Source: a virus. From it: DNA of 37,325 bases. How positions within the stretch are numbered: position 1 is the first letter of the stretch; each line of letters begins with the position of its first letter. A program made the translations under genes and the position numbers. The stretch covers positions 1-37,325 of IMG/VR virus record IMGVR_UViG_3300042485_000423; one strand, 5' to 3'. The notes beneath the pieces are model-generated. The model was not told the origin of the DNA and ran no database searches. It saw nothing but the letters and a program-made list of their open reading frames with translations. Below are positions 1-37,325 of the stretch, in pieces.

Positions 1-127
1 TCATTTTAAGAAGGACAAATACACGCTAAATAATCCTTAGTAAAATAATAAGGTATTGACAAGATTGGGTTAGTTCGCTAAAGATTCAAATAGCGACTGG
101 CAATGGTGCTGGTTTTAAATTGTAAAA
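1..127. repeat. Terminal direct repeat, left copy (circular-contig overlap)
   Basis: Bases 1-127 are identical to 37199-37325. An exact overlap of 127 equals a common assembler k-mer size, so this most likely marks a circular contig rather than a biological terminal repeat; the unit genome would be 37,198 bp. The duplicated stretch carries the promoter and CCTTA/TAAGG palindrome that precede the first tail gene. Confidence 0.95.
35..84 (+). promoter_or_regulatory. Promoter with palindrome upstream of the tail operon
   Basis: A perfect -35 TTGACA (56-61) is followed after 17 bp by TAAAGA (79-84), a weak -10. Immediately upstream lies the inverted repeat CCTTA (35-39) / TAAGG (49-53), a possible operator. 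Two tandem 20-bp boxes end 52 bp upstream of the -35 across the circular junction. It would drive the gene at 131 and the nozzle gene. Called from motifs only. Confidence 0.5.
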
Positions 128-130
128 CTT

Positions 131-382
131 ATGAGCGCAACAGCTTTTCATCTGCAAGGTGGCAATGGTGGCCACGTCCTTAATTCTGGCGAAGGCGCAC
201 AGACTGGTAAAAACTATCGTTGGATTCAGTTCATCGAAGATACCGTGTTGTCAACGCTTCAGGGTAATCTTACCAACATTGCAGACCTTCAAACCATTAC
301 CCATCTTGCAGGCACAGGCATCGGTGGTAACTTTACTGCCGTAACTGTAACCAGCGGAACTTGCATTGCTTACGATCAATAA
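131..382 (+). CDS. Small hypothetical protein preceding the tail nozzle gene
   Basis: This 83-aa protein is the first gene after the junction promoter. It ends 3 bp before the nozzle gene, so it is probably co-transcribed and virion-associated. It is rich in Gly, Thr and Ser with alternating beta-type residues (for example ITHLAGTGIGGNFTAVTV) and has no signal peptide or membrane segment. The C-terminal half resembles the beta-rich small head or tail accessory proteins found in podophage structural operons, but I do not recognise a family. The ATG at 131 is the first good start and has an A-rich leader without SD. Confidence 0.7.
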   Translation: MSATAFHLQGGNGGHVLNSGEGAQTGKNYRWIQFIEDTVLSTLQGNLTNIADLQTITHLAGTGIGGNFTAVTVTSGTCIAYDQ

Positions 383-385
383 ACC

Positions 386-3115
386 GTGGCATCTTACCGT
401 TCATATGGTGGGCTTGATGACCAATCGTTAATTGATGGCGATACTGGTTTTGTTGGTATTAACCAGCGTTTGCAGTTAAACCAGCTTCAAGCGGGTGAGG
501 TAAGGGAGTCCTTGAACGGACGCATGGAGGGGTATTGGAAGCCTCGTAAGGGGATCGTAGAGAAAACAGGGGCATTTACTACTGGCGGAACGCCATTGCA
601 GTTGCCGTTCTACCTGGTTGGTATGAGCGTGAGGATAACTGCTGCTTCGGTAACATCTGGAGTGGTTACTTTGACTACGCAATCCAGCCACGGGTTGACC
701 AACGGATCTACGTTGAATATCCAAGGAATTGGCTACACGGCGGGTTCAGACCCGAACGGAGTATTTACGGCTACTACTGCAAGTGGAACAAGCATTACAT
801 ACCCTTTAGCGGGTGGGGTTGGCCCTTATACAGTTGATGCTGGAACGCCATCGCTTACGAGGGTGATTACCGCAACAACCAAAGCAATTACTGCCGCATC
901 TTATGCAGCCAACGTAGTTACAATTACCATTACTGCACACGGTTTTGATGCTGGATCAAGCGGCTACGCTGTTGTTTCTGGATTGTCATTTACTGGCACT
1001 GACTCCAATGGTGCTGTTGTTTTGACCTATGTCGATGCAAACAATATGAGCTTCCCTGTAACTGGGGTAACGGCTGTTTCTGGAACTGGCACATTGTCGC
1101 AGATGCCTATTAACGATGATGCTAACGCAAACGTAAGAGCATCTTGTTTGTTTAGTGACCCTAATACTGGCAACAAAGAGTATGTAATTATTGCCTTGGA
1201 TACTCTAGCTAAGAAAATTGATTTAGATGAAAACAATAGGGATGCAAATGGCTACCTTTCATCTACTGATATTCCTTATCCGATTGGACAAGCTCTTGGA
1301 GCTGACACCGAAATGATTCAGGTGTTTGACAAGGTGATGTTGTTCCGCGATGGGCAGCAGGCATTTGAATGGTATCCTAATGGCAGGCCTGTCGTCTCGG
1401 CATCGCAATCAGGCACAACAACAGTAACCATGAACGTGAAAGATCACGGGTTGCTTGCGGGTGCTACGGTTACAATCGCAGGGCTTACAGGTGGAACGCC
1501 AGCTAACGGCACATTTACTGTGCTTGCAAGCCCAGCTCCTACCCAAGATACTTTTGCTTATACCTTTACAACCAGCCAAACCGTAACCTTTGGTGTGACG
1601 GCAGCTACCATGACTGATGGTTTTACCCTATCGCCTGGTGGCACATATACTCAGCCACAGACCTTTAACATCCAAGCTAAAGATGTTGACGTTGTTTCTG
1701 GACTTGTTACCGCAGATGTAAGTGCAGTTGGAAACACAACAATTAGGGCTGGAGATGTTATTGTAGTTCGTGAATCGGCTACGGCAGAACTGTCTGGGAT
1801 GGTTGGCAATGAGTATTATGTCACAGCGGCCACCACAACCACGATTAACTGGTATGCTCCGATTGGTGATTACGCATCTTCAGCCGCTGATTCCTTTGAG
1901 TTTGGTGGTAGATTTAGTGTAGGTGGTGGTTTTATTCACCAGCCAGGCGCACCTTGGGGAGTTTATTTCCAACGCAGGCTATGGGTTCCGCACTATTACA
2001 GTGTATCTGGAACGTATAATGCACCACAATACACCAGCACCAAGATTACTGATGAAATAGCCGTATCGGATATTTTAGATACACACACATTTGACCAGAT
2101 CGAAAACCAATTCCGTATTAGCGGAGGAACGGCAGATTATTTGGTTGGTATGCACGGCTTCTATGAAGATAGGTTGATCGTATTCAACCGCAATAGCCTG
2201 CATTTGATAACAGGAACAACTGGAAGCCTGCTCGATACCAGAGTTACAGAATTAACATCCGAAGTTGGTTGCTTATCTCGCAAAACTATTGTGTCGCGTG
2301 GTAATACGGTCATGTTCCTGTCGGATGATGGCGTATATGCTGTTGAGTTCTTGAACGATTACAACCTTCGTGGTGCTGATGAGCCTATTTCCAAGAACAT
2401 TCAGCCATATATCGACCGTATTAACAAGGATTACGCTGATGAAGCAGTCGGTGTTTTGTATAACAACCGTTATTACCTTGCAGTTCCACTAGATTCTGCA
2501 CCAGGCATCGGAGATGCACGTGGTAACAATTCGATTTTGGTGTTTAACTTCCTAAATAAAGGCTGGGAATCATTGGATACCTTTGGCGACTCCAACTTTC
2601 TTATTAAAAATTTCGTAATTGGTAGTGCTGATGTTCGTAATAACATCTATGCAGTTACCGCTAACGGTGGATTACACCAACTTGAGGCCGTAGATAGCTC
2701 TATTGATCGTTTAAGTGTATCAAATACAAGTAATTTAGTTGTAACTCCTACGATTAACTCGATATTAACGACCCGTGGCTATGACTTTAGGACAATGGAT
2801 CGCAAGAGATTCACAGATGCACAGCTTGTTATGCAAAACCTTGCTGGGGAAACTGGCGAGTATAGCATATCATTCGCTGCGGAAGATCCAGATTTATCAC
2901 AATTCATTGGAACAACCACAGATTTTCTTGGTGGTGAAGTTCTAGCACCAAGTTCTGCAAACGAAGCAGAAACAGCAGGCATACGTTGTAGGCTTGGAGG
3001 TATCAGAGGTTATACTGGCACGATGATCTTGACAAGAACCATAGGTTCCCCTAAAGTAAATTCTATTAAAGTCTCTGGTTCAATTACTAATAGGCAAATA
3101 ATCTCACAGAAATAA
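386..3115 (+). CDS. Tail nozzle / tail tubular protein B-like (gp12/P22 gp10 type)
   Basis: This 909-aa protein starts with GTG. Its N-terminus (SYGGLDDQSLIDGDTGFVGI) and the C-terminal half, with the stretches GFYEDRLIVFNRNSLHLITG and MFLSDDGVYAVEF, are characteristic of podophage nozzle or packaged-DNA-stabilisation proteins. These form the lower part of the short tail. The region around residues 70-450 holds several repeated beta-sandwich-like inserts with the pattern VTLTT..HGLTNG..LNI.G and VTITITAHGFDAGS, probably Ig-like or ubiquitin-like decorations. No SD is visible and the start lies 3 nt after the preceding stop, which suggests coupling. The head-tail adaptor that should sit next to it in the virion is encoded at 19216, on the far side of the morphogenesis block. 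Confidence 0.85.
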   Translation: MASYRSYGGLDDQSLIDGDTGFVGINQRLQLNQLQAGEVRESLNGRMEGYWKPRKGIVEKTGAFTTGGTPLQLPFYLVGMSVRITAASVTSGVVTLTTQSSHGLTNGSTLNIQGIGYTAGSDPNGVFTATTASGTSITYPLAGGVGPYTVDAGTPSLTRVITATTKAITAASYAANVVTITITAHGFDAGSSGYAVVSGLSFTGTDSNGAVVLTYVDANNMSFPVTGVTAVSGTGTLSQMPINDDANANVRASCLFSDPNTGNKEYVIIALDTLAKKIDLDENNRDANGYLSSTDIPYPIGQALGADTEMIQVFDKVMLFRDGQQAFEWYPNGRPVVSASQSGTTTVTMNVKDHGLLAGATVTIAGLTGGTPANGTFTVLASPAPTQDTFAYTFTTSQTVTFGVTAATMTDGFTLSPGGTYTQPQTFNIQAKDVDVVSGLVTADVSAVGNTTIRAGDVIVVRESATAELSGMVGNEYYVTAATTTTINWYAPIGDYASSAADSFEFGGRFSVGGGFIHQPGAPWGVYFQRRLWVPHYYSVSGTYNAPQYTSTKITDEIAVSDILDTHTFDQIENQFRISGGTADYLVGMHGFYEDRLIVFNRNSLHLITGTTGSLLDTRVTELTSEVGCLSRKTIVSRGNTVMFLSDDGVYAVEFLNDYNLRGADEPISKNIQPYIDRINKDYADEAVGVLYNNRYYLAVPLDSAPGIGDARGNNSILVFNFLNKGWESLDTFGDSNFLIKNFVIGSADVRNNIYAVTANGGLHQLEAVDSSIDRLSVSNTSNLVVTPTINSILTTRGYDFRTMDRKRFTDAQLVMQNLAGETGEYSISFAAEDPDLSQFIGTTTDFLGGEVLAPSSANEAETAGIRCRLGGIRGYTGTMILTRTIGSPKVNSIKVSGSITNRQIISQK

Positions 3116-3118
3116 TAT

Positions 3119-3859
3119 ATGGGCGCGGTTGATACAACTTACACATTCACGGCTACTGATACAATCACTAGTGCGAAGATGAATAACATCATCGACCAGA
3201 CTACGATTACATCTGATGCTATTATTGGGACGACCTTGGAAGTTGCATCTGGGAAACTTAAAATTCGTGCAGCAGGAATTACATCTAATGAGCTTGCAAC
3301 TGGTGCTGTTACATCTAATGCTATTGCAGATGGAGCTATTGTAAATGCTGATGTTAATTCTGCTGCTGCAATAGACCTTTCAAAACTTGCAACTGGTGCA
3401 TTGCCTGCCGCAATTACGGTAGCATCTGCCAACATTGTAGATGGCACTATTGTCGAGGCAGACATTGCTGATGCGGCCATTACTGCCCCTAAGTTAAATG
3501 GCGCACAGACTGGAACAGCACCTGTTTATGGAGTTCGTGCATGGGTAGCATTTGATGCAAACCGTAATGCTGCTGGGACTGCTGATACTACGAATACAAC
3601 TCGTTATCTTATATCATCTGGAAACGTAACGTCTGTTACAAAGACAGCTACTGGTAAATACACCGTGTTAATTACAACCGCACTGCCAGACGCAAACTAT
3701 TCATACTTTACTGCGGCACAAGCAGACTCAAGTAACGAGCCTTTGGTATATCGCCAGAACGGTGGAACAAAATCCACTACCCAATTTCAAATCGAAACCC
3801 AAACACGTTCAGGTTCTTTAAGGGACTTTAACGAAGTTTGCATTTCTTTCCTTAGGTAA
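3119..3859 (+). CDS. Tail fibre / distal tail protein
   Basis: This 246-aa protein follows the nozzle gene by 3 bp. Residues about 20-130 are made of short degenerate repeats (ATGAVTSNAIADGAIVNADV, DGTIVEADIADAAI) of the type that forms extended trimeric beta-fibres in phage tails. The C-terminal ~110 residues (starting near VYGVRAWVAFD and ending DFNEVCISFLR) look like a compact receptor-binding or capping domain. It is a plausible host-recognition protein, alongside the lectin-like protein at 19844. The stop overlaps the next start (TAATG). The function is inferred from repeats and position. Confidence 0.75.
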   Translation: MGAVDTTYTFTATDTITSAKMNNIIDQTTITSDAIIGTTLEVASGKLKIRAAGITSNELATGAVTSNAIADGAIVNADVNSAAAIDLSKLATGALPAAITVASANIVDGTIVEADIADAAITAPKLNGAQTGTAPVYGVRAWVAFDANRNAAGTADTTNTTRYLISSGNVTSVTKTATGKYTVLITTALPDANYSYFTAAQADSSNEPLVYRQNGGTKSTTQFQIETQTRSGSLRDFNEVCISFLR

Positions 3860-4185
3860 TGAAACCAATTAACCATGCGTTACAAATCTACAAACAAAAC
3901 AACCAAAACTTTGCAGAATTGCTTGAATGGCATCTTGCAAATGGAGTTGTTATTTCTTTGCCAGATTGTTTTCTGCTTGGTTTCTTTTGCAATAAATCCA
4001 ACCTTAGAGAATGTCGTGTTCTGGACGAATCAAATTGTATTTTCGTTACTATGTGTGTCGGCAATATGCGGCAAGCGTGTATGCAAATTGTTGAGTTTGT
4101 TCCTTGGATTGCATACGAGAGACAATTTAAAGGAGATGATCGCACAAGGATAACTAACTTCAAAAAACTTTTTAACAAATTATAA
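3859..4185 (+). CDS. Hypothetical protein of the tail/ejection module
   Basis: This 108-aa protein has its ATG overlapping the fibre stop codon by one base, indicating translational coupling. It is a soluble protein with several cysteines (C37, C44, C52, C60, C66, C74) and a C-terminal sequence FVPWIAYERQFKGDDRTR. The position after the fibre and before the ejection proteins is where many podophages carry a small conserved protein of unknown role. I cannot assign a family. The gene is more A+T-rich than its neighbours. Confidence 0.65.
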   Translation: MKPINHALQIYKQNNQNFAELLEWHLANGVVISLPDCFLLGFFCNKSNLRECRVLDESNCIFVTMCVGNMRQACMQIVEFVPWIAYERQFKGDDRTRITNFKKLFNKL

Positions 4186-4186
4186 T

Positions 4187-5092
4187 ATGGGATCGGTATT
4201 AAAATATACACCAGCAGGATTGGTTGGTGGAGTAGCTGGGAAATTATTAGGCGGGAGTTCTAAATCCGCGCAAGCTCCAAAAACAGATATTGCAGGAGAT
4301 ATTCAAAAATACGTTTCTGGTTACGGTAAAGCATTGCCTGATGTTCTCTCATTGGAAGCACAATATCGCCCAGAGTTTCTTGGTCTTAATTTAGGTGACG
4401 TTCAAACATTTTTACAGGGTGCTGATGGGCAGCAAGGATTGTATGGGCTTGGAAGAACAGCACAACAAGAAGCTGGTGCAGGACTTGCAGAGGCTAGAGC
4501 AGCCGAGCTTGCTTCGATGACTGGCCAAGCACCTGCTTTCCGTCAGTTCGCACAAGCACTTTCGCCAGAAGCACAAGCTCAAGTTGATGCTGCCCAAATG
4601 GAGGCAGAAAGAGCTAGGGCAGCAGCACAAGGAGTTACGCCACAAGAACAACGAATGTATCAGCAAACTGCTCGCGAAGCAGCACAAGCATCTGGCAGAC
4701 TCGGTGGCAACGCAGCTATCGCATCTGAGATTATGGGCAGAGAAAATGTTCTTGCTCGGAAACGTGCCGAAGCAGACGCAGCTCGCACAGGAGCTTTTAA
4801 CATGGCTCAAAACTTTTACACCGCACCAGGTTTGCAAGCCCTTGGCAATGCCCCGCTTTCTTACCAAGCAGGACAGAATCAGTTGCAAATGGGTCTTGGT
4901 GCTATTGGTAGTGCAGTTCCGCAAATGATTAACCCAGATATGGGAGTTAATATCGGTATGCAACAAAGATCAATGCAACAACAAGCTGACGCAGCAAATG
5001 CTGCTGCAAGCGCATCTCGTAGTTCTGGACTTATGGGAATGTTTGGTTCTATTGGGGCTGCCGCAGCTCCTGCTGCTATTGCAGCTATTTAA
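4187..5092 (+). CDS. Internal virion / DNA ejection protein (small, Ala/Gln-rich)
   Basis: This 301-aa protein begins with a glycine-rich hydrophobic segment (residues 8-24) and ends with another (SSGLMGMFGSIGAAAAPAAI). Between them is a long Ala/Gln-rich alpha-helical stretch. This two-ended amphipathic layout and the LEAQYRPEFLGLNLGDVQTF motif are typical of podophage internal virion proteins that form or line the trans-envelope ejection channel. It lies directly after the fibre block and upstream of two larger ejection proteins. There is no SD; the leader is A/T-rich. Confidence 0.7.
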   Translation: MGSVLKYTPAGLVGGVAGKLLGGSSKSAQAPKTDIAGDIQKYVSGYGKALPDVLSLEAQYRPEFLGLNLGDVQTFLQGADGQQGLYGLGRTAQQEAGAGLAEARAAELASMTGQAPAFRQFAQALSPEAQAQVDAAQMEAERARAAAQGVTPQEQRMYQQTAREAAQASGRLGGNAAIASEIMGRENVLARKRAEADAARTGAFNMAQNFYTAPGLQALGNAPLSYQAGQNQLQMGLGAIGSAVPQMINPDMGVNIGMQQRSMQQQADAANAAASASRSSGLMGMFGSIGAAAAPAAIAAI

Positions 5093-5093
5093 T

Positions 5094-5900
5094 ATGAAAA
5101 CCAAAATAAAGACAGCAGTTGAAAACATCGAGAAATGCCTAAGCCACTCAGGAAAACCATGCTTGGCTTGGTCAGGTGGTAAAGATAGCATGGCTTTGCT
5201 TGATCTTGTATTTAAAAAAGTAGGCGCAAAATTGCCGATTGTTTTCTTTAGAGAGCAATGGCAACCTAAAAAATACGAGTTTCAAAACAGAATCATCGAA
5301 GAAATGGGGCTTGAAGTTTATACTTGGCATCCAGCTTATAGCACATTCCAGCAAACAGGTGATGAGTTTGAGGTTCAAAATAAATACATATTTGATAATA
5401 CAGATATGACTTGCCCAACTGGTATCACTCCAATCGAAGAAGGAAAACCTTGGGCTTGTGCGTTGGATATTTACAATCGTCCTAAAAACATGGGCATTTT
5501 AGCTGGCTGGGATGCAATGCTAGTTGGGCATAAAGCCTGTGATTCAGACCCTATTTATGGTGGAGACGCTGGTGTGCGCGTTGATATTAGAATCAATCCT
5601 GGTCAATGTAATGCTTTTTATCCAATGAAAGATTGGACGCATGATGATGTATTTCAATACTGCGAAGAAAACAATGTTCCAATTCAACACAGTAGATACG
5701 AGAATGTTTCTGGTAAATGGAGTGAGAAGGTAGATCGAACACATAACTGTGATTATGTCCATGCTTGCACGGCGTGTATTGACAATCGCGCCACAGCAGC
5801 TAAATTCGTTCATTGCCCTAAGTTTAATTGCACGATTGAAAATGTTTCCAAACGAGTTATGTGGGCTGACCAATCTTTACCAACTTACATGAAGGACTAA
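5094..5900 (+). CDS. PAPS reductase-like PP-loop ATP pyrophosphatase
   Basis: This 268-aa protein carries the PP-loop SGGKDSM at residues 27-33, the signature of the PAPS reductase / N-type ATP pyrophosphatase superfamily, which adenylates or reduces sulfur substrates. A C-terminal cysteine cluster (HNCDYVHACTACIDNRAT, then HCPKFNC) could bind a metal or an iron-sulfur cluster. The start is the ATG at 5094, just after the previous stop. A longer upstream extension of the frame lies inside the neighbouring gene and is not needed. It sits between two internal virion protein genes, an odd place for an enzyme. Roles could include sulfur-based DNA or tRNA modification, or host sulfur metabolism; the sequence does not decide between these. 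Confidence 0.85.
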   Translation: MKTKIKTAVENIEKCLSHSGKPCLAWSGGKDSMALLDLVFKKVGAKLPIVFFREQWQPKKYEFQNRIIEEMGLEVYTWHPAYSTFQQTGDEFEVQNKYIFDNTDMTCPTGITPIEEGKPWACALDIYNRPKNMGILAGWDAMLVGHKACDSDPIYGGDAGVRVDIRINPGQCNAFYPMKDWTHDDVFQYCEENNVPIQHSRYENVSGKWSEKVDRTHNCDYVHACTACIDNRATAAKFVHCPKFNCTIENVSKRVMWADQSLPTYMKD

Positions 5901-5902
5901 TT

Positions 5903-7393
5903 ATGGCATACGGATCAGGACGACAACTCGGAGAAACCATTAACCCACAGTTAATGAATGTGGACTTTAGCGCATACGAACGTGCTGGAGCTACGACTGG
6001 AAACGCTTTGGCTAACTTAGGGCAGCAAATTGGATCTACCGTAAAGGAATATAGCAACAATGAGAAGGAAATCAAGAAGGCTATCCAGATTAGTAGTGCC
6101 ATTGAAAAAGGCATACCTGGACTAGCACCGATGGCACAAGAAGCATTGGGCAAGCTAAATGATCCTAACCTTAGCCAGCGTGATAGGCTTGCAGTTGCCG
6201 AGTCTATTAAAGATTCATTAAGTATTGGCATTATGGGCATGGATAAAGAACGCCAAGACAAAATGTTTGCACTTGAAGCGGCTAAACTTCAAGCATCATT
6301 ACAAGGCAAGGCAAGAAACATAATGACCGCTGACCAACTTCAGCAACAAATTCAAAGTGGAGCAAAAGTTAAATATGTTCCACTTGGAAACGGTATGTAT
6401 GAGGTTGAAAGTGCTACCGCTAATGAACTTCCTATGTTTGGCAATGTTACAGTTGGCCCAAATGGTCAAATCCAGCAAGTTCCATCAGGAGGTGGGAATA
6501 TCCGTATTCCAGGTGCTGGTGCTGGTATCCAAAACGCATTGCCACAAGGTCAAGGTGGGATGTTCCCAGATAATGTTGCTCCAACTGGATTGCCAATAGG
6601 TGAAGCCGCTGGATTTATGCCAGGCGTTTCAGTAGATGGAACTCCAGGTGTATTGCCGCCAAAAGAACAACCAGTAATTCCTGTTGGAGAAGTTCCTAAA
6701 GGCGATGTATATTCTGTGGAAGGTGGTCAAATTGGTATCACAAGATTGCCAGGAAGCACCGCTGAAATTGAATATCAAACAAAAGCAGCAGAATTAGAGG
6801 CTAAACAAGCAGAATTAGCTAAACAGCAAGCATTAACTAAAGATGTAACAGAAAAACAACAAATTAAAGAAAAGGGGAAAAAGAACTTTTCTGATTACAT
6901 TGGAGAAATGGCTGGGGCATATTCAAATCTTTACAAAAAAGGTGGTGCTGTTGCAGGTGGTGAGAGTAGCTTTGAAGCCTATGCAGGTGGAACAGAAACT
7001 GGACAAATTCTTAGCAGGATTGCTGGATCTGAAGCACAAGTTTATAGGGATGTAATTAACAGCATGGCTCCTAACCTTATCAATGTCGTAAGGCAATCAT
7101 CTGAAATGGGGGCTAAAGGACTAGATAGTGAGAAAGAACTTAAATTCTACTTAGGTGCAATAGGAGATCCTACTCGACCGATTGAAGCTAACCTTAAAGC
7201 CTTAGATGTTCTTGATAAAGCATATGGTGATGGCAAAGCTGTTTCTAATATGTTAATTGAAAACCCGCAATTACTTAGAAAAGTTAAAGAATATGGGCTG
7301 AAATTTGACAACAAAGAAGAAAAAGCGGCAGGATCAACACCACTTGACACAAACCCAGAAGTTGAGCAAATGCTTAAAGAGTTAGGATTATGA
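5903..7393 (+). CDS. Internal virion / ejection protein (middle)
   Basis: This 496-aa protein has an N-terminal helical region (residues 1-150) and a Gly/Pro/Gln-rich low-complexity linker (about 180-270, with GGGNIRIPGAGAGIQNALPQ). A coiled-coil rich in Ala, Glu, Lys and Gln (about 290-320, AELEAKQAELAKQQALTKD) and a C-terminal helical domain follow. This resembles the second of the three internal core or ejection proteins of podophages. It is coupled to the next gene through an ATGA overlap at 7390. No enzymatic motif is visible. Confidence 0.65.
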   Translation: MAYGSGRQLGETINPQLMNVDFSAYERAGATTGNALANLGQQIGSTVKEYSNNEKEIKKAIQISSAIEKGIPGLAPMAQEALGKLNDPNLSQRDRLAVAESIKDSLSIGIMGMDKERQDKMFALEAAKLQASLQGKARNIMTADQLQQQIQSGAKVKYVPLGNGMYEVESATANELPMFGNVTVGPNGQIQQVPSGGGNIRIPGAGAGIQNALPQGQGGMFPDNVAPTGLPIGEAAGFMPGVSVDGTPGVLPPKEQPVIPVGEVPKGDVYSVEGGQIGITRLPGSTAEIEYQTKAAELEAKQAELAKQQALTKDVTEKQQIKEKGKKNFSDYIGEMAGAYSNLYKKGGAVAGGESSFEAYAGGTETGQILSRIAGSEAQVYRDVINSMAPNLINVVRQSSEMGAKGLDSEKELKFYLGAIGDPTRPIEANLKALDVLDKAYGDGKAVSNMLIENPQLLRKVKEYGLKFDNKEEKAAGSTPLDTNPEVEQMLKELGL

Positions 7394-10287
7394 GTTCACC
7401 ATTTACGCAGCAATTCAAAGAAGTAGAATCCCGCCTTACCAATGCCAAAAATAAGCTAGAAGAAAAACTCTTACAGTTTAAAGAAGCTGGCGATGAGCAA
7501 GGTATGCGACAAATTGGAGCTAATCTGCGTTCAATTCAAGGAGAATATGCACGTATTGCACAAAACTACGAGCAAGAGCAAGCAATTCGTAAGGACAGTC
7601 TTTTAAGTGGCATTTCTAGTGGAGAACTTATTTCCGATAAGCAAAAACCTATTAGAAGTTTTGTTCCCAGCTTCGATCCATCTGGAATGGGAAGTTATGG
7701 TTCTGAAGAAAGTTTCATTGAAACACCGTTAAAATATAATCCGAATAAGGCCAAAAAAGTATTTGCAGAGTTAGTTGAGACTGACCCTAAAAAAATTGAT
7801 GTTACAACTGGTGTAGGTTTAAAAGAAACAACTTTCCTATCTGGGTTGCAAGATGATGAAGCAAGGAAAGCATATCTTCAGCAAAAATACGAAGAAGTAT
7901 TGCCAATCAATACTGGAGGTAGTTCAAACTTCTTGGTAAAAAACAAAGAAGGTAATTATATTCTAGCTCTGCCAAAAGGCATAAACATAAAAGATGTTGG
8001 TGCTGCTGTTGTTACTGAGACAGCTCCGCTTGCTGCTGGTATTGGTGCAGGAATTGCATCACTTGGAACAGGCCCTGCCGCTCCAGTTGTTGCATCTGGA
8101 GCATCTAACCTTGCTTATTCTGGAGTCGGAGCAATACAAGATGTTGCCTTTCGTAAAATGGCTGGATTACCTGCTAGTATAGGGCAAGTAGCAACTGAGC
8201 GTGGCAAAGAAGCAGCACTTGGATTAGGTATTGATATTGTAACAGCAGGATTAGCCAAGCCATTTACTAAACGAGCTGGAACAGCAATCGAAAACAACGT
8301 AGCTAAAGAGCTTCGTGAAGCTACCGAATTACTTCAGAAAAGAGGCAAGGACGTAACTTATCCAGTTGGGGCTGAAGGTGGAGATATTGGCTTGAAGTTC
8401 CAAAGAGAATTAGCAGGTAAGTTTCCCAAAATGGCAGTAGCTGAGACTATGGAGAAAACCCGTGGTGTGATGGCTAGTTATCAGAAAGCTATTCAAGATA
8501 AAGTTATCGGAGTTCCTAAGGTTGATATTACAGCACGTGTTAAAGCAGAAGCAGATCAACTTGCAGGACAGATCGGAAAACAAAATGTAAGACTTGAACA
8601 GCAAGCTAAAGGCTGGGTAAATAACAAGTTAAAACAAATTATTCCTGACAATACAAATCAGGTTGATCTTGGTAATACTATTTCTAGCTTAATGGAAGAT
8701 GCTGCTACAAAAGGACAAGCAATTAAAGATCAAGCATATAGGTCTTTTTATGATGAAGCAACACAACGAGGCGTTAGCGTTCCAAAGCAAGAAGTATTAA
8801 ATACTATTGAAGGAGTTTTGGCTGGAACTAGAAACGATTTCAAAAGAAACCCATCTATTGAACGTCTTTATAGAGATATTGCAAGTTCTGAAGCTGATAC
8901 ATTTAGCACAGAGCAATTAAGAAACATTGTGCAAGTTGCTCGCGATAGTGTTCCAATGAACGCAACAAAAACAGCAGATCAAGTTGCAACTGGAGTATCT
9001 AAAGCATTAGATGATAAATTCAATGAAGTTGTAAGCAAAAACGGATTAGGCGACCTATGGAGCCAAACCAATAAAACTTATGACGAAACAAGTTTGGCAT
9101 TTAGACGTAGTTCACCAGGCAAAATCTTATCTGAGCAATTTGGCGGTCAAAAACTTTCTCCAAGTCAGATGGTTGATGCTACATTGGCAAATGAAAAAAC
9201 AGTAGATGATGTTCTTTCTGCACTTAAAAATACAGGGGATCAAGCAGGTGCTGATGCGTTACAAAAGCAACTTCAAAATGCTTATCTTGAAAAAATAGGC
9301 ATTACATCTGGATATAAAGGAACAAATTCAAAATACAAACCAGAAATGGTTGATGCGTTGTGGGGGAATAGCCTAGCATCTAGACGTATAAATTCTACGA
9401 TTGGCGAACTTAATGACGCATTGAAAGCCAATAAAGTTGATATAGTTAATATACCAGCAGATGATGTAAATAGACTTCTTGATATTGTCCCAGTTAATGA
9501 AAGACAAAAAGTAATTAGTTCTATTGTTAAGAAAGGTCAATTACAAGCGAAAGAAGATCGCTTGATGAGCAATGAAGTAGTTAAGCAGGCAAAACGTGGC
9601 AACTGGACTTATCTTGATAATGATATTTTTGCAGATACAATGTTAAATAAAGCATCTACTTCAGATGTTCTTGATATTGTTAAGAAACTTCCATTAGCTG
9701 AGAAACAAAAAGTAGGGGCAGATATGTTTGCTCGCTTGCTTTCTGATTACTCGACAGTAGGAACTGGTAAAAACCAAGCTAGATTCGGGTTTGATCTTTG
9801 GGATGCTGAAAAAGTAATCAAAGACCTAGGAGGTTGGAACAGAGCTAAAGGAACTGGTGCGCCACAATGGGTTAAAAACATGGATGCCGTAGTTGGTAAA
9901 GATACTGTTGACGAGTTCATTGCAGCATCTAGAGTTCAAGCCGCTAACCGTCCTATTGGTAAAGTCGAAAGTCTTGAAGCACGTGGACTTACATCTGCAA
10001 CTGGGATAAAAGTATATGCGTCTCCATTCCAATATATTGGTAATAAAGTGCTTGCCGCAGCATACGGAAGCAATAACTTACGTCCATTCTTGAGAGGATT
10101 ATCAAAAGATATTGGAGACGAGGCTTATCAAAGAAATGCAACCCGTATGCTAAAAGGTATTATCGGAACACGCACAGGACTTCAGGCAGCAGCTATTCAA
10201 GGTAGAAATGACCCTGATTTCCAAGAGCAAATGCAAATTATTTTGTCCGAAGCCCAAGCACAAGCTGAAGCGGAGCAACAGAAATAA
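7390..10287 (+). CDS. Large internal virion / DNA ejection protein
   Basis: This 965-aa protein is the largest in the genome and the last of the ejection block. The N-terminal ~70 residues form a coiled-coil. A Gly/Ala-rich hydrophobic region lies at about residues 203-250 (APLAAGIGAGIASLGTGPAA), plausibly inserting into membranes. The remainder is a long mostly helical protein ending in a Gln/Ala/Glu tail. Size, layout and position match the large ejection protein of T7-like or P22-like phages (gp16-type). I see no lytic transglycosylase motif. It overlaps the previous gene by 4 bp. Confidence 0.7.
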   Translation: MSSPFTQQFKEVESRLTNAKNKLEEKLLQFKEAGDEQGMRQIGANLRSIQGEYARIAQNYEQEQAIRKDSLLSGISSGELISDKQKPIRSFVPSFDPSGMGSYGSEESFIETPLKYNPNKAKKVFAELVETDPKKIDVTTGVGLKETTFLSGLQDDEARKAYLQQKYEEVLPINTGGSSNFLVKNKEGNYILALPKGINIKDVGAAVVTETAPLAAGIGAGIASLGTGPAAPVVASGASNLAYSGVGAIQDVAFRKMAGLPASIGQVATERGKEAALGLGIDIVTAGLAKPFTKRAGTAIENNVAKELREATELLQKRGKDVTYPVGAEGGDIGLKFQRELAGKFPKMAVAETMEKTRGVMASYQKAIQDKVIGVPKVDITARVKAEADQLAGQIGKQNVRLEQQAKGWVNNKLKQIIPDNTNQVDLGNTISSLMEDAATKGQAIKDQAYRSFYDEATQRGVSVPKQEVLNTIEGVLAGTRNDFKRNPSIERLYRDIASSEADTFSTEQLRNIVQVARDSVPMNATKTADQVATGVSKALDDKFNEVVSKNGLGDLWSQTNKTYDETSLAFRRSSPGKILSEQFGGQKLSPSQMVDATLANEKTVDDVLSALKNTGDQAGADALQKQLQNAYLEKIGITSGYKGTNSKYKPEMVDALWGNSLASRRINSTIGELNDALKANKVDIVNIPADDVNRLLDIVPVNERQKVISSIVKKGQLQAKEDRLMSNEVVKQAKRGNWTYLDNDIFADTMLNKASTSDVLDIVKKLPLAEKQKVGADMFARLLSDYSTVGTGKNQARFGFDLWDAEKVIKDLGGWNRAKGTGAPQWVKNMDAVVGKDTVDEFIAASRVQAANRPIGKVESLEARGLTSATGIKVYASPFQYIGNKVLAAAYGSNNLRPFLRGLSKDIGDEAYQRNATRMLKGIIGTRTGLQAAAIQGRNDPDFQEQMQIILSEAQAQAEAEQQK

Positions 10288-10291
10288 TTGC

Positions 10292-10319
10292 TTGCCTTAT
10301 CCTTACGGATACTTATATT
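10292..10319 (+). promoter_or_regulatory. Possible promoter before the small terminase gene
   Basis: TTGCCT (10292-10297) and TATATT (10314-10319) are separated by 16 bp. Transcription would begin around 10326, essentially at the ATG of the terminase gene (10327), giving a leaderless message. This is motif evidence only, in the one clear gap of the late block. Confidence 0.3.
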
Positions 10320-10326
10320 CCGAAGC

Positions 10327-10875
10327 ATGGAAGAAGAAAAAGACACAGACCTTTCTACCATTGATAACAAAGATTCAATGGTTAAGTTCATGGACGCTAT
10401 TAGGCAGCGAGCTAAAGAATTGCCTGCGAATTGTGCAGAGAACACGAAGCCAGACGTAGCCGCTAAAGCCCTATGGTTACTGGCACAAGGGGCGAACATT
10501 ACCGAGATACGCCGTATTACCAGCCTGTCCAACGAGACAATCAGACGGCTTGAGTGGGATCACAACTCCACCCTAGAGCAGAAACGCAAGCAGTTCTCGA
10601 CCCGTTACGCGATGGCTGCGATGGAATACACTGACCTTTTGTTCAAGAAAGCTGAACAATTACACGATGATCCTGAGCAACTGGCCTTGGTTTCCCCTGA
10701 GAAGCTGGCTACGACCATTGGCATTATGCAGGACAAATCATCCTCACTTGCTGGAATATCCGATTCTGGGGCGAACAAAAAAGAAGGCTTGTCTATTGAG
10801 GACGCTTTGGTTCTTATTGAGGCATCGAAGCAAAGACGCGCCAACAAGGTGATCGAAGCTGAGGTTGTAGTATAA
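10327..10875 (+). CDS. Terminase small subunit (putative)
   Basis: This 182-aa protein has a helix-turn-helix in the middle (NITEIRRITSLSNETIRRLE) as expected for a DNA-recognising small terminase. The C-terminal region is charged and helical (SIEDALVLIEASKQRRANKV). It lies upstream of the large terminase with one gene between them. The ATG at 10327 is chosen; a TTG at 10288 would add 13 residues that overlap a promoter-like sequence. The assignment rests on position, size and the helix-turn-helix. Confidence 0.7.
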   Translation: MEEEKDTDLSTIDNKDSMVKFMDAIRQRAKELPANCAENTKPDVAAKALWLLAQGANITEIRRITSLSNETIRRLEWDHNSTLEQKRKQFSTRYAMAAMEYTDLLFKKAEQLHDDPEQLALVSPEKLATTIGIMQDKSSSLAGISDSGANKKEGLSIEDALVLIEASKQRRANKVIEAEVVV

Positions 10876-10885
10876 AGACAAAGCC

Positions 10886-11422
10886 ATGCCAAAGACACTT
10901 ACAAACGAAAAAAGAATCGAACTGAGAACCATTGATAAGACGGTTCACCAGCTTGTTGGGAAAGAACAGGAATATGGATTATCTTATGATCCAAAGCCAT
11001 ACGATGAGATTGAAACAAGCGTTGACTCTACAATAGATGATGTTCTGGATACCTTGAGCGAAAAGGAGAAAACAGTAATCGTTGGGAGATTCTTTAAGCA
11101 CCAAACCCTAGAGGCTATTGGTAGAGAAATGGGCGTAACAAAGGAGGTCATACGCCAAAGAGAAGCTAAGGCACTAAGAAAACTTCGCCATCCAGAAAGA
11201 ATCAATAAACTTAAAAAGATAGCGAGGCATTTTGGTTTTATCAATGAAGATGAACGAAGCACCATTGAACGTCAAAGAAAACAGATAGACGAAGATTGCC
11301 AGAGTTGGAAAGAGCGAGTTGAGCAAAGAGCAAAGATGCGTGAAGCATTTGAACAATTATTCAGAGCGGACTCACCGATAAGCCACAAATTATTATTCCC
11401 TGAGTTATACCAAAATGTTTAA
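10886..11422 (+). CDS. Orphan sigma-70 region 4 protein
   Basis: In this 178-aa protein, residues about 52-109 match region 4 of primary sigma factors: DVLDTLSEKEKTVIVGRFF, then the helix-turn-helix TLEAIGREMGVTKEVIRQRE, then AKALRKLRHPER. The last motif is nearly identical to RpoD region 4.2 (RQIEAKALRKLRHPSR). No region 1, 2 or 3 is present, so it cannot melt promoters as a normal sigma factor. It could bind the polymerase beta-flap or -35 DNA, as co-activators such as T4 gp33 do, or act as a transcriptional switch for late genes. The C-terminal ~65 residues are charged, helical and unrecognised. It lies between the terminase genes and overlaps the large subunit by 8 bp. Confidence 0.8.
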   Translation: MPKTLTNEKRIELRTIDKTVHQLVGKEQEYGLSYDPKPYDEIETSVDSTIDDVLDTLSEKEKTVIVGRFFKHQTLEAIGREMGVTKEVIRQREAKALRKLRHPERINKLKKIARHFGFINEDERSTIERQRKQIDEDCQSWKERVEQRAKMREAFEQLFRADSPISHKLLFPELYQNV

Positions 11423-13016
11423 CTGGACTCCCCACGAAATACTTGGAATCCCTACGGATGACGAGATTGCCGAGATGGATGCAAAGGAGCTTGTCGAGCT
11501 TTACTCTGCAAGGGAGGAAGCTATACGCAACGCCGATAAAGACCCTTTCAGATACGGCTTTAAGCTAGAGCATTGGTTTAAGGCGTGGGAGCAGCTAGAT
11601 AATGTGAATGAAATCCTAGTGCTTGGTGGCAACAGGAGTGGGAAAACTGCATTTGGTTCTTACAGCGTGGTGAAGGCTGCTATCGAAAATCCTGGCAGTA
11701 TCATTATGTGCTTTGCCCAGAGTGCCGAGGTTAGCATCAGGCAGCAGCAAAGTGCCGTGTATAACTGGCTACCACCTGAGTATCGGGTAAAGCAAACAAG
11801 TAGCAACGCCTACATTAGCTACACGCTGAAGAACGGCTTTACCGACAACAGTTTGATTTTGCCAAACAAAAGCCAGATTCTATTTAAAACGTATTCACAG
11901 TATCAGAATAACCCTACCTTCATCGAGGGTGCTGAACTTGGTTCTAAGAGCGCACAGTGGCACAACGTGGGTGCGTGGCTTGACGAATACCTGCTTGGCG
12001 ATGACCTGATTAACACAATGCGGTTCAGGCTTGCTACCAGAAACAGTAAGATGCTTGTGACCTTCACACCTATTGACGGCTGGACGGAGGTTATTAAGGA
12101 CTACCTAGACAAAGCAAAGACCATAGCCACCAAGGAAGCAGAGCTACTGAATGGGGAGATTCTGCCCCACATCCAACTAAGCCACAAGCGTAACGCTTCG
12201 ATCCATTACTTCCATACCAAGGACAACCCGTTTTCGGGCTATGAACGCCTTGCCAGCGACCTTAAAAACGAAAGCAGGGAGAAGATACTGATTCGTGCAT
12301 ACGGCGTTCCTGTGAAGTCTCAGGCGACAAAGTTCCCCAAGTTCAACAAAGAGGTGAACGTCATACCGCAAGACATGATACCAAAAACGGGAATTACGAG
12401 GTATCAGATCATCGACCCAGCAGGCAGCAAGAACTGGTTCATGGCTTGGATTGCCGTGGATGGTAGCGGAACGTATTACGTTTATCGTGAATGGCCAGAC
12501 ACAACTATTGGCGATTGGGCAGAATGGAAGAACGGAAGGTGGATGCCTGGAGAGGGAGCAAAGGGAATGGGTTACGGGATGCGTGATTACGTGAACCTGA
12601 TTGCCGACCTTGAGGATAAGGAAGAAATCTACACCCGCATTATTGACCCAAGGCTGGGAGCTGCAAAGTATCAGGCACAAGACGGCAGCAGTAGTATCAT
12701 TGAGGACTTAGCCGAGAACGACATTATCTGCATACCTGCGCCTGGCTTGGACATTGAGGACGGCTTGCAGGCGTTAATCAGCAAGATGAGTTGGGATACG
12801 AGCAAACCGATGGACAGCTTGAACCGCCCTAAGTTCTATGTGAGCGATGAATGTCAGAACATCATTAGCGCACTTTCGGAATACACGGGCGAGCAGGGTT
12901 TGAAGGAGGCATGGAAAGACCCCTTGGATTGCTTGCGTTATGCGGCTATCTATGATATTGACCATGTAGAGGCTGAAGCATTGCAGATTACCCGCCAAGG
13001 ATCGGGAGGCTATTAA
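11415..13016 (+). CDS. Terminase large subunit
   Basis: This 533-aa packaging ATPase/nuclease has Walker A GGNRSGKT at residues 71-78 and Walker B ending in the acidic pair D190-E191 (GAWLDE). A motif III-like TFTP follows about 25 residues later. The C-terminal RNase H-like nuclease region begins near IIDPAGSKNWFMAW. Further acidic positions occur in IIDPRLGAAKYQ and in WKDPLDCLRYA near the end. It pumps DNA into proheads with the small subunit and the portal. The start overlaps the sigma-like gene by 8 bp. Confidence 0.93.
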   Translation: MFNWTPHEILGIPTDDEIAEMDAKELVELYSAREEAIRNADKDPFRYGFKLEHWFKAWEQLDNVNEILVLGGNRSGKTAFGSYSVVKAAIENPGSIIMCFAQSAEVSIRQQQSAVYNWLPPEYRVKQTSSNAYISYTLKNGFTDNSLILPNKSQILFKTYSQYQNNPTFIEGAELGSKSAQWHNVGAWLDEYLLGDDLINTMRFRLATRNSKMLVTFTPIDGWTEVIKDYLDKAKTIATKEAELLNGEILPHIQLSHKRNASIHYFHTKDNPFSGYERLASDLKNESREKILIRAYGVPVKSQATKFPKFNKEVNVIPQDMIPKTGITRYQIIDPAGSKNWFMAWIAVDGSGTYYVYREWPDTTIGDWAEWKNGRWMPGEGAKGMGYGMRDYVNLIADLEDKEEIYTRIIDPRLGAAKYQAQDGSSSIIEDLAENDIICIPAPGLDIEDGLQALISKMSWDTSKPMDSLNRPKFYVSDECQNIISALSEYTGEQGLKEAWKDPLDCLRYAAIYDIDHVEAEALQITRQGSGGY

Positions 13017-13020
13017 GATT

Positions 13021-13299
13021 ATGAATACAAAGAAACCACGAAAAGAAAGAGCAGATAAAGGCGTTAAACGTGTTGAAGCTGAACCACAAGTAAAGGCTAA
13101 GGCTGAACCAGAAGTCTTTGAAGTATATGCCATTGGCGTATGCCCTAACCCAATGTGGCTAAGGGGAATGACACGTGACGCAAATAAGTGTAACATCCAA
13201 GTTCCCAAGGCTAGTATCCGAGCAGGATTAGTGGGCAAATGGATGAAAGCGACAAAGATTGACGGAGTGGAAGAAAACCATTACAAGTTCCTTGCATGA
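13021..13299 (+). CDS. Small conserved packaging-module protein
   Basis: This 92-aa protein is encoded between large terminase and portal, overlapping the portal start by 4 bp. The N-terminal third is a lysine/glutamate-rich disordered tail (KKPRKERADKGVKRVEAEP). The rest is a compact domain (CPNPMWLRGMTRDANKCNIQ, then VPKASIRAGLVGKWMKA). Small proteins of this kind between terminase and portal are common in podophages, but I do not know the function. Confidence 0.7.
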   Translation: MNTKKPRKERADKGVKRVEAEPQVKAKAEPEVFEVYAIGVCPNPMWLRGMTRDANKCNIQVPKASIRAGLVGKWMKATKIDGVEENHYKFLA

Positions 13300-15356
13300 G
13301 CGATCAATTATCAGACCAAGACGTAGCGATGATCTACGTTCAGAACGAACCGAATATCGGCGGACTCCAAGATGCTTATGATAAAGCTGTATTGGATCAA
13401 GAGGAATATATCGAATCGTGTGAACGAGCCTACAATGATCGCCGTAATATGTGGCCTGGCAAGACCAGCGATATGCGGAAGAAAGGGGCTAACGCTTTTC
13501 CTTGGGATGGTGCTTCCGATATGGAGGTTAATACGATTGGTGAAAGAATTGATACCTATGTTGCGTTGCTTACCCAAGCACTTGACCGTAGCCATATCAA
13601 AGCGTTCCCAACGAACCATACTTCGATGTCCAAGGCTTCGGTTGTTTCAATGTTCTTGAAGTGGATGCGTAAAAGCTACATCCCAGACTTTAAGAAGCAG
13701 ATGGAACTGGGTGCTAACCACCTTCTTGAGAAGGGTATCATGGTTTCATACGTTGGTTGGAAGCGGGAGAAACGCACGTTTAAACAAGTAGTTACCCTGC
13801 AAGAGATTGAGGCTGCAATGCCAGAGCTTGTGGAGATTCTACTTGGTGACAACATTGCCGAGGCAGAAGCATTTGTTGCAAGTGCCTATCCTGACATGAG
13901 CAAGAAGCGTGTTAAGAAGGCGGTATCAGAACTACGCATGATGGGCGTGACGGAAGTAAGTATTCCGAGGATGAGCGTGGATTGCCCTATCGTTCAAAGC
14001 TGTGAGCCTGATGGTGAGGTTATCTTCCCGTCCTACGTTACAGACCCACAACGCGCTCCATACGTATTCTGGCGCACGTTCTACACCCCACAAGAGCTTG
14101 AGAAGAAAGTTGCCACAGAAGGCTGGGATGCCGAGTGGGTTGACGAAGCTATCGAAAGACTTAAAGGAAGTGATTCGCTTGATAACCAGACGGCAAGTGA
14201 ACGCTCGCAACGCCGTGACTTGGGTGACGATCAAGACTTAATTATGGTTGTCTATGCCTATCAGCGTTTGATTGACGAGGAAGATGGCAGCGAAGGTATT
14301 TACTGCACAGTGTTCCATCCAGATACCGATGGCTACGCAAAGCACGAACTGCTTAACGGCTACGATGACTACCCATTTATCGTTACCCGCTTGAACGACA
14401 ACCAGAAGCGAATGTATGAAACCACTTCGTTTGCTGACATTCTACGTGGCCCACAATGGCAGATCAAAACAGAGCGTGATAGCCGTATCGACAGAACAAG
14501 CATGGCTACCTTGCCACCATTGTTCCACCCAGCAGGGCAACCGCCTAAAGAGTGGGGGCCTGGCAGACGCTTGCCTTATCGCCGCTTAGGTGAAATCGCT
14601 TACGGGCCTATTCCACAATTCGATCCAGGCAGCGAGCGTATCGAAGCACAAATGATTGCACAAGCTGACAAAGCAGTTGGGCTTGATCTTGACAACCCGC
14701 TTTCGGCACTTCGCCAGCAGTTCGTGGTGAACAAGTTCCTTGACCATGTTAAGGACATTCTTTCGCTTGCCTTCAAACTATTTCAACGCATGGGGCCAGA
14801 TGAAGTGTTCTTCCAAGTTACAGGTAGCCCTGACCCACAGGTGATGGCTAAAGGTGATGCCGATGACAACTTCTCCATTATCGTATCGTTTGACACCCGC
14901 GAGACTGACCCTGAGACGGTAGAGACGCAGATGAAGAACATCGCTACCCTAATGCAGATTGACCGCAACGGACGTATCAACGTGGACAAACTGCTTGAGC
15001 TATTGGCTGCACAGATCAATCCGTTCATTGCTGACTACGTGTTGCAACCTGCTGAAGAAGCACAAGACAAGATGCTTAAAGATGTATCGAGCGATCTTAC
15101 CCAAATCTACGCAGGTATCGAAATGCCAGCTAGACCGAACGGTGCTGCCTTTGCAATGCAACTTGTCCAAGCCTATACGCAACAACCAGACGTAGCACAA
15201 CGCTTGCAGAATGACGAGGCTTTCGCAGCTCGCCTTCAGAAATACGCCCAACAATATCAGTTTATGATGCAGCAAGCACAGAACGCAGTAACAGGCAGGC
15301 TTGGAACTAGCGAGGCTAACATGAGTGGTGTATCAACTCAGAACATGGAAGGTTAA
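13296..15356 (+). CDS. Portal protein
   Basis: This 686-aa protein contains the portal signature GANAFPWDGASDMEV at residues 64-78 and long helical regions, with a Gln-rich C-terminus typical of podophage portals of about 650-750 aa. It forms the dodecameric ring at the capsid vertex, docks the terminase and is the base for the tail adaptor at 19216. The order terminase, small protein, portal, scaffold, capsid supports the call. It overlaps the upstream gene by 4 bp (ATGA). Confidence 0.9.
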   Translation: MSDQLSDQDVAMIYVQNEPNIGGLQDAYDKAVLDQEEYIESCERAYNDRRNMWPGKTSDMRKKGANAFPWDGASDMEVNTIGERIDTYVALLTQALDRSHIKAFPTNHTSMSKASVVSMFLKWMRKSYIPDFKKQMELGANHLLEKGIMVSYVGWKREKRTFKQVVTLQEIEAAMPELVEILLGDNIAEAEAFVASAYPDMSKKRVKKAVSELRMMGVTEVSIPRMSVDCPIVQSCEPDGEVIFPSYVTDPQRAPYVFWRTFYTPQELEKKVATEGWDAEWVDEAIERLKGSDSLDNQTASERSQRRDLGDDQDLIMVVYAYQRLIDEEDGSEGIYCTVFHPDTDGYAKHELLNGYDDYPFIVTRLNDNQKRMYETTSFADILRGPQWQIKTERDSRIDRTSMATLPPLFHPAGQPPKEWGPGRRLPYRRLGEIAYGPIPQFDPGSERIEAQMIAQADKAVGLDLDNPLSALRQQFVVNKFLDHVKDILSLAFKLFQRMGPDEVFFQVTGSPDPQVMAKGDADDNFSIIVSFDTRETDPETVETQMKNIATLMQIDRNGRINVDKLLELLAAQINPFIADYVLQPAEEAQDKMLKDVSSDLTQIYAGIEMPARPNGAAFAMQLVQAYTQQPDVAQRLQNDEAFAARLQKYAQQYQFMMQQAQNAVTGRLGTSEANMSGVSTQNMEG

Positions 15357-15360
15357 TCTT

Positions 15361-15501
15361 ATGAAAAAAGAAATGATTAAACGGAAAGACGGTTCGTATT
15401 CCCAGCGTGGATTGTATGACAACATCAGAGCGGCTGCTGGTTCTGGCAAAAAACCTACCAAGGAAATGCTGAAGCAAGAGCGTAAGATCAAGCGGAAGTA
15501 A
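15361..15501 (+). CDS. Tiny basic protein
   Basis: This 46-aa Lys/Arg-rich protein (KRKDGSYSQRGLYDNIRAAA, then GSGKKPTKEMLKQERKIKRK) starts 4 bp after the portal stop. Short basic proteins with the KxDGSYSxRGLxDNI pattern recur in phage head operons. It may bind DNA or scaffold, but the function is unknown. Confidence 0.65.
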   Translation: MKKEMIKRKDGSYSQRGLYDNIRAAAGSGKKPTKEMLKQERKIKRK

Positions 15502-15504
15502 CCA

Positions 15505-15747
15505 ATGGAAAAGCGTTTTAAGAAGGTCGTAAAGAACCCTGAGACTGGACGGACTAAGACTATCCGTTACGGTTTGGCAGGGTTAGCCAGCGATGGCAAA
15601 GACCGTATTAGACCAGGCACGTCCAAAGGTGATGCTTATTGCGCTCGTAGTGCCAAGATTAAGGGTGATTGGAAAGATGACCCCAATAGCCCGAACAATT
15701 TATCCCGCCGCAAATGGAAATGTCGCGGAAGCAAATCAATGAAATAA
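15505..15747 (+). CDS. Small basic Cys-containing protein (CARS...SPNNLSRRKWKC type)
   Basis: This 80-aa basic protein contains the block GDAYCARSAKIKGDW, then SPNNLSRRKWKCRG, a pattern I recognise from small phage proteins of unknown function (DUF6321-like, from memory). It is the second of three consecutive tiny basic genes between portal and scaffold, all closely spaced, and is probably a virion or head-assembly accessory protein. Confidence 0.7.
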   Translation: MEKRFKKVVKNPETGRTKTIRYGLAGLASDGKDRIRPGTSKGDAYCARSAKIKGDWKDDPNSPNNLSRRKWKCRGSKSMK

Positions 15748-15751
15748 CTCT

Positions 15752-15880
15752 ATGAAAAGTAAAAAATGCGGCTGCGGCCATGAAGGTAAAGAACACGGAA
15801 AAGGCAAAAAAGAGAAAGGCTACGTTGAGATTGAAATCAAGATGAGCCGTATGCCTAAGAAGAAAGCGAAACGTAAATAA
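15752..15880 (+). CDS. Tiny Lys-rich protein with a Cys/His N-terminus
   Basis: This 42-aa protein starts with CGCGHEGKEHGKGKKEKG, a Cys/His-rich segment that might bind metal, and ends in a basic tail. It begins 4 bp after the preceding stop. Tight spacing and the lack of in-frame stops support it as a gene; the function is unknown. Confidence 0.5.
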   Translation: MKSKKCGCGHEGKEHGKGKKEKGYVEIEIKMSRMPKKKAKRK

Positions 15881-15900
15881 CAAACCTTACTAAAAGACTA

Positions 15901-16110
15901 ATGATTCCACGCCCTACCCTAGAACAATCGGTTCTCGCATTGAGTGACCGCGATGAATACAAAGTAATTCTCCAGTATATCCGTGATGAGCGTGAACGCT
16001 TTTTCGGTGATATGCGGCAAGCGGCAACATCTGATGATGTAATGAAGATCGCTGGTTCTATTGCTACCGCAGATGAATTGCTGGGTATGCTTGACTTGAA
16101 TAGGCAATGA
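15901..16110 (+). CDS. Small conserved head-module protein
   Basis: This 69-aa acidic helical protein (sequence includes DRDEYKVILQYIRDERERF and SDDVMKIAGSIATADELLGM) resembles short helical proteins encoded just before the scaffold in other podophages. It is the last gene before the terminator at 16161. The function is unknown. Confidence 0.65.
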   Translation: MIPRPTLEQSVLALSDRDEYKVILQYIRDERERFFGDMRQAATSDDVMKIAGSIATADELLGMLDLNRQ

Positions 16111-16160
16111 TGTATCTTTTCTTTGCAAATAGTTAGTGTCTTTTCTGTTTGTGGTTTGTG

Positions 16161-16200
16161 CAAAGGGTTAATCGGGTAAAACTGGTTAACCCTTTGTTTC
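16161..16200 (+). terminator. Intrinsic terminator-like hairpin before the scaffold gene
   Basis: A perfect 11-bp inverted repeat, CAAAGGGTTAA (16161-16171) and TTAACCCTTTG (16186-16196) with a 14-nt loop, is followed by TTTC. It separates the packaging genes from the scaffold and capsid genes. The U-tract is short, so partial read-through is likely. Confidence 0.6.
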
Positions 16201-16226
16201 GTCTATACACCAAACAATCGTTTTAC

Positions 16227-16263
16227 ATTAGTGATTGACTAATCATTAGTAATCTGCTTATGT
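16227..16263 (+). promoter_or_regulatory. Promoter and operator-like repeats before scaffold and capsid
   Basis: TTGACT (16235-16240), a 17-bp spacer and TTATGT (16258-16263) make a plausible promoter for the capsid genes. Interlocked repeats ATTAGT (16227-16232), ACTAAT (16238-16243) and ATTAGT (16245-16250) overlap and follow the -35. The second and third form a palindrome with a single central base. A regulator could bind here. Confidence 0.45.
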
Positions 16264-16305
16264 TTCTGCATCGCCACCGCCAAGGCGCAAACTGGTGTCA
16301 AAAAC

Positions 16306-17334
16306 ATGAAAGCAAACCAAGACTCCACCGCTGGGGAGGATAATTCCAGTGTATCAGACAACCTTAGTTCAGATGCCCTAATTAGGCAGCTTACCGAGGG
16401 TAACATACAAGAAGTAGAAGCCGATACTGAAACGGAAGAAGTTTCTGAGGAAGAACCAGAGCAAGAGTTTGAAGAAACTAGTGAACTGGAAGAAGCCGAA
16501 GAATCGACCGAAGATGAGGAAGAAGCCGAAGCAACTGACGAAATCGACCTGCTTAACCTTGAACCTGAGCAGATTCAAGCACTAGCGAAGAAAGGCAAGA
16601 GCCGCCTTCTTGAGCGCATCGGGGAACTGACCGCACAGAAGAAAGCATTGCAAGCCCAGCTAGAGCAAACTGAATCAAAGCCCCAGGTAAAAGTTATTCC
16701 GAAAGAGCAGAATCCATTTGGAGAACTTAATACCGTTGAAGAAATATCAGCCAAGTATGAAGCCTTTGAGGGGACGCTGGAAACTACGGATAGGTTACTT
16801 GAGGAATATGAAGATTACAGCAACGATGACATCATCGAAGTTGGCGATCAACAGTTCACCAAGAAACAAATTAAGCTGGCAAATCGCAATGCTAGGGACG
16901 CGATAGCTAAATATCTACCCGCCCAAGCAGCCCACTTGCAGAAGTTGGAAAGCTATAAAACAGCTAACCAGCAATGGCAGGAAGCAGCGAAAGCCGAAGT
17001 GCCAGAGATCAATGACGAGGAATCGGAAATTGGCAAGGCATACAGTCAACTTGTGAACGACCCATTGGTAAAGCAGCTTAAAGAAAGCCAACCCGAACTT
17101 GGGGTTCAAATAGAATACATCCTAGCTCACGCCGCACGGTCGAAGTTTGGAACTGCAAAGAAAGTAATGCAAGGCGCAGGCCAGAAGTTGAAGGTGAAAC
17201 CACCCGCTTCCCCTGTTGGAGCTGGAGCATCACGGCAAGGGCAGGGACAAACAAGTAAATACGCCGAAGCAATGAAGCGGTTTGAGCAAAGTGGTTCTGC
17301 TGAAGATTGGATTGCTGCTCAAAAATACAGATAA
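16306..17334 (+). CDS. Capsid scaffolding protein
   Basis: This 342-aa protein has a strongly acidic N-terminal third (residues about 35-80 almost all Glu/Asp/Thr/Ser). A coiled-coil (SRLLERIGELTAQKKALQAQ) and a helical C-terminus follow. Acidic, helical, coiled-coil composition directly upstream of the major capsid gene is typical of podophage scaffolds, which template the prohead and then leave it. The leader has no SD (aaaaacATG). Confidence 0.85.
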   Translation: MKANQDSTAGEDNSSVSDNLSSDALIRQLTEGNIQEVEADTETEEVSEEEPEQEFEETSELEEAEESTEDEEEAEATDEIDLLNLEPEQIQALAKKGKSRLLERIGELTAQKKALQAQLEQTESKPQVKVIPKEQNPFGELNTVEEISAKYEAFEGTLETTDRLLEEYEDYSNDDIIEVGDQQFTKKQIKLANRNARDAIAKYLPAQAAHLQKLESYKTANQQWQEAAKAEVPEINDEESEIGKAYSQLVNDPLVKQLKESQPELGVQIEYILAHAARSKFGTAKKVMQGAGQKLKVKPPASPVGAGASRQGQGQTSKYAEAMKRFEQSGSAEDWIAAQKYR

Positions 17335-17359
17335 ATCGAAATTATAAACACCTAAAATT

Positions 17360-18346
17360 ATGGCTATCTCCACTACATATCAACCAACCGTGCCTAGCAC
17401 GAGTTCCACTGTCGGATCGAACAAAGGAAACCGCGAGGATCTTTCTTCGATGCTTACCATGCTTGAGCCTGAACAAACTCCTATCACTTCTCTTTGCTCG
17501 AAAGCAAAAGCAAGTGGCGTTCTTCACGAATGGATTGTTGACGGTCTTGACGCACCTTCCGCCAATGGTATCAACGAAACTTCCGATGTAACCGCTTTCA
17601 GCAACAAGTTTGCTAACCGCGCTCGCCTTGGTAACTACACGCAAATCTTCCGCAAGGACTACCTTGTTTCCGACCTGCAAAACGCAGTCGCAAGCGTTGG
17701 CCCAGCAGACGTTGCACAAGCAAAAGCAAAAGCCCTTCGCGAAATCAAACGCGACATCGAGTTCGCTATTGCTTCCGCAAACGACCGCCAAGCTGAAGAT
17801 GGTGTGAACCCATACAAGCTCCGTGGACTTGGTGACTGGATTGACTCCGCTGGCCCTTCCGATGTGCCTGCTTCTTATCGCACCCCTGCTGGTTCGATCA
17901 AGGCTGCAACGCTCACCGAAGCTACCCTTAACGACCTTCTTGGCAGCATCTTTGCCGAGACTGGTGAGATGGGTAACTTGACGATGGTTGCCAACGTAGC
18001 ACTCCGCAAAGTTATCGCTAACTTCACCCGTGCTGAAGGTGTTACCACCGCTACTGCATATAACGTCAACGAGGATGCAACTTCCCGTAAGATCACCCTT
18101 AGCGTATCGCTTTTCGATACTGACTTCGGTGTTATCAAACTGGTCAACGGCAACCCTGCTTGTATGCCAACAGCTACCACCAACATTGGTTATGTCCTTG
18201 ATCCTAAGTATCTTGGCATTGGCACGCTGCTTCCACTTGAATCTGTTGCCCTTGAGAACCAAGGCGCAGGTGAGCGTGGCTTCGTTAAAACTGCACTTAC
18301 GCTTGTTTGCAAATCCCCACAAGCACACGGTAAAGTCGCATACTAA
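17360..18346 (+). CDS. Major capsid protein (SU10/DUF5309 type)
   Basis: This 328-aa protein's N-terminal section (GNREDLSSMLTMLEPEQTPI, then KAKASGVLHEWIVDGL) matches the SU10-type major capsid family, an HK97-fold shell protein. The body (KDYLVSDLQNAV, then KALREIKRDIEFAI) and the C-terminal region fit that family. The gene follows the scaffold and has a leader of alternating A/T without SD. Codon use is C-ending and GC-richer than flanking genes, consistent with high expression. Confidence 0.9.
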   Translation: MAISTTYQPTVPSTSSTVGSNKGNREDLSSMLTMLEPEQTPITSLCSKAKASGVLHEWIVDGLDAPSANGINETSDVTAFSNKFANRARLGNYTQIFRKDYLVSDLQNAVASVGPADVAQAKAKALREIKRDIEFAIASANDRQAEDGVNPYKLRGLGDWIDSAGPSDVPASYRTPAGSIKAATLTEATLNDLLGSIFAETGEMGNLTMVANVALRKVIANFTRAEGVTTATAYNVNEDATSRKITLSVSLFDTDFGVIKLVNGNPACMPTATTNIGYVLDPKYLGIGTLLPLESVALENQGAGERGFVKTALTLVCKSPQAHGKVAY

Positions 18347-18376
18347 TTAAACCAATAACAAATAATAAATAATACT

Positions 18377-18826
18377 ATGAGTGCATCTCAACTTGTTAAT
18401 AACGAATCAGCTATCCGCACCTACGTGTATGTTGCTGACTACACTGGCATCCAAGCAAACGCAACTAGCGCAAACCAAAAAACCATCGGGGTTATCCCTG
18501 CTGGCGGTGCGGTTGCTTTCGCATATGCCTACGAAGAAATCCCGCTTGTCGGTGCTTCGGACATCACGCTGGACGTTGGCACGACTGCTGGCGACCCAGA
18601 TGAGTTCATTGACGCATGGGATGCCGATGCTGGCACTCCTGTTTGCAACAGTGGTGATATTTGCGTCCAAGGCGCAGGAACCACCACCTACCTTGCAGGT
18701 TGGAAACCAGTTGGTATCTCTGCTTCCGCAACGCCTATCTTGGCTGAGTGGAACGGCACTGTTGCCAGCTTGACCGCTGGTAAAGTGGTTGTTGTTGTGG
18801 GCGTGATTGATCCAGGCAACTTCTAA
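18377..18826 (+). CDS. Head decoration-like protein
   Basis: This 149-aa beta-rich protein follows the capsid gene directly and shares its highly biased codon use, suggesting an abundant product. It contains DITLDVGTTAGDPDEFIDAW and ends KVVVVVGVIDPGNF. Size, position and beta content fit a capsid decoration or stabilisation protein, though no specific family is certain. A strong hairpin terminator lies immediately downstream. Confidence 0.65.
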   Translation: MSASQLVNNESAIRTYVYVADYTGIQANATSANQKTIGVIPAGGAVAFAYAYEEIPLVGASDITLDVGTTAGDPDEFIDAWDADAGTPVCNSGDICVQGAGTTTYLAGWKPVGISASATPILAEWNGTVASLTAGKVVVVVGVIDPGNF

Positions 18827-18836
18827 AAACCCCTTA

Positions 18837-18878
18837 GGTGGCGAGAGGTTCTATCCCTCTCGCTGCCTATACCATTTT
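18837..18878 (+). terminator. Intrinsic terminator after the capsid/decoration genes
   Basis: A 12-bp stem GGTGGCGAGAGG (18837-18848) pairs with CCTCTCGCTGCC (18856-18867), with two G-U wobbles and a 7-nt loop. It is followed by tataccatttt. It would attenuate transcription after the two most abundant head genes. Confidence 0.7.
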
Positions 18879-18887
18879 CTACAAACC

Positions 18888-19202
18888 ATGATCCTTCAAC
18901 CTAGCGAAGAAGCAATGACACACGCTCTTATCCGTGAGATTATTACGGGTGAGCAACTGAAGAAAGACATAACCAAGCAGCGCGAAATGGAAGCTGCACG
19001 AATTGCCAAAGATTACCGCGATAGAGGCAGGCGTAAGGGTGCTAAGATGACCCACCTAGCCGAGATTCCCCAGCGTGAATATCTTCAAATGGCACAAAAA
19101 TATGGAACCGAATGTTGGAATGACAGGGGTTTCATTAAAGATTTCCAGAGACTTGAGCCGACTATGGCTAGTAACAAAATCTCTACAATGCGTGAGATTT
19201 AA
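18888..19202 (+). CDS. Hypothetical head-tail region protein
   Basis: This 104-aa protein starts at ATG 18888, downstream of the terminator stem; the frame extends upstream through the hairpin but that is unlikely to be coding. It is charged and helical, with EIPQREYLQMAQKYGTECW and DRGFIKDFQRLEP. Proteins with this C-terminal pattern are often encoded between capsid and tail adaptor in podophages. The function is unknown. Confidence 0.65.
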   Translation: MILQPSEEAMTHALIREIITGEQLKKDITKQREMEAARIAKDYRDRGRRKGAKMTHLAEIPQREYLQMAQKYGTECWNDRGFIKDFQRLEPTMASNKISTMREI

Positions 19203-19215
19203 TCATTAACACAAT

Positions 19216-19842
19216 ATGCAAACTAAGGACTATACAACCGATCTTCTGCCGTTAATCAAATCACTTTGTGGAGTTGAGTTTGCAAACCTTGAGCTTCCTA
19301 GGATTAAAGCAATGGTGAATAGCCGTGCTAAGAGAGCCTACCGTGCTAGTAACTTCTGGCCTAGGTTCTTGGTTGTTGGCGAGGAAAGGGACGTGACGAA
19401 TGGCTATGTGCCTTGGACGCAGGCTGGATTGGATTCCGTGGATACGTTTGTAATTATCCATAGGTCTGCCCCATACATTGCTGACAGCGCACAGAACTTT
19501 GACTTCTACGTTGATTTCACAGGTGCAAAAATTGTTGATGGTGACTTGAATAGTGCTTCGGCATACGCCACCTACAAGAAGCAAACGACCGCCGTATATG
19601 GTGACGGAACAAGTGGAACAACTTCTTCGATTCCTGACGAGTGGTTTGAATACTTGGCTCACGGAACATATTCTGATTGGCTTAGGTCTGAGGGGCAGAT
19701 GGAGAAGTCACAAATTGCTGATGCCGAGGCTATGGACAAGCTGACAGATGAGTTGATCCGTATTGACGAAATGCGCTCTAGTGCGTTAGTCTCCACCCGT
19801 ATTCAGACAAACGCGAATATGCAATCACGTTGGAGTTACTAA
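19216..19842 (+). CDS. Head-tail adaptor / tail tubular protein A-like
   Basis: This 208-aa protein begins with a helical segment (LLPLIKSLCGVEFANLELPR, then IKAMVNSRAKRAYR). It ends with DEWFEYLAHGTYSDWLRSEG and a helical arm DAEAMDKLTDELIRIDE. Both parts are typical of podophage adaptors (T7 gp11 / P22 gp4 type) that join the portal to the nozzle. Its partner nozzle gene is at 386, across the circular junction. Confidence 0.75.
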   Translation: MQTKDYTTDLLPLIKSLCGVEFANLELPRIKAMVNSRAKRAYRASNFWPRFLVVGEERDVTNGYVPWTQAGLDSVDTFVIIHRSAPYIADSAQNFDFYVDFTGAKIVDGDLNSASAYATYKKQTTAVYGDGTSGTTSSIPDEWFEYLAHGTYSDWLRSEGQMEKSQIADAEAMDKLTDELIRIDEMRSSALVSTRIQTNANMQSRWSY

Positions 19843-19843
19843 T

Positions 19844-20851
19844 ATGAATTATTCTTTAGGAAATATGCTTGGTGGGGCAGGTGCGCTTAATGCTGATAAA
19901 CTTGCTTTAAATCTCCAGTTCGCCACCGACAAGACCCTCACCGCCCGCAAAGGGCCGACACCCGTGTTCACGCGGGCATCTACGGCTACCTTTATTGGGA
20001 GCAATGGACTGATTCAATCTGCCGCAATTAACGCTGCACGCTTCGACCACGACCCGATCACCCTCGCGTGCAAGGGGCTGCTCATCGAGGAGTCTAGGAC
20101 GAACTTGGTGTTCCCAAGCGATACGCTAACTACCCAAACACGCACGGTTACAGCAGTTGCTCACACGCTTTCTTTCTATGGAACAGGAACAGTTGTCTTG
20201 TCTGGTGTAGCCATAGCAACGGTTACAGGAACAGGAGCTTACCCAACAAGAACCACGCTCACATTTACGCCAACTGCTGGAAGTCTTATTCTGACTGTTA
20301 CTGGATCGGTCACACAAGCACAACTAGAAGCAGGAGCATTCCCCACCAGCTACATCCCCACGACAACCGCAAGCGTGGTGAGGAGTGCTGATATTTGCAG
20401 TATTAGTGGGGCGGACTTTACAAGTTTCTATAACCAGAGTGAGGGGACTTTGCTCTCTCAAACACAAAAGATAACCGTTGGAAGCAATACGTTCATAGTT
20501 GCAATGTCAGATGGGACTTTTAACAACTCCTTAGACCTTAGATATAATAATATCACGTCAGCAGGAGCATTGATGAATGTTTCCAACGTAAGTCAATTCA
20601 CTGGCTTCTCTGCAACAGTAACCTCTGGAGCTTTGGTTAAACAATCCGTTGCATACAAGTTGAATGATTGTGCTTATTCCGCAAATGGAGCATCGGTAAT
20701 CATTGATACATTAGCGTCAATTCCAACTTTGAATAGGGTTCATATAGGTATGTCTTACGTCCCTAGCTTTTTCTTAAATGGACACATAGCATCCATACGC
20801 TACTACAAAAAACGTCTCGCCAACGCTAAACTCGTCACACTCACAGCATAA
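19844..20851 (+). CDS. Lectin-like receptor-binding tail protein
   Basis: This 335-aa protein's N-terminal part (VFTRASTATFIGSNGLIQ, then ARFDHDP and GLLIEESRTNL) is a conserved block of phage head-spike or tail proteins. The C-terminal ~170 residues, ending in ASIRYYKKRLANAKLVTLTA, look like a concanavalin-A/LamG-type sandwich that binds sugars. It probably recognises a host surface glycan. The stretch from about 19915 to 20110 is visibly richer in G+C than the rest of the gene, suggesting mosaic exchange. Confidence 0.75.
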   Translation: MNYSLGNMLGGAGALNADKLALNLQFATDKTLTARKGPTPVFTRASTATFIGSNGLIQSAAINAARFDHDPITLACKGLLIEESRTNLVFPSDTLTTQTRTVTAVAHTLSFYGTGTVVLSGVAIATVTGTGAYPTRTTLTFTPTAGSLILTVTGSVTQAQLEAGAFPTSYIPTTTASVVRSADICSISGADFTSFYNQSEGTLLSQTQKITVGSNTFIVAMSDGTFNNSLDLRYNNITSAGALMNVSNVSQFTGFSATVTSGALVKQSVAYKLNDCAYSANGASVIIDTLASIPTLNRVHIGMSYVPSFFLNGHIASIRYYKKRLANAKLVTLTA

Positions 20852-21171
20852 TGATCGACTACCTATTACGTTTCGCAGACAAAGCCGTAGCAGAACAATT
20901 CGGCATCGCCAATGGTTTCGCCGTGGCTAACGAGGGAGTCGTAGAGACAACCCTAGCGTCCCACGAATACGCTCTCCACATCATCGGTGAGCATAACGCA
21001 AGCGACTACTGGATTCTATTCCGTGACCTTGTTGGCATCCCTGTTCCTGAAGCGGCAGAGCAATTCATCTATTGGGCATCCACTTGGACTGTTACCGATG
21101 AGGATGGTGCTGATATCCCTGTGCCTAGACCTGAAGATAACCCCGATATCCCTAACGTGTTCTGGGCATAA
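20851..21171 (+). CDS. Hypothetical protein coupled to the receptor-binding protein
   Basis: This 106-aa acidic protein's ATG overlaps the previous stop by 1 base (TAATG). The C-terminus is proline-rich (DIPVPRPEDNPDIPNVFWA). It may be a tail-fibre chaperone or assembly factor judged by coupling to the receptor-binding gene. No family is assigned. Confidence 0.65.
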   Translation: MIDYLLRFADKAVAEQFGIANGFAVANEGVVETTLASHEYALHIIGEHNASDYWILFRDLVGIPVPEAAEQFIYWASTWTVTDEDGADIPVPRPEDNPDIPNVFWA

Positions 21172-21175
21172 GATT

Positions 21176-21313
21176 ATGAAAACTAAAAGCAAAGCTCAAG
21201 TCGGCTACCTTCTTTCTAAAGGTTCTCCATTGTCGTCATCCCAGCAGAAGAAACTCCTTGGAGAGTTGCACTCTGGTAAAGTTAAAGTTTCAGGCAAGAA
21301 AAAAGCTAAATAA
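21176..21313 (+). CDS. Tiny basic protein (KAQVGYLLSKGSPL type)
   Basis: This 45-aa protein is rich in Lys and Ser (KAQVGYLLSKGSPLSSSQQK, then KLLGELHSGKVKV). It begins 4 bp after the previous stop. The KAQVxxLLSxxSPLxxxQxxKLxxELHSGxVKV pattern recurs as a small phage protein of unknown role. Confidence 0.6.
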   Translation: MKTKSKAQVGYLLSKGSPLSSSQQKKLLGELHSGKVKVSGKKKAK

Positions 21314-21315
21314 CA

Positions 21316-21429
21316 ATGAAACAAACATACCCATATAGTCCGAAAGAACCTTCTGAAAATGTTGCGTTAGTGTGGGCGGCATTGCTTACTATGGGTGTTA
21401 TTATATTGGCCTTTATCCAATTCAGCTAA
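21316..21429 (+). CDS. Single-pass membrane mini-protein (holin candidate)
   Basis: This 37-aa protein has a polar N-terminus (MKQTYPYSPKEPSEN) and one transmembrane helix (VALVWAALLTMGVIILAFIQ). It starts 2 bp after the previous stop and opens the lysis cluster. It could be a pinholin or antiholin-like peptide; size and position are the only evidence. Confidence 0.5.
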   Translation: MKQTYPYSPKEPSENVALVWAALLTMGVIILAFIQFS

Positions 21430-21433
21430 TTTT

Positions 21434-21619
21434 ATGGACGAGCATAGTGCAACATATAACTTAGTGAACGGATTGATTGGATCGGCGGCATCGGCATTGG
21501 GAGTGGTCACACAGTTTCAGGAACAACTGGATTGGGCATTGAAAACAACTTCTACTTTCCTGCTTATTTGTGTTTCAATTGTGACACTTTACAACTTGCT
21601 GAAGAAGAAGAAGCAGTAA
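21434..21619 (+). CDS. Small membrane protein (holin candidate)
   Basis: This 61-aa protein is predicted from the ATG at 21434. It contains a moderately hydrophobic helix near residues 11-24 and a clear transmembrane helix near 37-54 (TSTFLLICVSIVTLYNLL), followed by a basic tail KKKKQ. That matches small class II or III holins. It sits between another membrane peptide and the promoter at 21640. Confidence 0.6.
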   Translation: MDEHSATYNLVNGLIGSAASALGVVTQFQEQLDWALKTTSTFLLICVSIVTLYNLLKKKKQ

Positions 21620-21639
21620 AACGACTGTTTAACAGGCTA

Positions 21640-21668
21640 TTGACAGCCTACTTAGGGAAGGGTAATAA
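21640..21668 (+). promoter_or_regulatory. Sigma-70-like promoter before the lysis genes
   Basis: Consensus -35 TTGACA (21640-21645) is followed by a 17-bp spacer and TAATAA (21663-21668). The next ATG (21678) is 10 nt downstream of the -10, so the leader would be very short. It would drive the membrane protein at 21678, the spanins and perhaps the endolysin. Confidence 0.5.
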
Positions 21669-21677
21669 TACATCCCT

Positions 21678-21839
21678 ATGCAAACGCTAATTACATATTT
21701 GAAATCAGAGTCAACATGGCGTGGTATTATCGGTATCGCTACCGCCTTTGGGCTTGTGCTTTCACCTGAACAAGCTAACGCCATTGTTGCTGCTGGACTT
21801 GCTGCCATCGGGCTTATCAATACCTTTAAGAAGGATTGA
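21678..21839 (+). CDS. Holin-like membrane protein
   Basis: This 53-aa protein has two short hydrophobic helices (WRGIIGIATAFGLVL and ANAIVAAGLAAIGLINTF) separated by SPEQ, with a basic C-terminus (KKD). The arrangement xxWxGIIGIAxAFGxxLSPEQAxAIVAAGLAxIG is one I associate with small phage holins. The stop codon overlaps the TTG start of the i-spanin-like gene. Confidence 0.65.
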   Translation: MQTLITYLKSESTWRGIIGIATAFGLVLSPEQANAIVAAGLAAIGLINTFKKD

Positions 21840-22063
21840 GCTTTATTGCCGCCATTATCAGCCTGTGTAACGCCTATGTTGCGTGGGTGCGATATACGCT
21901 TGAAACCGAACTGGATCGTATTGAAGATGAAATTGATGCCCTTGCTAGGATTGGTGATGCTGCTTCCAAGCTGCGGATTGAGCGGCTGGCAAAACGCCTC
22001 CAACGAAAGCGTGAATCAGTCGGCTCTTTACGATCCAGCAACGGTGACGTTAATCCCCAATAA
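21836..22063 (+). CDS. Inner-membrane spanin-like protein (Rz type)
   Basis: This 75-aa protein starts at TTG 21836, overlapping the previous stop (TTGA). It has an N-terminal hydrophobic anchor (FIAAIISLCNAYVAWV, residues 3-18). A charged coiled-coil (ETELDRIEDEIDALARIGDA, then basic residues to about 60) follows. This is the Rz layout: a membrane anchor with a periplasmic coiled coil that bridges to an outer-membrane lipoprotein. A lipoprotein-like gene is embedded in another frame (21927-22160). No later start keeps the anchor. Confidence 0.6.
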   Translation: MSFIAAIISLCNAYVAWVRYTLETELDRIEDEIDALARIGDAASKLRIERLAKRLQRKRESVGSLRSSNGDVNPQ

Positions 22064-22160
22064 GGTATATCAGTTCCAAGAGGGTAGCTTGCTGGCACGT
22101 GGGCAGAAGTTCCATAGCGATTACTCCTACCAACGGGCTATTATTATAGGCGGAAAGTGA
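21927..22160 (+). CDS. Outer-membrane spanin-like lipoprotein (Rz1 type), embedded
   Basis: This 77-aa protein starts inside the i-spanin-like gene in a different frame and continues 97 bp beyond it. The N-terminus (MKLMPLLGLVMLLPSC) is a lipoprotein signal with the lipobox cysteine at residue 16. The mature part is short and polar. Overlapping Rz/Rz1 pairs like this disrupt the outer membrane of Gram-negative hosts at lysis. The proline at -2 of the lipobox is not ideal. Confidence 0.6.
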   Translation: MKLMPLLGLVMLLPSCGLSGWQNASNESVNQSALYDPATVTLIPNKVYQFQEGSLLARGQKFHSDYSYQRAIIIGGK

Positions 22161-22173
22161 CGCTAAATTGTTA

Positions 22174-22202
22174 TTGACATAGGGTTTGATACTGCATAGA
22201 GC
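22174..22202 (+). promoter_or_regulatory. Possible promoter before the endolysin gene
   Basis: Perfect TTGACA at 22174-22179 is followed after 17 bp by TAGAGC (22197-22202), a poor -10 similar to the TAAAGA of the junction promoter. The endolysin ATG is at 22222. Confidence 0.35.
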
Positions 22203-22221
22203 TAATACGAACCACAAAAAC

Positions 22222-22776
22222 ATGATAGCAATTTGCATAGGGCATAGCAGGAAAATCAGCGGGAGATACGATGGCGGTGCTTACTCCGTCCAGCTGAAGA
22301 TCAATGAGCGCGACTTTAATTTACAAGTCGCAAGTGAACTTGTTGGTATGCTGGAAGATCGTAGTATCCGCAGCAAAGTATTCAATCATTACAACGGTAA
22401 CGGCTACGGCTCGGCTATGGCTGACGTGGCAAAGCAAGTTAAGGAGGCTAGAGCATCGCTCGTCATCGAGCTGCATTTTAACAGCGCATCGCCAGAAGCC
22501 AACGGGCATGAGTGGCTTTACTGGCATACATCTGAAATCGGGCAGAAGATTGCTGGCAAATTTGATTCTGAGTTCTCTAAGGTATTTCCTGCCATGAAGA
22601 AACGTGGGTTAAAGGCAATCACCAAGAAAGATCGGGGTGGAAAGTTCCTGGAGCTTACCCATTGCCCCGCTTTGATACTTGAACCTTTCTTCGGGTCATC
22701 GGTTCTGGATTGTGCTAGAATCAACGTAAAGGGAATTGCAGAAGCATACGCAAAAGCGATTGAACAATGCGTTTAA
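22222..22776 (+). CDS. Endolysin: N-acetylmuramoyl-L-alanine amidase (Amidase_3)
   Basis: This 184-aa zinc amidase cleaves the bond between muramic acid and the peptide stem of peptidoglycan. Ligand and catalytic positions typical of the LytC/AmiC family are visible: H8 in CIGHS, E29, H85 in ELHFNSA and E154 in LILEPFFGS. No signal peptide or wall-binding domain is seen, so it needs a holin for release. ATG 22222 is chosen because it places the first strand (MIAICIGHS) at the normal start; upstream TTG codons would only add a polar tail. Confidence 0.85.
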   Translation: MIAICIGHSRKISGRYDGGAYSVQLKINERDFNLQVASELVGMLEDRSIRSKVFNHYNGNGYGSAMADVAKQVKEARASLVIELHFNSASPEANGHEWLYWHTSEIGQKIAGKFDSEFSKVFPAMKKRGLKAITKKDRGGKFLELTHCPALILEPFFGSSVLDCARINVKGIAEAYAKAIEQCV

Positions 22777-22787
22777 CCATAACCAAT

Positions 22788-23072
22788 ATGAAACTACCTA
22801 CGAGCGTTAAGATAGCAGGGCAGAGAATCAAGATTAAGGTTGGCAAATTAGAGGAAGCATACGGACAATACGAACACGAAAACAGGATTATCTGGATTTC
22901 CAATACTCTGAAAGATGAACGGTCTAACCTTACCACTTTACGGCATGAAATGCTTGAGGCATCCCTTCTTATATCTGGAGTGGGTTGGCTTGAGAAATAT
23001 GACCAAGAAGCAATCGTTCGATGTGTGGATGAAATCTTCTGGCCTGCTTGGGAATCACTAAACTTAAAATAA
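22788..23072 (+). CDS. Metallopeptidase-like small protein with degenerate zinc motif
   Basis: This 94-aa protein is predicted from ATG 22788; ATG 22767 would add 7 residues and overlap the amidase by 10 bp. The layout (KLPTSVKIAGQRIKIKVGKL, then LTTLRHEMLEASLLISG) parallels small phage zinc-protease-like proteins that have an HExxH motif. Here the second histidine is missing (HEMLE), so activity is doubtful. The position in the lysis region is typical of this family. Confidence 0.6.
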   Translation: MKLPTSVKIAGQRIKIKVGKLEEAYGQYEHENRIIWISNTLKDERSNLTTLRHEMLEASLLISGVGWLEKYDQEAIVRCVDEIFWPAWESLNLK

Positions 23073-23073
23073 T

Positions 23074-23799
23074 ATGGCGTGGGAAAAATCTATATTTATG
23101 GCTGACTCTCACGGAGATTTGGTCTGTCCGAAAGCGATCAAGGTCTTTAAGGCTTTTATGGAGGAATGGAAACCTAAGCACCGTATCCATCTTGGTGACG
23201 TGTGGGACTTTCGTTCTATCCGTAGGGGAGCAGGCCCAGAGGAACGTGCAGAGGGTATCCGCTACGACTACAACTGTGGCATGGAGTTGCTTGACTGGTA
23301 TCGCCCAAACTATTTGACGCTTGGCAACCACGATCATCGCCTATGGAGAGCAGGTAGCGAAACAAGCAATGGCGTGTTGGCAGACCTATGCGCCCAGAAA
23401 GCACAAGAGACTGAGGATGAGTTCCGCAAGATGAAAATACAGTGGATTCATTGGAAGGTTACTGAGCGTTTCAAGCTAGGCAATCTCACGTTAATCCACG
23501 GTTTCCATTCGTCAATGCACCCAGCTAAGGCTCACCATGAGAAGTATGGTTCTTGCATCTTTGGACACGTTCATGCACCGAACGATTACGAGGCACGGCA
23601 TATTGACGGAGGCAGTTCTCACGCTATCGGAACGATGGCACAAATCGACAAGATGAGTTACGCCGATGCCTATACAGCCAAGCTAGGCTGGAGGCAGGGC
23701 TTCGCATACGGACTACATAACACAAAGACAGGAGACTTCAAAATATGGCAAATCACAAAAAACGGATCGGACTGGATCAGTCCACACGGAATACTCTAA
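23074..23799 (+). CDS. Calcineurin-like metallophosphoesterase
   Basis: This 241-aa protein has the five family motifs: ADSHGD (D11, H13), HLGDVWD (D42), LGNHDHR (N85-H86-D87), LIHGFHS and FGHVHAPN. The substrate could be a nucleic acid, a nucleotide or a small phosphodiester; the sequence does not tell. It follows the small zinc-motif protein by 1 bp and its 3' end overlaps the next gene by 55 bp. Confidence 0.88.
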   Translation: MAWEKSIFMADSHGDLVCPKAIKVFKAFMEEWKPKHRIHLGDVWDFRSIRRGAGPEERAEGIRYDYNCGMELLDWYRPNYLTLGNHDHRLWRAGSETSNGVLADLCAQKAQETEDEFRKMKIQWIHWKVTERFKLGNLTLIHGFHSSMHPAKAHHEKYGSCIFGHVHAPNDYEARHIDGGSSHAIGTMAQIDKMSYADAYTAKLGWRQGFAYGLHNTKTGDFKIWQITKNGSDWISPHGIL

Positions 23800-24020
23800 G
23801 TGCCTTGGATCGGGCGTTGCTTGACCTAGCAACAGATACGCTAGAAAAGCAGCCCAACGAGTTCGAGTTTAAGGAACTGATGAAAGCCTTTGAAGGTAAG
23901 CTATGCAGGACTGCGATCCAAACTAGAGTTGCCAAGCTAGTAGATCAAGGCAAGTGGAAGGTTCGCTGCGTAAAAGGGGTAAAGTATTACAGCGAAGCGT
24001 TACAAAACGTAACGGGTTAG
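23745..24020 (+). CDS. Small winged-helix-like protein
   Basis: This 91-aa protein starts within the end of the phosphoesterase gene in another frame, with GGAG 11 nt upstream of the ATG. It looks like a winged helix: FEFKELMKAFEGKLCRTAIQ as helix-turn-helix, TRVAKLVDQGKWKVR as recognition helix and wing. It is the last rightward gene before the convergent minus-strand block, and a candidate regulator. Confidence 0.55.
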   Translation: MANHKKRIGLDQSTRNTLSALDRALLDLATDTLEKQPNEFEFKELMKAFEGKLCRTAIQTRVAKLVDQGKWKVRCVKGVKYYSEALQNVTG

Positions 24021-24046
24021 TGACAAATACTCCCACTTTTTGTCAC
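24020..24046. terminator. Inverted repeat between convergent gene blocks
   Basis: Perfect arms GTGACAAA (24020-24027) and TTTGTCAC (24039-24046) enclose an 11-nt loop. A second pairing is possible between GTCACG (24042-24047) and CGTGAC (24064-24069). The position in the 64-bp gap between the plus-strand and minus-strand blocks suggests a bidirectional terminator, but neither side has a clear U-tract. Confidence 0.45.
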
Positions 24047-24084
24047 GAAAAATGATGTCATAACGTGACGAAACCAACCTGTTT

Positions 24085-24645
24085 TCACCTAAAGCTCTGC
24101 CAGTTAAAGAAAAAGCCCTTGCCAGCCTCATTTATCCTGGAGATTACTGGTTTAGGTAGCAACTCCTTCAGCCTGTTCTTCGGGTGATTGGTAATAATGA
24201 TCGTTGGTATCTTCGCCATATAGCGTTCATCTATGATTCGCTTTAGCTTTCGCTGCCCATACTCGGTCTTGACGCAGGAATCTAGCTCGTCAATCACCAG
24301 TAGGGAAGCCCCAGAGAAGGCCTCCATGACATTACGTTCGCTCGTAGCATCATTGTCACCGCTGAAGGATGATCTAAGTTCCTCCAGCATCTTGTCTGCC
24401 GTGGTGTAGGTAGCTGGCATGATCTTATTTACGCCAAAAACATACTGTGTGCGCTCTTTCTGGAGCTTGGCTAGTTCATAGCTCATTCTGGTCTTGCCCG
24501 TCCCACAATCGCCCACAAAGACCGCTATGCCACCAGCCTTCATTAGCTGCCGTGCCTCGTCAAAGTGAGCCAGCCAGCCATCGCCAACGCAATCCTCTGG
24601 TTTTGTGTCTTTAAGTCTTGCGGGGAAGCCCCTTAGTGTTGCCAT
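24085..24645 (-). CDS. DnaC-like helicase loader (AAA+ ATPase)
   Basis: This 186-aa ATPase has Walker A GDCGTGKT (residues 45-52) and Walker B LLVIDE (D119-E120), with a sensor-type TNHPKNRL and a final arginine-containing ISRINEAG. It is the DnaC/DnaI type that loads replicative helicase on DNA. ATG 24645 is chosen because AGGAG lies 8 nt upstream; an upstream ATG at 24720 lacks one and overlaps the previous gene more. It is the last gene of the leftward operon. With no phage helicase visible, it probably recruits the host DnaB. Confidence 0.85.
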   Translation of the reverse strand: MATLRGFPARLKDTKPEDCVGDGWLAHFDEARQLMKAGGIAVFVGDCGTGKTRMSYELAKLQKERTQYVFGVNKIMPATYTTADKMLEELRSSFSGDNDATSERNVMEAFSGASLLVIDELDSCVKTEYGQRKLKRIIDERYMAKIPTIIITNHPKNRLKELLPKPVISRINEAGKGFFFNWQSFR

Positions 24646-24967
24646 TTGCTTGTCTCCTTGTCTGTGGTTTGGTAAATATATGGTAGGAAGCATAGCCCTG
24701 TTCCTTCGGTGCTTGGACATTCTTAATCCAATCGTTCACCTGGGAGGGTGCTAGTGTCTTAGCTTCTTCTGTGTCAAGCATAAGCTCTAGGGCAGAGCTG
24801 AATGAGATACCCCTAGAGCAAGCCAGCTTATGTATGCGTCTGTGTGTCTCTGGCAGCAGCATTACCTTCTTGCCGATCTTCTCCTTGTTGATCGGGTCGG
24901 CTACTCTGCTGGGGACAAACCGATACTTCTTCGGGTCTATCTTTGGGACGTTTGAAAATGAGTTCAT
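24611..24967 (-). CDS. Hypothetical protein with a ribbon-helix-helix-like segment
   Basis: This 118-aa basic protein is predicted from the ATG at 24967; a start at 24994 is possible. Residues about 35-65 (GKKVMLLPETHRRIHKLACS, then RGISFSSALELMLD) have the strand-helix-helix pattern of ribbon-helix-helix DNA-binding proteins. It overlaps the helicase loader start by 35 bp and the GTG-start gene upstream almost wholly. A replication-initiation accessory role is possible by position. Confidence 0.6.
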   Translation of the reverse strand: MNSFSNVPKIDPKKYRFVPSRVADPINKEKIGKKVMLLPETHRRIHKLACSRGISFSSALELMLDTEEAKTLAPSQVNDWIKNVQAPKEQGYASYHIFTKPQTRRQANGNTKGLPRKT

Positions 24968-25025
24968 AATTATCTTGATATGCTTTGTGGTCATTTACTC
25001 TTGACCAATCACCCTTGTGGCTCAC
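24828..25025 (-). CDS. Possible overlapping small gene (KGDWSRVNDHKAYQDNYELIF)
   Basis: This 65-aa protein starts at GTG 25025, whose GTGA overlaps the stop of the upstream gene. Residues 4-24 match a pattern, KGDxSRVxxHxAYxxNYxxIF, which I recognise from tiny phage proteins. The remaining 40 residues are low-quality sequence overlapping the neighbouring gene in another frame, so it may be a genuine dual-frame gene or only a short peptide. Confidence 0.4.
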   Translation of the reverse strand: MSHKGDWSRVNDHKAYQDNYELIFKRPKDRPEEVSVCPQQSSRPDQQGEDRQEGNAAARDTQTHT

Positions 25026-25255
25026 GGATTGCCTCCTTTCACAACTGCTAATGCTTCGGTTGCTATACTTGTTGGATCTTCTTCACCGAATCTACCTTGG
25101 TAGTCTGCGATTCTTTCCATTGCATCTATAAGCATATCCCGTTGCCGTTCTAGCTTCCTCGCAAAGTCAATCTTAACCCTGCCAGTTCCGCTTGGTGGCA
25201 AATCCATAAAAGGCTGCATGATTTCGTTCATATCTGTTTCTGGTGTATCTGTCAT
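25022..25255 (-). CDS. Hypothetical acidic helical protein
   Basis: This 77-aa protein has a disordered N-terminus with Thr, Pro and Asp, then a helix (RKLERQRDMLIDAMERIADY). Short helical phage proteins with the LERQRDxLxxALExIxDY pattern are common and unassigned. It follows the methyltransferase and couples to the GTG gene. Confidence 0.6.
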   Translation of the reverse strand: MTDTPETDMNEIMQPFMDLPPSGTGRVKIDFARKLERQRDMLIDAMERIADYQGRFGEEDPTSIATEALAVVKGGNP

Positions 25256-25259
25256 TTCT

Positions 25260-26132
25260 TTATTCTTTTAATAGTTTCCATGCAAGTGCAGCCACTGCTG
25301 GAACTTGTCCATTTCCAATGGCTTTAAGTCTGTCCACTCTAGAGGCCACCCCATTAGCCACTCGACGAATGTCGGATTCAGAGTCCCACCATTCCACTCT
25401 TCTGGTGTTGTTCCCCGAATTAGTGGTGAGTTCCCTAACATTTTTTGCATCTTGCCATTCGGAGTTCCTGCTGCATCCTCGTTCGCTGATGGAGTTGGAT
25501 ACATTGCCACTGTTCTCGCTAATCCTATGCTTCCAGAAACTCCCTGATTGCTGATCTTTCGCAGTTTGCCAGACTTTAGCATGATTAGCTTGGTGTTGTC
25601 GTTTAGAATCGCTCCCATCGTTGCATCGGCGCACGTTGGAGTCGGTAGCAAGAATCCAGATTCTGTCTCGTCTATGAGGAGCGGAGACATGATGCGCTCC
25701 AACAATACCCCACTTCGCATCATACCCCATTTCGGTAAGGTCAGCGAGGACGGTGCTAAGTCCTCTTCCCACAAGCATTGGTGAGTTTTCCACGAAAGCG
25801 TATTTAGGTCGAACTTCACCGATGATTCTCGCCATGTGTTTCCACATACCGCTTCTTGATCCTTCAATTCCTGCACCTTTACCTGCTGCGGATATGTCTT
25901 GGCACGGGAAACCTCCGCAGATAACATCAACTTTTCCTCGCCAAGGTGTTCCATCGAAGGTTTGCACATCGTCCCAGATTGGGAACTTTGGCAAGATTCC
26001 ATCTCGCTGTCTTTGGAGCAAGACTTTTTGGCAGTAAGGTTCAATCTCGACAGCACAAACTGTGGTATGTCCGAGAAGCATTCCACCGAGAATTCCTCCC
26101 CCTGCTCCTGAAAATAAATGTAGCTCATTCAC
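25260..26132 (-). CDS. DNA (cytosine-5) methyltransferase
   Basis: This 290-aa C5-methyltransferase transfers a methyl group from S-adenosylmethionine to cytosine in DNA. Motif I is FSGAGGG (residues 7-13), motif IV GGFPCQ with catalytic C77, motif VI ENSP (E115-N116), motif VIII RRDRIW, and motif X RLKAIGNGQVPAVAAL near the end. GTG 26132 is chosen because AAGGAG lies 5 nt upstream (26143-26138); a TTG at 26147 would place that site inside the gene. No restriction enzyme is near, so it is probably an orphan protecting phage DNA from host nucleases. A second long frame lies on top of it. Confidence 0.9.
   Translation of the reverse strand: MNELHLFSGAGGGILGGMLLGHTTVCAVEIEPYCQKVLLQRQRDGILPKFPIWDDVQTFDGTPWRGKVDVICGGFPCQDISAAGKGAGIEGSRSGMWKHMARIIGEVRPKYAFVENSPMLVGRGLSTVLADLTEMGYDAKWGIVGAHHVSAPHRRDRIWILATDSNVRRCNDGSDSKRQHQANHAKVWQTAKDQQSGSFWKHRISENSGNVSNSISERGCSRNSEWQDAKNVRELTTNSGNNTRRVEWWDSESDIRRVANGVASRVDRLKAIGNGQVPAVAALAWKLLKE
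25268..26128 (-). CDS. Overlapping 286-codon frame within the methyltransferase gene
   Basis: This 286-aa frame is offset by 1 from the methyltransferase. It starts at ATG 26128, 4 bases after the GTG of the methyltransferase, and ends 8 bp before it. The same AAGGAG serves both starts (spacings 5 and 9), and the ATG overlaps the RuvC stop (ATGA). Residues 112-140 (LSWKTHQCLWEEDLAPSS, then LPKWGMMRSG), 160-169 (LLPTPTCADA) and 246-268 (NGGTLNPTFVEWLMGWPLEW) match a phage-associated protein family that I recognise by these motifs. A dual-coding gene is likely. Its biochemical role is unknown to me; the alternative is over-annotation of a conserved methyltransferase shadow. Confidence 0.6.
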   Translation of the reverse strand: MSYIYFQEQGEEFSVECFSDIPQFVLSRLNLTAKKSCSKDSEMESCQSSQSGTMCKPSMEHLGEEKLMLSAEVSRAKTYPQQVKVQELKDQEAVCGNTWRESSVKFDLNTLSWKTHQCLWEEDLAPSSLTLPKWGMMRSGVLLERIMSPLLIDETESGFLLPTPTCADATMGAILNDNTKLIMLKSGKLRKISNQGVSGSIGLARTVAMYPTPSANEDAAGTPNGKMQKMLGNSPLIRGTTPEEWNGGTLNPTFVEWLMGWPLEWTDLKPLEMDKFQQWLHLHGNY

Positions 26133-26787
26133 TTTGTCTCCTTCCAAATTCTGCGATTAAGCAAGCGTCAATGATCCCATCGTGTAGTTTCTTACCCTTT
26201 GGTTTCAGCGTGGGAAACTTCTCGTCTTTCCAGTTGGCCAACGCAAAAGCCTGCTCGCTTTCTTTGCTGGCTGCAATCTTAGTTTTACCCATCAGTTCCT
26301 TCTGCCATTGCCTTGCCTGGATGCCGTGCCAATGAAGGTTCTTAGTCTCCATTAGCCCACGCAGGCTATGAAAGCTGGATGCCATAGACAACGCAGCTCC
26401 AAGGCTCTTGCTTCCACAAGGTTCTTCGATGTAATACGTGGCGTAGTTCAACCTTCCGTGCATCTCTTTTATCAGCCAAAGATTGACTGCCTGAATATCA
26501 ATCTCGTTCTTACCCTTGCGTTCTTTGCACGGCATTGGGGTCATGGCGATTATCCCACCCGTCTGCTGGCTAAGGATAACGATACCCCCAGATAGCCCGT
26601 TATCAATACCAACAACGCATGGTTTCACGGCGTATTCTTCAACCGTGTGTCCAAACGCATCGAGCATATTCTTTGCGTCAATAACGTCTATCTCCTTGGT
26701 TACGTGGTTAGGGTAGTTGGCAATGGTGTAGTGGACAATATCATCATCGCCCATCAGTTTGCCGTCAACGTAGATTTGCGTTTTCAT
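26125..26787 (-). CDS. RuvC-like Holliday junction resolvase
   Basis: This 220-aa RNase H-fold nuclease has acidic positions at D62 (VVGIDNGLSGGIVIL), E121/E122 (YYIEEP) and D203/D207 (KLHDGIIDACLIAEFGRR), the RuvC arrangement. It would resolve branched DNA before packaging. About 55 N-terminal residues precede the RuvC core and are not recognised. It overlaps the methyltransferase frames at its 3' end and the upstream gene by 4 bp. Confidence 0.8.
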   Translation of the reverse strand: MKTQIYVDGKLMGDDDIVHYTIANYPNHVTKEIDVIDAKNMLDAFGHTVEEYAVKPCVVGIDNGLSGGIVILSQQTGGIIAMTPMPCKERKGKNEIDIQAVNLWLIKEMHGRLNYATYYIEEPCGSKSLGAALSMASSFHSLRGLMETKNLHWHGIQARQWQKELMGKTKIAASKESEQAFALANWKDEKFPTLKPKGKKLHDGIIDACLIAEFGRRQSE

Positions 26788-26996
26788 ATCGTGTCGATCC
26801 CGTGGTATTCGTTGAGGATATTGTCGGTGGCGGATCGGAGGATCTCTCGCACTTCGTCAAGGGTGTAGTCATGGAATGAATGATCTGGTATCCAATGCTT
26901 GATATAGGCAAGGATGCCTTCGGTCGAGTAAGTCGGTTCTTCTGGATCGTTGTCTGGTGGGGCGGTATATCGTCTTAAATCCTCTGATTCTGGCAT
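26784..26996 (-). CDS. Hypothetical small acidic protein
   Basis: This 70-aa protein (DLRRYTAPPDNDPEEPTYST, then a helical C-terminus) overlaps the RuvC-like gene by 4 bp (ATGA). No family is recognised; the leftward operon context suggests a replication accessory. Confidence 0.6.
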   Translation of the reverse strand: MPESEDLRRYTAPPDNDPEEPTYSTEGILAYIKHWIPDHSFHDYTLDEVREILRSATDNILNEYHGIDTI

Positions 26997-27035
26997 AATT
27001 TTTCAGGTTAGTTGTATTGCGTAACACTTTCTTGT

Positions 27036-27248
27036 TCAATCCCATTCGGCAACGAATACCTGCCCTAGCAAGTGGTCATCATCCCAGCAGTAGTATAGGT
27101 TGCCTACGATGTGCCTGACGTTCTGCCAATCATCTGGCTCGGAATACGGCTTAATGATTGAACCATCTTGGTCGTTGATTGCTTCAATGAAGCGAAGGTT
27201 TCTTTTCCCAGTTTTTGTTTGTTCTAGTATGTGTGGGTATTTGTCCAT
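27036..27248 (-). CDS. Hypothetical small protein
   Basis: This 70-aa protein has aromatic-rich segments (VGNLYYCWDDDHLLGQVFVA). It starts 3 bp after the upstream gene's stop. No family is recognised. Confidence 0.55.
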   Translation of the reverse strand: MDKYPHILEQTKTGKRNLRFIEAINDQDGSIIKPYSEPDDWQNVRHIVGNLYYCWDDDHLLGQVFVAEWD

Positions 27249-27250
27249 GA

Positions 27251-27493
27251 TTATGATAGGTAGTTGATCCAGCTTCCGCCTTCGTATTTAATTGGTGATA
27301 AGCCAAGTTCAAGTCTGGCAAAGTCAATTAGCTTTTGGCATCGTCTTGCCTGGCTTGTCTTATAAGGTGCTGGCTGGGTGTATTGTTCGTTTATGGTAAA
27401 TTGCCAATCAAAGCCGCCACAATAAATCAATTTTGATACTCTTGCTTTGGCTTTTTTGATGGCGCGTTTCTTTGTGTTCGTGTGGACGCTCAA
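27251..27493 (-). CDS. Hypothetical small protein with a TTG start
   Basis: This 80-aa protein begins at TTG, whose TTGA overlaps the upstream stop, as in the spanin gene. The N-terminus is basic (TKKRAIKKAKARVSKL). The body (YGGFDWQF-like segment, YKTSQARRCQKLIDFARLEL) is compact. No ATG is available in this frame; an internal TTG is another possible start. Confidence 0.5.
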   Translation of the reverse strand: MSVHTNTKKRAIKKAKARVSKLIYCGGFDWQFTINEQYTQPAPYKTSQARRCQKLIDFARLELGLSPIKYEGGSWINYLS

Positions 27494-27702
27494 GCCGCCT
27501 TGCCTCCTTTGAGAAAGTAAGCTGCGTAACGCTTGCCGTTCTTAATGACTTCCTTCTTGGCAATCTCCCAGCCCTCGTTCTTGAGTTCGTGGATGCGTGA
27601 TGCAAGTCGCAAGCAACCATGTCGTTCAAGGGAGTCGAGTGCTGTGATCTTACGGCCTCGGATTAGGTCATTCAATATCATTTGGTTTTGTGTCTTTTTC
27701 AT
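27490..27702 (-). CDS. Winged helix-turn-helix protein
   Basis: This 70-aa protein contains ITALDSLERHGCLRLASRIH followed by ELKNEGWEIAKKEVIKNGKR, the helix-turn-helix and wing of a small family common in phage genomes (HTH_55-like, by recollection). It is a probable DNA-binding regulator or structural accessory of the leftward operon. Confidence 0.7.
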   Translation of the reverse strand: MKKTQNQMILNDLIRGRKITALDSLERHGCLRLASRIHELKNEGWEIAKKEVIKNGKRYAAYFLKGGKAA

Positions 27703-27721
27703 ATTGGTTTCTATTTGTTTG

Positions 27722-28000
27722 TTAATAACGTGAGCATTTCAAGCCTGTTTCAAAGTCAATGTTAAGTTCAGAAGTGTGCCGCCACATTTCAAAGCCGTCT
27801 GGGAACAAGACTACAACGCAATCGCATCCCCTGACAGTTTCGCATTGTAGATCCCACAAGTGCTTCTCGCTCTTAGCAATGATCGGGTTCTTGTGGTCAA
27901 CCTTATAGACTACGGTAAGACTTTCATAGCCTAGCTTGGTAGCATCTTCTGGTTGCAATACTTTGTAGCCGTTGGTGTGGAATAATGGTTCGATTTTCAT
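27722..28000 (-). CDS. Hypothetical protein
   Basis: This 92-aa beta-rich protein includes VRGCDCVVVLFPDGFEMW. It couples to the HNH gene through an ATGA overlap (27997-28000). No family is recognised. Confidence 0.55.
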   Translation of the reverse strand: MKIEPLFHTNGYKVLQPEDATKLGYESLTVVYKVDHKNPIIAKSEKHLWDLQCETVRGCDCVVVLFPDGFEMWRHTSELNIDFETGLKCSRY

Positions 28001-28467
28001 AGATTGTTTGGTATAGTAGCTTTAATAGCTTGGATATAATAATTTATTGGCATTGGTTCAACTTTTTTTCTTTTAGCTTGTTTTAAATGTAAGTGCCTAT
28101 CTGCATGATGCCTTTTGCAAAACCAAACCAAGTCTAATGGTTTAGAATAATCTTCGTGATGACCTTCTGATCTTTCTTCGCCACAAATTTGACATGGTTT
28201 TTGAGTAATAATTCCTGATGATAATGCCGCTCTTATTTCTTTATAGATTTGAGTTCTTGGATGCTTGGCGTATCGTAATTGTTTTAGTCTTACTCTTTCT
28301 TTTTCTTTCTCTACCCATTTAGGATCAAGTTTATTTCTTTCTAATTGCAAAGCCGCATCTTTTCTGGCACAATCTCGACATTTATTTAAATGACCATCGG
28401 CCATTTGTTTATGTGGATAAAATTCATCAAGTTCTTTTTCTATTTTGCATTTGAAACATTTTTTCAT
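27997..28467 (-). CDS. HNH-type endonuclease with zinc ribbon
   Basis: This 156-aa protein has an N-terminal zinc ribbon (CFKCKIEKELDEFY, then NKCRDC). A basic linker leads to an HNH region CQICGEERSEGHHEDYSKP followed by LVWFCKRHHADRH. The HHEDY...HH pattern fits phage HNH nucleases that act on DNA as homing or packaging-associated enzymes. ATG 28467 is chosen; a TTG at 28485 is possible. The gene is clearly more A+T-rich than its neighbours, suggesting recent acquisition. Confidence 0.8.
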   Translation of the reverse strand: MKKCFKCKIEKELDEFYPHKQMADGHLNKCRDCARKDAALQLERNKLDPKWVEKEKERVRLKQLRYAKHPRTQIYKEIRAALSSGIITQKPCQICGEERSEGHHEDYSKPLDLVWFCKRHHADRHLHLKQAKRKKVEPMPINYYIQAIKATIPNNL

Positions 28468-28520
28468 AGGCGAAAATAATATCAAAACGAACTAAAATGT
28501 AAAGCATTTATTTGTCCGTT

Positions 28521-28919
28521 TTAGAAAGGCACATCTTCGAAGTCATCTTCCTGGCTGCTTGCTGGACGGCTAGTGGCAGCTTGTGGTCTGCTTCCACCGT
28601 CACGCTTGCTGTCAAGAAACTGCATATTGTCAACTACAAGGGTCATCATAGAGCGTTTCTGCCCTGTTGCCTTGTCATCCCACTTCTCCTCCTTCAAACG
28701 CCCTTCCACGAACAAGCCTGAGCCTTTCTGGATAAACTTGGCAGCGTTCTCGGCAGTCATTCCGAACATGACGAGCGGCATGAATAGCGTTTCGTCCTTA
28801 TTCTTGTGGTTTGCTGATACGGCGATGGTTGTTTTTCCAACTGCCGTCCCACTAGGGGTATGCTTTAGCTCAACGTCCTTCGTAAGCCGTCCGATAATTT
28901 GTGTTTTCTGATAATTCAT
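28521..28919 (-). CDS. ssb: Single-stranded DNA-binding protein
   Basis: This 132-aa OB-fold protein has an N-terminus like bacterial SSB (IIGRLTKDVELKHTPSGTAV), the core GLFVEGRLKEEKW and the acidic tail EDDFEDVPF used to bind partner proteins. It coats ssDNA during replication and recombination. It is followed 4 bp downstream of the exonuclease gene, in a recombination cluster with RecE-like and RecT-like genes. Confidence 0.93.
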   Translation of the reverse strand: MNYQKTQIIGRLTKDVELKHTPSGTAVGKTTIAVSANHKNKDETLFMPLVMFGMTAENAAKFIQKGSGLFVEGRLKEEKWDDKATGQKRSMMTLVVDNMQFLDSKRDGGSRPQAATSRPASSQEDDFEDVPF

Positions 28920-28923
28920 TTGT

Positions 28924-29736
28924 TTATGCCCATGCAGGCGGATTGATTTCTAATACATTCTCATGCTTTGGCGAGAACTTTTTACTGAAAACTGCACTTT
29001 GCCACTTAGCAACAGCGTTCATATAGCCCTCACGCCCTTTCTCAATGAAGGAATCTGATAAGCGAACGACTGCCATCTCATGCGGGTAAGTATCCTCAAT
29101 AAACAGAAATTCAAACGACTGTTTAGGTTCGCCATCGCTTAGACCATTGACCAGATCGAGATATAAAGCAGCCTGCCAATGGTAGCCCATGTTATAGACC
29201 AGCCTTTGCATATCGGCAGCATCGCCAATGTTTGAAGTCACTTTAAGGTCAACCAGCGTCTCGCCTCGGTGCGGCAGAATATCCACCATGCCCTTGATAA
29301 GCGTTTCCCCGATCTTTCCGAACGCTGCAACTTCGTAGTCACAAGCACCCAGCCCGAACACGTATTCTGATTCCATCACCAGCTCACGAATATCTTCGCC
29401 TCGCTTCCAATCTGGTTCTTTAAGGATCGTGATTCCCTTGGCCTGCATCTCACGCTTCCATTCCTTCGCCTCGTTTGTCCGAAACTCGTCATATTTTGAC
29501 AAGCTGAACTGGTTATCAACTACGTCTGGCGTAAGGCACAAGGCATGAACAAAGCTGCCAAAGTTCATGCGGTCTGTAACCTCAAACTTAGACCCGTTAA
29601 ACCACTTATATGGTGATTTGTTGAACTGCCAAAGCAGGCTCTTGCTCACGGGTGCTTTAAGGTTCTCTGGAGTTGCGGTAATATCGTAGTATTCCTGCCC
29701 CATCCCTCGGTGTAATCCTAGTGTTATGTCTTTCAT
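28924..29736 (-). CDS. RecE/Exo VIII-like PD-(D/E)xK exonuclease
   Basis: This 270-aa protein has the exonuclease VIII-like core: SKSLLWQF and FGSFVHALCL near the N-terminus, E135, D152 (KGMVDIL), D163-L-K165 (LVDLKVT) and the helix GYHWQAALYLD. Exo VIII-type enzymes resect 5' ends at double-strand breaks for annealing by RecT. The pair RecE plus RecT plus SSB is contiguous here. Confidence 0.82.
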   Translation of the reverse strand: MKDITLGLHRGMGQEYYDITATPENLKAPVSKSLLWQFNKSPYKWFNGSKFEVTDRMNFGSFVHALCLTPDVVDNQFSLSKYDEFRTNEAKEWKREMQAKGITILKEPDWKRGEDIRELVMESEYVFGLGACDYEVAAFGKIGETLIKGMVDILPHRGETLVDLKVTSNIGDAADMQRLVYNMGYHWQAALYLDLVNGLSDGEPKQSFEFLFIEDTYPHEMAVVRLSDSFIEKGREGYMNAVAKWQSAVFSKKFSPKHENVLEINPPAWA

Positions 29737-29903
29737 GGTTTTTTAGTTAGTAGTGCTTCTGAATGTTTGATAGCTTCCTGCTTCGTTTCGTAGCAAAGGT
29801 TGTTGTCCATATTGAACTTGTCGATTCGATCACCCTGCCAGATCATCGTGTAATACTTTGATGGCAACAGGTTTGGTATGTAGTATGTTTCTCCTTCTTC
29901 CAT
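29733..29903 (-). CDS. Small hypothetical protein between RecT and RecE genes
   Basis: This 56-aa protein starts at ATG 29903, with AAGGA 7 nt upstream and just after the RecT stop. It has an acidic start, an aromatic core (IPNLLPSKYYTMIWQGDRID) and a basic tail. It overlaps the exonuclease gene by 4 bp. It may be a recombination accessory. Confidence 0.6.
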   Translation of the reverse strand: MEEGETYYIPNLLPSKYYTMIWQGDRIDKFNMDNNLCYETKQEAIKHSEALLTKKP

Positions 29904-29907
29904 AGCT

Positions 29908-30651
29908 TTATCCTTCTTCTGATTCGTCAATTAGTTGTTGCAGGCTCTTTCTGCGTTCTGGCTTAGGTGTTTCCTTGACTGGTTCTGGATCACCCCAAAG
30001 AACATCTGCGGTTTCAACCTCAATAACCTCTGGCTCTGGCTCTGGCTCAATCTTCTTGTTGCCAGTAATCGGGCTGATCGGGGTAACATTGCGTGGCGGC
30101 TCGGCAAAGTCACGCACTTCATCTTGTGTGTAGAAACCAAGGCTCAAGTCAGAAGCATATGCTCTGCTCCAAAAGGACGCTGCACGGTAGCGAAGCATTT
30201 GTCCTGGCATCGTTAGCCACTTGCTTCCGTTCTTGGTTGACCAGCCTTCTTTCTTTGCCATCTCAAGGGTGATTTTCTCGCCTTTAAGCTCCTGCCCAGA
30301 TTGTTTATCCGTAGCAACGGCATAGCAGCTAGAAGGGGCATCCTCGTCGTCAAATACGAATCTCAAGGGAGAGTATCTTCCGCATGAGTTAATCATCCCG
30401 ATCAAGGCCGTAGCACTCCAAGAAGGTCTGCCGTGAATGATAGCTAGGTTTTGAGCCACCATCAAAGGATCGAGACGGGTGCGCTTGGCTACGTTGATAG
30501 CAATAGCGCAGTTGGCTACGTTACCAATGAAGTCTTTAGGGACTAGTGTTGACGCTGAAAGCATCTTTGCTTGGCGTTGGATTAGCTCAAATGACCGTGT
30601 TTCAGCATCGGCAATGGCTAGGGCGTTGTTTTCGTGTTGTTCGTTTTCCAT
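29908..30651 (-). CDS. recT: RecT-family single-strand annealing protein
   Basis: This 247-aa protein has the RecT-type features: NVAKRTRLDPLMVAQNLAII early, GRPSWSATALIGMI, a middle beta-rich core, and the C-terminal LRYRAASFWSRAYASDLSLG. The extreme C-terminus (Glu/Pro-rich, PEPEPEVIEVE) is a disordered tail. It anneals complementary strands in the exonuclease-driven pathway encoded next door. The leader is G-poor and lacks an SD. Confidence 0.85.
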   Translation of the reverse strand: MENEQHENNALAIADAETRSFELIQRQAKMLSASTLVPKDFIGNVANCAIAINVAKRTRLDPLMVAQNLAIIHGRPSWSATALIGMINSCGRYSPLRFVFDDEDAPSSCYAVATDKQSGQELKGEKITLEMAKKEGWSTKNGSKWLTMPGQMLRYRAASFWSRAYASDLSLGFYTQDEVRDFAEPPRNVTPISPITGNKKIEPEPEPEVIEVETADVLWGDPEPVKETPKPERRKSLQQLIDESEEG

Positions 30652-30672
30652 ATTTGTTTGTCTTTCGTTTTG

Positions 30673-31053
30673 TTATTGGTTTGTATTCTCAAGAGAGTTA
30701 TTTGGAGTGTATTCCTCAGCGACTAGACACGGCACAAGTTTGCTTACATCATCGAGAATCGCTCTCAAGCGGTAAGCATGGCTCGGCCTTTCTGACATTG
30801 CTGCCACCCTAGAACGAGCATGGCAAACCTGCTGGGCAGACTTCCAGCCCACAAGCTCGGATGTTTCCCTCAAGGTCGCTGCTCTGCTCCACAATGTCGC
30901 AATGATGTTCCTCGGCGTGGTCGAGCTATGCTGGTGATTGCCACCTAGCACAAAGTCTGGGTCGGCAGAGTAGTGCTTGCAAACGATGCTCACAAGGGTT
31001 TTGAACTCACCATCTGGCAGTTCCTCAAATCGTTTATTCGTTGTCTTTTTCAT
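30673..31053 (-). CDS. DnaA domain IV-like DNA-binding protein (putative)
   Basis: In this 126-aa protein, residues about 20-100 have the layout of DnaA domain IV: an initial helix with YSADPDFVLGG, then TTPRNIIATLWSRAATL, then the helix-turn-helix-like LRETSELVGWKSAQQVCHAR and a following helix HAYRLRAILDDV. Domain IV contacts DnaA boxes. The rest of DnaA is absent. If real, this protein could bind a phage origin or mimic the host initiator. The match is by pattern only. Confidence 0.5.
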   Translation of the reverse strand: MKKTTNKRFEELPDGEFKTLVSIVCKHYSADPDFVLGGNHQHSSTTPRNIIATLWSRAATLRETSELVGWKSAQQVCHARSRVAAMSERPSHAYRLRAILDDVSKLVPCLVAEEYTPNNSLENTNQ

Positions 31054-31112
31054 CTTTTCTCAATTACTTGTGCGGGTTTATCGCCTCAAGAGCGTTTCCC
31101 GTCAATTCTTTT

Positions 31113-31322
31113 TTATGGTTTGCAGTCATTTTCTTCCTTATCTCGCAAAAACGCGCATGGGTTTTGTAGTATCGTAAGAATCTTCCACAAGAGGGTTTTC
31201 ATTCTCAAGAGCCTTTCCTGGCGCATCTGCTCCCGTTCCCTACGCTGGGCAATGGCAAGCAAGAGTGGATAGGTCACGGCAGCGTCTTTGCCGAACACGG
31301 TCAATGGTTTGTTTATCTTCAT
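31113..31322 (-). CDS. Hypothetical small protein
   Basis: This 69-aa basic helical protein (RREREQMRQERLLRMKTLLW) lies in the small-gene region. No family is recognised. A 21-codon frame at 31129-31064 overlaps its end and is too short to call. Confidence 0.55.
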   Translation of the reverse strand: MKINKPLTVFGKDAAVTYPLLLAIAQRREREQMRQERLLRMKTLLWKILTILQNPCAFLRDKEENDCKP

Positions 31323-31359
31323 TTTGTCTTTTAGTTTATTGATTGGGTCGGCAGATTTG

Positions 31360-31524
31360 TCATTTTGTCATTTCACGGAATAAAGCAAAGGTCAGAGCTG
31401 CAATGGCAAATGCCCACAGCATCCCTATACTTAGGTTGTCGATCAATAAGACTGCATAACGTAGCAGTTTTCTGCGTTTTTGGTTCTTACTCATTGGCAA
31501 GTTTCGGTTTCGGTTTGTTTTCAT
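31360..31524 (-). CDS. Small membrane protein
   Basis: This 54-aa protein has a basic N-terminus (KNQKRRKLLRYAVLL) and one transmembrane helix (IGMLWAFAIAALTFALF). It starts 3 bp after the upstream stop. It may act at the host membrane; the function is unknown. Confidence 0.5.
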   Translation of the reverse strand: MKTNRNRNLPMSKNQKRRKLLRYAVLLIDNLSIGMLWAFAIAALTFALFREMTK

Positions 31525-31526
31525 GG

Positions 31527-31667
31527 TTATTTATTCTCAAATTCAATATCTGCAATGCTTTGCGCGTCTGAACGATCTATTCCCTCATTTTCAAGTTTCG
31601 CGACAAGGGCAAGCCATTTCTCATGGTCTGGGTGTGCAGTTTCGCAAGCTGTAATTTTTCTTTTCAT
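31527..31667 (-). CDS. Small hypothetical protein
   Basis: This 46-aa protein (ACETAHPDHEKWLALVAKLE) follows a leader of tandem AAAC repeats. The frame is open for about 19 further codons upstream, but no ATG is available. No family is recognised. Confidence 0.5.
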   Translation of the reverse strand: MKRKITACETAHPDHEKWLALVAKLENEGIDRSDAQSIADIEFENK

Positions 31668-31750
31668 GGTTTGGTTTGTTTGTTTGCTGGGTCGTTAGAG
31701 TCCTGGCAATCGCCTGATTTGATTCTCAAGAGGGTTTGTTTCTTGTTACT

Positions 31751-31969
31751 TTAGTCAATAGAGTTTAAAGCGTTTTCCCGTGCAATCGTGTTTGCTACGT
31801 TTCTCAATTTTGAGTTTCCGATATTTCCAGAATCAAAGAATTGGGAGCGATTGCCGTTTCTGTAAGCATAGCTTACCCATCCAATTTCAGGATGTTCGAC
31901 TCTCAAGTGTTGCATTGTTTCAATATCTTGACGGTATGTTCTTATCTCGTATTTGTATTCTTGTTTCAT
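31751..31969 (-). CDS. Hypothetical protein with a terminator-hairpin leader
   Basis: This 72-aa protein contains EIGWVSYAYRNGNRSQFFDS. It is preceded by a terminator hairpin and the CGCCTAGAAAACCCCA element shared with the gene at 32721. No family is recognised. Confidence 0.55.
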   Translation of the reverse strand: MKQEYKYEIRTYRQDIETMQHLRVEHPEIGWVSYAYRNGNRSQFFDSGNIGNSKLRNVANTIARENALNSID

Positions 31970-31991
31970 TGTCTTTTATGGTTTATAGTTT

Positions 31992-32040
31992 AAGGCACTG
32001 CCTTGCGCCTAGAAAACCCCATCCCCGAGAGAGGATGAGG
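31992..32040 (-). terminator. Minus-strand terminator and leader hairpin, copy 1
   Basis: On the minus strand a 10-bp stem (32040-32031 with 32026-32017, loop UCUC) with two G-U pairs is followed by TTTT. Downstream is the palindrome AAGGCA-C-TGCCTT (32004-31992). It shares the 16-bp string CGCCTAGAAAACCCCA (32006-32021, plus strand) with copy 2. Confidence 0.65.
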
Positions 32041-32066
32041 TGATTCTAAAGGAGTTTAAGGTTTGC

Positions 32067-32210
32067 CTATCTCCAAGGCTCCGCCGCCATGCGATACAGC
32101 TCAAGGTCTGAAGGCCCAAACTTCCCGCCTTGAATAGCGATTGTCAGCGCAAAGACGGTCAAAGCAAGAACTGCCATTGCGTAAGTTTTCCAAGTGATTG
32201 GCTCTTTCAT
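32067..32210 (-). CDS. Small membrane protein, paralogue 1 (QGGxxGxSDLELY)
   Basis: This 47-aa protein has a transmembrane helix (YAMAVLALTVFALTIAIQ) and a C-terminal tail GGKFGPSDLELYRMAAE. The tail is shared with the protein at 32820-32948. A GGGGGGAGG tract precedes the ATG, which overlaps the upstream stop (ATGA). The hairpin element copy 1 follows. Confidence 0.6.
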   Translation of the reverse strand: MKEPITWKTYAMAVLALTVFALTIAIQGGKFGPSDLELYRMAAEPWR

Positions 32211-32470
32211 GCCTCCCCCCTTTCTGCATTGGCGATTGCTTCTTTGGCTGAGTCCAAAACTGCACCCTCCAAATCGTGCAACTCGCAAAGCAAAACAAAG
32301 TCCTTAGCTACTTGTAGTAAATCAGGCGCGGCACAAATCAATCTCGCGTTGTCTCTCCACTCGTCATTCAAGACGTGAAGCATTTCAGCGATTTCTTCAC
32401 CGTCTTTCCCGTAAATTGCGGGATTGCCAGCGCGTTTTCCTAGTTTCCATGTTCCAGGTAATTCTTTCAT
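32207..32470 (-). CDS. Small phage protein of the NARLICAAPDLL type
   Basis: This 87-aa protein contains EWRDNARLICAAPDLLQVAK, a pattern shared with many short phage proteins of unknown role, followed by a helical domain with DSAKEAIANAER. It overlaps the genes on both sides by 4 bp (ATGA). Confidence 0.65.
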   Translation of the reverse strand: MKELPGTWKLGKRAGNPAIYGKDGEEIAEMLHVLNDEWRDNARLICAAPDLLQVAKDFVLLCELHDLEGAVLDSAKEAIANAERGEA

Positions 32471-32721
32471 GCGCAAACCTCCATTTCCAAAGGTGTAATG
32501 TAACCTTGGCGAATCATGGCTTTAACGTGTTGCATTGTCCCATAATGAGACGGCAAATGGCCGCTTTTCAAATCGCTTGGAATGGCCGCGCAATAGACTC
32601 GCCCGCTTTCATCTGGTTTGAGCTTTGAACGTATTTCCCATGGGCCAGACATTGCGACTAATTTGGGATAGTTTTCGCGCGTGTAATGTTCAATCAGCAT
32701 TTTTTTGGTTTCTTGTGTCAT
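32467..32721 (-). CDS. Hypothetical protein downstream of the second leader hairpin
   Basis: This 84-aa basic protein (EHYTRENYPKLVAMSGPWEI) is predicted from ATG 32721. The leader carries the second terminator/hairpin element. No family is recognised. Confidence 0.55.
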   Translation of the reverse strand: MTQETKKMLIEHYTRENYPKLVAMSGPWEIRSKLKPDESGRVYCAAIPSDLKSGHLPSHYGTMQHVKAMIRQGYITPLEMEVCA

Positions 32722-32741
32722 TTTGTTTTGTGGTTTAGTTC

Positions 32742-32794
32742 GAGGCGTTGCCTCTCGCCTAGAAAACCCCACCCCGTGACGTGACAAGGTGAGG
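32742..32794 (-). terminator. Minus-strand terminator and leader hairpin, copy 2
   Basis: The arms CCTCACC (32794-32788) and GGTGGGG (32773-32767) form the stem on the minus strand, with one G-U pair and a few further pairs toward the loop. TTTTCT follows. The palindrome GAGGC-gtt-GCCTC lies at 32742-32754. The same 16-bp string as in copy 1 lies at 32756-32771. Confidence 0.65.
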
Positions 32795-32819
32795 CGATTC
32801 TGCAAGCTGTAAGCTTAAG

Positions 32820-32948
32820 TTACTCTGCCGATATTTTGTAGAGTTCAAGATCTGAAAGCCCGCAATTTCCGCCTTGAATGTAAATTCCAAGCAAGATCAG
32901 CAAGACGAGCAGGAAGGCCATGAGATAGTCAATAGGTGAATGTTTCAT
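32820..32948 (-). CDS. Small membrane protein, paralogue 2 (QGGxxGxSDLELY)
   Basis: This 42-aa protein has a transmembrane helix (YLMAFLLVLLILLGIYI) and a tail QGGNCGLSDLELYKISAE matching paralogue 1. It also shares a downstream terminator element, implying a segmental duplication. The function is unknown. Confidence 0.55.
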   Translation of the reverse strand: MKHSPIDYLMAFLLVLLILLGIYIQGGNCGLSDLELYKISAE

Positions 32949-32967
32949 GTCTTTTTATGGTTTGAAG

Positions 32968-33189
32968 TTAGGCAAAATGCGAATTGATAGCGTCAACATC
33001 AGATTGCAGGTTATAGGTCTGAAATACCCATCCCGCGCCGTATTGTTTGCCCCGATACTTCACCGCGCCAAGTTTGCGGGCGATTGTTTCAGGTGATAGG
33101 AAAATCGGCAGGTAATATCGCGGGTTTCCATTTACATCGTTTGAAATGCGCTTGAAGTCGTCTTTTGTAAGTTTAAGTGTAGTTTTCAT
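32968..33189 (-). CDS. Hypothetical protein
   Basis: This 73-aa protein (KLTKDDFKRISNDVNGNPRY) has a G-poor leader of AAACC repeats and no SD. No family is recognised. Confidence 0.55.
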   Translation of the reverse strand: MKTTLKLTKDDFKRISNDVNGNPRYYLPIFLSPETIARKLGAVKYRGKQYGAGWVFQTYNLQSDVDAINSHFA

Positions 33190-33231
33190 TTTGTTTGTGT
33201 CTTTCGTTGGTTTGGTTTGGTTTGTGTTTTC

Positions 33232-33609
33232 TTACTTGGCAGAATTGATTGCGGAAGCATTATTTACAATCTCAATGAGCATTTGCGTTTCTTCCGTTCC
33301 AATCAATTTACGCCCTTCATCCGTTAGTGCATAAAGATTGAAAACCTTTCCATTTTCTTCCCATGCCGTCCTTGCCGTTGCGTTCCATCCATTGGATAGG
33401 ATCAAAGCGAAAAGCTCTCCGTTGGAACGCCTAAAACGTATTGATTGTGTCCCGTGTTTTTTGGATTGATGAAACGTGTAATAACCAAAGGCAGTTTTCC
33501 CATCGAGCGGATGGAATAACGTTTTGGTAAAGTCACGCTTGGAAGTGAAGTAAAGTCCACTTGGAAGTTGAATTGCGGATTGGATTGATTTGTTTTCTTT
33601 TGTTTTCAT
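33232..33609 (-). CDS. Hypothetical protein, first of the leftward block
   Basis: This 125-aa protein is predicted from ATG 33609. The N-terminal half is beta-rich (PSGLYFTSKRDFTKTLFHPL) and the C-terminal half is helical (NLYALTDEGRKLIGTEETQM), possibly a small DNA-associated or host-takeover protein. The leader is CCAACCAAACAAACAAACC with no SD. No family is recognised. Confidence 0.55.
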   Translation of the reverse strand: MKTKENKSIQSAIQLPSGLYFTSKRDFTKTLFHPLDGKTAFGYYTFHQSKKHGTQSIRFRRSNGELFALILSNGWNATARTAWEENGKVFNLYALTDEGRKLIGTEETQMLIEIVNNASAINSAK

Positions 33610-33720
33610 TTTGTTTGGTTTGTTTGTTTGGTTGGTTTCGCGTTGGCGATGTAGAGACAATGGCAGAAGAAATCCGATACGCAACAAAATTCTTATTTTT
33701 TTTTCATTTTTCTTTCTAGG

Positions 33721-33735
33721 CCTTATTCTATAAGG
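33721..33735. promoter_or_regulatory. Palindrome CCTTA-N5-TAAGG, site 1
   Basis: A 15-bp palindrome, CCTTAT-tct-ATAAGG, upstream of the first leftward gene. The same motif recurs at 34751-34765, and a 9-spaced version lies at the junction promoter. Candidate operator. Confidence 0.45.
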
Positions 33736-33816
33736 GTTTTCAGTCTTTAACCGGCAATAAAGATGACTTATTTTGAGCGTTTGAAATGAAGTTTCCCAGG
33801 TGATTTACGCCGATAG

Positions 33817-33845
33817 TTGACAAGTTCCCGCTTTTCTGATTTATT
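33817..33845 (+). promoter_or_regulatory. Promoter for a candidate small RNA
   Basis: TTGACA (33817-33822), a 17-bp spacer and TTTATT (33840-33845). Transcription would start near 33850-33852 and reach the terminator ending at 33942. Confidence 0.4.
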
Positions 33846-33848
33846 CTC

Positions 33849-33942
33849 CGCAAGACAAGGTTGCGCCAAGTCAAACAATCTCTTCCGAAAGGAAACAAGA
33901 CCCTGAAACGATGAAAGCGCAACTTCTCGTTTCGGGGTTTTT
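33849..33942 (+). ncRNA. Candidate structured small RNA (about 90 nt)
   Basis: Three hairpins lie between the promoter and a terminator: CGCAA/TTGCG (33849-33853, 33861-33865), TTCC-GAAA-GGAA (about 33883-33894) and the terminator stem. The terminator loop contains GCGCAAC (33917-33923), complementary to GTTGCGC (33860-33866), so a pseudoknot or alternative fold is possible. No reliable gene overlaps it on the plus strand. A 64-codon minus-strand frame also crosses it. Confidence 0.35.
33901..33942 (+). terminator. Rightward intrinsic terminator
   Basis: An 11-bp stem, CCCTGAAACGA (33901-33911) with TCGTTTCGGGG (33927-33937), has one G-U pair and a 15-nt loop and is followed by TTTTT. It is a strong rightward terminator in a region with no plus-strand gene upstream. 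Confidence 0.7.
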
Positions 33943-34111
33943 CCCTTTACATCATCAGGCATTAAGACCTGACCATGGACGCAAAGGCCCGAAAAGGGTC
34001 ACGATGAATAGCGTGGGCAATGTCGCCAGCTGACAACCCAGACAAGCGCAACAAAGGGCAATCTTAGGAGAGTTTCCTTTCATCGAGTCAGTAATCAATT
34101 AATCGGCAAAC

Positions 34112-34450
34112 ATGCTTATTAATAAAGCTGCGCATGCCTTAGTTAAAACATCATACATTAAACAAACCTCCATGCAATACTTCACAAACAATGGCATTTT
34201 ATTAATCGGCAAACATAAAGGAAAACTTTTCCTCGATCTTCCAAAGCAATACACGCAATGGGCAAAGACAAACTTACCAGGTTACAAAGATCAGCTGAAA
34301 ACAATCGCAAAGCTAGTCAGCAAACAACCCAACGAATCGACTAGCCAATGGCTTTCCACAAACGGAAGCGATAGGATAGCAAACAAAGGCCTACGCAAGC
34401 CAAACCCGAAACGCTTCACAAGCCGCGCAATACGAGCAGTCAACTACTAA
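34112..34450 (+). CDS. GKHKGK-motif protein (ExoX-tail/DUF3820-like)
   Basis: This 112-aa basic protein contains GKHKGKLFLDLPKQYTQWAK, the core of a short domain found at the end of ExoX-type exonucleases and in DUF3820-like proteins. The rest is basic and disordered. The start at 34112 is uncertain; ATG 34172 is an alternative. A 16-bp sequence around the start (34098-34113) recurs inside the gene at 34201-34216. Confidence 0.6.
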   Translation: MLINKAAHALVKTSYIKQTSMQYFTNNGILLIGKHKGKLFLDLPKQYTQWAKTNLPGYKDQLKTIAKLVSKQPNESTSQWLSTNGSDRIANKGLRKPNPKRFTSRAIRAVNY

Positions 34451-34453
34451 CCA

Positions 34454-34500
34454 ACAAGCGCACGTTAACGCGAGCAAGGTTAGCCTACAAGCGCACGTTA
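34454..34500. repeat. 14-bp direct repeats ACAAGCGCACGTTA
   Basis: Two exact copies (34454-34467 and 34487-34500) are spaced 33 bp start to start, about three helical turns. A partial copy, ACAAGCGCA, is at 34042-34050. Iteron-like or regulator-binding. Confidence 0.55.
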
Positions 34501-34750
34501 CAAACAACCGTTTGAGATGATGGATGGATGCAGTTTAAACGAACGTATGAAATGGATGGATGATAGCATGAGAGCATGAACGGCTAGGAAATGGGTTGAT
34601 CCTCAAGAGAAAAAAACTCACCGCGCACGGCTTCACTTGTTACGAGTCTTACTAGGTGACAGATAGTCCCCCGCTAGCGCCAGGACAACGCGAAAAACTA
34701 GTGTTCAGACTGGGTAAATGCACGGCGATTCTATCCATGTCCCGTCAATC

Positions 34751-34765
34751 CCTTATAGTATAAGG
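34751..34765. promoter_or_regulatory. Palindrome CCTTA-N5-TAAGG, site 2
   Basis: CCTTATA-g-TATAAGG is a perfect palindrome around one base, closely related to the site at 33721-33735. It lies 20 bp upstream of a TTGACA. Candidate operator of the rightward early genes. Confidence 0.45.
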
Positions 34766-34984
34766 ATTTTAAACACTCGTTGGAGTTGACATTATGTATG
34801 TTGTAACAAGTTCAGTAAGCACAATGTATTCATTCAGGCACGGGGGGGAGGGGGTGCGGCCTGCCTAGGGCTGGAGATTCTGATCGGATAACCTGCCCCA
34901 TAAAAAATGCTACAAAGTGGGCGTATGGTTAGTTGGTTGTTTTGGGGCTTGATAAGGTTGTGCTGGTGTGTTTAGGATGAGTTT

Positions 34985-35221
34985 ATGAAGAAGGATGTGT
35001 TGGGAGATGTTGACTGGAAGGTGTGTCGGTTTTGTAGTGGATGGGTTGTGAGTAGTGGGGATGTGTGTAGGACGCATGAGGTTGTGGGCTGTCCTGAGTG
35101 TGGAAGGGGGGCGTTGTGGAAGGCGGGTAGTGGGATGTATATGTGTATGAATTTGGATTGTGACTGGGCGAGTGAGGTATTGCCTGAGTATGGGTTGGAT
35201 GGGGTATTGGAGAATAGTTAA
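34985..35221 (+). CDS. Small zinc-ribbon protein
   Basis: This 78-aa protein has CRFC...CRTHE (residues about 14-31), CPECGRGAL (about 36-44) and CMNLDCDW (about 54-61), forming two probable zinc sites. AGGAT precedes the ATG by 8 nt. Composition is extremely G/T-rich with GTG, GGG and TGT codons, unlike other genes. It may be an early host-takeover or replication factor. Confidence 0.65.
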   Translation: MKKDVLGDVDWKVCRFCSGWVVSSGDVCRTHEVVGCPECGRGALWKAGSGMYMCMNLDCDWASEVLPEYGLDGVLENS

Positions 35222-35263
35222 GAATTTTGTTGCAAAGGGTTGTGGGGGTGGTAGAAGGGTTGC

Positions 35264-36028
35264 ATGAAAGTTGTGAAGCAAAGAGATTACCCTGTGTGGG
35301 TGTGTTATCCGTGTGGTAGTAGGCATGGGTTTAAGAAGTGTGGGGTATCGACCTGGCATGATGATACGTGTGGGGTTTGCGGGGAGGAGACTACTGTGAC
35401 TGAGCCAAGGGATTTTGGGCATTTAAAGAATAGCTGGATGAAGGCGTATGATCGGAGTGTAGCGATTACTGCTTACTTGGATGGTGTGCTGGCGAAAGAA
35501 GAAAAGGACAGAATTAGTCTTAATAAGAATATGCCAACACCTGTGAGTGAATACCGCCAGTTAAACGATGGGGAGCTTGTGATGGATGGCGATGAGTTTT
35601 GGGGGATGGATAAGTGCTGGTTACCTGCTACCGAGATTGGTAAGAAGGTAACTACCTACACCCATAAGATGTATAGACGGCCAATAAGCAAAAAGACAAT
35701 TATGAATAAGCAAGAACGTATTAAGCAATGGACAGCCAAGATTGATAAGATCGTAGGTGCGTATAAGAAACTAAGCGCAGCTTGCGATGAATCGCACAAG
35801 GCTGGTTGCTTGGATGTAGACGGAAAACTATTCACGGCAATATGGGTATCATTTGATACGCTTATGGATCACATCGACCAACAAGAATGGTTGGAGTGGT
35901 ATATCTACGACAACGATTGCGGGGTAGAAAAGATGAGGGCAGGCTTTGGTGACGTGGTGAGTCCAATTAAGAATAGCCGTGACCTAGCCAAGTTGATTGT
36001 TGAGGACGAGGATCGGGATGACCGCTAA
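35264..36028 (+). CDS. Zinc-ribbon multi-domain early protein
   Basis: In this 254-aa protein, residues about 12-50 form a zinc ribbon (CYPCGSRHGFKKCGVSTW, then CGVCGEETTVTEPRDFG), a recurring phage element. Residues about 95-145 (YRQLNDGELVMDGDEFW) resemble another small phage domain. The C-terminal ~105 residues are helical and unrecognised (RIKQWTAKIDKIVGAYKKLS). It appears to be a fusion of three units. AAGGG precedes the ATG. The first third shares the G/T-rich bias of its upstream neighbour; the rest does not. Confidence 0.7.
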   Translation: MKVVKQRDYPVWVCYPCGSRHGFKKCGVSTWHDDTCGVCGEETTVTEPRDFGHLKNSWMKAYDRSVAITAYLDGVLAKEEKDRISLNKNMPTPVSEYRQLNDGELVMDGDEFWGMDKCWLPATEIGKKVTTYTHKMYRRPISKKTIMNKQERIKQWTAKIDKIVGAYKKLSAACDESHKAGCLDVDGKLFTAIWVSFDTLMDHIDQQEWLEWYIYDNDCGVEKMRAGFGDVVSPIKNSRDLAKLIVEDEDRDDR

Positions 36029-36052
36029 ACCACATCACATGACCGATAATTT

Positions 36053-36568
36053 ATGAACGAAAGACAAAAGAAGATCATGGTTCCATACCAAGAGCCGACA
36101 ACCGACACCTGCCCAGATTGCAGCGAGCATCCTTGCGATTGCGGCATACCTGCTGGATATCAATCCGATATACGCTTTGCTGCTAACTTTGCACCGCATA
36201 TCAAAGTTATGGAAGCGAGTAAGGTTGCAGAGATAATTGAGCAGCGAGACGATTTGTTACGATACAACGAAGCATTTCGACAAGAAGCGTTGATCTGCGC
36301 CGATTGTGACGCGATCAGTAAAAAGGAATATGACCAAGCAATCGAGCAGTTGGACAGTCTGGTCGAGGCACTTGAACACACCATGAAACACATGAGGCAT
36401 AGTCTCAACTGCCCAGCTAGAATTTCAGAGGGACTCCATGCGTGTAATTGCCAAATGGAATGGGCGTATGATAACGCAACCGAAGCCCTCCAATCCCTAA
36501 ACCCAGATCATACTGTTGCTGCCAACGATATGATCGCAGCCGTGAAAGGAGATAACCATGAGTCCTGA
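36053..36568 (+). CDS. Hypothetical cysteine-rich early protein
   Basis: This 171-aa protein has an N-terminal CPDCSEHPCDCG (residues about 20-31), a coiled-coil middle (EIIEQRDDLLRYNEAF) and a CPARISEGLHACNCQ segment near the end. These look like metal-binding knuckles around a helical core. It couples to the next gene by an 11-bp overlap. No family is recognised. Confidence 0.6.
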   Translation: MNERQKKIMVPYQEPTTDTCPDCSEHPCDCGIPAGYQSDIRFAANFAPHIKVMEASKVAEIIEQRDDLLRYNEAFRQEALICADCDAISKKEYDQAIEQLDSLVEALEHTMKHMRHSLNCPARISEGLHACNCQMEWAYDNATEALQSLNPDHTVAANDMIAAVKGDNHES

Positions 36569-36878
36569 AGCACAACGAATCGCGATTGCAAAATCAGTAG
36601 GCATCCATCTACATGACGGCGACCACGCCCCGTCGAATTACACGTTTGTCACCGATTTGCCAGACTATCTGAACGATCTTAACGCGATTCACGAAGCCGA
36701 GAAATGTATTCTACATAGCCAAAAAGAAAGTTACTGGGATCATTTATACGAGAACTGTCAACGATCAGTATTTTCTCGTATTGATGATAACTATAAAATG
36801 ATTCACTCCACAGCCGCCCAACGCTCTGAAGCATACCTCCGCACCATCGGCAAGTGGGAAGGAGGGAGCGATGAGTGA
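36558..36878 (+). CDS. DUF2591-like (phage ABA sandwich) protein
   Basis: This 106-aa protein begins MSPEAQRIAIAKSVGI and includes LPDYLNDLNAIHEAEK and a C-terminal STAAQRSEAYLRTIGKW, the pattern of the phage ABA-sandwich domain family. It has a strong AGGAG spaced 6 nt from the ATG. It overlaps both neighbouring genes by 8-11 bp. The function is unknown. Confidence 0.75.
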   Translation: MSPEAQRIAIAKSVGIHLHDGDHAPSNYTFVTDLPDYLNDLNAIHEAEKCILHSQKESYWDHLYENCQRSVFSRIDDNYKMIHSTAAQRSEAYLRTIGKWEGGSDE

Positions 36879-37149
36879 CCTAGAAAATTTTGGTATGCTC
36901 ATGGCTGAAGATAGTGAATCAGAGGCGATGTGTTTGCTTATGTATCGCATCAACTCATTGGTCAAGGAGCGTGATGAACTTAGAGACAACTGCAAAGCGT
37001 TTCACAAATGGCGGGATAAATTCCCTTGTGTCTGCAATGGAGTATATCTGCAAGGCAACTGCTTACGTTGCGACATCGAAAAACTAATTGGCAAAGGATC
37101 TAGCTTCGATGTCGTTAAAACATCTATATTGGATGTTCAAGAAAGCTGA
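36871..37149 (+). CDS. Hypothetical early protein with a CxC/CxxC motif
   Basis: This 92-aa protein has a strong GGAGGGAG SD. A helical part (YRINSLVKERDELRDNCKAF) is followed by FPCVCNGVYLQGNCLRCDIE, a plausible zinc-binding knuckle. It is the last gene before the operator boxes and junction promoter. No family is recognised. Confidence 0.6.
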   Translation: MSDLENFGMLMAEDSESEAMCLLMYRINSLVKERDELRDNCKAFHKWRDKFPCVCNGVYLQGNCLRCDIEKLIGKGSSFDVVKTSILDVQES

Positions 37150-37155
37150 ACATTT

Positions 37156-37202
37156 ATGTTGGCGAACGCTGACATCTTGATAATGTAGGCGAACGCTGTC
37201 AT
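37156..37202. promoter_or_regulatory. Tandem 20-bp operator-like boxes
   Basis: Two copies of ATGTwGGCGAACGCTGwCAT lie at 37156-37175 and 37183-37202, differing only at two bases, 27 bp apart. Each is near-palindromic (ATGTnnGCGnnCGCnnACAT; the second copy has one outer mismatch). They lie just upstream of the tail-operon promoter (-35 at 37254 on the right copy) and are a candidate regulator binding site. Confidence 0.6.
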
Positions 37203-37325
37203 TTTAAGAAGGACAAATACACGCTAAATAATCCTTAGTAAAATAATAAGGTATTGACAAGATTGGGTTAGTTCGCTAAAGATTCAAATAGCGACTGGCA
37301 ATGGTGCTGGTTTTAAATTGTAAAA
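37199..37325. repeat. Terminal direct repeat, right copy
   Basis: Identical to 1-127, carrying the same promoter and palindrome. It supports a circular assembly; it does not by itself distinguish a circularly permuted genome from one with fixed redundant ends. Confidence 0.95.

Follow-up and report, generated by a model that had tools for sequence, protein, structure and literature searches.

Two overlapping same-strand frames of a viral genome as probable subunits of one C5 cytosine methyltransferase

In a viral genome of 37,325 nucleotides (IMG/VR record IMGVR_UViG_3300042485_000423, positions 1-37,325; this whole stretch is hereafter the window), the gene for a C5 cytosine methyltransferase is overlaid along nearly its entire length by a second open frame on the same strand. 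This locus raises the question of whether the second frame encodes a protein and, if so, what that protein has to do with the methyltransferase. We denote the methyltransferase frame as A, the frame offset from it by +1 as B, the third frame of the same strand as C, and the products of A and B as alpha and beta (Table 1). The reading we propose, and consider very probable, is that the locus encodes a two-subunit C5 methyltransferase with its alpha and beta chains in overlapping frames.

Table 1. Features of the dual-frame locus and its surroundings in the window
Feature	Positions	Strand	Details and basis
Alpha, frame-A C5 cytosine methyltransferase CDS, 290 aa	25260..26132	-	GTG start, stop included; PF00145 1e-34, PHROG 363 1.3e-70
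Beta, frame-B CDS (A+1), 286 aa	25268..26128	-	ATG start, stop included; PHROG 1008 1.5e-19; tblastn matches
Shine-Dalgarno AAGGAG common to alpha and beta	26138..26143	-	Sequence; 5 nt to GTG, 9 nt to ATG
Alpha catalytic part, motifs I-VIII, residues 1-163	25644..26132	-	PF00145; AF2 pLDDT; M.HaeIII/M.HhaI fold match
Alpha residues 185-258, predicted disordered	25359..25580	-	AF2 pLDDT <50; frame-B-type divergence; same DNA encodes the putative beta recognition region
Alpha motif X (RVDRLKAIGNGQVPAVAALAW)	25266..25349	-	Invariant columns R268, G273, N274, Q276
Beta leader, residues 1-~105	25814..26128	-	Stop-free, with amino-acid sequence unconserved
Putative beta recognition region, residues 158-245, LPTPT.AD / YPTPSANED modules	25394..25657	-	B3-highest divergence
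Beta motif-IX-like segment LNPTFVEWLMGWPLEWTDL, residues 250-268	25325..25381	-	Near-invariant in 80 sequences; fourfold sites of A almost frozen, 0.036-0.068
RuvC-like Holliday junction resolvase gene, upstream	26125..26787	-	PHROG 1770 3.6e-13; its stop overlaps the beta start (ATGA)

Layout and coding status of the second frame

Direct reading of the sequence bore out all the coordinates, the start and stop spacings, the distances from AAGGAG and the ATGA overlap with the RuvC stop that the first-pass annotation had given, and the peptides quoted there (LPKWGMMRSG, LLPTPTCADA and others) are all present in frame B. The start codons, GTG 26132-26130 for A and ATG 26128-26126 for B, lie 4 nt apart, and the frames end 8 nt apart, at 25260 and 25268; the stop of the RuvC-like gene is the TGA within ATGA 26128-26125. 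Initiation of A at an upstream TTG in the same frame, at 26147, would lengthen its product to 295 aa, but the relatives agree with GTG 26132 instead. Genes resembling those for RuvC, RecT, exonuclease VIII and DnaC are neighbours of the dual-frame gene. Among 135 distinct relatives, the ATG at +4 is present in about 130 and is immediately preceded on its 5′ side by a frame-B stop in 122; the second codon of A reads AAT in 128 genes and AAC in one.

A frame of this kind might be a non-functional shadow that the amino-acid and codon composition of the methyltransferase keeps free of stops. In favour of a shadow, B invariably overlaps a methyltransferase gene or lies next to one, and in codons 11-110 its identity does not exceed that of frame C. 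This explanation is contradicted by synonymous shuffles of A. When synonymous codons were permuted in A, with its protein and codon usage unchanged, frame B of the window acquired a mean of 4.6 stops and was open in 0 of 300 shuffles, so its openness is beyond chance; frame C of the window holds 22 stops. In 85 non-redundant relatives (genes of <75% identity), 3 frame-B stops were observed vs 427 expected from synonymous shuffles of A, and the corresponding values for frame C were 1422 and 1200. Between codon 2 and the last ~22 codons, frame B is uninterrupted in 80 of 80, and then in 135 of 135, distinct relatives, and since these relatives were fetched by frame A only, the count is unbiased toward B. 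Furthermore, similarity in the C-terminal half of B, given A, scored 174.5 vs 56 in the shuffle null and was far above the null in every pair; this score exceeds that of A (147.8), and the frame C control reached 98 vs a null of 46.

The distribution of substitutions indicates which frame is constrained in each part of the gene. Since B is A+1, A3 corresponds to B2 and A1 to B3. In the catalytic half, divergence follows the order A3 > A1 > A2, the pattern of a stretch that evolves as frame A. In the region from motif VIII to IX, B3 was the most divergent position in 32 of 32 alignable pairs (means of 0.348, 0.152 and 0.148 for B3, B1 and B2, respectively). This analysis of alignable pairs replaced one of all pairs, which was unreliable in the recognition region because distant regions do not align. 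Eleven pairs chosen as independent gave pooled values of 286/979, 91/981 and 74/978 for B3, B1 and B2 in the recognition region, vs 0.071, 0.025 and 0.168 for the same positions in codons 5-105; between the window and relative L014 (relatives are designated by L numbers), 21, 2 and 0 substitutions were counted at B3, B1 and B2 of the recognition region. Given this concentration at B3 between motif VIII and the C-terminus, that stretch evolves as frame B. The motif IX/X region is constrained in both frames. Fourfold sites, taken from codons with an identical A residue, are at baseline over codons 1-110 (0.40-0.63), dip to 0.30 at codons 111-120 and 0.17 at 131-140, and fall to 0.04-0.07 at codons 250-269, where B encodes WVEWLMGWP.

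The first-pass annotation, which read the gene as dual-coding and took the second frame for a real protein, did not recognise the unconserved leader at the start of beta, about 105 residues long. Codons 2-105 of B contain 0 stops vs 133 expected, fourfold divergence in the leader is at baseline, and the leader is predicted to be disordered (pLDDT about 42); judged from these values, the first 105 codons of B are under constraint against stops only. For the remainder, the proposal of dual coding was upheld by the avoidance of stops, the flip in codon-position divergence and the conserved +4 start. The checks suggested with it gave congruent results: frame B is practically free of stops in relatives, constraint at synonymous sites is not confined to the methyltransferase frame, with the recognition region evolving as B, and database searches of frame B retrieved PHROG 1008 (1.5e-19) and tblastn matches in 18 phage and 6 plasmid records. 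At the level of the nucleotide sequence, these comparisons show that both frames are open and under selection, that the +4 start is conserved and that constraint on the recognition region acts in B. By the same comparisons, B is a genuine coding frame. We reject the shadow, to which we give practically no chance, on the synonymous shuffles, on the divergence classes, with the recognition region changing at B third positions, and on the motif X exchange described below, in which motif X is relocated into B in several lineages; a relative with the C-terminal half of B as a separate gene (L065) also speaks against it.

Proposed division of the enzyme between the two chains

In the AF2 model of alpha, pLDDT is mostly >90 in the catalytic domain, drops to <50 for most of residues 185-258 and goes up again at motif X. 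The best PDB matches, M.HaeIII and M.HhaI, were aligned over ~172 columns only, and on this model alpha folds as the catalytic domain of these enzymes, with no folded recognition domain. A profile from eight canonical enzymes detected no motif IX site in frame A. In beta, the segment LNPxWVEWLMGWP sits between motifs VIII and X, and the canonical profile had its best position at this site in 46 of 80 sequences, with a weak score (~3 bits vs ~40 for canonical enzymes). The segment is designated as motif-IX-like from its position and from the conserved pattern L.P....LMG.P. Apparent motif-IX matches of the first beta profile in frame A were traced to one row, L015, which was then removed; frame B of L015 carries motif X.

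Beta itself was poorly modelled (mean pLDDT of 56), and a fold search of the PDB with this poor model gave no match; PDB profile searches with frame-B alignments returned nothing relevant, and HHalign of beta against canonical enzymes aligned motif X alone, weakly. By every test made here, the recognition region belongs to beta. It could be argued that B, having its own start and matching no model in Pfam, NCBIfam or PADLOC, is an independent protein (an inhibitor, protector or regulator) that shares its DNA with a self-sufficient methyltransferase. This is highly unlikely: A has neither a folded recognition domain nor a detectable motif IX, motif X occurs in B where it is missing from A, and each frame lacks what the other has. 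The role of partner, one of three that the first-pass annotation had offered for the second protein, is favoured because B supplies the recognition region and the motif-IX-like segment, both missing from A, and in some lineages motif X as well; the evidence does not pick inhibitor or protector.

Comparison among relatives provides what we regard as the strongest support for two halves of one enzyme, namely the exchange of motif X and the existence of split genes. Counted without deduplication over the loci that possess both parts, motif X is confined to A in 309 and to B in 14, and 0 have it in both frames, which shows that it has been exchanged between the subunits. When motif X is in B, A usually ends directly after motif VIII. 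This is the case in L032, L041, L057, L066, L069, L077 and L092, in which B continues through LPTP modules and LNPDWVEWLMGWPVGWT to motif X (HRVGRLKAIGNGQ); in L201 and L216, A likewise ends after motif VIII and B carries the recognition region, IX and X. In L065, the second half is a separate downstream gene. In Mycobacterium phage Roosevelt (L384), gp77 carries motifs I-VIII, and gp76 carries LPTP, the IX-like segment and X at an offset of +1, with ~20 nt of overlap. No true single-frame fusion was found among the relatives.

Several of these loci show additional features. Both gp77 and gp76 of Roosevelt are annotated as DNA methylase and resemble the two halves, alpha and beta, of a single enzyme, and other mycobacteriophages list similar adjacent pairs. 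A different second DNA methyltransferase gene, with an ITDPPYG motif, lies between the alpha gene and the free-standing beta gene of L065 (L065:1928-2605). In L015, an HNH-like endonuclease frame, in frame C, is found between the motif-IX-like segment and motif X of beta (L015:2312-2719); beta continues in frame B, and a homing insertion into the dual-coding gene is possible. One or both frames of L022, L182 and L202 are broken by an indel or stop, through decay or assembly error.

The order of the motifs also bears on programmed +1 frameshifting, in which ribosomes initiating in A would shift to B past motif VIII and produce a single chain. B is always A+1, the order I-VIII, recognition region, IX, X is canonical, A ends just after motif VIII in L032-type genes, and the predicted chain would contain I-VIII, the recognition region and IX, plus X in the L032 type. 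However, slippage leaves unexplained both the stop-free B upstream of any slip site and the conserved +4 ATG with a stop immediately before it, and in genes of the window type, where motif X is in A, the slipped product would be devoid of it. The stop-free, unconserved leader and the conserved ATG thus speak against a frameshift origin of the B domain, which we hold to be very unlikely.

In the two-subunit enzyme that we propose, ribosomes recruited by the single Shine-Dalgarno would start at either GTG 26132 or ATG 26128. The former would yield alpha, with motifs I-VIII, an unstructured linker and motif X; the latter would yield beta, in which ~105 unconserved residues precede a domain supplying target recognition and motif IX. 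The simplest reading of the +4 ATG is that ribosomes would begin B there and pass through a leader of no particular sequence. Alpha and beta would then assemble into one active enzyme. We infer co-translation from the shared site, heterodimer formation and methylation activity, with a biological role that may be to protect phage DNA from host restriction or to mark it.

Comparison with split and monomeric C5 methyltransferases

The first-pass annotation, well founded in its reading of dual coding, overlooked two precedents, M.EcoHK31I and M.AquI. Lee, Kam and Shaw reportedly described in 1995 that the small subunit of M.EcoHK31I is read from an alternative frame within the gene for the large subunit, and that both are required in vitro. 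By description, this enzyme would be the closest precedent: its gene, too, would encode the second chain in a different frame. By this arrangement and the published distribution of motifs, the window locus would therefore work like M.EcoHK31I. It differs in the start of beta, 4 nt behind that of alpha, in the extension of beta over almost the full gene and in the ~105-residue leader. In M.EcoHK31I (YGGCCR), motifs I-VIII and X are placed in the large subunit together with the predicted TRD, and the small one has motif IX only (PMC3404938). The alpha chain of the window likewise carries motifs I-VIII and X, according to PF00145, the motif X columns and the fold match; unlike in M.EcoHK31I, whose TRD the same source assigns to the large subunit, the recognition region appears to be in beta, and the corresponding part of alpha is predicted to be disordered.

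In the cyanobacterial M.AquI (CYCGRG), I-VIII are assigned to the alpha chain and IX and X to the small chain, with the variable region split between the chains (PMC3404938). The window resembles it in having two chains, with I-VIII in alpha, and differs in having motif X in alpha and frames that overlap throughout; an M.AquI-type division is found in the L032-type relatives, L092, L201, L216, L065 and mycobacteriophage gp77/gp76. With the monomeric enzymes (M.HaeIII, M.HhaI, Dcm; PF00145), alpha shares the catalytic fold and motifs I-VIII and X, but recognition domain and motif IX would lie outside the alpha chain, and its linker is disordered. The PF00145 match ends at ~position 165 of 324 in several dual-frame relatives, vs ~320 in canonical enzymes. 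The best database family for frame B, PHROG 1008 (329 positions), is annotated as DNA methyltransferase and, judged by name, reads like a self-contained enzyme, whereas frame B has no catalytic motif.

Among the papers searched, none was found to describe this phage arrangement; a P. larvae phage paper lists two cytosine methyltransferases, without comment in the passages retrieved. As judged from the sequences compared, what would be new here is the nearly coextensive coding, the assignment of the recognition region to beta, the motif X exchange and the breadth of the arrangement.

Distribution and annotation

Relatives of frame B occur in phages of Acinetobacter, Salmonella, Pseudomonas, Vibrio, Stenotrophomonas, Microcystis and Bacteroides, as well as on plasmids of Leptospira and Acinetobacter. 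When genomes were scanned with B, the search retrieved 75 loci from many phyla, including Pseudomonadota, Bacillota, Actinomycetota, Myxococcota, Verrucomicrobiota and Chloroflexota, and almost all of these loci share the two-frame layout; in the distant ones, the B frame opens well inside A. The layout is also present in enterobacterial prophages, including those of E. coli. Annotation varies, with alpha only in some records, beta only, as a hypothetical protein, in another, and both frames in Paenibacillus phage Jacopo; gene finders usually annotate one half only. In a prophage of E. coli strain 914033 (L383), RefSeq gives two incomplete pseudogene fragments, and the alpha and beta frames are open at full length.

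We lean towards a broader view, in which one widespread group of C5 methyltransferases, from phages, prophages and bacteria of many phyla, consists of obligately two-subunit enzymes with the recognition subunit in the alternative frame and with motif X moved between frames several times; many annotated orphan or 'disordered-TRD' cytosine methyltransferases would hence be half-enzymes whose specificity subunit is unannotated. In practical terms, Pfam and NCBIfam contain no beta model and records annotate one frame or the other; alpha cloned without beta would presumably be inactive, and methylome studies would overlook the specificity subunit. In addition, a long and ancient same-strand overlap whose products are both apparently parts of one enzyme offers a clean system for the study of frame co-selection.

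Elsewhere in the window, two open frames of 328 codons occupy almost the same DNA on opposite strands, at 17345-18328 (-) and 17360-18343 (+). The + frame corresponds to the major head protein (PHROG 1328), and the - frame, which has no family, is probably a shadow.
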